Source: an uncultured Ruminococcus sp.
GTDB lineage: Bacteria > Bacillota > Clostridia > Oscillospirales > Ruminococcaceae
Assembly (NCBI GenBank): GCA_902788785.1
Contig: CADALT010000022.1
Coordinates: forward strand, 1-37,486
Direction: 5' to 3'
DNA length: 37,486 nucleotides
Part shown: positions 1 through 37,486 of the stretch, one piece after another
How the letters are laid out: the number at the start of each line of letters is the position of its first letter
Position numbering within the stretch: position 1 is the stretch's first letter
Notes under the pieces: generated by a model
What the model was told of the DNA's origin: nothing
Seen by the model: the letters and a program-made list of their open reading frames with translations, nothing else
The model's database searches: none
Program-made: the position numbers and the translations under genes

Positions 1-79
1 AAAGTGCTAAAACGTCGAAATGACGGGAATATCACTGAAATCGTGGTAGACAGGAAATCTACTCAGTGAAAAAATGTTG

Positions 80-124
80 AGTGGATTTTGAGTCTGCTGC
101 GTCTGCCAATTTCGCCACAGCGGC
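80..124 (-). pseudogene. tRNA-Leu(CAA), 5' half only
   Basis: Read on the minus strand from 124, the sequence begins with an acceptor 5' strand GCCGCTG, then TG, a leucine-type D arm (GCGAAATTGGCAGACGC) and an anticodon arm with loop CTCAAAA, giving anticodon CAA. Similarity to tRNA-Leu stops in the 3' side of the anticodon stem: TCCAC is found where TCTGC is needed to pair with GCAGA. Further along there is no GTTCRANNC T loop and no CAGCGGC to close the acceptor stem. Hairpins do follow at 59-84 (ACTCA/TGAGT) and 46-62 (GTAGA/TCTAC, 7-nt loop), loosely where a variable arm and T arm would sit. A consensus promoter lies just upstream. It may be a broken gene, an intron-split gene whose 3' half lies left of position 1, or a degenerate tRNA. 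Confidence 0.6.
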
Positions 125-142
125 ATATTTTATAACTATACT

Positions 143-171
143 ATTATATCACAATTTTTCCCAAATGTCAA
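143..171 (-). promoter_or_regulatory. Consensus sigma-A promoter for the tRNA-Leu fragment
   Basis: On the minus strand TTGACA (171-166) is followed by a 17-nt spacer and TATAAT (148-143), with TGA before the -10. All twelve hexamer positions match consensus. The expected start near 136 lies about 12 nt before the first tRNA base at 124, as is usual for bacterial tRNA genes. Confidence 0.8.
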
Positions 172-240
172 GTGACGGTCGGTAAAATAATATTGCGTAA
201 ATTTTATGCATATTCACTATTAAAATCGCATAAAAAATGG

Positions 241-269
241 TTGATTTTTAAAGAGAAATATGTTAGAAT
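241..269 (+). promoter_or_regulatory. Sigma-A promoter of the CheY/CheX-like pair
   Basis: TTGATT (241-246), a 17-nt spacer and TAGAAT (264-269), with TG at 261-262 forming an extended -10. Transcription from here would give a leader of about 180 nt before the start codon at 458. Confidence 0.6.
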
Positions 270-275
270 TATTTA

Positions 276-457
276 TAGTGAACGACATTGTTATTTATAA
301 CTCGTGCGCTTTATGAAAAATGCATTATTTATTGCAGGCAGTGAATTATTGCAGTCGGGCAGCTGCCGTTTCGGACAGGTTCGGGCTGAACAACATGACC
401 TGCAAAATATGAACACCGTCTGCGCTTTGCAGTACGGTTTATAAGGAGGGTATTTCG
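276..457 (+). promoter_or_regulatory. Long, foldable 5' leader of the CheY-like gene
   Basis: About 180 nt separate the predicted start of transcription from the ATG. TTGCAGG (332-338) can pair with CCTGCAA (399-405), enclosing a GC-rich stretch with the palindrome GGCAGCTGCC. A second hairpin (ACCGT-CTGC at 415-423 with GCAG-t-ACGGT at 429-438) ends just before the Shine-Dalgarno AAGGAGGG (443-450). I compared it by memory with the c-di-GMP-I consensus and saw no match. It has no recognisable ORF. It may be a regulatory leader of unknown class. Confidence 0.35.
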
Positions 458-838
458 ATGGTAATACAGGATCTGAAGGTGTTGATCTGCGACGACTCTA
501 TGTTCGCAAGGAAGAAAATGAGCATGACCATATCTGCACTGGGCATCAGTGAGATCTTCGAGGCTGCCGACGGTGAAGAGGCTGTAGCAAAGTATAAGGA
601 GAAGCGTCCCGATGTGGTATTTATGGATATCATAATGCCTAAGATCACGGGCATCGACGCTCTGAAACAGATCATCGAATTCGATGAGAATGCAAAGATT
701 GTCATGGCTTCATCTGTGGGCACACAGGGACATCTTAAAGAGGCTCTGCGTGCAGGTGCGGCTGACTTTTTGCAGAAGCCCATTTCAGATGATGACACAA
801 AGGCTATACTTGAGAACGCTGCGAAAGGGGTGCTGTAA
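458..838 (+). CDS. CheY-like single-domain response regulator
   Basis: This 126-residue protein is a receiver domain with no output domain. The phosphorylation site is complete: acidic pair D12/D13, phospho-acceptor D57 in a VVFMDIIMP strand, S85 in the Thr/Ser position, and K107 in a QKP motif. Single-domain receivers act by protein-protein contact after phosphorylation by a histidine kinase, as CheY does at the flagellar switch. The start is set by AAGGAGGG eight bases upstream. The stop codon TAA directly abuts the ATG of the next gene, which encodes a CheX-like protein, so the two are probably translated together and act on one phosphorelay. No cognate kinase is adjacent. Whether it controls motility, type IV pili or another process cannot be told from this window. 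Confidence 0.85.
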   Translation: MVIQDLKVLICDDSMFARKKMSMTISALGISEIFEAADGEEAVAKYKEKRPDVVFMDIIMPKITGIDALKQIIEFDENAKIVMASSVGTQGHLKEALRAGAADFLQKPISDDDTKAILENAAKGVL

Positions 839-1726
839 ATGTTTGCGCAATTCTTTGGCGGATACTTGCTTAACAAGAAAATGGTGACCTCGGAGGATCT
901 GACACAGGCTTTCGAGGACAAGAAGAACACGAGGATGAGGCTGGGTGTGCTGGCGATAAACGCAGGGCTCATGACAGCCGATCAGGTCGAGCACGTAAAT
1001 ATCACGCAGCAAAGCGTTGATAAGCGTTTTGGCGATCTGGCGGTGGAGCTGGGATATGTCACCGAAGATCAGGTGGAGGCTCTTTTGGCGCAGCAGCCCA
1101 CTGAATATCTCCTGCTGGGACAAACTCTGGTGAACAACGGCGTGCTTACCAATGCGGAGTTTGAGAAAGCCATCAAGGATTACAAGGCGGACAATGAACT
1201 GACCGACAGCGACCTTGAAGGCAGTAAGAACGAGAGCCTGAGCAAGCTGGTGACGGAGTTCTACCATCTGGAAGAGGCTGCCAATGCTAGAGTGCTCACA
1301 GATTATGTGACCATGATGTTCAAGAACATCATACGTTTTATCGACGGCGATTTCACACCGCTGGAAGCTATGGTAATACGTGAGTACGATGCTGAATATT
1401 TCATACGTCAGGACATCACGGGCGCATACGATGCGATAACGTGCATAACAGCCGATAAGGACGTTTACTACGAGTTTGCAAAGCGTTTTGCGGGCGACAA
1501 TTTCGGGGATATCAGCGAGATAGTCAATGAGACCGTGGGCGAATTTCTGAACGTTACCAACGGACTTTTCGCAGTAAACGAGTCAAACGAGCTTGGCGCC
1601 GAGCTGACCATGACCCCTCAGGAGGCTATTGTTGGTCAGCACATAAGCTTTGACAAGGCTGCATACTGCATACCTGTAGTATTCGGTTTTGGCGAAGTAG
1701 ACTTCATAGTCTCAGCCGAACCCTAG
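839..1726 (+). CDS. CheX-like phosphatase domain behind four 29-residue repeats
   Basis: The 295-residue protein has two parts. Residues 1-115 hold four tandem repeats with an exact 29-residue period: glycines at 7, 36, 65 and 94, and threonines at 17, 46, 75 and 104. Each unit has the form xxGxxLxxxGxxT followed by a helix. This resembles the N-terminal MshEN/T2SSE-N motif of pilus ATPases, a known c-di-GMP-binding module. Residues about 150-295 resemble CheX/CheC phosphatases, including GEFLNVTNG, which places E235 and N238 at the E-x2-N catalytic pair that dephosphorylates CheY-P. The ATG follows the stop of the CheY-like gene with no gap, and GAAAGGGG within that gene serves as the ribosome binding site. 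The likely role is control of the neighbouring receiver's phosphorylation. The ligand role of the repeats is inference. Confidence 0.65.
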   Translation: MFAQFFGGYLLNKKMVTSEDLTQAFEDKKNTRMRLGVLAINAGLMTADQVEHVNITQQSVDKRFGDLAVELGYVTEDQVEALLAQQPTEYLLLGQTLVNNGVLTNAEFEKAIKDYKADNELTDSDLEGSKNESLSKLVTEFYHLEEAANARVLTDYVTMMFKNIIRFIDGDFTPLEAMVIREYDAEYFIRQDITGAYDAITCITADKDVYYEFAKRFAGDNFGDISEIVNETVGEFLNVTNGLFAVNESNELGAELTMTPQEAIVGQHISFDKAAYCIPVVFGFGEVDFIVSAEP

Positions 1727-1750
1727 GTCCTCGGCCGGACGGGCCTTGTC

Positions 1751-1881
1751 GTTACGTAGTTTTATTTAATAGAAAAAACAGGCACTCGGTAGCACAACAT
1801 AGTTGTAAAACACAGGTAAGTTCCCTAGCCTGTGACGCTGATTCGTTACGGCTTTTCCGTTTAACAGAAAAAACAGGCACT
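1751..1881. repeat. Pair of imperfect ~36-nt direct repeats
   Basis: Copies at 1751-1786 and 1845-1881 share GTTACG at the left end and the 16-nt block AGAAAAAACAGGCACT at the right end, with a T-rich middle that varies. They start 94 nt apart. Between them is a small hairpin CACAGG/CCTGTG (1811-1834). The rest of 1727-1999 holds only this and the two terminators below. The function is unknown. Confidence 0.6.
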
Positions 1882-1910
1882 AGTAGCGTCGGACAAATGA
1901 TAAAATCTCT

Positions 1911-1948
1911 GCGGAAGTTTCGGCAAATGTCGGCACTTCCGCTTTTTA
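1911..1948 (+). terminator. Rho-independent terminator after the CheX-like gene
   Basis: Perfect 8-bp stem GCGGAAGT (1911-1918) / ACTTCCGC (1935-1942) followed by TTTTTA. It lies 185 nt past the stop codon, so the transcript would carry the repeat pair as a long 3' region. Confidence 0.75.
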
Positions 1949-1965
1949 TATAAACGATACAGCTT

Positions 1966-1993
1966 ACGAAAAAAGCGAGGATAGTTTCCTCGC
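1966..1993 (-). terminator. Terminator of the SDR gene
   Basis: Read on the minus strand, GCGAGG (1993-1988), a 7-nt loop and CCTCGC (1980-1975) are followed by TTTTTT. It directly follows the stop codon at 2000. Confidence 0.75.
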
Positions 1994-1999
1994 CTTTTA

Positions 2000-2758
2000 T
2001 CATGTTTCTTTATTCTTTTGCAGCTGACCCGTGATGGCTAGCGCAAGCTTTCTCGGGGCGAGCTGTGCAAGTTTCGTAACAGCGCCAAGACCTTTTTCGG
2101 GCACGATTATGAGTTCTCTTGCGAACATTCCCTGAACTGCACGTTTAGCGCAGTATTCGGGTGTCAGAGACTTAGTGCCGAACTGGGCATTTGCCACGTC
2201 GTTGAACTCGGTATCAACGGGACCGGGACATAGTGCAGACACGCTCACACGGCTGGCTATCCACTGCAATTCATCATATATTGCACTTGTCAGGCTGGTG
2301 ACATACGCCTTTGTGGCATAGTAAGTTGCCATCATGGGGCCGCCGGGCATAAGACCTGCGGACGATGCCACATTAAGGATATATCCCCTGTCCTCCTCAA
2401 TAAAATCTTTGAGGAACAGCTTTGTGAGGACATGGACAGCCTTCACATTAACGTCTATCATCTGCAATTCATCTTCCAGCGGTATATCCTCAAATCTGCC
2501 TAGCTTACCGAAGCCTGCGTTGTTCACAAGCACTGTGACACGTTCGCTTTTTACGTCCTCATAAAGCTTTTTGCAGGCATCAACCGAGGAAAGGTCACTT
2601 GCGATGACCCTTGCATCGCAGAGTTCTTCCGCAAGTTCTTTCAGCCTGTCTTCACGGCGAGCCACAATGATGACCCTGAAGCCACGCCTGTCCAGTTCAC
2701 GGGCTATCTCCCTGCCGATACCCGAGCTCGCCCCTGTGATAAGTGCTGTTTTAGCCAT
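2000..2758 (-). CDS. Short-chain dehydrogenase/reductase (classical SDR)
   Basis: A 252-residue NAD(P)-dependent oxidoreductase of normal SDR length. Visible motifs are the Rossmann nucleotide-binding TGASSGIG (residues 8-15), the structural NNAG (79-82), a catalytic Ser at 132/133, and the YxxxK pair Y146/K150. The RR dipeptide after the second beta strand (VARREDR, 33-39) favours NADP(H) over NAD(H), by analogy with the family. The substrate cannot be read from sequence. The start is supported by GGAAGGAG about 8 nt upstream. It has its own extended -10 promoter and its own terminator, so it is a single-gene unit. A very similar domain plan occurs in YqjQ-type and DltE-type proteins, but nothing here decides between them. 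Confidence 0.88.
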   Translation of the reverse strand: MAKTALITGASSGIGREIARELDRRGFRVIIVARREDRLKELAEELCDARVIASDLSSVDACKKLYEDVKSERVTVLVNNAGFGKLGRFEDIPLEDELQMIDVNVKAVHVLTKLFLKDFIEEDRGYILNVASSAGLMPGGPMMATYYATKAYVTSLTSAIYDELQWIASRVSVSALCPGPVDTEFNDVANAQFGTKSLTPEYCAKRAVQGMFARELIIVPEKGLGAVTKLAQLAPRKLALAITGQLQKNKET

Positions 2759-2800
2759 AGTAACTCTCCTTCCGCAGTACCTAAAACGTTCTTTTTAGAT

Positions 2801-2809
2801 ATTATACCA
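2801..2809 (-). promoter_or_regulatory. Extended -10 promoter of the SDR gene
   Basis: On the minus strand TGGTATAAT (2809-2801) stands about 42 nt before the start codon. No good -35 hexamer is seen at 17 nt, so the TGG extension probably compensates. Confidence 0.5.
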
Positions 2810-2851
2810 TGCTGATAAGGGGATTTATACATTTTTATATTATATTTATAT

Positions 2852-2886
2852 TAAAAGAAAAAGCGGAAGCACAGCTGCACTTCCGC
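2852..2886 (-). terminator. Terminator of the biotin-enzyme operon
   Basis: On the minus strand GCGGAAG (2886-2880) pairs with CTTCCGC (2869-2863) and is followed by TTTTTCTTTT. It sits 15 nt past the stop of the last gene. Confidence 0.8.
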
Positions 2887-2900
2887 ATTATTTTCATATA

Positions 2901-4298
2901 TCAGACAGGATGTACCTTGTTCTCGGCGTCGGAATGTGCGCCGTCAACACCGTACTTCTTATCTCTTCTGTCCTTGAAGAACTTAGGAGCTACCTTCGGG
3001 AACATAGCGTAGGTCAGGATATCCTCTTCCTGCTCTGTCCACTCTGCGCACTCCTTCTTCATGGTCTCGAACTCAGGTTTCAGCAGGTCAGCAGGACGGC
3101 AGTCGATAGGCTCTTCACCCTTCAGTATCATCTTGCGGAACTCGGGATCGATGTCCACAGGAGTCTTACCGTATTCACCCCTGACAAGACCCTTGAATTC
3201 CTTGGTAACGGTCTTGTATCTTTCGCCCATGATAACGTTGAACACAGCCTGTGTGCCGACGATCTGGGAGGTAGGTGTTACCAGCGGAGGGAAGCCCGAA
3301 TCCTTACGAACCTTAGGAACTTCCTTCAGAACGTCCTCAAGCTGATCTGCCTTGCCTGCCTGCTTGAGCTGGCTGAGCAGATTTGAGAGCATTCCGCCGG
3401 GAACCTGATACAGCAGAGCGTTTGTATTTGTAGCGAGCATCGAAGGATCGAGCAGACCGCTGTCGATGTACTTCTTTCTCAGACCCATGAAGTAATCTCT
3501 TACCTCGTTGAGCTTTACAAGGTCAAGACCTGTATCGTACTCTGTGCCCTGGAAAGTAGCTACGATGGACTCTGTAGGAGCGTGGGATGTACCCAGTGCC
3601 AGAGGAGACATAGCAGTATCTACTGCATCAACGCCTGCCTCAACAGCCTTCAGGATACACATACTAGCCAGACCCGAAGTATAGTGGGTATGGAGCTGTA
3701 CGGGGATATCTACAACGGATTTGATATCTCTTACGAGAGTTTCAGCCTCGTAGGGAGTCAGCAGAGCAGCCATATCCTTGATACAGATGGAATCTGCGCC
3801 TGCTTCCTGGATGCGCTTAGCGTAATCCATATAATACTGATGGGTGAAAACTTCGCCCAGTGTATAGGAGATAGCCACCTGTGCGTGACCCTTCTCCTTA
3901 TTGGCAGCCTTGATAGCTGTCTGGAGATTTCTGATATCATTGAGGGCATCGAATATCCTGATGATGTCGATACCGTTAGCGATGGACTTCTGCACGAAAT
4001 ACTCTACCAGGTCATCAGCGTAGTGACGGTAGCCCAGCATATTCTGTCCTCTGAACAGCATCTGGAGCTTGGTGTTGGGCATCTCTTTCCTCAGTGTACG
4101 AAGTCTCTCCCAAGGGTCTTCGTTCAGGAAACGTATGCAGGAGTCGAAAGTTGCACCGCCCCAGCACTCGGCAGAATAGAAGCCTATCTTATCCATAGTC
4201 GAGAGGATGGGCTTCATATCGTCCATTGACATTCTCGTTGCCAGCAGAGACTGGTGAGCGTCACGGAGAACGGTCTCCGTAATTTTAAGCTTAGCCAT
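2901..4298 (-). CDS. Pyruvate/oxaloacetate carboxyltransferase subunit (5S / OadA / PycB-type)
   Basis: This 465-residue enzyme moves a carboxyl group between oxaloacetate/pyruvate and biotin. It begins with the DRE-TIM-barrel signature ETVLRDAHQS (metal ligand D13), has the IKDMAALLTP segment whose K174 is the expected carbamylated lysine, and the metal-binding HTH at 203-205. The C-terminal half is the conserved PycB/OadA helical region, ending without a biotin domain, because biotin is carried by the separate 123-residue protein encoded just upstream. AAGGATTG gives a good ribosome binding site. Operon order is carboxyltransferase, biotin carrier, this gene. It could be the 5S part of a transcarboxylase or the alpha subunit of an oxaloacetate decarboxylase. 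The absence of an OadB gene nearby favours the former. Confidence 0.88.
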   Translation of the reverse strand: MAKLKITETVLRDAHQSLLATRMSMDDMKPILSTMDKIGFYSAECWGGATFDSCIRFLNEDPWERLRTLRKEMPNTKLQMLFRGQNMLGYRHYADDLVEYFVQKSIANGIDIIRIFDALNDIRNLQTAIKAANKEKGHAQVAISYTLGEVFTHQYYMDYAKRIQEAGADSICIKDMAALLTPYEAETLVRDIKSVVDIPVQLHTHYTSGLASMCILKAVEAGVDAVDTAMSPLALGTSHAPTESIVATFQGTEYDTGLDLVKLNEVRDYFMGLRKKYIDSGLLDPSMLATNTNALLYQVPGGMLSNLLSQLKQAGKADQLEDVLKEVPKVRKDSGFPPLVTPTSQIVGTQAVFNVIMGERYKTVTKEFKGLVRGEYGKTPVDIDPEFRKMILKGEEPIDCRPADLLKPEFETMKKECAEWTEQEEDILTYAMFPKVAPKFFKDRRDKKYGVDGAHSDAENKVHPV

Positions 4299-4337
4299 TT
4301 ATATTCAATCCTTTCACACTTGTTTGATAAGCGTATC

Positions 4338-4709
4338 TTAGCCGATAACAGCCAGAACTGCGCCTGTATCCACCTGAGAACCCTTGGTGGTATTGATGCT
4401 GAGAACCTTACCTGCAACGGGTGCATTGATATCGTTCTCCATCTTCATAGCTTCCAGCACAGCGATAGCCTGGCCTTCGGAAACTGTATCGCCTACAGCT
4501 ACCTTGATGTCCAGTACAGTGCCGGGCATAGGAGCAGTTACCTTTGTGCCCTCAGCTACAGGAGCGGGAGCAGCAGCAGGTGCGGGTGCAGCAGCAGGTG
4601 CAGCAGCCACGGGAGCAGCAGCTACAGGTGCCATAGCAGCGTCGCCGCCTATTTCTTCAACAGCAACATCATAAGCCTTACCGTTAACAGTGATATTATA
4701 TCTTTTCAT
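4338..4709 (-). CDS. Biotin carboxyl carrier protein (1.3S / GcdC-type)
   Basis: A 123-residue carrier. Residues 1-22 form a short N-terminal strand segment, residues 25-53 are an Ala/Pro-rich flexible linker, and residues 54-123 are a biotinyl domain. The biotin attachment motif EAMKMEN is at 86-92 with K89 as the modified lysine, and the APMPGTV motif is at 59-65. Size and plan match the 1.3S subunit of transcarboxylase and the GcdC/MmdC carriers. Biotin ligase would act on it in the cytoplasm. It lies between the two carboxyltransferase genes with gaps of 39 and 27 nt. AAGGACGG is the likely ribosome binding site. Confidence 0.93.
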
Positions 4710-4736
4710 AATTATACCGTCCTTTTCAATAATAAA

Positions 4737-6119
4737 TTACAGCTGGATATTGCTGTGTTTCTTTGGCAGTCTGGAAATCCTCTTTCCTGACATCATAGCC
4801 AGTGCATCAACTACAGCGTTTCTGAGCTGGGAAGCCTCAACGATACCGTCTACAAGACCATTTGCAGCAGCATTTACAGCGCTTGCCTCGTTCTTTGCAT
4901 ATTCAGCAGCCAGAGCATTTCTTGCAGCAGTCAGATCCTCTGCGCCTGCCAGCTTTTCATGCTCCATGAACTCAACAGCAGTAACAGGGTCAAGTGCGGA
5001 GATAACAGCCTCGGGCATAGCGTAAGCCACATCAGCGTTAGCGCCCTTGCCTGCCAGTGCTATGTAAGCCGAGCCGTAAGCCTTGCCTGTAACAACAGCA
5101 ACCTTAGCGGTAGTAGCCTCGGCATAAGCGTGAGCCAGCTTGCTCATGCTCTTTACAGCGCCTGCAGCCTCGGTCTCATCATTGCCTGCGAAACCTTCTG
5201 TATCAACGAAAGTCACAACAGGTACTGCGAATGCATCGCAGGTCCTTACGAACCTTGCCAGCTTAGCGCAGTCATCAGCGGTGAGCTTATCCTTGGTCTT
5301 ATTGGTAGCAGCCACGCCGACAGTCTCGCCGTTAACGGTAGCCAGTGCAGTATAAGCTGCACCGCCGAAGCCCTCGCTGAGCTCCAGCACGCTGCCGCCG
5401 TCGAATACAGCCTTGGTCAGGCTATCTATATCATTGCCGTTAGCGCCTGCAGGCTCTTCATACTCATATATCGGCACGGGTGAAAGGTTGTTCTGAGGGA
5501 GCTTGAGGAGTATTTCCTTAGCCTTTTCCACAGCAGCCTTATCATCAGCACAAACTGCGCAAACTGTGCCGTTTGCAGCAGCATTTTCAGCGGAACCATT
5601 GCTCTTTGCATTAGGTGCAGCGTAGAGAGATGCGCCCTCAGCCATAACGGTGAAGTCAGCAGCCTCTGCCAGCAGAGCAGCTGTACCCGAGCAAACCCCT
5701 GCAACTACAGCTATCTGAGGTACAACGCCCGAAAGGTTAGCGCTCCACAGCATCAGTTCGCCGTAAGCCCTGAGTGCAGCAGCACCATCGTTAACGTCAG
5801 CGCCGTAGGAATCATAGATACCTACCACGGGAACGCCTGTCTTTGCAGCCAGATCATAGATCTTAGCGATCTTGCGTGCGCCTGCCTCGGTCAGTGCGCC
5901 GCTCTTTACGGAAACATCCTGCGAGAATGCGTAAACAGGTTCGCCGTCGGCATAGCCGTAAGCGGTGATGACACCTGCTGTCTCGCAGCCATTGCCTGCG
6001 AATGCATCGAGCTCAGTAAATTTCCCTTCATCAAACAGATATGTCAGTCTTGTTCTCGCTGCACTTTCAGCACCGACGAGCGCTTTGAGTTCAGCCAGAG
6101 ACTTTTTTGTTTCAGACAT
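4737..6119 (-). CDS. Acyl-CoA carboxyltransferase (12S / MmdA / PccB-type)
   Basis: This 460-residue protein has the two-lobed crotonase-like fold of biotin-dependent acyl-CoA carboxyltransferases. The N lobe carries the SGVVPQIAVVAGVCSGTAALLAE-like core (near residues 130-152, quoted here only as family landmark), and the C lobe carries the FVDTEGFAGND and GKAYGSAY segments. The C-terminus KRISRLPKKHSNIQL is the typical end of the methylmalonyl-CoA/propionyl-CoA family (usual form: KKHGNIPL). It is about 50 residues shorter than usual, and is rich in Ala. It is the first gene of the operon, with GGAGG as ribosome binding site and a strong promoter at 6200-6228. With the carrier and the 5S-like subunit it could form a methylmalonyl-CoA:pyruvate transcarboxylase. 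The acyl-CoA used is not certain from sequence. Confidence 0.85.
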   Translation of the reverse strand: MSETKKSLAELKALVGAESAARTRLTYLFDEGKFTELDAFAGNGCETAGVITAYGYADGEPVYAFSQDVSVKSGALTEAGARKIAKIYDLAAKTGVPVVGIYDSYGADVNDGAAALRAYGELMLWSANLSGVVPQIAVVAGVCSGTAALLAEAADFTVMAEGASLYAAPNAKSNGSAENAAANGTVCAVCADDKAAVEKAKEILLKLPQNNLSPVPIYEYEEPAGANGNDIDSLTKAVFDGGSVLELSEGFGGAAYTALATVNGETVGVAATNKTKDKLTADDCAKLARFVRTCDAFAVPVVTFVDTEGFAGNDETEAAGAVKSMSKLAHAYAEATTAKVAVVTGKAYGSAYIALAGKGANADVAYAMPEAVISALDPVTAVEFMEHEKLAGAEDLTAARNALAAEYAKNEASAVNAAANGLVDGIVEASQLRNAVVDALAMMSGKRISRLPKKHSNIQL

Positions 6120-6199
6120 ACAGTTTCCTCCAATCGAATTATTTTGCCGGATAAAACACCAAATACATCTCGGCTTTTTACCACAATTACACGTATACC

Positions 6200-6228
6200 A
6201 TTATACCATTTTTTTATCAGATTTTCAA
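6200..6228 (-). promoter_or_regulatory. Sigma-A promoter of the biotin-enzyme operon
   Basis: On the minus strand TTGAAA (6228-6223), a 17-nt spacer and TATAAT (6205-6200), with TGG directly before the -10. The leader to the start codon at 6119 is about 75 nt. Confidence 0.8.
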
Positions 6229-6305
6229 GTGTTAATCTGTCAAAAGAACGTCATTTTACTTTTTGTTAATTTTTTATCTAATATTTCAACACATTCTTTT
6301 ACAAC

Positions 6306-6337
6306 AATGCAAAAAGCGGACATCAACTGTCCGCTTT
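6306..6337 (-). terminator. Terminator of the four-gene operon ending in the M20 peptidase
   Basis: A 9-bp perfect stem AAAGCGGAC (6313-6321) / GTCCGCTTT (6329-6337) with a 7-nt loop, followed on the minus strand by a short T run. It lies just past the peptidase stop codon at 6344. Confidence 0.8.
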
Positions 6338-6343
6338 ATTGTA

Positions 6344-7645
6344 CTATTCATCCATGCAGAGTTCTGCTATGGCATTCGCATACATATTGAGATTCATCCT
6401 GAAAGTTTCCAGAGATATATGTTCGTCATCGCCGTGCATATTATTCTCCTCCCAGGGGAATTCCGCACCGAAAGCCACTGCGCCCTCGGTATCATGCACA
6501 TAGGTCACGCCGCCCTCGGCTATGCAGTAGCCCTTTTCGCCCTTGACTCTTTCATAGACCGAGAGCAGTGTCCGGACGAAATCGCTGTTCTCGTCCACAT
6601 AATGGGGCTCCATGGACTCACAGCTGTCGATCGCAAAGCCTGCATTTTCCAGTGCAGTTTTCACATAGCCCATTATCTCAGCAGAGGTGCGGTCTATGGG
6701 GAAACGTATATCGATGCCGCCGCAGAGCTTGCCTCCCTCTGTTTTAAGAACAGTCAGCGCACAGGTCATCTTGCCAGACACCTTATCCTCAAAGCCCATG
6801 CCCATGCTCTCCCCTGCGCATTCGCCATGGGGAAAAAGCTTTTTAAGTCCACAGAGCAGAGCGTTTTCGCCCTTATACTCATCAAGGAACATAGTCACGG
6901 CATTCACACCGTTCTCGGGTCTTGAACCATGTGCGGAAGTACCCACGAACACATTCGAGGTTTCATCGCTGTAACGCACCTCGCATCTGTCGGGGATAGC
7001 ATTGAGAGCCATGCCGCCCTTTACGGAAGAAATTGTGCTGTCCTCGAAAGGAGCACTGAAAGTTATATGCAGAAGCCCCTTCTCGCAGTTGAGCACAGGG
7101 AACGAGCCATCGGGAGTGAACACCATAGGCGGAAAAGCCTCGTAGGACTTATAGTAAGCCATATCGGTGCAGCCGTTCTCTTCATTTCCGCCGAAAATAA
7201 CACGGAAATTTTTCAGCGGAAGACCCAGCTCCTTTACCGCCTTTACAGCCCAGAGAACAGCCACAGCAGGACCTTTATCGTCGATAGTTCCCCTGCCGTA
7301 GAGCACATCATTATCCACCGTCAGCTCAAAGGGAGGATAGCTCCAGCCGCTGCTCACAGGCACAGTATCCAAATGCGCCAGTATGCCCAGCACAGGTGCG
7401 CCCTCTGCCTTGAAGTCACCACGCACAGCGTAGTTATCAAAATTCTTTGTGACCATGCCGAGTTCACCAAGCTTAGCCTCGCCCCATGCCAGCGCCTTAG
7501 CCGAGCCCTCACCAAAGGGCTTTACAGCGCTGTTTTCGTCGGCTATGCTTTCGATGGCGATTATCTCTGCGAGGTCAGCCAGTATCGCATCCATGTTCTT
7601 CTCAAAATATGCCGCAAGATCAGCGGCAAGCTTTGCCTTATCCAT
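6344..7645 (-). CDS. M20-family dipeptidase (PepV/Sapep-like)
   Basis: A 433-residue cytoplasmic metallopeptidase of the M20 family. Zinc ligands can be placed at H91 and D93 of LAHLDTVP, the bridging Asp at D122 of GRGTIDDKGP, and the catalytic/ligand Glu pair at E155/E156 of GGNEENG. A further family block with NMHGDDEHI near the C-terminus carries the last His ligand. Length and motifs fit the PepV-like dipeptidases, which release amino acids from dipeptides inside the cell. AGAAAGG gives the ribosome binding site. It is the last gene of a four-gene unit that also holds a metallophosphoesterase 14 nt upstream, and a terminator follows. Confidence 0.87.
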   Translation of the reverse strand: MDKAKLAADLAAYFEKNMDAILADLAEIIAIESIADENSAVKPFGEGSAKALAWGEAKLGELGMVTKNFDNYAVRGDFKAEGAPVLGILAHLDTVPVSSGWSYPPFELTVDNDVLYGRGTIDDKGPAVAVLWAVKAVKELGLPLKNFRVIFGGNEENGCTDMAYYKSYEAFPPMVFTPDGSFPVLNCEKGLLHITFSAPFEDSTISSVKGGMALNAIPDRCEVRYSDETSNVFVGTSAHGSRPENGVNAVTMFLDEYKGENALLCGLKKLFPHGECAGESMGMGFEDKVSGKMTCALTVLKTEGGKLCGGIDIRFPIDRTSAEIMGYVKTALENAGFAIDSCESMEPHYVDENSDFVRTLLSVYERVKGEKGYCIAEGGVTYVHDTEGAVAFGAEFPWEENNMHGDDEHISLETFRMNLNMYANAIAELCMDE

Positions 7646-7659
7646 TTTACATTACCTTT

Positions 7660-8547
7660 CTATAATTCCCATGGTCTGCCACGGAAATGTTTTTCGGGCT
7701 TTTTCCTGCTTGTCAGGTTGAGCACCATTATCTGCGAGGGGTTATTGAACCTGAATTTGCCAAGTCCCGTCGTCACAGCCATGGTGGAATTGCCTATACG
7801 GTAAAGCCCCTTTGAGTATTTCGGGAAAAGCTTTCGTTCGGGCGAAAACAGTCCCCCTATGAACGGCAGCCTGATAACTCCCCCATGGACGTGCCCCGAC
7901 ATAACAAGGTCAGCGCCCCACTGTTCATAAGCCTCGAAGAACAGCGGATCGTGGGCAATGAGCAGGTTGCACTGCTGCTTATCTATTCTGCCCAGATACT
8001 TCAGCATATCATCATAAGTCGCTTCGGGCAGATCTCTGTAGCTGCCGTCCTTATTGACGTAGTATTTCAGCGGCAGCTGCAGCCCGTAGATGTTCAGCCT
8101 TTGTCTGCCACGGGTCAGCACAGCAAGTCTGTTGCGCAGCACGTTTATCCCAATACTTTTCAGCTTATGGCACAAAGCCTCGAACAGGTCCGGGTCGTTT
8201 ATCTCGTGATTGCCTGCCGAATAATACACGGGCGCTATATCGCCCAGTTCCTTCATAAGTTTTACCTTATCGGAAGGGTCTTTATCGCTGCGGCTGTACA
8301 AGTCCCCCGCAAACACGATAATATCGGGGTGCGCCGCCCTGACTGAGTCTATCAGGCAGCACTGTCCCTTGCCGAACTTTTTCTTATGCAGGTCAGCTAT
8401 CAGCACGATGCGCAGACCCTCAAAATTCTCAGGAAGACTGCGGCAGTACACCGTTTCTTCCTCAACCGAAAGCTGCCTGTTGCCCGTAAGACAGCTGACA
8501 CCTGCCAGCGCAGCGCCTGCCGCCAGCAATGCAGTGATCCATTTCAT
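7660..8547 (-). CDS. Membrane-anchored metallophosphoesterase (YkuE-like)
   Basis: A 295-residue calcineurin-like phosphoesterase. After an N-terminal hydrophobic segment (residues 3-20), which is likely a membrane anchor since the Cys at 19 lacks a normal lipobox, the dinuclear metal motifs follow in order: IADLH (D52, H54), AGDLY (D82), GNHE (N113, H114), AHDPL, and SGHVHGG near the C-terminus. The fold hydrolyses phosphomono- or diesters. In the related YkuE/LpxH-type proteins the substrates are lipids or unknown, and the substrate here cannot be told. GAGGAAA stands 7 nt before the ATG. It is preceded in the operon by a patatin-like lipase, which hints at membrane-lipid turnover, but this is only inference. 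Confidence 0.85.
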   Translation of the reverse strand: MKWITALLAAGAALAGVSCLTGNRQLSVEEETVYCRSLPENFEGLRIVLIADLHKKKFGKGQCCLIDSVRAAHPDIIVFAGDLYSRSDKDPSDKVKLMKELGDIAPVYYSAGNHEINDPDLFEALCHKLKSIGINVLRNRLAVLTRGRQRLNIYGLQLPLKYYVNKDGSYRDLPEATYDDMLKYLGRIDKQQCNLLIAHDPLFFEAYEQWGADLVMSGHVHGGVIRLPFIGGLFSPERKLFPKYSKGLYRIGNSTMAVTTGLGKFRFNNPSQIMVLNLTSRKKPEKHFRGRPWEL

Positions 8548-8585
8548 TCGTTTTCCTCGGTTCTATCTATACATTTTTTGTACAC

Positions 8586-9434
8586 TTATCTTGCGAGATA
8601 TTCTTTCAGCTTATCCATCGCCCACAGAGCGTGCTTATAGCCGTGTTTGTAGAGCTTAGTGAGCTTTTCTCTGTCGCCCTCGATACGGTTGACACCGAAG
8701 GTAGTTTTCGGAGTGAACACGAATATCTTGCCCTGACGGCTGAGTTCCATGACCTCCTCCACCGCCTGATTATACCTCTGTGCCCTGGTCTCCATAGCCT
8801 TGGCAAATCCCGGGTGATCGCTGTATCTGCTGATAGCGACCTTGGTCATCATATCGGTGGTCTTGCGGTAATCACGGGGACGGGTGAGTATTACGATATT
8901 CTTATCACAGCCCATCTCGATAGCCTTTTTATAGGGTATCGAGTCAGCCACGCCGCCGTCGAGATACTTATTGCCGTCAATCTCGATCTCGGGGAAAAGC
9001 AGCGGCAGCGCACAGCTTGCCCTGAGCTTCATCCACTTTTTATCCTCTGCATCAACGGGCAAATACTCAGCCTCGCCCGTTGCCACATTAGTCACTACTG
9101 CGTAGAACTCTCCTCCAAACTCCCTCATGGCATCATAATCAAAGGGCAGTAGTTTGTTTGGGATAGTATCATAATCATAATCCAGATTATAGTAGCACTT
9201 ATTCGACGGGTCGATAAGGTGTTTTACGCCCATATACTCGGGACGGTTCATAAACTCCGTGGCGAGGGTATAATTCCTGCCGTGCTGTCTTGAAGCGTAG
9301 CTTACGCCGAAAGCCGAGCCTGCGGAAACACCGAATATCTTATCCGCCATAATATCATTCTCCAGCAGTGCATCCAATATACCGCAGGAATAGACCGTCC
9401 TGCTTGCGCCGCCCTCAAGTGTGAGTCCTAACAT
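8586..9434 (-). CDS. Patatin-like phospholipase (YjjU/RssA-type)
   Basis: A 282-residue acyl hydrolase with the Ser-Asp dyad of the patatin family. The oxyanion segment LEGGASRTVYSCG is at 6-18, the nucleophile elbow GVSAG at 35-39 with S37, and the DGG motif at 159-161 with D159. There is no signal peptide, so it acts inside the cell, probably on phospholipids or lysophospholipids as described for bacterial relatives. AAGGAGG about 6 nt before the ATG supports the start. It begins 11 nt after the stop of the preceding membrane-protein gene and is followed by a metallophosphoesterase, all in one transcription unit. Confidence 0.88.
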   Translation of the reverse strand: MLGLTLEGGASRTVYSCGILDALLENDIMADKIFGVSAGSAFGVSYASRQHGRNYTLATEFMNRPEYMGVKHLIDPSNKCYYNLDYDYDTIPNKLLPFDYDAMREFGGEFYAVVTNVATGEAEYLPVDAEDKKWMKLRASCALPLLFPEIEIDGNKYLDGGVADSIPYKKAIEMGCDKNIVILTRPRDYRKTTDMMTKVAISRYSDHPGFAKAMETRAQRYNQAVEEVMELSRQGKIFVFTPKTTFGVNRIEGDREKLTKLYKHGYKHALWAMDKLKEYLAR

Positions 9435-9445
9435 TGTTATCCTCC

Positions 9446-9988
9446 TTATGTTCTTAGCCTATCTTTTTCTGTTACTGTCTCGGGTGTTGAACTGTCCTGT
9501 GCAGTCTCGGTGCTTACGGACGACACCAGCATATAGCCTCTGCCCGTATTCTCGAAGAGTTTAGTCAGGTCAGCCATAGTTTCCTCGGTTGCGTTATCGT
9601 CCTCTATCACAGCCACAACATCTTTATCCATGCGCTGCGTATTGAATATTATCGCCAGCTCGTCCAGATTGACCTCGCTGCCCTTATACAGATAAGTGCT
9701 GCCCGAAACTTTGATATGCTCAAATTTTCTCTCGTTGTCGGAGTCCGCAGACTGTTCAGCCATCGAAACAGAACTATCCGCCAACGACGAACCGTTCATT
9801 ATAACGCCGCCCTGCTCTTCATCCTTACCGATAAGCCCCAGTACCTCAGCCAGCAGCACAGCCACCACAGCTATCAGCACCAGCATCACTACCGTGGCGA
9901 TGCGGCTGTTTTTCTTACGCTTCTGCGCCTTTTTACGAAGTTCGCTGTCCTCACGGTACATCTTCTCGACTTCTTTTTCTATACTCAT
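9446..9988 (-). CDS. Small single-pass membrane protein, family not recognised
   Basis: A protein of about 180 residues. A basic, charged N-terminus (EVEKMYREDSELRKKAQKRKK) leads to one membrane segment near residues 29-50, then a Ser/Glu-rich linker, then a 90-residue C-terminal domain that would lie outside. That domain (YLYKGSEVNLDEL, VVAVIEDDNATEET, NTGRGYMLVSS) faintly recalls the soluble domain of ExbD/TolR, but this is weak. The reading frame is open up to 10057. However, the -10/-35 pair at 10023-10051 lies inside that extension and AAGGGGG stands just before two ATGs at 9991 and 9988, so translation begins at one of these. It heads the operon with the lipase, phosphoesterase and peptidase. 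No function is assigned. Confidence 0.7.
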   Translation of the reverse strand: MSIEKEVEKMYREDSELRKKAQKRKKNSRIATVVMLVLIAVVAVLLAEVLGLIGKDEEQGGVIMNGSSLADSSVSMAEQSADSDNERKFEHIKVSGSTYLYKGSEVNLDELAIIFNTQRMDKDVVAVIEDDNATEETMADLTKLFENTGRGYMLVSSVSTETAQDSSTPETVTEKDRLRT

Positions 9989-10022
9989 CATCTGCGCCCC
10001 CTTATAATTTTTTTCTACCTTT

Positions 10023-10051
10023 ATCATACCATATTTATCCTGAAATTGCAA
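10023..10051 (-). promoter_or_regulatory. Sigma-A promoter of the lipase/phosphoesterase/peptidase operon
   Basis: On the minus strand TTGCAA (10051-10046), 17-nt spacer, TATGAT (10028-10023), with TGG before the -10. It rules out the upstream start at 10057 for the first gene. Confidence 0.72.
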
Positions 10052-10192
10052 GGGCAAGAGCGAACTATCATCACCCCCGAAACTGACATTCCCCCAAAAT
10101 GTCAGACATTATGACAAGCAGCTTCATACTTACACAAAAATACCCACGAACACAAAATGCCCGCAGGTCATAAAATTATTCGCATAGTGCAT

Positions 10193-10220
10193 CAAAAAAG
10201 CCACGGCAAAATACCGTGGC
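10193..10220 (-). terminator. Terminator of the dnaX-ybaB-recR unit
   Basis: On the minus strand GCCACGG (10220-10214) and CCGTGGC (10206-10200) form a 7-bp stem with a 7-nt loop, followed by TTTTTT. It lies 6 nt past the recR stop. Confidence 0.85.
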
Positions 10221-10225
10221 TCCGT

Positions 10226-10828
10226 TCATATCTCGTTGCGGTTTTCCAGCGCTTTGTAGAGGGTTATCTCGTCGGCATACTCCAGCTGACCGCCGATAGG
10301 CAGACCGAACGCAAGCCTTGTGACTTTAACGCCCAGAGGTTTCAGCAGTTTTGATATATATATTGCCGTTGCATCGCCCTCAACGGTAGGGTTGGTCGCC
10401 ATGATTATCTCACTGACATCGCCCTTGCTTATCCTCGCCAACAGCTCCTTGATCTTCAGATCATCAGGTGAAACGCCGTCAATGGGCGAGATCAGCCCGT
10501 GCAGCACATGGTATACTCCCTTATATTCATTGGTACGTTCGATAGCAGTGATGTCCTTGGGACTTTCGACCACGCAGATGACACTATGGTCACGGCGGTC
10601 ATCACCGCAGATAGGGCAGATATGCCTGTCCGTATAGTTCTGGCAGCAGCTGCACAAGTGTACACTTTTATGTACATTTATTACAGCATCAGCAAAAGCC
10701 TTAGCCTCGGAGTCGCTCATTTTCATCACATGATAAGCGAGCCTCTGAGCAGACTTCATACCTATACCCGGAAGCTTGGCGAACTGCTCTGTCAGCAGCA
10801 CCAGCGGGAGCGCATTGGATTCAGCCAT
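10226..10828 (-). CDS. recR: Recombination mediator protein RecR
   Basis: A 200-residue protein of normal RecR length. In order: the N-terminal helix-hairpin-helix region with LPGIGMKSAQRLAYH (residues 19-33), a four-Cys zinc finger (CSCC with CPIC, residues about 59-74), and a Toprim domain with VVESPKD and the ATNPTVEGDATA block, ending in the FGLPIGGQLEYAD segment. RecR works with RecO/RecF to load RecA on gapped DNA. It starts 3 nt after the ybaB stop, with only a weak ribosome binding site, so it is probably translationally coupled. The dnaX-ybaB-recR order is one of the best conserved in bacteria. Confidence 0.97.
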   Translation of the reverse strand: MAESNALPLVLLTEQFAKLPGIGMKSAQRLAYHVMKMSDSEAKAFADAVINVHKSVHLCSCCQNYTDRHICPICGDDRRDHSVICVVESPKDITAIERTNEYKGVYHVLHGLISPIDGVSPDDLKIKELLARISKGDVSEIIMATNPTVEGDATAIYISKLLKPLGVKVTRLAFGLPIGGQLEYADEITLYKALENRNEI

Positions 10829-10831
10829 TTC

Positions 10832-11182
10832 TTAGAACAGGCCGGGGAAGGAAACGCCGCCAGTGAGCTTCTGCATCTCTGCATCGCTTACCTCATCCAG
10901 ATTATCAACAGCAGCATTGAAAGCAGCCTTTATGATATCCTGCAGATCCTCGATAGCATCCTTGTCAACGATGTCGGGGGAGATCTTCAGATCCAGCACA
11001 TTTCTCTTACCGTTGATAGTTACCTCAACAGCTCCGCCGCCTGCGGTGCCCTTGAATTCTCTCTGCTCCAGGTCAGCCTGCAGCTCAGTGATCTGATCCT
11101 GCATCTTCTGTGCCTGCTTCAGCATCTGGTTCATATTGTTTGAGGGACCCTTGCCCATACCATTTGGTACTCTTGCTCTCAT
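10832..11182 (-). CDS. ybaB: YbaB/EbfC nucleoid-associated protein
   Basis: A 116-residue member of the YbaB/EbfC family, small DNA-binding proteins that form a tweezer-like dimer. The N-terminus is Met/Gln/Asn-rich (NNMNQMLKQAQKMQDQI), followed by the characteristic GTAGGGAVEVTINGK strand pair and a C-terminal helix with the LTGG segment. AAGGAG 9 nt upstream supports the ATG. Located between dnaX and recR as in most Firmicutes. Confidence 0.95.
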   Translation of the reverse strand: MRARVPNGMGKGPSNNMNQMLKQAQKMQDQITELQADLEQREFKGTAGGGAVEVTINGKRNVLDLKISPDIVDKDAIEDLQDIIKAAFNAAVDNLDEVSDAEMQKLTGGVSFPGLF

Positions 11183-11201
11183 TTGAATTAACTCCTTAAA
11201 T

Positions 11202-12803
11202 TTAATTTGATTTTTTTATATCGACTTCAATATCCATAGCCTTTGCCTTTTCCATCAGTTTATTGATGGGATTTTCCGTATCCTCGGGGGACACGTTTTT
11301 GGCTGACTTTGCTTTGATAATGAAGTTCATGCCAAAATTTTCTTTCAGCACATCGCTTATCACAGACGATGCGTTGAGTTTTTTGAACTGCTGGAAGAAG
11401 AAGTCGTTATCCACTATGATGAACGCCGTATCGCCGCCCACGAAAGCTTTTGACTTCCTTAAAAATCCGCTTATCGCAGGATTGCGCCTGCTTATCTCTT
11501 CCACAAGACCTGCCCAGTTCTCCACGGGCTGTATAACACTGGGGTCGATCCGTTTGAAATCGGGATCGGGTTCAGCTTTTTTAGGTCTTGGGGGTTCGGG
11601 CTGATGCTCGGGCTGTACCACTGTACCGCGCCTCACAGCTTCCTCCAGTCTTGCCAGCCTGCCCAGCAGTTCCCTGTCAGGCACAGATGTACTCTGTTTC
11701 ACCGCAGCCGCATTACTGCCGACGCTGCCTGTACAGAGCCTTATGATACACATTTCAAGTTCGATACGCTTTGATGTGCTTTTAGCAAATCTCTCGGAAC
11801 TCTCCTGCAAAAGGGTTATGCACCCCAGTATCTCCTCCAGCGACATTTTCTTCGCAATGTTCTCGATACGCACAAGTTCCTCGGGCAGACAAGTTATCAG
11901 ATCTCTGCCGTTATCTATGGTAGCTGCCAGCATTACATTACGCATCTGCTCCAGCAGCTCCCCTGCCAGGACTTTCAGATCCTTGGACATGGCGTGCAGC
12001 TCATTGACCTTTTTAAGAGCGCCTGCAGCGTCCTTATCAGCGATACTTTCAAGTATATCGAACAGGTGATCCCGTCCTGCGATACCCGAAGCATCCGACA
12101 CGACTTTCAGGTCGATATCATCACTGAAAGCCACACATTGATCCAGCAGCGACAGCGCATCACGCATACCGCCGTCAGACAGTCTTGCGATAAGCTCGGC
12201 TGCATCCTCATGAAGGGTGAAACCTTCCTGCGAGGCGATGTATGTGAGCCTTGCCACAATATCCTCGGTCTTTATCCTGTTGAAATCGAAGTGCTGACAC
12301 CTTGAAACTATGGTCGCAGGGACCTTTTGTATCTCGGTGGTCGCAAGTATGAATTTGACGTGCGGAGGGGGCTCCTCCATAGTTTTCAGCAGTGCATTGA
12401 AAGCGCCCACCGAAAGCATATGCACCTCGTCAATGATATACACCTTATACTTGCACATCTCGGGAGTGAACATAACGCCCTCACGCAGTTCTCTGATATC
12501 ATTGACGCTGGCGTTTGAAGCCGCATCTATCTCGATGATATCAGCCAGCGAACCGTTATCGGCAGCCTTGCATATCTCACATTCACAGCACGGCATACCG
12601 TCCTTGGCATTATTGCAGTTGACCGCCTTTGCGAATATCCTGGCGCAGGTGGTCTTACCCGTGCCCCTAGAACCCGTGAACAGGTAGGCGTGGGCAGTTT
12701 TGCCGCTGATTATCTGGTTCTTGAGTGTGGTCGTTATATGGGGCTGAGATACAACATCATCAAACGTCCTCGGACGCCATTTTCTGTATAAAGCCTGATA
12801 CAC
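11202..12803 (-). CDS. dnaX: DNA polymerase III subunit gamma/tau
   Basis: A 533-residue clamp-loader ATPase. Residues 1-10 give the typical YQALYRKWRP start, Walker A is GSRGTGKTT (44-52), a zinc module with cysteines at 63, 72, 75 and 78 follows, then the DEVHMLS Walker B block and a sensor-1 TTE segment. The C-terminal third, with a Pro/Glu-rich stretch around residues 400-420, is the tau-type tail that contacts the polymerase. The start codon is GTG, with GGGAG seven bases upstream. The gene begins only 21 nt after the 3' end of the SRP RNA on the same strand. I see no separate promoter, so it probably depends on read-through. Confidence 0.96.
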   Translation of the reverse strand: MYQALYRKWRPRTFDDVVSQPHITTTLKNQIISGKTAHAYLFTGSRGTGKTTCARIFAKAVNCNNAKDGMPCCECEICKAADNGSLADIIEIDAASNASVNDIRELREGVMFTPEMCKYKVYIIDEVHMLSVGAFNALLKTMEEPPPHVKFILATTEIQKVPATIVSRCQHFDFNRIKTEDIVARLTYIASQEGFTLHEDAAELIARLSDGGMRDALSLLDQCVAFSDDIDLKVVSDASGIAGRDHLFDILESIADKDAAGALKKVNELHAMSKDLKVLAGELLEQMRNVMLAATIDNGRDLITCLPEELVRIENIAKKMSLEEILGCITLLQESSERFAKSTSKRIELEMCIIRLCTGSVGSNAAAVKQSTSVPDRELLGRLARLEEAVRRGTVVQPEHQPEPPRPKKAEPDPDFKRIDPSVIQPVENWAGLVEEISRRNPAISGFLRKSKAFVGGDTAFIIVDNDFFFQQFKKLNASSVISDVLKENFGMNFIIKAKSAKNVSPEDTENPINKLMEKAKAMDIEVDIKKSN

Positions 12804-12823
12804 CTAACCACTCCCTAAACCTA

Positions 12824-12966
12824 TAAAAAATCGATCCGACATATAGGCATGCAGGCGAAACTGTAACACACGAAACAGACCGCTTAATGCTGCTCGGTTC
12901 CCCGCCTGACATGGTTCACAGCGTTTCATTGTACAGGACCCGCACACCCATATCTCGGATCGATAA
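12824..12966 (-). ncRNA. ffs: Signal recognition particle RNA, small (4.5S-like) type
   Basis: Read on the minus strand, the conserved apical loop region is present: GAACCATGTCAGG, a GGGGAACC tetraloop region and AGCAGCATTAAG, the binding site for Ffh. The two ends are complementary (ATCGATCCGA at 12964-12955 with TCGGATCGAT at 12839-12830) and close one long helical rod, so there is no room for an Alu domain as in the 270-nt Bacillus form. A run of six T follows the closing stem and serves as terminator. Position next to dnaX is common in Firmicutes. Exact 5' and 3' ends are estimates. Confidence 0.93.
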
Positions 12967-12995
12967 ATGATCCCGAAACATGATCTTTCGATCGG

Positions 12996-13016
12996 CTTGA
13001 CAGCATTACTGTCAAG
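12996..13016 (-). other. Hairpin in the SRP RNA 5' leader
   Basis: CTTGACAG and CTGTCAAG form a perfect 8-bp stem with a 5-nt loop between the promoter and the mature SRP RNA. The roughly 50-nt leader is presumably removed by RNase processing. It carries no T run, so it is not a normal terminator. Confidence 0.5.
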
Positions 13017-13026
13017 GTACTTTAGT

Positions 13027-13055
13027 ATTATACCACACTTCTTCAAAAATTGCAA
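13027..13055 (-). promoter_or_regulatory. Sigma-A promoter of SRP RNA (and probably dnaX)
   Basis: On the minus strand TTGCAA (13055-13050), 17-nt spacer, TATAAT (13032-13027), with TGG before the -10. Transcription would begin near 13020. Confidence 0.82.
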
Positions 13056-13142
13056 GTGTTTTTTCAAATTTTTTTGTATTTTATTTTGCGGATATCTTAA
13101 AACCGAATTATTTTCGCCTTTTTCGGTAAACTTAAAAGTGCT

Positions 13143-13177
13143 TAAAATTAAGCTGTCGGCACAAACGCACCGACAGC
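13143..13177 (-). terminator. Terminator of the J-like protein gene
   Basis: On the minus strand GCTGTCGG (13177-13170) pairs with CCGACAGC (13159-13152), followed by TTAATTTT. It lies 12 nt past the stop codon. Confidence 0.75.
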
Positions 13178-13189
13178 CTTTGATACATT

Positions 13190-15193
13190 TTACAGATACC
13201 AGAAAAGGAATACTAAAAGTGCGGCTACGAGTATGACAAAACCGAAGATCTTGAACATGGAGACAGAAAGGTTCTTCTGAGCCTCTTTGTTCTTGACGTA
13301 CTCCTTGAAAGGATCCGCATGGTACTCCTTTTTAAGGTTTTTACCCATGGTCGGGTTTATCATATCGCTGATATTTATGTTCTTATACTTATCCTTGATA
13401 GCTTCCGCAGCGTGAGCATCGTCATATCTCTTGCCGCCGTATGCGGAATCAAGGTTGGAGGAATCTGCCTTGCGAAGGTCGATATCTTCCATGATGACCT
13501 CGGGAGCGTTCTTATCACTGGTACCGCCGCCGTTGATGAATACGTGAGTAGTATCAACGTCCTTCATCATCTTACTGGAACGATTGGAACGCAGCAGCTT
13601 AACGAGCGCATCGGTATAGAGCTCATCCTCGATCTCCTGCTCGGTCAGCAGCTGATCGGTGGTCTCATCGGTCATGGTGTCAACGACATTGATGAGATGA
13701 GTCAGCGAGCGGTTGCTTACTTCCTTCTCGGTCTCCTCATATACTTCTTCTTCAACGACTCTCCTGCCCTCGGGGAGCGTGAACTGCATATCTATCTTAT
13801 TCTCAGCTATATCGGTATCATCAAGTCCGTCAAGACCTGTGAGGTTAACTTGCTTACGCTTAGCATTTGTAGCAACGGAACCTTCGTCCACGAAAGCTTT
13901 GATATCTCTGCCCGGATCTGCAAAGGGGTCGATAGCTTCCATTGTTCTCTCACCGATATTTGCGCTGGGCAGAACATCAGCATTAGCAGGAGCATGGTAG
14001 CTTACGGGACCCATATTGTCCTTAGGCTTTGAATACTCATCGGGTTTAGCATTGATAGTGAATTTATCCATAAGACCCTGATCGGAAGGAATGCTGATGC
14101 CCTCATCGGGAGTCTCTTTCCTTGTATTGACCTTGGGTCTTCTGGTAGCAAGGCCGTCGATAGCCTCAACGTGCTTAACGGGTATCTCATCTTCCACAAG
14201 ACGTGATGACGAAGACGATGACGAGCTGCTGCTCTGGGAAGACTGCTGCTGGCTGACACCTGCGGCAGCTGCGATATGGTCATCAACAAGGCTGACCTTA
14301 TGCTCTTCCTGCGGTCTTGGTGCAGATGCAGGTGCAGGCTGTGCTGCGGGTCTGGGTCTTACAGCAGGACGTACTGCGGGCTTGGGAGCTTCCTCACTGA
14401 TGATCGCATCAGCCGAGATAGCGGAAGCCACAGCTGTAAAGGAATGAGTTTCCTTTCTGGCAGGAGCAACACCGTCAGCGCTCTTGCCTGCGATCTTCAG
14501 CTTAGCCGAAGGATCGTTAGCCTGTGCGATGGAAGGCATAACATATTTCTTATCCACATCTATCTTGGCAGCCTTCAGGATCTGAGTAGCAGAGGTACAT
14601 CTCATGGAACCTCTTACCATCTCCTTCATAGGCAGAAGGATGATATCCTTGAAAGTCTCATGCAGCTCGCTCATGAGCTGATCGCCGTTCTTGCTCATAA
14701 CAGAAGCAGGGAAACGGTTGCCCAGCAGCTGCTTCCACTCATTCGGTCCTGCATTTATTATCTTATCGATATGCTTTGCAAGCAGCACCCAATGATGAGT
14801 CTCCTCAAAATCTCTGTCATTTGTGACCAGCCACATATAGCATCTCAGGAATGCATCGTAGCAGGTAACGTTTGAGAGGTTCAGCAGCACATCATCAGCT
14901 GTCAGTTCCTTAGAGAACTCGCCGCTGGAATATGCAAAGCAGCGGTAGCCGTTGCTGGCAAGCTTAGCATAAGCCGTTCTCAGTGTCAGATCATCTCTCT
15001 TGAAAGGCGGCAGAGCAGTGGGAAAATCATAATCCGTCGTGATCTCCGCTCCACCCGAGCCTGCATTTGAAAGCAGTCTCTTATATGCAGCTGTAAGCTC
15101 TTCATCCTCCGCAGTTACAGGTAAGCCCAGTATTCTGAACGGATTACAGGCAAACAGCTCGTTGGCAGTAACTCCTAATTTCTGGTTAGCCAA
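13190..15193 (-). CDS. Tail-anchored protein with a degenerate J-like N-terminus
   Basis: A 667-residue protein I cannot assign to a named family. The N-terminus (NPFRILGL at 17-24, then a helix ending AAYKRLL) resembles helices I-II of a J domain, but the HPD motif needed to stimulate Hsp70 is absent. Residues about 75-240 look like a folded helical domain. Residues about 250-600 are low-complexity and acidic, with a Ser/Gln tract near 320. The last 27 residues are one hydrophobic segment (IFGFVILVAALLVFLFWYL), so the protein is probably tail-anchored with its bulk in the cytoplasm. The start codon is TTG, preceded by GGGGGAG. The gene diverges from two uncharacterised genes that may be partners. 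Confidence 0.75.
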   Translation of the reverse strand: MANQKLGVTANELFACNPFRILGLPVTAEDEELTAAYKRLLSNAGSGGAEITTDYDFPTALPPFKRDDLTLRTAYAKLASNGYRCFAYSSGEFSKELTADDVLLNLSNVTCYDAFLRCYMWLVTNDRDFEETHHWVLLAKHIDKIINAGPNEWKQLLGNRFPASVMSKNGDQLMSELHETFKDIILLPMKEMVRGSMRCTSATQILKAAKIDVDKKYVMPSIAQANDPSAKLKIAGKSADGVAPARKETHSFTAVASAISADAIISEEAPKPAVRPAVRPRPAAQPAPASAPRPQEEHKVSLVDDHIAAAAGVSQQQSSQSSSSSSSSSSRLVEDEIPVKHVEAIDGLATRRPKVNTRKETPDEGISIPSDQGLMDKFTINAKPDEYSKPKDNMGPVSYHAPANADVLPSANIGERTMEAIDPFADPGRDIKAFVDEGSVATNAKRKQVNLTGLDGLDDTDIAENKIDMQFTLPEGRRVVEEEVYEETEKEVSNRSLTHLINVVDTMTDETTDQLLTEQEIEDELYTDALVKLLRSNRSSKMMKDVDTTHVFINGGGTSDKNAPEVIMEDIDLRKADSSNLDSAYGGKRYDDAHAAEAIKDKYKNINISDMINPTMGKNLKKEYHADPFKEYVKNKEAQKNLSVSMFKIFGFVILVAALLVFLFWYL

Positions 15194-15433
15194 AACAACT
15201 CCCCCTTTAAGGTTGAAATGTAAAAAAAATCGGGATAATAATTTAAACGGTTAAATGTTTATACATTAAAAATGTCCGTTTATGCTATGTATTATTACAT
15301 CGAAATAATTATATCAAATATTTTCACATAATAAATCACCATTCTTTAAACGTTTTATGACTCAATTGTTAATATGGGTAATTATAGCTAAATTATTCTT
15401 TGAAATTTATCCTAATTCACTTACAAAAAATAT
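15194..15433. other. AT-rich intergenic part upstream of the J-like gene
   Basis: About 240 nt, strongly AT-rich. A nested inverted repeat lies at 15244-15282: TAAACGG/CCGTTTA outside and ACAT/ATGT inside. On the minus strand, TATAAT-like boxes occur without a convincing -35, so I do not call the promoter of the J-like gene. I see no further gene here. Confidence 0.4.
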
Positions 15434-15462
15434 TTGCAATTTTGTGCGAAATATTGTATAAT
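15434..15462 (+). promoter_or_regulatory. Sigma-A promoter of the 246-residue protein gene
   Basis: TTGCAA (15434-15439), 17-nt spacer, TATAAT (15457-15462). The expected start at about 15469 falls right at the base of the folded leader. Confidence 0.8.
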
Positions 15463-15469
15463 TAGAATG

Positions 15470-15562
15470 TATAGATAATGAGTAATTCTGTGCTCTCATA
15501 TCAGGGTCTGCGACAGTGGGGCGTGTACCTTAATAAATAGAGACTGCCGGGAGCATTATCTA
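15470..15562 (+). ncRNA. Structured leader RNA of unknown class
   Basis: TAGATAATG (15472-15480) pairs perfectly with CATTATCTA (15554-15562), closing a domain of about 73 nt that begins within a few bases of the predicted transcription start. Inside are GC-rich, purine-rich conserved-looking segments (GGGTCTGCGACAGTGGGGCG and CTGCCGGGAG) and a possible CTCT/AGAG helix. This plan, with one closing stem around a compact junction, is like a riboswitch aptamer. It shares a few words with the ZTP motif (GGGTC, GCGAC, CCGGGAGC) but lacks that motif's 3' CCGCCTGGGC. The ribosome binding site AGGGGG lies downstream at about 15576. Confidence 0.4.
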
Positions 15563-15589
15563 CCTATACTGAATTAGGGGGAATACACG

Positions 15590-16330
15590 ATGGGTCTTTT
15601 CAATAATAACAATAAAAAGAAGCCGGCTGTGCCTGCGGCAAGTACACCCATGGCAAAGCCGATCGATCCTGATGATATCTGGAACACTCCGTCGCCGAGG
15701 CGCAAGCAGACCGTTACGGTCAAGGAGTCGAAGTACGATGAGCCTGTACCCGAGAAGCTTGAGGTCGAGTCTGTAGATCCCGAGATGATCAAGACCAAGA
15801 TGGCACAGCTGGAGGCTGAGCTGGAGCAGAAAAAGAACCAGCCCGTCAAGACTCATGCCGATTACGGTACCAGTACAGTCGAGCGTGAGGAGATAGTCGA
15901 TGCACAGACCGAGTATGAAAAGCTGTATGAGGTCGAGCACGAGAGATATGTAAGATCTCATCAGGAAGAGATAAGCGTTGCCAAGGACGACGGCATCAAT
16001 GAAAAGATGGAGGCTATGTATGCCGAGCATGATGCCAAGGTCGCTGAGGTGGAGAACACTAAGTTCGAGTTCAGTGAGGTACACCAGTCTGAGCTGGATC
16101 AGAAGCTTGCCGATCTTCCCTATGCCAAGAAACCCGAGGATTATCCCGAGTATAAGGACATCGAGGCTGTCAAGAACGAGCCCGGCCTTGAGGATATAGA
16201 AAAGCTCGGCGTTATCGACCACAGCGAAGATCCCGATAATATCGGTGATGTGGATGAAGAATTCCTGGCGAAGAAGGTCGAGGAGTTCGAGGCTATGTAC
16301 GGCGACCGCAGAAGATCTCCCGATATGTAA
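15590..16330 (+). CDS. Highly charged uncharacterised protein
   Basis: A 246-residue protein with no recognised family. It starts with GLFNNNNKKK, is rich in Glu, Lys and Asp throughout, and is predicted by eye to be largely helical or coiled coil, for example residues 60-85 and 100-160. There are no membrane segments or cysteines. AGGGGG lies about 8 nt before the ATG. It is the first gene behind the structured leader, and is followed after 46 nt by another uncharacterised gene and then a cyclophilin. Its divergent neighbour is the tail-anchored J-like protein. The function is unknown. Confidence 0.75.
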   Translation: MGLFNNNNKKKPAVPAASTPMAKPIDPDDIWNTPSPRRKQTVTVKESKYDEPVPEKLEVESVDPEMIKTKMAQLEAELEQKKNQPVKTHADYGTSTVEREEIVDAQTEYEKLYEVEHERYVRSHQEEISVAKDDGINEKMEAMYAEHDAKVAEVENTKFEFSEVHQSELDQKLADLPYAKKPEDYPEYKDIEAVKNEPGLEDIEKLGVIDHSEDPDNIGDVDEEFLAKKVEEFEAMYGDRRRSPDM

Positions 16331-16376
16331 AGGGTCCAAAGGGAGATAAAGGGGCAATACACTAGATTAGGAGCGG

Positions 16377-16916
16377 ATGTCATTGAACATTAACACCGAT
16401 AACCCGGTCATAAAATATGCGCAGGAAGGCAAAGATTTCCAGTATGACAAGATATTTTATGCCACCGTGAACGATTATATCATGGAATATAAGAACGCTC
16501 GTCTGGACAAGCTGACCGATCATGATGCTTCGGTCTGTTTGGCAAGGATCATCAGGCGTATGGAAGTAAACGGAGTGCCCGTACAGCAGTTCTTCAAAGA
16601 GGAGCTGGATGACTGGACAGATGTTTCAAACTATACGAGAGTGCTGAGATTGTGCGACCTGATGGCGAGGGATATTTTCTGCTGTTTTGATAAGAACCGA
16701 TATGACGAGAACGGCAATTTCGACAGGGTGAACAGATATTACTGCGTCAACACCGACGGCAACAGAGATTTCTTCACACTGGAGCAGTACCAGAAGTCGG
16801 GTCTGTTCAAAAAAGTAAGGACTCCCGAGAGCGAGTATTTCAAGGACCTCGAATCGAGGTATGAGGCAGGACTGCTGCCAAAGTCAAAGGATGAAGAGCG
16901 CAAGCTTTACGGCTGA
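16377..16916 (+). CDS. Uncharacterised 179-residue protein
   Basis: Not recognised. The sequence has a normal globular composition with several Tyr-, Asp- and Arg-rich helices, no signal peptide and no membrane segment. Cysteines at residues 57, 99, 107, 108 and 124 are not arranged as a clear zinc motif. AGGAG (16369-16373) is only 3 nt from the ATG, but sits 9 nt from an in-frame TTG at 16383, so translation may start two codons later. It is 46 nt downstream of the charged 246-residue protein and 30 nt upstream of the cyclophilin start, so all three are probably cotranscribed. Confidence 0.75.
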   Translation: MSLNINTDNPVIKYAQEGKDFQYDKIFYATVNDYIMEYKNARLDKLTDHDASVCLARIIRRMEVNGVPVQQFFKEELDDWTDVSNYTRVLRLCDLMARDIFCCFDKNRYDENGNFDRVNRYYCVNTDGNRDFFTLEQYQKSGLFKKVRTPESEYFKDLESRYEAGLLPKSKDEERKLYG

Positions 16917-16946
16917 CGCTTATTATAAATGAGAGGAAAGATTAAA

Positions 16947-17420
16947 ATGGTTAAAATAGAAATGGAAAACGGTAAGACTATCCTTATCGAGCTTTATCCC
17001 GAGAAGGCACCTATTACGGTGGCTAATTTCGAGAAACTGGTCAAGGCAGGCTTTTATGACGGACTTATTTTCCACAGAGTCATCAAAGGCTTCATGATAC
17101 AGGGCGGCGACCCCGAGGGCACAGGCATGGGCGGCTCGGACGAAAAGATCAAGGGCGAGTTCAGAGCAAATGGAGTGCCCAACGATATCCCTCATACCAG
17201 AGGCGTTATCTCCATGGCAAGATCCATGATGCCCAACTCCGCAAGCTCACAGTTTTTCATAGTACATGAAGATTCACCCCATCTCGATGGTCAGTATGCT
17301 GCTTTCGGCAAGGTAGTCGAGGGTATCGAAACTGTTGACGAGATCGCAGGCGTAAGAGTAGACTTCAACGACAAGCCTCTTAAACCCCAGGTAATGAAAA
17401 AGGTCACAATCGTTGACTGA
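16947..17420 (+). CDS. Peptidyl-prolyl cis-trans isomerase, cyclophilin type
   Basis: A 157-residue cyclophilin that catalyses proline isomerisation. All core motifs are present: FHRVIKGFMIQGGDP (catalytic Arg, FMIQ), the short-form GTGMGG loop, SSQFFI, and LDGQYAAFGKV. There is no signal peptide, so it is a cytoplasmic form. The frame is open from an ATG at 16929, but GAGAGGAAAG (16931-16940) stands correctly before the ATG at 16947, which I take as the start. It is the last gene of the unit that begins at 15590. Confidence 0.95.
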   Translation: MVKIEMENGKTILIELYPEKAPITVANFEKLVKAGFYDGLIFHRVIKGFMIQGGDPEGTGMGGSDEKIKGEFRANGVPNDIPHTRGVISMARSMMPNSASSQFFIVHEDSPHLDGQYAAFGKVVEGIETVDEIAGVRVDFNDKPLKPQVMKKVTIVD

Positions 17421-17431
17421 TATTTTTTATG

Positions 17432-17460
17432 ATGCCTCTGTTTAAATATAGAGGCATTTG
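17432..17460 (+). terminator. Hairpin after the cyclophilin gene, probable weak terminator
   Basis: ATGCCTCT (17432-17439) / AGAGGCAT (17450-17457), 8 bp with a 10-nt AT-rich loop, followed by only TTG. The poor T run makes partial termination more likely. Confidence 0.5.
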
Positions 17461-17501
17461 CGGTGTTTTATAATATTCTTTTTCATTACGGGAGGTTTTC
17501 A

Positions 17502-18875
17502 ATGATGATAAAAAAATTCGCTGCGGTGATGGCTGCAGCTGTAATGGCTATGGCAAGTGCGCCCTGCGCTTTTGCTGACTGGGGCTACGACAATGGTTAT
17601 AATACCTACGATAACAATACTTATGATAACGGCAACACAGGCTATGACAACAACGGCTGGACTGCTGATAACGGCGCTGATAACGGTGCTGTGACAACGG
17701 CTCCCGCAGGTGACGGTCCTGCTGAAACTTCTGTTGAGACAGCAGGCAATGTGGTAACGAGCATGGGCGCTACGACCACATCAGATAAGCCCACATCCGC
17801 TCCGTCGAGAGTTTATCTCCAGACCAGCGAGATCAAGGACGGTATAGTTACTGCCGAGCTGAGGATAGAGGCTGATGCAGTGGTATCCGAGGCACTGGTA
17901 TCCGTAACTTTCGATACTAATTCACTTCAGCTTGTGGGCACTGCCATAAATGAAGAGGCAGGCGGCAAGGCTGAGGAAACTACCTTCAACGGCAAGTATG
18001 TGCTCAATTATACCAATGACCTGGGCAGCAATTTCAAGGGCAATTATGTGACCATGACATTCAAGCTGCTCGATCCCGATCTGGCTACCACAACTCTTTT
18101 CCTGACGGTTACAAACCTCTCGAACAAGACGGGCGTGCCTATCTCCTACAGCGTGGATAACGGTATCATACAGAACCCTGCTTCGCCAAACTTCAACGCC
18201 CAGACTGAACCTGCGGCAGAGGAAAGAAAAAATCCCAAGGTCACCATCAAGCTCAGCAAGGGCACAGCTTTCCCCGAGGAGCTCGGTCTTTCGGATTACC
18301 GCAACATCGTAGTAGCTGATACCAGCGTGATGAGCTTCGAGGAGGGCGTGTTCAAGTTCCTCAAAGCAGGCACCACAAGCTTCGATGTAGTATTCAATAA
18401 CAACGACCTCAAGACATATGACGTGGTCATCGAGGATAATACTCAGGAAACCGCACAGGTGCAGCCCGGTGTCATCGGCACCCAGCAGACCCAGCAGACT
18501 CCCGGTGAAAAGTCTAACGGCGGCAGCGCCAAGAAGATTTTCTTCGTACTGCTGGCAGTGGCAGCCGCTATCGTTGTGATATTCGCTGAGTATCTGGTCA
18601 TCATGAAGCCTCTTAACAAGGGCGGCAAGCGCAAAAACAAGCTGGCAGAGGCTGAGGCGTTCTTCGAGAACGAGGCATATGCTGATGACGAGGACGAGGA
18701 TATGAAGGCTGACCTGCAAAAGGCTTTCGCTGCCCGCGATGCAAGGCGCAAGGCGGCAAATGCCGATAACGAACCCGATGAGATCTCCGAGATAGAATAC
18801 GAGGAAGATGTTCAGCCCGAGGAAGCTAATGAAGAAGCTGACAAAGAGGACATCACTTTCGAGGATGAAGAATAA
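17502..18875 (+). CDS. Type I membrane protein with cohesin-like and Ig-like domains
   Basis: A 457-residue protein. A signal peptide (residues 1-25, ending in AFA) is followed by a Tyr/Asn/Asp-rich stretch with repeated YDN (28-60) and a Thr/Ser linker. Residues 103-226 form a beta-rich domain (VSVTFDTNSLQLVG, GNYVTMTFKLL, ending NGIIQNP) that resembles a cohesin. Residues 245-311 resemble a bacterial Ig-like fold. A Gln/Thr/Gly linker leads to a membrane helix (345-368), then a basic stop-transfer stretch and a very acidic cytoplasmic tail of about 85 residues. GGGAGG stands 7 nt before the ATG at 17502; the longer frame from 17463 would disturb the signal peptide. If the cohesin-like call is right, it could hold dockerin proteins at the cell surface, such as the one encoded at 23718-25334. 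Confidence 0.65.
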   Translation: MMIKKFAAVMAAAVMAMASAPCAFADWGYDNGYNTYDNNTYDNGNTGYDNNGWTADNGADNGAVTTAPAGDGPAETSVETAGNVVTSMGATTTSDKPTSAPSRVYLQTSEIKDGIVTAELRIEADAVVSEALVSVTFDTNSLQLVGTAINEEAGGKAEETTFNGKYVLNYTNDLGSNFKGNYVTMTFKLLDPDLATTTLFLTVTNLSNKTGVPISYSVDNGIIQNPASPNFNAQTEPAAEERKNPKVTIKLSKGTAFPEELGLSDYRNIVVADTSVMSFEEGVFKFLKAGTTSFDVVFNNNDLKTYDVVIEDNTQETAQVQPGVIGTQQTQQTPGEKSNGGSAKKIFFVLLAVAAAIVVIFAEYLVIMKPLNKGGKRKNKLAEAEAFFENEAYADDEDEDMKADLQKAFAARDARRKAANADNEPDEISEIEYEEDVQPEEANEEADKEDITFEDEE

Positions 18876-18890
18876 CCTATAAAATATCAA

Positions 18891-18918
18891 GGTACTGTCA
18901 TTTGGCAGTACCTTTTTT
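18891..18918 (+). terminator. Terminator of the cohesin-like protein gene
   Basis: GGTACTG (18891-18897) / CAGTACC (18906-18912), 8-nt loop, then TTTTTT. It lies 15 nt past the stop codon. Confidence 0.85.
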
Positions 18919-18924
18919 ATACAC

Positions 18925-18958
18925 AAAAAACGTCCGCAAGCCTGACCTGCGGACGTTT
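18925..18958 (-). terminator. Terminator of the gltX-metG unit
   Basis: AAACGTCCGCA (18928-18938) and TGCGGACGTTT (18948-18958) form an 11-bp perfect stem. On the minus strand it is followed by a T run. It faces the terminator of the convergent gene. Confidence 0.85.
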
Positions 18959-18971
18959 GATATTTATAGCA

Positions 18972-20975
18972 TTATTTCTCAAACTGGCTCTCGTGCCTTG
19001 TGAAGAAGTCTGTTCTCGGGGGCAGGAATTTCAGCTTGTGCGAGTCACCCACATAATGTGTCAGCGGCTCAAATATCGTATCCCAGCTCCAGATCTCCTC
19101 ACCGACCTGCAAATACTCCCTGACCTTTTCCGTGCCGAAAGGTGCCATGGGGTGCAGCAGTACAGCGGCGATCTTTATCATATAGAACAGATCGGCAAGT
19201 GCCTGTGCCATTTCTTCCTTGGGCTGATCCTCATCTTTCAGCGCCTTTGCCATGTACTTGCTGCCGTTGCGGATATAGCTGTCAAGCACATATGTGCACT
19301 GATGGAATGCGAACTTCGACATATGTCTCTCATAATCGAGCACTGCCTTCTTGCCGTCTGCAAGCACCTGTTCAGAGGGCTGCAGCGAGGGCATGATGCC
19401 GTCGAAATGCTTCTGTGTGGTGTAGAAAGCTGTGCGCACCATACGGTTGTAAACGTTCGACAGCAGCAGACCGTCCTTTACCACGGGGTCTGCATCTTCG
19501 GGCTTAGCCTCGGGGTTATAGGGCTTGGGCATAAAGCTTACCGAACGCTGACCCAGACCCAGTCCCAGCCAGTGCATACGCAGCTGTTCGGGAGTATAGT
19601 AGTTCAGCAGGTCGTCTGCCATGGGCGGCTTTACTGCACCCGAGCTTGATGCCTTTTTATCCAGGAAAAGTATGTGGTGGTTAGCTATGATAACAGGCAG
19701 CTGCATCTCGCCATCGGCAGGGTCGGCAGTCTTCTCGTCACTCTCCTGCTGTGCCATCCACATGGCAGGTTCAGCAATACCGTAGAAATAGATATTATCC
19801 TGACCGATGAACTGGTACACGCCTGAATCCTTGCTGCACCAATAATCCTTCCACTCTTCCCTGCTTCTGCCGACCTTTTCAAGATAGGTCTGTGTGAACG
19901 AAACAGGTGCCCACAGCGACTCGGGCCATACCCAGACTGTCAGTCCCTTAACATCGTCCATAACAGGCGCAGGCACGCCCCACTCGATATTACCTGTCAG
20001 GCGGAAAGGCACAAGGGTCTTGCCTGTGCGGTAACGGATACCGTTCTCGGTCAGCACCTTGCAAGCCTCGTCACAATCGGAAAGCTTTGTGAACTCAATT
20101 GTGAACGATGGCTTTTTCTTTTCCTCCAGATACTCGTGGGCAGGCATCTTATCCTTGAGGGTGAGGTACTTCTCCTCGAACTCACGCTTGATATAGATAA
20201 CGGGCGGCTTTAAGAATTCCTCGATGGTCTTGCAGACCACAGGGCGCACGTCCTTGCGCTTTTTGAGCATCTCTATCCAGTTTTTCAGCAGTTCCTCATA
20301 GTCCCTCAGTTTGAAATACCAGTTGGTAACAGGGCGCATAGTGGGCTTTTCACCTGTCAGGGTACTTACGGGGTCGATGAGGTTTTCGGGCATATACTGA
20401 TGACCCAGGTCGCACTCATCTGCGTAGCCCTTTTCGGAAGTACAGCCTTCCACGGGGCACTTGCCTATGACCTGTCTGCCGTTGAGGAAACAGCCTGCCT
20501 TCTCGTCATAGAACTGCATGGTAGTGATCTTATCCAGCTGACCCTTCTTGTAAAGGGAATTGATGAACCAGTCAGTGACCTCGGCGTGTATCTCCTTGCT
20601 TCTGCCAAGACCCGATGCTGCGAACAGGTCGGGAGCGATGCCGTAGTCATCAAGAGTTTTCTGCTGTTTATCATGGTTGCGCTGAACGAATTCTTCAAGC
20701 GTGCCCTTAAACTCGCCTGCCTCGACTTTCTTTCTCCAGCCCTCGGCAATAGGCGAACCGTAGCAGTCCGTACCGCCCACGAAGATAACATTCTCCTTGC
20801 CTATCCTGTCACGCAGAAATCTCGCAAAGGTATCAGCGAACACGAACATTCCGCCCACATGGCCGAAATGCAGTTCCTTATTGCCGTAAGGCATACCGCC
20901 CGTTATTACCGCCCTTTTGGGGAACTCGGGACGTGGTATCTCAAAGGGCTTGCCGCCCTCTTTATTTTTTGCCAT
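18972..20975 (-). CDS. metG: Methionyl-tRNA synthetase, atypical
   Basis: A 667-residue class I aminoacyl-tRNA synthetase that follows the MetRS order. HFGH (36-39) is the HIGH motif. A Cys-rich zinc module lies at about 173-192, and the WVWPESLWAPV active-site block at about 348-358. The KMSKS position reads KASSSG (441-446), with the second lysine replaced by Ser. There is an extra segment of about 55 residues (264-320) before the GNIEWGVPAP block and another at about 411-426. The anticodon-binding helical domain follows. There is no C-terminal tRNA-binding EMAP domain, although many MetRS of this length have one. It is the last gene of the gltX unit; AAGAGAT is the probable ribosome binding site. 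MetRS identity is likely, but a second, standard MetRS may exist elsewhere. Confidence 0.83.
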   Translation of the reverse strand: MAKNKEGGKPFEIPRPEFPKRAVITGGMPYGNKELHFGHVGGMFVFADTFARFLRDRIGKENVIFVGGTDCYGSPIAEGWRKKVEAGEFKGTLEEFVQRNHDKQQKTLDDYGIAPDLFAASGLGRSKEIHAEVTDWFINSLYKKGQLDKITTMQFYDEKAGCFLNGRQVIGKCPVEGCTSEKGYADECDLGHQYMPENLIDPVSTLTGEKPTMRPVTNWYFKLRDYEELLKNWIEMLKKRKDVRPVVCKTIEEFLKPPVIYIKREFEEKYLTLKDKMPAHEYLEEKKKPSFTIEFTKLSDCDEACKVLTENGIRYRTGKTLVPFRLTGNIEWGVPAPVMDDVKGLTVWVWPESLWAPVSFTQTYLEKVGRSREEWKDYWCSKDSGVYQFIGQDNIYFYGIAEPAMWMAQQESDEKTADPADGEMQLPVIIANHHILFLDKKASSSGAVKPPMADDLLNYYTPEQLRMHWLGLGLGQRSVSFMPKPYNPEAKPEDADPVVKDGLLLSNVYNRMVRTAFYTTQKHFDGIMPSLQPSEQVLADGKKAVLDYERHMSKFAFHQCTYVLDSYIRNGSKYMAKALKDEDQPKEEMAQALADLFYMIKIAAVLLHPMAPFGTEKVREYLQVGEEIWSWDTIFEPLTHYVGDSHKLKFLPPRTDFFTRHESQFEK

Positions 20976-21002
20976 TTTAATTCATCTCTTTCGTATATTA
21001 TT

Positions 21003-21590
21003 TTATTGCCAATCTTCAAATTTCGGAAGTTGCTCTGTATACTTTCTTGCACATATTCCACACGCCCAGTATTCATTTTTATAATATATAATCTCATTTT
21101 CTGGAATATCGATTTCAGCATAGTTTTCAGGCAATATTTGCTCTGCTGCATTACATGTGGATTTTAAATGTACACAGTTTGTATCTGTATTCAAAATAAA
21201 ATGAACACTCTTTACTTCAGGTTGAGTAATCTCTACAGTAGTAGTTTGTTCGGTTATAGCTTCAGTTGTTGTTGTCGTGGTTTGTTCAGTTATAATTTCT
21301 GTTGTTGTGGTTGAAGTTAACTCCGTTGTTGCTTTTGTAGTAGTTGAAGTTAACTCAGTTGTTGCTTCTGTTGTAGTTATATTAGTTGTTTCTGATTCTA
21401 ATTTCGTTGTTTCTACTTTATTTTCGGATTCTCCGCTTGATTTATCAGTTACCTCCACAGATGAATCAAGTGATTTATTAACTTTCTCAGCTTTGTTCTC
21501 ACTTTTTCCAAAACACGAACCGATAAAAGCAAATCCAATAATTGCAAACACTGCAACCAAACACCCATTCTTCTTATTGTTTTTTGCCAT
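21003..21590 (-). CDS. Thr-rich stalk protein with a Cys-rich C-terminal domain
   Basis: A 195-residue protein. An N-terminal hydrophobic segment (residues 9-26) acts as signal or anchor, a Ser/Glu region follows, and residues about 70-125 are Thr-rich in repeated units of 11 residues built on TTELTSTTT and ITEQTTT. The C-terminal 60 residues carry NTDTNCVHLKSTC and WACGICARKY. This resembles a small Ada-like zinc-binding module often found at the ends of secreted Firmicutes proteins; the four Cys plus His would fit one metal site. Base composition is clearly more AT-rich than the neighbours, and the DNA has a 33-nt direct repeat, so recent acquisition or fast evolution is likely. AGGAGGGG precedes the ATG. 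The role is unknown. Confidence 0.7.
   Translation of the reverse strand: MAKNNKKNGCLVAVFAIIGFAFIGSCFGKSENKAEKVNKSLDSSVEVTDKSSGESENKVETTKLESETTNITTTEATTELTSTTTKATTELTSTTTTEIITEQTTTTTTEAITEQTTTVEITQPEVKSVHFILNTDTNCVHLKSTCNAAEQILPENYAEIDIPENEIIYYKNEYWACGICARKYTEQLPKFEDWQ
21310..21375. repeat. 33-nt tandem repeat in the Thr-rich coding region
   Basis: Two adjacent copies start at 21310 and 21343 with the core GTTGAAGTTAACTC, and differ at only a few positions. More diverged copies extend to both sides. The 33-nt period equals 11 codons, so length changes would keep the frame. Confidence 0.7.
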
Positions 21591-21620
21591 AGATTACCCC
21601 TCCTTGCATATTTTTTATTT

Positions 21621-21893
21621 TCATGATTTCGGTATCACAAGATATACGTACAGCGCCGCCAGCAAAGCGATATATACATACCACCCTATCCTGTGGGTGC
21701 TCTCCCTGATATGCCCTACAGCCCAGATTATCGCTATGGCGAAGAATGCCGCCAGCACCAGCGGTGCCCATGCGACCTTGAATCCTTCGCCGTCGATCAG
21801 AAAACTCACACCTGCCGCTGCAAATATCATGACCAGGAAAAAGTCAAGCGCATATATCACAGAGAACACATGGTGCCTCTTTTTCTTATCCAT
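21621..21893 (-). CDS. Small three-helix membrane protein
   Basis: A 90-residue protein of unknown family with a basic N-terminus (DKKKRHHV) and three predicted membrane helices at about residues 9-31, 40-60 and 70-87. The ATG lies 3 nt after the gltX stop codon (TGA), with no good ribosome binding site, so translation is probably coupled to gltX. The open frame, hydrophobic pattern and tight spacing make it a likely real gene. No function is assigned. Confidence 0.7.
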   Translation of the reverse strand: MDKKKRHHVFSVIYALDFFLVMIFAAAGVSFLIDGEGFKVAWAPLVLAAFFAIAIIWAVGHIRESTHRIGWYVYIALLAALYVYLVIPKS

Positions 21894-21896
21894 TTA

Positions 21897-23570
21897 TCAT
21901 GCCCACTTTGAAAGCCTTGCCCTGACCATATCCTCGCCCAGCACATGGCTGACCTCGTGGATATCGGGAGCATTCGCTCTGCCTGTCAGTGCGATACGGA
22001 GCATATTGGTGATATGCACGATGCTGCCCTTGAACTTTTCGGGTTCTTTCTTGAAGTCCTTTGGCTTTACAGCAAAGCCAAGCTCCTCGGTGATCTTTCG
22101 CACCTTGTCGAACCATGCCGAGCTGTCATCTGCGTGATCGTAGCTCTCCAGATACTTGGCAAAGAACTGCTTCTGCACTTCCTTGTCAGCCTGTTCATCC
22201 ATATTATCTTCGTGCTTGAAAGTCTCATCATAGTAGAAACTCATGAAGTCGCAAGCCTGCTTCCAGTTTTCTATATCCTTACGGGGCTTCTTGCCGCTCT
22301 TGCCAACATTCAGCGCTGCAAGAGTCCTGTCCTTGTACTTAGTGAGCAGCTCTGCGAAGTCCTTGTTGTACTCCTCGCACCAGCCCAGCCAGTTCTCGTA
22401 AACAGTCTGCGCATCCATTCTGCCGATGGTATCCTTGGCAATATCCCTGAGCTTGTCCATATCAACCAGTGCGCCCGAGATAGACATCTTCTCAATGCTG
22501 TAGGGGAAATCCGTATAAGGTGCATCGGGGTTTGCCTGTCGCCACTCCTCATAGTTTGAGTTGAGTACAGTCAGCAGGAACTCCCATACAACGTCCTTGC
22601 TTATACCCTCCTGCTGATAGTAAGCCAGTGCCAGCTCGGGGTCCTTACGCTTGGAGAGCTTGCGCTTTTTCAGCTTTGAGGGGTCTTCCTCATCGGGCTC
22701 TATCTTCATGAGAGTTGCAGTGTGGCAGTAGATAGGCTGCTGCCAGCCCAGTACAGTGAACAGCTCAACGTGCATGGGCAGCGAGCTTATCCACTCCTCA
22801 CCTCTGATGACATGGGTCGAACGCATCAGATGGTCGTCTACCACATGGGCAAAATGATAAGTGGGTATGCCGTCACTCTTCAAAAGCACGAAATCCATGA
22901 AGTTGCGGGGCATCTCTATCTTGCCGCGTACAGCGTCCTCGACCACTATCCTCTCATCGTTCATATCAGCCTTATAACGCAGTACCCAGGGCTTGCCTGC
23001 ATCTATAGCAGCCTTAATCTCATCAAGGCTCATATCCCTGCACTTTGCATACTTGCCGTAAACGCCCGGGTCTTCCTTATTAGCCATCTGCTCTTCACGT
23101 ATAGCATCAAGTTCCTCTGCTGTCATGAAGCAGGGGTAAGCCTTGCCCTGTTCAACAAGATATTTTGCGAACACATGGTAAATATCCTTACGCTGTCGCT
23201 GTCTGTAGGGACCGTATTCACCGTTATCGCCCTGTGCCGTAGCACCCTCATCAAAGTTCACTCCGAAGTAAGCCATGGCATTTATGAGTGTATCCACAGC
23301 GCCCTCAACTTCACGCTTGTTATCGGTATCCTCTATCCTGAGATAGAAAACGCCCTGTGACTGGTGGGCGAGTCTTTCGCCGATTATAGCGTTATAGAGA
23401 TTACCCAGATGTACGAAACCTGTGGGGCTTGGTCCTATACGGGTCACGCAAGCACCCTCGGGGAGCTTTCTTGCAGGGAACTTTTTCTCCATATCCTCGG
23501 GCAGAAGTGTTACCTCGGGGAAAAGCAGCTTAGCCAATGCGTTATTATCCATCATATCAATCCTCTTCAT
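21897..23570 (-). CDS. gltX: Glutamyl-tRNA synthetase (GlnRS/GluRS class Ic)
   Basis: A 557-residue class I synthetase. PSPTGFVHLGNLYNAI (48-63) holds the HIGH motif as HLGN, and KLSKR (304-308) is the KMSKS motif. The C-terminal half is the helical anticodon-binding domain of bacterial GluRS. At 557 residues it is longer than the usual 470-490 and closer to a longer clostridial form. Two possible starts exist: ATG at 23570, or ATG at 23555, which has AAGAGG at 6 nt. It is the first gene of a unit with two small membrane-protein genes and metG. No T-box leader is present in the roughly 55-nt leader. Confidence 0.93.
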   Translation of the reverse strand: MKRIDMMDNNALAKLLFPEVTLLPEDMEKKFPARKLPEGACVTRIGPSPTGFVHLGNLYNAIIGERLAHQSQGVFYLRIEDTDNKREVEGAVDTLINAMAYFGVNFDEGATAQGDNGEYGPYRQRQRKDIYHVFAKYLVEQGKAYPCFMTAEELDAIREEQMANKEDPGVYGKYAKCRDMSLDEIKAAIDAGKPWVLRYKADMNDERIVVEDAVRGKIEMPRNFMDFVLLKSDGIPTYHFAHVVDDHLMRSTHVIRGEEWISSLPMHVELFTVLGWQQPIYCHTATLMKIEPDEEDPSKLKKRKLSKRKDPELALAYYQQEGISKDVVWEFLLTVLNSNYEEWRQANPDAPYTDFPYSIEKMSISGALVDMDKLRDIAKDTIGRMDAQTVYENWLGWCEEYNKDFAELLTKYKDRTLAALNVGKSGKKPRKDIENWKQACDFMSFYYDETFKHEDNMDEQADKEVQKQFFAKYLESYDHADDSSAWFDKVRKITEELGFAVKPKDFKKEPEKFKGSIVHITNMLRIALTGRANAPDIHEVSHVLGEDMVRARLSKWA

Positions 23571-23628
23571 GAAAATATTATCCTCTTACGGACACAGGAC
23601 AACACCACGGTTGCCCATAATTATATTT

Positions 23629-23657
23629 ATTATACCACAATCATCCCTGTTTGTAAA
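23629..23657 (-). promoter_or_regulatory. Sigma-A promoter of the gltX-metG unit
   Basis: On the minus strand TTTACA (23657-23652), 17-nt spacer, TATAAT (23634-23629), with TGG before the -10. Confidence 0.78.
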
Positions 23658-23668
23658 GGGATTATCCG

Positions 23669-23707
23669 CAAAAAATGCCCCGTAAGCTGCATATGCGCTC
23701 ACGGGGC
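23669..23707 (-). terminator. Terminator of the dockerin protein gene
   Basis: On the minus strand GCCCCGT (23707-23701 region) and ACGGGGC (23683-23677) form a 7-bp GC-rich stem with a 17-nt loop, followed by a TTTTTT run. Confidence 0.78.
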
Positions 23708-23717
23708 GATACTTTAT

Positions 23718-25334
23718 TCAGTCAATGGGCTTTATACCCTTTATATGCGAGGCTATCAGTGCGATATCGGTGACGTTGACATTTTCATCACCGTTAACGT
23801 CCGCAGCCTTCTGCTGTTCCTCGGTCAGGGGCTTTATGCCTTTGATGTGGGCAGCGGTAACAGCAATATCGGTAACGTTTATGTCATTATCACCGTTCGC
23901 ATCACCCTTGGATACGGTGTTATCCTCACCCGAGGTTGTCTCATCATCTGTAGTTTCATCATCGGTAGTCTTATCGTCCGAAGTTTTGCCGTCATCGGGT
24001 TTGTTTCCGTCGTCTGGCTTATTGACGTCATCGGACTGTTTATCAAGGCTCTCGAACTTTCGGTCATACTTAGTCGCATAAGCCTCTGTGGTACTGCCAT
24101 CATGACCCTTCATAACGATCTTATAGGGCATTACCGATGGCGAGTCATATATCTCGCAGTCAGCGTTCTCGATGATGATGCTCTCCAGTCCAAAACAAAC
24201 AGTGAATGCCGAATCGCCGATACTCTTTACATTTTCGGGTATCGTGATGGTCTTCAGGGCTCCGCACGCAACAAAGCCCTGTTCGGCGATCTCCTCCAGG
24301 CTGTCGGGAAGTGTGACCTCGGTCATTTCGGAGCAGTTTTCAAAACAGCCCAAACCTATCTTTTTGACACCCTCAGTCACAGCGAACTTTTTAAACTTTG
24401 CGGTAACAAACGCACCTTCGCCCAACTGCTCGACACCTGCGGGTATGGTGTATTCATCGCCCTTTCCCACAGGATAAGCCACCAGAGTCTTGCCGTCCTT
24501 TGAGAATACCACACCGTCTGTGCTCTTGAAACTGCTGTTATCGGCGGATACATTTATCCCGGCAAGCTTTTCACTGCCACGGAAGATCCCACGATCTAAC
24601 TTTTCCACGTTCGCACCGAGATTTAAAGTTTCAAGCTCGCTGCAATAGTCAAATGCCGACCATCTTATAGACCTGACGCTCTCGGGTACGGTATATTCAC
24701 TGCCTGCTCTCTTTGATGCATAGCATAAAAGCGTGCTCATATCCTTGGTGAACAGCACATTGTCCACCGAGATATAGTTCTTGTTTTCAGGCGCAACACT
24801 TATGCTGTGAAGTCCCATACAGCCTTCAAAAGCAGTGGGCATGATATCTTTAACAGCCGCAGGGATATCTACAGACTCCAGCGCTTTGCACTGACCAAAT
24901 GCCGCCATATCTATATATTCGAGATTTGACGGAAGCTTTATCTCCCTGACCTGCTCACAGAACTGGAAAGCAGATGCCCCGATACTTGTAACGCTTTCGG
25001 GCAGCTTTATCGTTTCAGCGTAAAAGCAGTTTTCAAATGCGGCATAACCAACAGATGTGATGCCTTCTTCTATGACCAGATCCTTGATCTTGCCTGCGTA
25101 CTTGTTCCATGGATAGTCAAAACCGCTTGATGCTTTGATATCGCCCGTACCGCTGACGGTCAGCGTACCGTCCTTATCGAACTTCCAGGTGATGCTCTCA
25201 CCGAATGTTCCGCTGTCGGTCAGATCTTCCGCAGATACGCAAACGCTGAACACATCTCTGTCCGCATTCGCAAGTATCCCTCCGCCGCCCAGCACGAGAG
25301 TCAGCGCAAGCACGCTCGCTAAAGCTCTTTTCAT
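23718..25334 (-). CDS. Secreted leucine-rich-repeat (BspA-like) protein with type I dockerin
   Basis: A 538-residue exported protein. Signal peptide residues 1-24 are followed by a segment with the TWKFDKDGTLTVSGTGDI motif, then about a dozen BspA-type leucine-rich repeats (units like IGASAFQFC followed by LKxIxIPxxV) to about residue 420. A linker rich in Asp, Lys and Thr (430-475) carries DDGNKPDDGK-type repeats. Residues 477-538 form a dockerin with two calcium-binding loops, DANGDNDINVTDI and DVNGDENVNVTDI, each followed by a helix ending HIKGIKP. The dockerin would dock to a cohesin on a cell-surface scaffold; the repeats may bind protein or glycan. GGGAGG sets the start. There is no catalytic domain, so it is an accessory or adhesion component. 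Confidence 0.92.
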   Translation of the reverse strand: MKRALASVLALTLVLGGGGILANADRDVFSVCVSAEDLTDSGTFGESITWKFDKDGTLTVSGTGDIKASSGFDYPWNKYAGKIKDLVIEEGITSVGYAAFENCFYAETIKLPESVTSIGASAFQFCEQVREIKLPSNLEYIDMAAFGQCKALESVDIPAAVKDIMPTAFEGCMGLHSISVAPENKNYISVDNVLFTKDMSTLLCYASKRAGSEYTVPESVRSIRWSAFDYCSELETLNLGANVEKLDRGIFRGSEKLAGINVSADNSSFKSTDGVVFSKDGKTLVAYPVGKGDEYTIPAGVEQLGEGAFVTAKFKKFAVTEGVKKIGLGCFENCSEMTEVTLPDSLEEIAEQGFVACGALKTITIPENVKSIGDSAFTVCFGLESIIIENADCEIYDSPSVMPYKIVMKGHDGSTTEAYATKYDRKFESLDKQSDDVNKPDDGNKPDDGKTSDDKTTDDETTDDETTSGEDNTVSKGDANGDNDINVTDIAVTAAHIKGIKPLTEEQQKAADVNGDENVNVTDIALIASHIKGIKPID

Positions 25335-25413
25335 AAATAAGACCTCCCTGATATAAAATATTTCAGCGGCAATACACGTTTGCCGTTCGTAACGTTACAT
25401 ATCAGCCGTGCCT

Positions 25414-26778
25414 CTATTCACGGTCAAGTATATCGCTATAATGTCTTTCCTTATCCTTATACATCAGTGCATCAGCCATATGCAATGCACGGCGCAGGTC
25501 GTGGGCACCGTCATCATAGCAGCCGCCCACAGCAAAACTGACATTTTCACCGTCCTCTGCCCTATACTTCAAACGCTCCATCAGCATATCGAAACGGGCA
25601 CGGTTAACATCTGTTACGATGACCATAAATTCATCGCCGCCCATACGGTATATCTCATGACCGGCGAACACCTCTTTCAGTATCTCTGCCGCCGCTTTGA
25701 GCAGTTCATCGCCTGCGCCGTGTCCGCAGGTATCGTTTATGACCTTCAGCCCGTTCACGTCTGCAAATACTATGCCGAAATCTTCATCCTCGGGAAATCT
25801 AGCCACACGCAAATTCATGGCATTCCTGTTATACAGCCCTGTGAGCACATCGGTTATGCTCATATGTTCAAGACGCTCTAACAGCCGCTGATTGGCGATC
25901 TCGGAGGCTATGAAAAATGTGGTGAGTTTCAGAGTCTCCATTATGCGCAGAGTCTTCTCCGACTGGAAATCCGATGCCCATATGTAGCCCAGTGTCTCAC
26001 CTTTGGAAACCAGCGGGAACATGATAAGGCTGCTGACCTCGGCATCTTTAAGTGACTTATACCACACAGGATTGCGCTTTTCAAGCTCTTCCCAGTCGTT
26101 GTCGGTCTGCACCACCAGACAGGTCAGCACCTTGAAGGTATCTGCCCAGGTCTTTACTATGGAATAGAAAGTTTCGTTGATTATCTCACCGACCTTGGCT
26201 TCATCGGTAATATCCGTGGAATCATGGGTAAGCACCCTGCAGCTGTGTGCCTCATCATCAGTCAGCAGTATACAGCAGCGCCTTGCACCGCAAAGCTCTC
26301 TTATATCCTTGACCACCGAATGCATCGAGGTCATAAAATCCCATGAGCTGCGCAGCTTGATGGCAGCACTCAGTACATCGTTGGCATTTTCATAGCTGAC
26401 CTGCGCCAGCTTATCGGGCTCTTCCTCCTGCGATATCTCAAATGTACAGATGCAGTAGCCGTTATTGGGGTCATCCACATTTATGGGCAGCATGATGATA
26501 TCCATCCAGCAGCCCAGCTTTTCATCCTTCTGATAAGAGTGCAGCTGTTTTTTCAAAACTGCGCACTGGTAGCAGAAATTTGAGAAATTAAGGTCCCTAG
26601 GGATATAATGTTCGTAGGGTCTGTCAGAAGTTTCCCCATCATCCTGTATACCGACAGATGCTCTGTATGCGGAATTGGCGGCAACTATTTTCAGTTCACC
26701 GCTGCCCTCGGAACTCAGAGGTACACTGACTATACAGGCTATTTTATCAAAAGGCTCTACCAAAGCTTGTAGATCCAT
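25414..26778 (-). CDS. PAS/GAF-GGDEF diguanylate cyclase
   Basis: A 454-residue protein without membrane segments. Residues about 1-120 look PAS-like (with the VAANSAYRASVG segment), residues about 130-300 look GAF-like, and residues about 310-454 are a GGDEF domain. The catalytic motif GGDEF at 380-384 is intact, as is the DVLTGLYNR entry motif, so the protein should make c-di-GMP from GTP. The product-binding RxxD I-site five residues before GGDEF is missing, so feedback inhibition of that type is not expected. The frame is open to a TTG at 26805. The better start is ATG at 26778 with GGGGAG. It is a separate unit with its own promoter; the dockerin gene follows after 79 nt. Confidence 0.88.
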   Translation of the reverse strand: MDLQALVEPFDKIACIVSVPLSSEGSGELKIVAANSAYRASVGIQDDGETSDRPYEHYIPRDLNFSNFCYQCAVLKKQLHSYQKDEKLGCWMDIIMLPINVDDPNNGYCICTFEISQEEEPDKLAQVSYENANDVLSAAIKLRSSWDFMTSMHSVVKDIRELCGARRCCILLTDDEAHSCRVLTHDSTDITDEAKVGEIINETFYSIVKTWADTFKVLTCLVVQTDNDWEELEKRNPVWYKSLKDAEVSSLIMFPLVSKGETLGYIWASDFQSEKTLRIMETLKLTTFFIASEIANQRLLERLEHMSITDVLTGLYNRNAMNLRVARFPEDEDFGIVFADVNGLKVINDTCGHGAGDELLKAAAEILKEVFAGHEIYRMGGDEFMVIVTDVNRARFDMLMERLKYRAEDGENVSFAVGGCYDDGAHDLRRALHMADALMYKDKERHYSDILDRE

Positions 26779-26852
26779 ACTTTTACACTCCCCATAATAG
26801 ATCAATTCTAAAGCAGCACCACGCTATCATGATGCGGCGATACGTTTAATAC

Positions 26853-26881
26853 ATTATATCAAAAACTCGTGAATTAGTCAA
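26853..26881 (-). promoter_or_regulatory. Sigma-A promoter of the diguanylate cyclase gene
   Basis: On the minus strand TTGACT (26881-26876), 17-nt spacer, TATAAT (26858-26853), preceded by TGA. Confidence 0.75.
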
Positions 26882-26932
26882 GTGCACAGCAGACATTAAA
26901 TTTATATACCGAAAACCTCGCTCATAAAAGGG

Positions 26933-26961
26933 TTTACAAAAACGATATAATATGTTATAAT
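26933..26961 (+). promoter_or_regulatory. Sigma-A promoter of the SGNH-like gene
   Basis: TTTACA (26933-26938), 17-nt spacer, TATAAT (26956-26961), preceded by TGT. The start near 26968 gives a leader of about 100 nt with no obvious structure. It is back to back with the diguanylate cyclase promoter, 51 nt apart. Confidence 0.75.
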
Positions 26962-27068
26962 ATATAAGTATTTGTTTTTTTACCGAGCGTTCTCCAAAAC
27001 GGAACAGCTCACCGATAAAGACGATACAGGCAAAGGCTTAACAAAAAAACGAACGGAGGTGAGGAAAA

Positions 27069-28211
27069 ATGGTACTCAGAAAAAGAATATTGAAGATTAC
27101 GGCATTCATGATAGTGGCAATGCTGCTGTTTATGCTGGTATCGAGAATGCTCCTGTGTACTGCCATAAGCACCGAGATGCACATACGTGGGTTCTATAAA
27201 GAGCCTGAAAATTCGCTGGACGTTGGTGTGATAGGCTGCAGTGAGGTGTATGCGGATTATTCCTCACCGCTGGTATATGATGAATGCGGCATAACCAGCT
27301 ACGGGCTGGCTTATGAGGGCGCACCCGGCATAATGTACAGCTCGATGATAGATACTTTTCTGGAGCGTCAGGATCCTCAGCTCTTAGTGGTGGAGATAAA
27401 CGGATTTTTCTACGACGAGACCTATATGTACGAAGAGGGTCGTATCCGCCGCTGGACAGACAACATGGACAGAGGCAAGATCTGGAAAAAGACCGTAGAT
27501 GAAAATGTCGCCCCCGAGGACAGAATGAGTTTTTATGTGCCGATAATCAAGTACCACTCGGGCTGGACAAGGTGGGAAGAACTTCTCAGCACCTGGTATC
27601 ACAGGGCTAGAATGCGCACCTTTGAGGTATCGCCCATGAAGTGTTTCGGCACACACACGGTTTCCTCGACGGAGATAGTCACGGCAGATGTGGAGAACCA
27701 CCCCATCACAGACGTGGGACTGGAAGAATTTGAAAAACTGCTGGAGCACTGCAATGATGAGGGCATCGAAAACATACTGTTTTTATGGGCTCCTCACTAT
27801 GTTCCGCTGGAGGACAGGAGCAGGGACGAGATAGCACGCATGATAAGCGAGCACGGTTATGATTTTCTAAACTGTGATGAAAAGCTTGATGAGATAGGCA
27901 TAGATCCCGATACGGACTACTACAATTCAGAGCATCTCAATATTTTCGGTAACGAGAAGTTCTCAAAATACATGGCACATTACATGATGGACAACTACAG
28001 CATCAAGACCACGCACACCGAAGAGGTTGACAAGCTGTGGGAAGAATGTGTAGAATACAGCGTGGACAAGTACGCTATCCTCAAAGAGCGCACTTTGCAG
28101 AACGAAGATCTGGTGTACTCGGAATACTCAAACTACGATGACAAGATGCGTCAGTTCATAGAGAATTTCAAGAAGACCTTCCACCTTACCGAGTCCCACG
28201 ACGATATATAG
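27069..28211 (+). CDS. Membrane-anchored SGNH/DltD-like protein
   Basis: A 380-residue protein anchored by one N-terminal helix (residues 8-33), with the rest outside. The first strand reads DVGVIGCSEVYADYSS (51-66), where S58 would be the nucleophile of an SGNH/GDSL-like hydrolase, in the place where DltD has its Ser. A Gly-containing LVVEINGFFYDE block and a C-terminal NSEHLNIFGNEKFS, with the His of a D/S-x-x-H motif, follow, matching the order in DltD and AlgJ-type O-acyl transfer proteins. A C-terminal extension of about 80 residues rich in Glu, Asp and Tyr is unusual. GGAGGTGAGG stands before the ATG. It is a single-gene unit, with no dltA-C-like partner in the window. A role in O-acylation or deacylation of a wall polymer is inference. 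Confidence 0.7.
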   Translation: MVLRKRILKITAFMIVAMLLFMLVSRMLLCTAISTEMHIRGFYKEPENSLDVGVIGCSEVYADYSSPLVYDECGITSYGLAYEGAPGIMYSSMIDTFLERQDPQLLVVEINGFFYDETYMYEEGRIRRWTDNMDRGKIWKKTVDENVAPEDRMSFYVPIIKYHSGWTRWEELLSTWYHRARMRTFEVSPMKCFGTHTVSSTEIVTADVENHPITDVGLEEFEKLLEHCNDEGIENILFLWAPHYVPLEDRSRDEIARMISEHGYDFLNCDEKLDEIGIDPDTDYYNSEHLNIFGNEKFSKYMAHYMMDNYSIKTTHTEEVDKLWEECVEYSVDKYAILKERTLQNEDLVYSEYSNYDDKMRQFIENFKKTFHLTESHDDI

Positions 28212-28218
28212 AAATACT

Positions 28219-28256
28219 GACCCCTTCGGGAGCTGACTTTCCCGAAGGGGTCTTAT
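28219..28256 (+). terminator. Strong terminator after the SGNH-like gene
   Basis: GACCCCTTCGGGA (28219-28231) / TCCCGAAGGGGTC (28240-28252), a 13-bp perfect stem, followed by TTAT. It may also serve the convergent gene that stops at 28286. Confidence 0.82.
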
Positions 28257-28285
28257 CATATCATAATATAAAAAGCTTTTTTGCT

Positions 28286-28960
28286 TTATTTGCGACTGTC
28301 CTTCATGAACAGATAGCCTATGATAAAACGTTTTTCACGGTAGGCATCAGCTATGCTGTCAAGAACTCTCGGCTTGGTATCACTGCCATAGAGATTATAT
28401 ACTCTGAACTTTCCGCCCTTGTATTCGTAGAATACGGTGTGCAGTCCTCCGCTGAAAAAATCAAGACCGTGGAGTTTGGCTGTGCTGCGCTTGTTGTTCC
28501 AGAAAGATATTATACCGCAGGACGGAACACCTGTGGCAGCCTCTGCGGCAAAACGTCCGCCGTCACGCCAAAAGCGGTACTCCATACCGTGTCTTGCAAA
28601 AAAGTACCACAGCTTTTTTGGTGCTGTGCCCCAGTAGCCGTTCGGGAAAAGATAGTGCATACGGTTCAGTTCAAATTCGTGCACCACCTGTGGAAAGCTT
28701 ATCTTTATGCCCAGATATGCCGCCGCATTATAACAGGCTATGAGTTCACAGCCGTTCCAGCTGAGGGGATATGTGCCGTACCTCATTGCCGAGAGGGGTT
28801 CGGTGCGCTGACCGTTGAGGAACTTGTCTTTGCAGGCTGAAAACAGCTTTTCGTTGTGCGCCATATTATCGCAGGTGCGCCTGAACCTTCTGCCCGAAAA
28901 CGGCAAAAACGCTCTCAGACGACCGTATTGTTCCTTTGCTGTTATCCATACACGCTTCAT
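28286..28960 (-). CDS. Papain-like (C39-type) cysteine peptidase-like protein
   Basis: A protein of about 224 residues from the likely start. The SWNGCELIACYNAAAYLG segment offers C71 (or C76) as nucleophile, GGLHTVFYEY offers H174, and FRVYNLYG offers N189, in the Cys-His-Asn order of papain-like and C39 peptidases. There is no signal peptide or membrane segment. The open frame runs back to 29068, but the operon terminator at 29050-29090 and a promoter at 29012-29040 lie in that stretch. I therefore place the start at ATG 28960, behind AAAGGCGG; ATG at 28978 or 28990 is possible. Its own promoter separates it from the HlyD-operon upstream, so a shared role is not proven. The substrate is unknown. 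Confidence 0.6.
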   Translation of the reverse strand: MKRVWITAKEQYGRLRAFLPFSGRRFRRTCDNMAHNEKLFSACKDKFLNGQRTEPLSAMRYGTYPLSWNGCELIACYNAAAYLGIKISFPQVVHEFELNRMHYLFPNGYWGTAPKKLWYFFARHGMEYRFWRDGGRFAAEAATGVPSCGIISFWNNKRSTAKLHGLDFFSGGLHTVFYEYKGGKFRVYNLYGSDTKPRVLDSIADAYREKRFIIGYLFMKDSRK

Positions 28961-29011
28961 GTCCGCACCGCCTTTCATAAGACCGCCCATTATGGGTTCT
29001 GCCTTGATTCT

Positions 29012-29040
29012 AGGATACCACATATTCTTCTCAAAATCAA
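29012..29040 (-). promoter_or_regulatory. Probable promoter of the C39-like gene
   Basis: On the minus strand TTGATT (29040-29035), 17-nt spacer, TATCCT (29017-29012), preceded by TGG. The -10 is weak but extended. Confidence 0.5.
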
Positions 29041-29049
29041 TAGCCGTGC

Positions 29050-29090
29050 GAAAAAATCTCCCACGCAAAGCTATAACTTTACTGTGGGAG
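29050..29090 (-). terminator. Terminator of the solute-binding/permease/HlyD operon
   Basis: On the minus strand CTCCCAC (29090-29084) and GTGGGAG (29064-29058) form a 7-bp stem with a 19-nt loop, followed by ATTTTTT. It begins 6 nt past the HlyD stop. Confidence 0.75.
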
Positions 29091-29095
29091 AAATC

Positions 29096-30580
29096 TCATT
29101 TTTCCGACTCATCATTTACTTTGCCCACTGACAGCCTTACCCTTGCCCCGTCAGTAAGAGGGCGGTTTGAGGTGATTATCACGGGCGTATCCTCCGCAAG
29201 ACCTGTGGAAGATACTGCCACATAGGTATCGTTCTCGTCCTCGATGTTGAGGTCGTGCTTTACCGCATGGTACTCCCTGCCGAAAAATCCATCGGTCTCC
29301 TCCAGTGCAAATACAAAGCGTTTTGCACCTGTGCCGTGTACGGCTTCCTTGCTGATGAGATAATATTCGCCTTCGGTCAGGGCTGAGGTCCTCATCATAC
29401 CTATCTCGCCATAGGCAGGCATTTCGCCCGAGAAAGTTTCCTCCGTCAAGGGCACCTCGAAACGGTAGTCCGAATCACGCAGGGTAAAATTGCTTATCAC
29501 TGCCGAGGCGGTTCTCAGCCTGCCGTTTCGGAAATAGAGTTCCACTATATCTCCTGCGGAGAGATGCTTAGCCGACTTTTCATCTGCAAGTCCCGAAAAG
29601 TATATTCCTCCCTCGCTGACATCTGCAATGAACAGCGCTGCGCCCTCTGCTGTGACTGCGCCTGCACTTATGTCTGCACGGCTGACTGTTCCGCTGTATT
29701 CGCTTAACACAAGCCCGTCAGCGTCTATCAGGGCTTTCAGCTTTTCAAGTTCCTCATCTATACGCAAAAGACCGTTCGATACTTCAGGGGCGGCGCTTAT
29801 GACCATCAGTGCGCTTTCTCCCGTCACCTGACCCGCCTTTGCTTCCACCCGAGTAACTGTGCCCTCCATCGTGGTTTTTATGGCGCATCCGCTGTTTAAG
29901 ATGACAAGGTAGCGGTCTATATTGCTCTGCTGTTCTTCGATGGAAACGTCAAGGGTATCTATCTGTCCGGCATAGCTTTCGCCCATACTTTCTTCGTCTG
30001 CTTCGGCGGCTGCCTGCTTGTCCGAAAGGGCATTTCTTGCGATGATATCCTTGTTCCTGTCCGCTTCGAGAGTGTTTATCAAGCGGATAAGATGCGACTT
30101 ATCGAACTTCACAAGTTCGTCCCCTGCGCTGACCTTATCCCCTGCTTTTACACAGACATCAGTTATGCGCAGCCCTGTTTCGGCAAACACAGGCGATGCA
30201 CCCTCGCTGCCGTAGCCATCGCCGTTTTCAAGGGATTTCTGCCTTTCGCTTTCAAGCTCATCATACCTTGCTTTAAGGGACTGCGTATCAAGCTTCAAAA
30301 GCCTGCTGTCCTTTTCGACCTTGTCTCCCTGATGGACATACACGCTTTCTGCCAGCACACCCTCAGGCAAAAACACCGCATTTACGCTGTCACAGCCGAC
30401 TGTTCCTGCGCAGTTCACCGTATGGCTGAGCTTGCTGTGCCTGATATCTTCTGCCGTGACCAGTGCAAGCTTTGAGGTATAAAGCTGCCTTGATATCAGC
30501 GAAAGCATCGCCATCACGCACAGAAACCCCACGAACCATCTCACTGATGCGCTTTTGGTCATCCCATTATGTTTCTCCAT
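29096..30580 (-). CDS. HlyD/RND-type membrane-fusion adaptor
   Basis: A 494-residue protein. One N-terminal membrane helix (about 13-32) is followed by a first biotinyl/lipoyl-like half (VNAVFLPEGVLAESVYVHQGDKV), a long helical region with charged coiled coil (about residues 105-245, with SDKQAAAEADEES), and a second lipoyl-like half (TMEGTVTRVEAKAGQV). A beta-barrel part (GDIVELYFRNGRL) and a C-terminal membrane-proximal domain follow. This is the plan of HlyD/MacA adaptors. In a Gram-positive it would lie outside the membrane and work with an ABC exporter or sensor. AAGGAG sets the start. It is the last gene of the operon, 26 nt after a MalG-like permease. No MacB-like ATPase or permease is adjacent, which is odd. 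Confidence 0.8.
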   Translation of the reverse strand: MEKHNGMTKSASVRWFVGFLCVMAMLSLISRQLYTSKLALVTAEDIRHSKLSHTVNCAGTVGCDSVNAVFLPEGVLAESVYVHQGDKVEKDSRLLKLDTQSLKARYDELESERQKSLENGDGYGSEGASPVFAETGLRITDVCVKAGDKVSAGDELVKFDKSHLIRLINTLEADRNKDIIARNALSDKQAAAEADEESMGESYAGQIDTLDVSIEEQQSNIDRYLVILNSGCAIKTTMEGTVTRVEAKAGQVTGESALMVISAAPEVSNGLLRIDEELEKLKALIDADGLVLSEYSGTVSRADISAGAVTAEGAALFIADVSEGGIYFSGLADEKSAKHLSAGDIVELYFRNGRLRTASAVISNFTLRDSDYRFEVPLTEETFSGEMPAYGEIGMMRTSALTEGEYYLISKEAVHGTGAKRFVFALEETDGFFGREYHAVKHDLNIEDENDTYVAVSSTGLAEDTPVIITSNRPLTDGARVRLSVGKVNDESEK

Positions 30581-30605
30581 TATGTTGTCTCCTTTTCCCG
30601 GGAAA

Positions 30606-31448
30606 TCATTCTTTGATCCCCGACGAGATCATGCCTGCTTCAAGCTCGTCCTGACCTATGATAAACACAAACACCGCAGGTATCAGCGTTATCACCGATG
30701 CTGCCAGCACAATGCCCTCGCTGCCCTTATCTATCATGGGCAGGTAGACCGACAGCGGCAGCAGCCGTTTATCTTTGATGAACGCCAGCGGCTGCTCGAC
30801 CATGTTCCAAAGATCAAGAAAGCCCAGTGTCACCGCAGCCAGCATTCCCGAGCGCCCCATGGGCAGCCCTATGCGCAGAAATATCGTGAACTCACCTGCG
30901 CCGTCGATACGTGCATGGTCCAGCACATCTTCGGGTATCTGCGAAAAGCTGCGGTACATGATGAACACGGGGAATGTGGAGAACACCGCAGGCAGTATCA
31001 GCGCCGCAGAGGTATCCATAAGCCCCAGTCTGTCCAGCAGCAGGTACTGCGAAAGCATCGTCACCTGAAACGGCATCAGCATGAATATGACGTACATATC
31101 GAAAAGCAGTTTTGAATGCCTGCTCTTCATGCGTGAAAAAGCCCATGCCGACGGTGCGGCAAACAACACCTGACACACCAGTATCACTGCTGTGTTCCTG
31201 AGTGAATTGAAAAACACTCTGTAGAATTCGGGAGTGTACAGCATGAGCTTTTTATAGTGCGAAAAGGTCGGGAAGAATGGAAGCGGATCGGGAGCGCAGA
31301 AGCCCTTGCCGCTTTCCAATGGCATTATGGCAGAGGCAAGCTCCGTTTCATCGTTCAGTGACAGCAGAACCATCATGATGACGGGCAGCATCACCGCTGC
31401 ACACAGCACCGCAAAGAATATGTATACTAACATCCGTTTTATGCTCAC
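30606..31448 (-). CDS. ABC transporter permease, MalG-type
   Basis: A protein of about 280 residues with six predicted membrane helices and the cytoplasmic EAA loop (EDVLDHARIDGAGEFTIF, Gly conserved), which contacts the ATPase in carbohydrate ABC importers (CUT1). The frame is open to 31511, but the first gene's stop TGA at 31445-31447 overlaps a GTG at 31446-31448 in a GTGA junction. This is the likely coupled start; an ATG at 31433 is the alternative. It pairs with the MalF-type permease upstream. Confidence 0.88.
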   Translation of the reverse strand: MSIKRMLVYIFFAVLCAAVMLPVIMMVLLSLNDETELASAIMPLESGKGFCAPDPLPFFPTFSHYKKLMLYTPEFYRVFFNSLRNTAVILVCQVLFAAPSAWAFSRMKSRHSKLLFDMYVIFMLMPFQVTMLSQYLLLDRLGLMDTSAALILPAVFSTFPVFIMYRSFSQIPEDVLDHARIDGAGEFTIFLRIGLPMGRSGMLAAVTLGFLDLWNMVEQPLAFIKDKRLLPLSVYLPMIDKGSEGIVLAASVITLIPAVFVFIIGQDELEAGMISSGIKE

Positions 31449-32347
31449 CACTCCCTGTCCCAGACTTTTTTCAGCAGTGCCGCTGCCACGAACACCACTG
31501 TGAACACGCACACCGCAGCAGCAGCCATCTTGCCCAGATCCATTTCAGCAAACCAGTTCGAGAAGAGGTGCTGCATGAGGTAGATATCCCTGTGGGGGTA
31601 TGATCCTGCCAGCAGGTACGCCTCCCTGAACACCTTGAATGAATTGAGGAAAGATATTATGGTTATGGTATACAATGTGGGGCGCAGGCTCGGCATAATG
31701 ATGTATACAAGGCACTGCACCTCCCCTGCGCCGTCGGTCTTTGCGGCTTCGCAGAGTGAAGACGATATGCTCTCTATCCCCGTGAGCCACAAGAGCACCG
31801 TATATCCAAGATTCTTCCAGATATAGCTGCCCACCAGCAGCCAAAACGAGCCTTCGCCAAGAAATCTCACTGTACCTTTTCCAAGATAAGTCAGTATGCC
31901 GTTTATACAGCCGCTGTCCGCAAATAGTATCTGCCAGATCAGCACCATGGTCGCTGTAGGTATCGCCATCGGGAACAGCAGCACCGACCTTATCAGCCTT
32001 GCGTGTATGAGCTTTGACAGCACATAGGCTATCATGAAGGATACCGCTGTCAGAAGGGGCAGGCATACTGCCGTAAAGCGCAGGGTGTTCTTCATGGCTA
32101 GAGCGAAGGCTTCATTATTAAATACCGCCCTGTAGTTATCAAGTCCGCACCATTCAAGGGTGATATTTGTCAGGAATGACCGCCTTGCCGAGTCGGCAAA
32201 GGGGATGATGATAAAAACTATCACCCCCACAGCCCCCGGCAGCAGGAAAGGCAGATATCTCAGATCCCTTTTGTTCTTTCTTTTGTCTGTAGTTTTAGTT
32301 TTATTCTCCGTGTTCTCTTTTATGCCATAATGTACAGCGTCTGTCAT
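31445..32347 (-). CDS. ABC transporter permease, MalF-type
   Basis: A 300-residue permease. A basic N-terminus (KTKTTDKRKNKRD) precedes six membrane helices, and the EAA loop reads CEAAKTDGAGEV, the best conserved part. It belongs to the CUT1 sugar-importer group, with the MalG-type partner as the second half. Its ATG at 32345-32347 overlaps the TGA of the upstream solute-binding gene (ATGA), so the two are translationally coupled. No ATPase gene is in the window; such systems may share a MsmX/MalK-type ATPase encoded elsewhere. Confidence 0.9.
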   Translation of the reverse strand: MTDAVHYGIKENTENKTKTTDKRKNKRDLRYLPFLLPGAVGVIVFIIIPFADSARRSFLTNITLEWCGLDNYRAVFNNEAFALAMKNTLRFTAVCLPLLTAVSFMIAYVLSKLIHARLIRSVLLFPMAIPTATMVLIWQILFADSGCINGILTYLGKGTVRFLGEGSFWLLVGSYIWKNLGYTVLLWLTGIESISSSLCEAAKTDGAGEVQCLVYIIMPSLRPTLYTITIISFLNSFKVFREAYLLAGSYPHRDIYLMQHLFSNWFAEMDLGKMAAAAVCVFTVVFVAAALLKKVWDREW

Positions 32348-34608
32348 TCCCTGCTCCTTATGGAGGTATAGTCCTCCACTGCTTTTACCGCTTCATCAAG
32401 AGTCATGCTGCCGTCTATGTAATTTGCGCAGTTACCGCAGATGACCTCCATGGTCTTTTTATCGAGCATCACAGGGGTATCCATAGAATCGATGTAAGCC
32501 ATAAGCTGACTCTCCTCGTCCTCATCGGTGTTATTCCAGTCATAGCTTAACATCTCGCCTTTATCATTGCTTATGGTCATGCCCGTAGTGAAATATATAT
32601 CATCCTCAAAATTCGCCTTGAAGCAATTGCTGTTAACGGGCAGAAACTGCTGTGAAAAAGTCTTCTGCGTTTCATCGGAGAGCATACACTTTATGAAAGC
32701 CTTGGCATTATCTGCATTTTTGGCAGATGAGCATATACCTGCGTTGAGCGAAGGCACAAAGCTGTGCTTGTCATCATTAAGACCGTATTTGAGGCTGATG
32801 CTGCTGTCGTAGTCTTTAAGGGAAGTAATGGCGTTTATATCGTATGTATAGCTTGAAAGCATCGAGGGGACAAAGTGGAATTCCATATCGTCAGAAACGC
32901 TGTCAAGAATAGATATGAAAAGACGGCTTATATCGTATTCTTCCATTGCTCCGTCTTTGCGGCATGATGCATCGCTTATGCGCTTGCAGCTCTCAAAAAA
33001 GCTCCTGACCGCAGCACTGTCCAAAGCACCGTTTTTATCCGATAGCTCGCCGCTTATGAGCACAGCATTGCGTGCTATCTCGCTGCTGTTAATCATCTCA
33101 AGGTCCATCGCATAGGAGCCTTTTTTCTCATCGTGTATCTTTTCTGCCGCTTTTGCCAGTTCTGCAAGACTGTGTATGCTGTCGGCACTGCCCGTGTCGC
33201 AGACTATGGCAGGTATGGAAAATCCCCCTGCTGCCGACCACAGACCACCCTCATCGTTCCACAGGGCGGCTTTCTCCAGCAGTCCGCCCTCGGGGGTGAT
33301 GTCGGCTATATCCCCTGACAGGTCTTTCAGCAGTTTCTTGTCGGTGAGATTTTTTATATCCATGCCGTCAAGTATCAGTACATCGGGCGGATCATCGCTC
33401 ATTACCTGTGTGGTCAGCTCTTTCATGGCGTCTTCATAGGTCTTGCCGTTTTCCATGCCCGTTTCGATGATGACATCGACCGTCGGGTCGGCACGCCTGA
33501 AACTGTTCACCACGGAATCCAACTCGGGCATATCTTCCAGTACGAACACCCTTAGCTTTGTTTTAACAAGGTCGGGCGCATCGGGGTCGTACTTGTACCT
33601 GACCAGAGTATTGTCCGCACACTGCACCAGCAGCGAGTCATCGCCCTCATAGGTGATATAGCTTACCCCCTGACCGTAGCCCGACTTCATGCCTATCATG
33701 CAGGTCTTGCCGTCTATGAGCTGTTCCACGGTGGTTTTGCCGAACTCGTATCTGTACAGCCCCTTTGAGCATACAAGGTACACAGAGTTCTCCTCGCCCT
33801 CACAGATATCGCCTACAGGTTCCATACCGTTGGAATTTTCTCCTTTTATCATTTCTTTCCAGAAAGCTTCAAGAGTATCGGTATCATCTGCCATGGAGTT
33901 TTTTTCCATATCATACACCATCAGCTCGCCCGAAGTATCGCTTGATAAGACCAAATATTTTCCTGCTATATCTATATTGCATCTGCTGCTCGTATTAACA
34001 GACATTGGCTTGACAGCGGCTGTTTTAGTATCTACCTCACAGAGCACAGGCGTGCCGTTCATATCCTTTGACTGCATCATGCAAAAGAGCCTGCCGTCCT
34101 TTGTGAACTCAAAATCGTATATATCACTGTTGCCCGTATCAACTTCGGTGGTAGTGCCATCGGGGGCAAGCAGTGCAAAGTGGTAAGTCAGATCAATGCT
34201 TTCGGGGACACTTTCCTCTGAGCCATCATCTTCATCATAAACAGAGTCCATATAGATGAGTGCGCCGCTGCCGTCGGGCAAGGTCTTTATATCTATCAGG
34301 TAGTATTTACCAGTTTCGTCGAGTATATCTGCATTTAATCGGCTCGCTTCAAAGCCGTCACCGTCGGCAGTATATCTCTCATAAGTATGGGGCGAAGAAA
34401 AAACTATCTTGCCGTCTGTATTCACAAACTCCCCTGCCCCGAAACCGTCTGATGCGCCCTCGGGCGGAGTTATGATCTGCTCAACATATCTGCCTTTGCC
34501 TGTATCGGCACTCATTTCTTTTACAGCGACCTCAGCACTATTATCCGCACAGCCCGACAGTACCATCATTAGTGCAGCTGCCCATGCGGCAAACTTCTTT
34601 CGTTTCAA
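32344..34608 (-). CDS. Lipoprotein: propeller-like domain fused to an ABC solute-binding domain
   Basis: A 754-residue lipoprotein. The signal peptide ends at LSGC with C20 for lipidation. Residues about 35-345 are made of repeated four-strand-like units (GTTTEVDTGNSDIYDFEFTKDGRLF, of which only the pattern matters here), consistent with a beta-propeller. Residues about 350-754 match family 1 extracellular solute-binding proteins (LRVFVLEDMPELDSVVNSFRR, then PDVLILDG). The start codon is TTG, with GGGAGG 8 nt upstream; an overlapping ATG is out of frame. It is the first gene of the operon. A ligand, perhaps a sugar or peptide, is imported or sensed, but the identity cannot be told. The fusion is unusual for a simple sugar importer. 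Confidence 0.75.
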   Translation of the reverse strand: MKRKKFAAWAAALMMVLSGCADNSAEVAVKEMSADTGKGRYVEQIITPPEGASDGFGAGEFVNTDGKIVFSSPHTYERYTADGDGFEASRLNADILDETGKYYLIDIKTLPDGSGALIYMDSVYDEDDGSEESVPESIDLTYHFALLAPDGTTTEVDTGNSDIYDFEFTKDGRLFCMMQSKDMNGTPVLCEVDTKTAAVKPMSVNTSSRCNIDIAGKYLVLSSDTSGELMVYDMEKNSMADDTDTLEAFWKEMIKGENSNGMEPVGDICEGEENSVYLVCSKGLYRYEFGKTTVEQLIDGKTCMIGMKSGYGQGVSYITYEGDDSLLVQCADNTLVRYKYDPDAPDLVKTKLRVFVLEDMPELDSVVNSFRRADPTVDVIIETGMENGKTYEDAMKELTTQVMSDDPPDVLILDGMDIKNLTDKKLLKDLSGDIADITPEGGLLEKAALWNDEGGLWSAAGGFSIPAIVCDTGSADSIHSLAELAKAAEKIHDEKKGSYAMDLEMINSSEIARNAVLISGELSDKNGALDSAAVRSFFESCKRISDASCRKDGAMEEYDISRLFISILDSVSDDMEFHFVPSMLSSYTYDINAITSLKDYDSSISLKYGLNDDKHSFVPSLNAGICSSAKNADNAKAFIKCMLSDETQKTFSQQFLPVNSNCFKANFEDDIYFTTGMTISNDKGEMLSYDWNNTDEDEESQLMAYIDSMDTPVMLDKKTMEVICGNCANYIDGSMTLDEAVKAVEDYTSIRSRE

Positions 34609-34638
34609 TTTGCATACCTCCCGGATCTATTCTATGCT

Positions 34639-34667
34639 ATTATAATAACACGGGAGTTTCTAAATAG
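34639..34667 (-). promoter_or_regulatory. Promoter of the lipoprotein-permease-HlyD operon, probably activator-dependent
   Basis: On the minus strand TATAAT (34644-34639) stands about 30 nt before the TTG start. At 17 nt upstream the -35 position reads CTATTT, which is poor. Repeat units that could bind an activator overlap and lie directly upstream of this -35. Confidence 0.6.
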
Positions 34668-34699
34668 TCTCTAATTATTTCTCTAATTTATCTCTAATT
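34657..34699. promoter_or_regulatory. Four phased direct repeats, probable OmpR-type operator
   Basis: TCTCTAATT occurs exactly at 34668-34676, 34680-34688 and 34691-34699. A degenerate copy TTTCTAAAT is at 34657-34665. Steps of 11, 12 and 11 bp put all copies on one face of the helix, as for PhoB/OmpR-family tandem sites. The array overlaps the weak -35 of the minus-strand operon and lies upstream of the regulator's own promoter. Binding by the neighbouring response regulator is inference. Confidence 0.65.
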
Positions 34700-34730
34700 T
34701 GCCACGGGACAGAAAAAATGTGCTATGATA

Positions 34731-34759
34731 TTTACAAGGCGGATCATTTGTGATAATAT
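34731..34759 (+). promoter_or_regulatory. Promoter of the two-component genes
   Basis: TTTACA (34731-34736), 17-nt spacer, TAATAT (34754-34759), preceded by TGA. The start near 34766 leaves a leader of about 17 nt. Confidence 0.55.
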
Positions 34760-34782
34760 ATAAGGTATCGGGAGATGATAGG

Positions 34783-35466
34783 ATGAGGATACTCATAATA
34801 GAAGATGATAAAAAACAATGCTTTCTCTTACAGTTTCGGCTGGAGAAAGAGGGCTTTTCGGCAGATATCTGCAATGACGGCGCAGATGCTGACCTGTACC
34901 TTTCGCAGAATGCCTATGATATGGTGCTGCTGGACAGGATGCTGCCCCACAAGGACGGTGTGACTATACTGCGTGATATGCGAAACAAGGGCGACCACAC
35001 ACCCGTAATAATGCTGACGGCGCTTGGCGAACTCTCAGACAAGATAACGGGACTCGACTGCGGTGCGGACGACTATATGGTAAAGCCCTATGAGGTGGAC
35101 GAACTGCTGGCACGTATGCGCTGCCTGATGCGCAGACCTTCACACATTGAGAACATAAACAGCGTGACCGTGGGAGATGTGACCTATTGCAGTGATGACA
35201 ACCTGCTTACGGGTCCAAAAGGTTCATGCACCCTCTCACAGAAAGAGGGCGAGCTTATGAACCTGTTTCTGCACAATCCCGAGCAGACTCTCCCCCGACA
35301 GACCATACAGGTGCGTGTATGGGGCATGGACGATGACACCCTTGACGGCAATCTGGACAACTACATATACTTTGTGCGCAGGAGGCTGAAAAACACAGGC
35401 AGCACGCTAAACATTGTAAATATTCGTGGGGTGGGCTACAAGCTTTCGGCAGGAGGTAAGGGCTGA
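34783..35466 (+). CDS. OmpR-family response regulator
   Basis: A 227-residue regulator. The receiver domain (residues 1-115) has acidic D8/D9, phospho-acceptor D51 in LLDRMLP, T79 and K101 in VKPYE. A winged-helix DNA-binding domain follows (about 125-227), ending with the TLNIVNIRGVGYKL wing typical of OmpR/PhoB. The frame runs back to 34750, but GGGAG 8 nt before ATG 34783 and the MRILIIEDD start of the family support the later start. The TGA overlaps the kinase ATG. Direct repeats at 34657-34699 are its likely target, giving control of the divergent transport operon. Confidence 0.93.
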   Translation: MRILIIEDDKKQCFLLQFRLEKEGFSADICNDGADADLYLSQNAYDMVLLDRMLPHKDGVTILRDMRNKGDHTPVIMLTALGELSDKITGLDCGADDYMVKPYEVDELLARMRCLMRRPSHIENINSVTVGDVTYCSDDNLLTGPKGSCTLSQKEGELMNLFLHNPEQTLPRQTIQVRVWGMDDDTLDGNLDNYIYFVRRRLKNTGSTLNIVNIRGVGYKLSAGGKG

Positions 35467-36716
35467 TGTTCCGCAAAGTGCATATGCGCCTGACACTGCT
35501 GTTCACGCTGTTTGCGGCTTTGATACTCGTCGTCATGTCGGGGCTGTACCTATACATCAACTACCGCAGTCTGGATAAGAATTCCGCCGCAAGCTTCCGC
35601 AATGATGTATACGCATTCGAGAACAGTTTTGACGGAAACGTGGTAGATCTCAACAGTATAAAAATCATACGCAAAAACTACGACCACCTTGTTTTCATCT
35701 ACGACAGCGGCAGTCCGATACACATGACTAAAATGACCACGAGCGAAAGTCAGCTGGCATTGGCAGAAAGAGTGCGCAAACATTACACCGAGAACGTAAA
35801 GCCCCTGAACAAAGAGCGCATACCCGTGTTTGACTACCGTGACAGCGGCAAAGATCATTATGTGGGAGTATACGAACTTGACCGAGATGTGCAGGTATAC
35901 ATCATCTGCGACCTATCCCTAATAGCAGAACAGAAGCGGCGTTTGCTCATACGTTTTCTGCTGATAGACGGTGCGGCGCTGATAATATTCTACCTGTTCT
36001 CATACTTTTTCACAGGCAGGCTGCTGCGCCCCATAGATGAAGCGGCAAAGCGGCAAAACGAGTTCATAGCGGCAGCATCACATGAGATACGCAACCCTGT
36101 GAACACCATGATGACGGCACTTTCTGCCATGGAGAAAGCGGAGCCCTCGCAGCAGGGCGAGCTTATCTCGATAGCGCAAAAAGAGGGCAGACGGCTTGCA
36201 AGGCTCACGGGCGACCTGCTGACCTTAGCTAGGGGTGATGCAGGCAGTTTCAAGGCAGAGTTCGGCGATGCGGAGCTTGACACTATCATCCTCGACTGCT
36301 ACGAAGCATTCAGTTTACGTGCAGCAGAAAAAGACATCGACCTAAAAGTAGAATTGCCCGAGGAGAGTGTGACCGTTAGGGCAGATGCTAGCCGTATTAG
36401 TCAGGCAATATGCATACTGCTTGACAACGCCATAAGCTACACACCAAAGGGTGGTCGAGTAGGGCTGTCCCTTGAAAAAGGCGCAAAGAACACCACTATA
36501 AAAGTCACAGACAATGGCGAGGGGATACCTGACGAGTACAAGGAGAAGATATTCGAGCGATTTTATCGAGCGGACGATGCACGGACGGACGAAAATCATT
36601 TTGGATTAGGATTATGCATAGCAAAGGAGCTCATTACACTACATGGAGGAACAATAGAAGTGAGTGATACAGAGGGCGGCGGAAGCACATTCATAATAAG
36701 GCTTGGAAATTCATAA
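35466..36716 (+). CDS. Sensor histidine kinase, HisKA type
   Basis: A 416-residue membrane kinase. Membrane helices lie at residues 8-32 and about 161-183, bounding an extracellular sensor of about 125 residues of no recognised family. Then come a short linker and the HisKA domain with H206 in ASHEIRNPVN, followed by the N box LLDNAISYT, G1 DNGEGIP, F box ERFYRAD and G2 GLGLCIAKEL, all intact. The ATG overlaps the response regulator's stop. It should phosphorylate the regulator in response to an outside signal, perhaps reported by the divergent lipoprotein and HlyD-type adaptor. Confidence 0.92.
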   Translation: MFRKVHMRLTLLFTLFAALILVVMSGLYLYINYRSLDKNSAASFRNDVYAFENSFDGNVVDLNSIKIIRKNYDHLVFIYDSGSPIHMTKMTTSESQLALAERVRKHYTENVKPLNKERIPVFDYRDSGKDHYVGVYELDRDVQVYIICDLSLIAEQKRRLLIRFLLIDGAALIIFYLFSYFFTGRLLRPIDEAAKRQNEFIAAASHEIRNPVNTMMTALSAMEKAEPSQQGELISIAQKEGRRLARLTGDLLTLARGDAGSFKAEFGDAELDTIILDCYEAFSLRAAEKDIDLKVELPEESVTVRADASRISQAICILLDNAISYTPKGGRVGLSLEKGAKNTTIKVTDNGEGIPDEYKEKIFERFYRADDARTDENHFGLGLCIAKELITLHGGTIEVSDTEGGGSTFIIRLGNS

Positions 36717-36794
36717 TTATGGCAGAGCGAAAACGTAGCCGCAAAGATAAAAACGTTCCGAGCGCAAAAACGGGCACAAAAGCGAAAAGCGGTG

Positions 36795-37045
36795 ACGAGG
36801 CAAGCTTTGGCTCAAGCCTTTCACGAAAGGCTTGCGGAGTTTGAGGCAGAGCCTCAACTCAAGGCACAAAAAGAGTGTTCCCCACAAAACAGGGAGAGCA
36901 AAGCAAATAATACGGGCGGCGATGGAGCAAAAATCCTGAACGTCTGCCTAATTACCCGTACAGACAAAAAGGCGTGCGAGGACATCGCCGCCCGATGGTT
37001 TTAAACAGCGCAGCGCTTTTAAAACCATTCGCAGCGTTAGCTGCG
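36795..37045 (+). repeat. Structured repeat element, copy 1
   Basis: About 250 nt after the kinase gene (36717-36794 holds nothing recognisable). Hairpins in order: H1 CAAGCCTTT/AAAGGCTTG (36813-36834), H2 TTGAGGC/GCCTCAA (36841-36857), H3 CGGGCGGCGATG (36913-36924) pairing with CATCGCCGCCCG (36983-36994) around 58 nt, H4 ATGGTTTTAAA/TTTAAAACCAT (36995-37028) with a 12-nt loop, and H5 CGCAGC/GCTGCG (37030-37045). Copy 2 runs in the opposite direction at the window end, and has the same order with changed stems. An ORF across it (36792-37004) is probably spurious. Confidence 0.8.
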
Positions 37046-37092
37046 ACCACTTTCCTCTATCTCCATCTATAAATTTAGAACAACAAAAATAA

Positions 37093-37130
37093 CGACCCCC
37101 ACAGGATAACGCAACTCCTGTGGGGGTTAT
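37093..37130 (+). terminator. Strong, probably bidirectional terminator
   Basis: ACCCCCACAGGA (37095-37106) / TCCTGTGGGGGT (37116-37127), a 12-bp perfect stem with a 9-nt loop, with TTATTT after and AAAAATAA before it. It lies between the two convergent element copies and could stop transcription from either side. Confidence 0.75.
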
Positions 37131-37230
37131 TTGTCATATTGTCCGTTGTACCTAATTTTGCCAGGCATACCAGAGCGATTTTTTTGTTTGGCTTATGGAC
37201 GGTTTTGCTTGGGTGGTGAGGTCGCTGTCG

Positions 37231-37486
37231 TCGCCCCTTACGGGTCGAAGAGGTCAAAAGCACTTCGTTGTTTGACCTCTGACGGGCGGCGATGTCCTCG
37301 CACGATATTTTGTGTGGGTGGGTACGTGGGCAGACGTTCAAGAAGTTTGCTCCATCGCCGCCCGTGTTATTTTGTTTTGCTCTCCCTGTTTTGTGGAGAA
37401 CGCTCTTTTTGTGCCTTGATGTGAGGGCTCTGCCCTCACACTCCCGCAAGCCTTTCGTGAAAGGCTTGACCTAAAGCTTGCCTCGT
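37231..37486 (-). repeat. Structured repeat element, copy 2 (inverted)
   Basis: Read from 37486 downward it begins ACGAGGCAAGCTTT, as copy 1 does at 36795, and is roughly 80-85% identical by eye over 200 nt. Its hairpins are H1 (37447-37468), H2 TGTGAGGGC/GCCCTCACA (37420-37440), H3 with the same 12-bp stem (37353-37364 with 37283-37294), H4 AGAGGTCAAA/TTTGACCTCT (37249-37280), and H5 (37231-37248, one mismatch). It touches the window edge and may continue beyond it. Confidence 0.78.

Follow-up and report, generated by a model that had tools for sequence, protein, structure and literature searches.

The window analysed here, a stretch of 37,486 nucleotides from an uncultured Ruminococcus, ends in an array of hairpins whose stems differ between copies while staying paired, and this raises the question of whether the array acts as RNA, moves as DNA or owes its structure to mutation. 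The initial annotation had described two convergent copies with five hairpins each at 36795–37486 and had seen, in H2 and H4 stems altered on both strands next to an identical H3 stem, a sign of selection on RNA or single-stranded DNA structure. The five hairpins are indeed present in both copies and in opposed orientation, the sequence bears out the two-sided differences in H2 and H4 as well as the identity of H3, and the copies are 87% alike over about 200 nt in inverted alignment. The arms extend over about 36795–37060 and 37229–37486 and consist, from outside inward, of H1, H2, a purine-rich linker, M4 (the H3 of the initial annotation, a stem with a long loop), H4 and H5 (Table 1). Their proposed start at 36795 had to be moved, because flanks common to other copies extend outward beyond it; alignment with these copies places the real left end near 36718, directly behind a histidine kinase gene whose stop codon lies at 36716. 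The supposed equivalence of the two copies also failed for the inner part, as H4, H5 and the centre form an asymmetric arrangement in complete host units compared by eye, with H4 and H5 types differing between the two sides of a fixed centre. Open reading frames within the window copy reach at most 124 aa and, as had been stated, no transposase was seen in this structured intergenic repeat.

Table 1. Coordinates of the element at the end of the window, its parts and its upstream neighbour.
Feature	Position	Strand	Remarks
Histidine kinase gene (HisKA + HATPase_c)	35466–36716	+	Upstream neighbour, outside the element
Interspersed hairpin-mosaic element	36718–37486	.	Long copies elsewhere in the genome; right end cut by contig end
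Left-arm outer segment, TATGGCAGAGCGAAAACGTAGCC... then GTTCCGAGCGC...	36718–36794	+	By eye, G012 and other host copies have similar segments
H1, left arm	36812–36834	+	
H2, left arm	36841–36857	+	Loop AGA
H3/M4, left arm	36913–36994	+	12-bp stem, 36913–36924 with 36983–36994; loop of 58 nt
H4, left arm	36995–37028	+	
H5, left arm	37029–37046	+	
Element centre	37047–37230	.	Contains a strong GC-rich hairpin, 37095–37127, in the host
H5, right arm	37231–37248	-	
H4, right arm	37249–37280	-	
H3/M4, right arm	37283–37364	-	Strands 37283–37294 with 37353–37364
H2, right arm	37420–37440	-	
H1, right arm	37447–37469	-	

Both arms folded far better than shuffled sequence (z of -6.8 and -5.6, with 60 shuffles per arm). 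Pairing of arm against arm into one long hairpin gave -458 kcal/mol against -280 kcal/mol for local folding (span of at most 150) with RNA parameters, and -271 against -149 kcal/mol with DNA parameters, so that the long hairpin is thermodynamically better and either fold may form. The long hairpin around a terminator that had been suggested is thus energetically favoured, but its terminator is not conserved across species. In host centres a GC-rich hairpin is followed by T-rich sequence, and the one in the window may end transcription. A ACCCCCACAGGA-type central hairpin occurred in the host centres inspected; by contrast, it was absent from the inspected centres of four other genomes, where at most a different hairpin (L089) was found. 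Because the hairpin is not kept between species, a central terminator as a conserved function was rejected.

The element belongs to a repeat family of the host genome (G000, about 91% complete), in which blast gave 38 matches. Long host units matched at 81–84% identity across 658–692 nt of the query, which indicates that the unit is the pair of arms; several further host contigs terminate within an element copy, as expected where a repeat breaks assemblies. The arms are mosaics, with a few alternative hairpins at each position recurring in varied combinations. By eye, three types of H1, four of H2, two of M4 and about four of H4 were distinguished in the host, and H4 took 28 non-empty stem combinations among 122 aligned arms, two of which were empty at H4. 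Covariation between the two copies of the window may therefore partly reflect the swapping of ready-made hairpin modules among about 30 host copies, and mutation by palindrome copying can imitate it. In some hairpins the stem or loop is interrupted by a second, inserted hairpin. An AT-rich hairpin is inserted in H1 of two host arms (L041:6615–6700 and L042:6616–6701), different arm hairpins contain an inserted mini-hairpin whose GACGCAGTC core is flanked by variable stems (at about L107:3681, L122:4163, L088:4238, L108:3751, L125:4297 and other sites), and a AGTCAGCAAAGCTGACT mini-hairpin lies within H2 of L113 and L121. A TGTTCCACGTGGAACA palindrome, which we take to resemble parS, is found inside some elements of genome G027 (L108:4046, L113:4314 and L122:4338). 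Exact-pattern copies of it number 24 in G027, 31 in G012, 7 in G022 (four of them near 15–16 kb of the chromosome) and one in the host. Locus L128 of G012 carries ten parS-like palindromes at 883–2306, spaced mostly by about 47 nt and lying 1.6–3.1 kb from an arm.

Distribution among relatives was followed with two covariance models. R1, which describes the M4-H4-H5 core and was made from 26 sequences, matched in 12 of 29 genus genomes, host included, and the matching genomes held at least 93, 85, 84, 52, 31, 17, 15, 14, 11, 6, 1 and 1 arms, no more than 117 candidates having been scored in each genome. Under stricter filters it matched two of 148 family genomes, the host and G179 of another genus; in three loci of G179 inspected by eye the hairpin order is kept and the M4 stem resembles that of the host, while H1, H2, H4 and H5 differ. 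R2 describes the outer H1-H2 pair; some of its 23 sequences come from farther afield, for instance from G094 or from a human-faecal phage contig that lacks annotation. A further alignment (A3) used 23 of 37 segments. Within the order, R2 had matches in 38 of 295 genomes and in 27 of 149 genera, with the host and G094 counted in. When 14 H1-H2 loci of other genera were folded, different hairpins came after H1-H2. These loci (L196–L209) open with H1-H2 and go on as other arrays that have different inner hairpins and recurring loops, and L196, L198 and L199 each contain two convergent H1-H2 copies. Plasmid and phage collections gave one and three records, respectively, which matched the H1-H2 part weakly over about 50 nt. 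Searches with an exact pattern returned no match among viral contigs and none among genome contigs, the pattern used for the latter probably being too specific. A literature search from which most subscription journals were absent found no description of the element, which is weak evidence of novelty.

Orthologous sites were compared between G027 and the genomes G005, G012 and G022. Nine usable G027 sites (a tenth, L123, was left out because its right flank is missing from the query) gave 24 site-by-genome cases with both flanks, and by hand tally the flanks were adjacent in 15 of them, once with a 2.9-kb gap, and not adjacent in nine. Six of the 24 cases, all of them with adjacent flanks, are element-free, namely L114 in G005 and G012, L108 and L113 in G012, and L121 in G012 and G022; L113 in G022 retains a remnant. 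The best empty site is that of L114, which is without an element in both G012 and G005, the flanks in G005 being 99% and 87% identical. Its copy is a single arm with junctions that are not clean, and insertion would be the simpler reading there. In addition, L126 of G012 has an arm where L100 of G005 has about 35 nt. Between L097 (G005) and L120 (G027) the flanks are 92–94% identical and the alignable element parts 74% and 85%, indicating that the element can diverge more than its flanks at orthologous loci. L093 of G005 was rejected as an empty site, since it retains no more than fused ends where L104 of G027 has the element and hence represents a deletion; loss therefore occurs too. No clean target-site duplication was found at empty-site junctions, nor were convincing flanking repeats found in eight intervals whose borders are inexact and some of whose units are incomplete. 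As a control, ten element-free gaps gave 21 cases, 19 with adjacent flanks (one with a 3.1-kb gap) and two without; the L114 gap in G005 was omitted because its left flank gave weak, double hits only. The difference in non-adjacent flanks (9 of 24 against 2 of 21) is no more than suggestive of rearrangement, being small and made of non-independent cases in which one break can be counted in several genomes.

We then asked what kind of molecule the stems are kept for. Alignment A1 contains 26 arms of five genomes (G000, G022, G005, G027 and G012) aligned with MAFFT and picked from 40 core segments recognised by patterns in 54 arms; the choice favours intact stems and excludes segments with inserts and many near-duplicates. 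Of its cells, 98.4% were paired, double changes occurred at 15 of 26 pairs, and 115 changed cells were double against one single. On four of five measures all 500 shuffles stayed below the observed value, and on the fifth, further pair types, the observed 23 was lower than the 27.5 of the shuffles; slid controls paired in 32–50% of cells. The larger alignment A2, with 122 arms fitted to the model and hence leaning toward pairing, was 98.2% paired and contained 473 double-changed cells. All these counts refer to cells (sequences) rather than events, so inherited or exchanged modules inflate the double changes. The H2 and H4 pairing on which the initial annotation rested is kept in other copies and species. 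A search of the whole window with Rfam returned SRP RNA as the sole family above threshold, and no family reached its gathering threshold in the element, the best being Yfr1, whose 22.1 bits fall short of the cut-off, 38. Neither a loss of H2/H4 pairing in homologues nor an Rfam entry, both named beforehand as refuting the initial annotation, was thus found.

The small SRP RNA gene of the window (12846–12945, minus strand, 64.7 bits) was the starting point of a single control RNA, represented within the genus by 29 sequences, 19 of them distinct, from 31 places; one place of 25–65 positions was omitted in each of G017 and G018. In the SRP RNA 132 of 641 cells (20.6%) were G.U, in contrast to 1 of 674 (A1) and 25 of 3055 (A2) in the core, or 0.15–0.82%. 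The ratio of one-sided to two-sided changes was 31:10 in SRP RNA against 1:115 in A1 and 22:473 in A2, and G.U was preferred to other mismatches in SRP RNA (132 against 10) but not in A2 (25 against 56). The outer H1-H2 set (139 rows, 106 distinct) had 22 G.U and 16 other mismatches in 1424 cells, with 21 one-sided and 316 two-sided changes; G.U is rare there, yet mismatches are no commoner. In local hairpins that were predicted independently of any alignment, G.U made up 6.4% of pairs in host arms against 14.7% in shuffles, 3.9% in arms of other Ruminococcus genomes (shuffles 14.6%) and 4.0% in other arrays (shuffles 18.4%); gene windows gave 17.1% against 20.6%. With G.U and one-sided changes nearly absent, the pattern fits an ordinary RNA less well than a fold under constraint at the DNA level or mutation by palindrome copying. 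The structured repeat and its covariation in other copies and species stand, but selection on RNA is not supported as an option equal to single-stranded DNA.

These counts bear directly on the reading that the arms are a structured non-coding RNA or 3' UTR element, in which genes ending at the arms would carry the hairpin array with a terminator at the centre. For the gene context, genes were predicted by means of a simple codon model made for this analysis, and 119 of the 122 core matches were used, the three weakest, each beside a same-strand match, being dropped. None of the 119 cores overlapped a gene called in this way. They faced a gene 3' end in 69 cases, a 5' end in 45 and no called gene in five, with a stop codon at most 310 nt from the core in 62 of the 69 and a start equally near in 13 of the 45; gaps with the element were convergent, codirectional or divergent in 15, 48 and 12 cases (n=75), compared with 20, 170 and 36 in the background (n=226). 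The facing of 3' ends, the excess of convergent gaps and the terminator-like host centres are what such an element would lead one to expect. However, in G012 the preference is reversed, with 23 arms facing 5' ends and nine facing 3' ends, so that the bias toward 3' ends is mild and species-dependent and a fixed 3' UTR element is weakened. Since the tolerance of G.U and the one-sided steps of a functional RNA were not found in the core, the central hairpin is missing from the inspected centres of four other genomes and Rfam gave no match, we regard this RNA reading as quite unlikely. At L035, a PemK/MazF-like toxin gene (Pfam) at 5559–5924 ends next to an arm; of three proteins beside arms at this locus two match Pfam, this toxin and a DNA-binding/CoA-binding protein that we presume to be Rex-like.

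Stems kept by mutation alone are harder to set aside. Template switching at quasipalindromes, a process described in print (PMC8794818, PMC7202029), could repeatedly rewrite a stem, one strand from its partner, while recombination among copies spreads the result, leaving a fold that has no function. Fold-back copying predicts perfect, block-wise replacement of stems and near-absent G.U; the core G.U cells (25 of 81 non-Watson-Crick cells) are no commoner than point mutation might give, by our own estimate of about one third, and nested palindromes do lie inside the hairpins. The loops argue otherwise. H2 loops read AGA in 97, AAA in 22 and TCT in none of 139 rows, H4 loops are mostly CAGCG(N)AGCG, and CAGAG was found in the sense orientation in 47 of 54 arms, inverted in none and otherwise in seven. 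Interstrand template switching would sometimes invert loops (PMC8794818), although fold-back copying of a single strand need not. Conserved, oriented loops hence argue for recognition while being compatible with palindrome copying too. Moreover, the M4 stem, despite enclosing some 60 nt of loop, was still 97.4% paired, with double changes at eight of nine pairs in an alignment fitted to the model, and the hairpin order is kept in three loci of another genus. Considering both sides, structure arising without selection appears unlikely. A host-maintained chromosome site, amplified for a role in the nucleoid, segregation or recombination, would account for the high intergenic copy number, the perfect palindromes and the parS-like palindrome in some copies, and a host-maintained chromosomal role has been proposed for BIMEs. 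By contrast, within a single genus the arm matches per genome range from none to 93 or more, orthologous sites are not all conserved, and parS-like palindromes lay at most 300 nt from an arm core in only three of 13 cases in the loci scanned. Elements as carriers of parS are thus true for a few copies only, and this last reading seems very improbable.

Arm arrangement and known mobile systems bear on the favoured reading as mobile DNA. Close arm pairs among the 119 arms were convergent (plus, then minus) in 36 of 36 cases, and 47 arms were single; with all 122 matches, 36 of 39 neighbours were convergent and three were on the same strand (L032, L033 and L113). The sole clear tandem among the matches, at L113:3981–4288, consists of two adjacent cores on one strand, of which the second scores a weak 28 bits. 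No transposase was noticed by eye in the open reading frame list of one 1.8-kb interval between same-strand arms (L072). The Y1 transposase domain PF01797 had no match in the host assembly (about 91% complete) or in G017, which holds at least 52 arms (G027 lay outside this search); it was found in 23 of 41 genomes searched, and its presence does not track the number of elements. Directly before the H1 foot, tested as the only hairpin, GTAG, GTGG or CGTC occurred in none of 54 arms. Over whole arms, with about 56 expected for each, GTAG occurred six times, GTGG 35 times (below expectation) and CGTC, a known REP tag, 77 times (above). Given that PF01797 had no match in the host and G017 and that H1 lacks REP foot tags, the host's elements are probably not mobilised at present by a Y1/RAYT transposase.

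The element resembles REPINs and BIMEs, inverted pairs of REP hairpins linked to RAYT transposases, in using two inverted structured ends as its unit, in its intergenic position and many copies, in lone halves that are likely remnants and in compensatory changes (PMC3116915 for the REPIN features; PMC3116915 and PMC6006769 for the comparison). Unlike them, it is several times larger, has five ordered hairpins per arm and, as far as tested, shows neither a tag at the H1 foot nor a RAYT/Y1 transposase in the host. With MITEs it shares an apparently non-coding and non-autonomous nature, dispersal and inverted ends, the arms serving as terminal inverted repeats, but where MITEs have plain terminal repeats it has an array of several hairpins, and a target-site duplication and a parent IS, both weakly tested, were not seen. 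The RIME/ABC elements of rhizobia are likewise intergenic mosaics of several palindromes; they belong to another phylum and are much smaller. A single Mesorhizobium blast hit, inside an annotated U32 peptidase gene, is probably due to chance and was rejected. Double-hairpin elements and palindromic repeats of algal and fungal mitochondria, likened here by description, are mobile hairpins with palindromes inside palindromes, in organelles as opposed to a bacterial host. The main text of a survey of tagged palindromic repeats contains none of Ruminococc-, Faecalibacterium, Clostrid- or Firmicutes (PMC3733652). In organisation the element is closest to REPINs/BIMEs and MITEs, and we class it as an interspersed mosaic repeat, not as a REPIN.

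With its dispersal, convergent pairing, mosaicism, Watson-Crick covariation, loop conservation and presence or absence at orthologous sites, the element is probably a non-autonomous, interspersed mobile DNA repeat of about 0.7–0.8 kb when complete, like a giant REPIN or BIME, for which the mobilising factor would be supplied elsewhere. The mobile unit would be two inverted arms, each an ordered hairpin array, flanking an asymmetric centre, and it may have spread through a trans factor encoded elsewhere or now lost. Such a factor would recognise the hairpins on single-stranded or extruded DNA through loop and shape; recombination between copies would then yield mosaics, lone arms and some of the rearrangements, and palindrome copying in the course of replication may contribute to the perfection of the stems. 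On a wider and only tentative view, the arms could be the Ruminococcus form of an order-wide hairpin-array mobile DNA, recognised as single-stranded DNA by loops and hairpin order with stems nearly free to vary, moved by machinery other than Y1/RAYT and offering landing sites to further palindromes such as the nested hairpins and parS-like sites. A functional RNA is usually proved by covariation, and a strongly covarying family with few G.U pairs that points to DNA calls for caution in RNA discovery. The family is also a good system in which to separate structural selection from template-switch mutation. The repeats also enlarge Ruminococcus genomes by dozens of copies, each up to about 0.8 kb long, and probably break the assemblies of these genomes.
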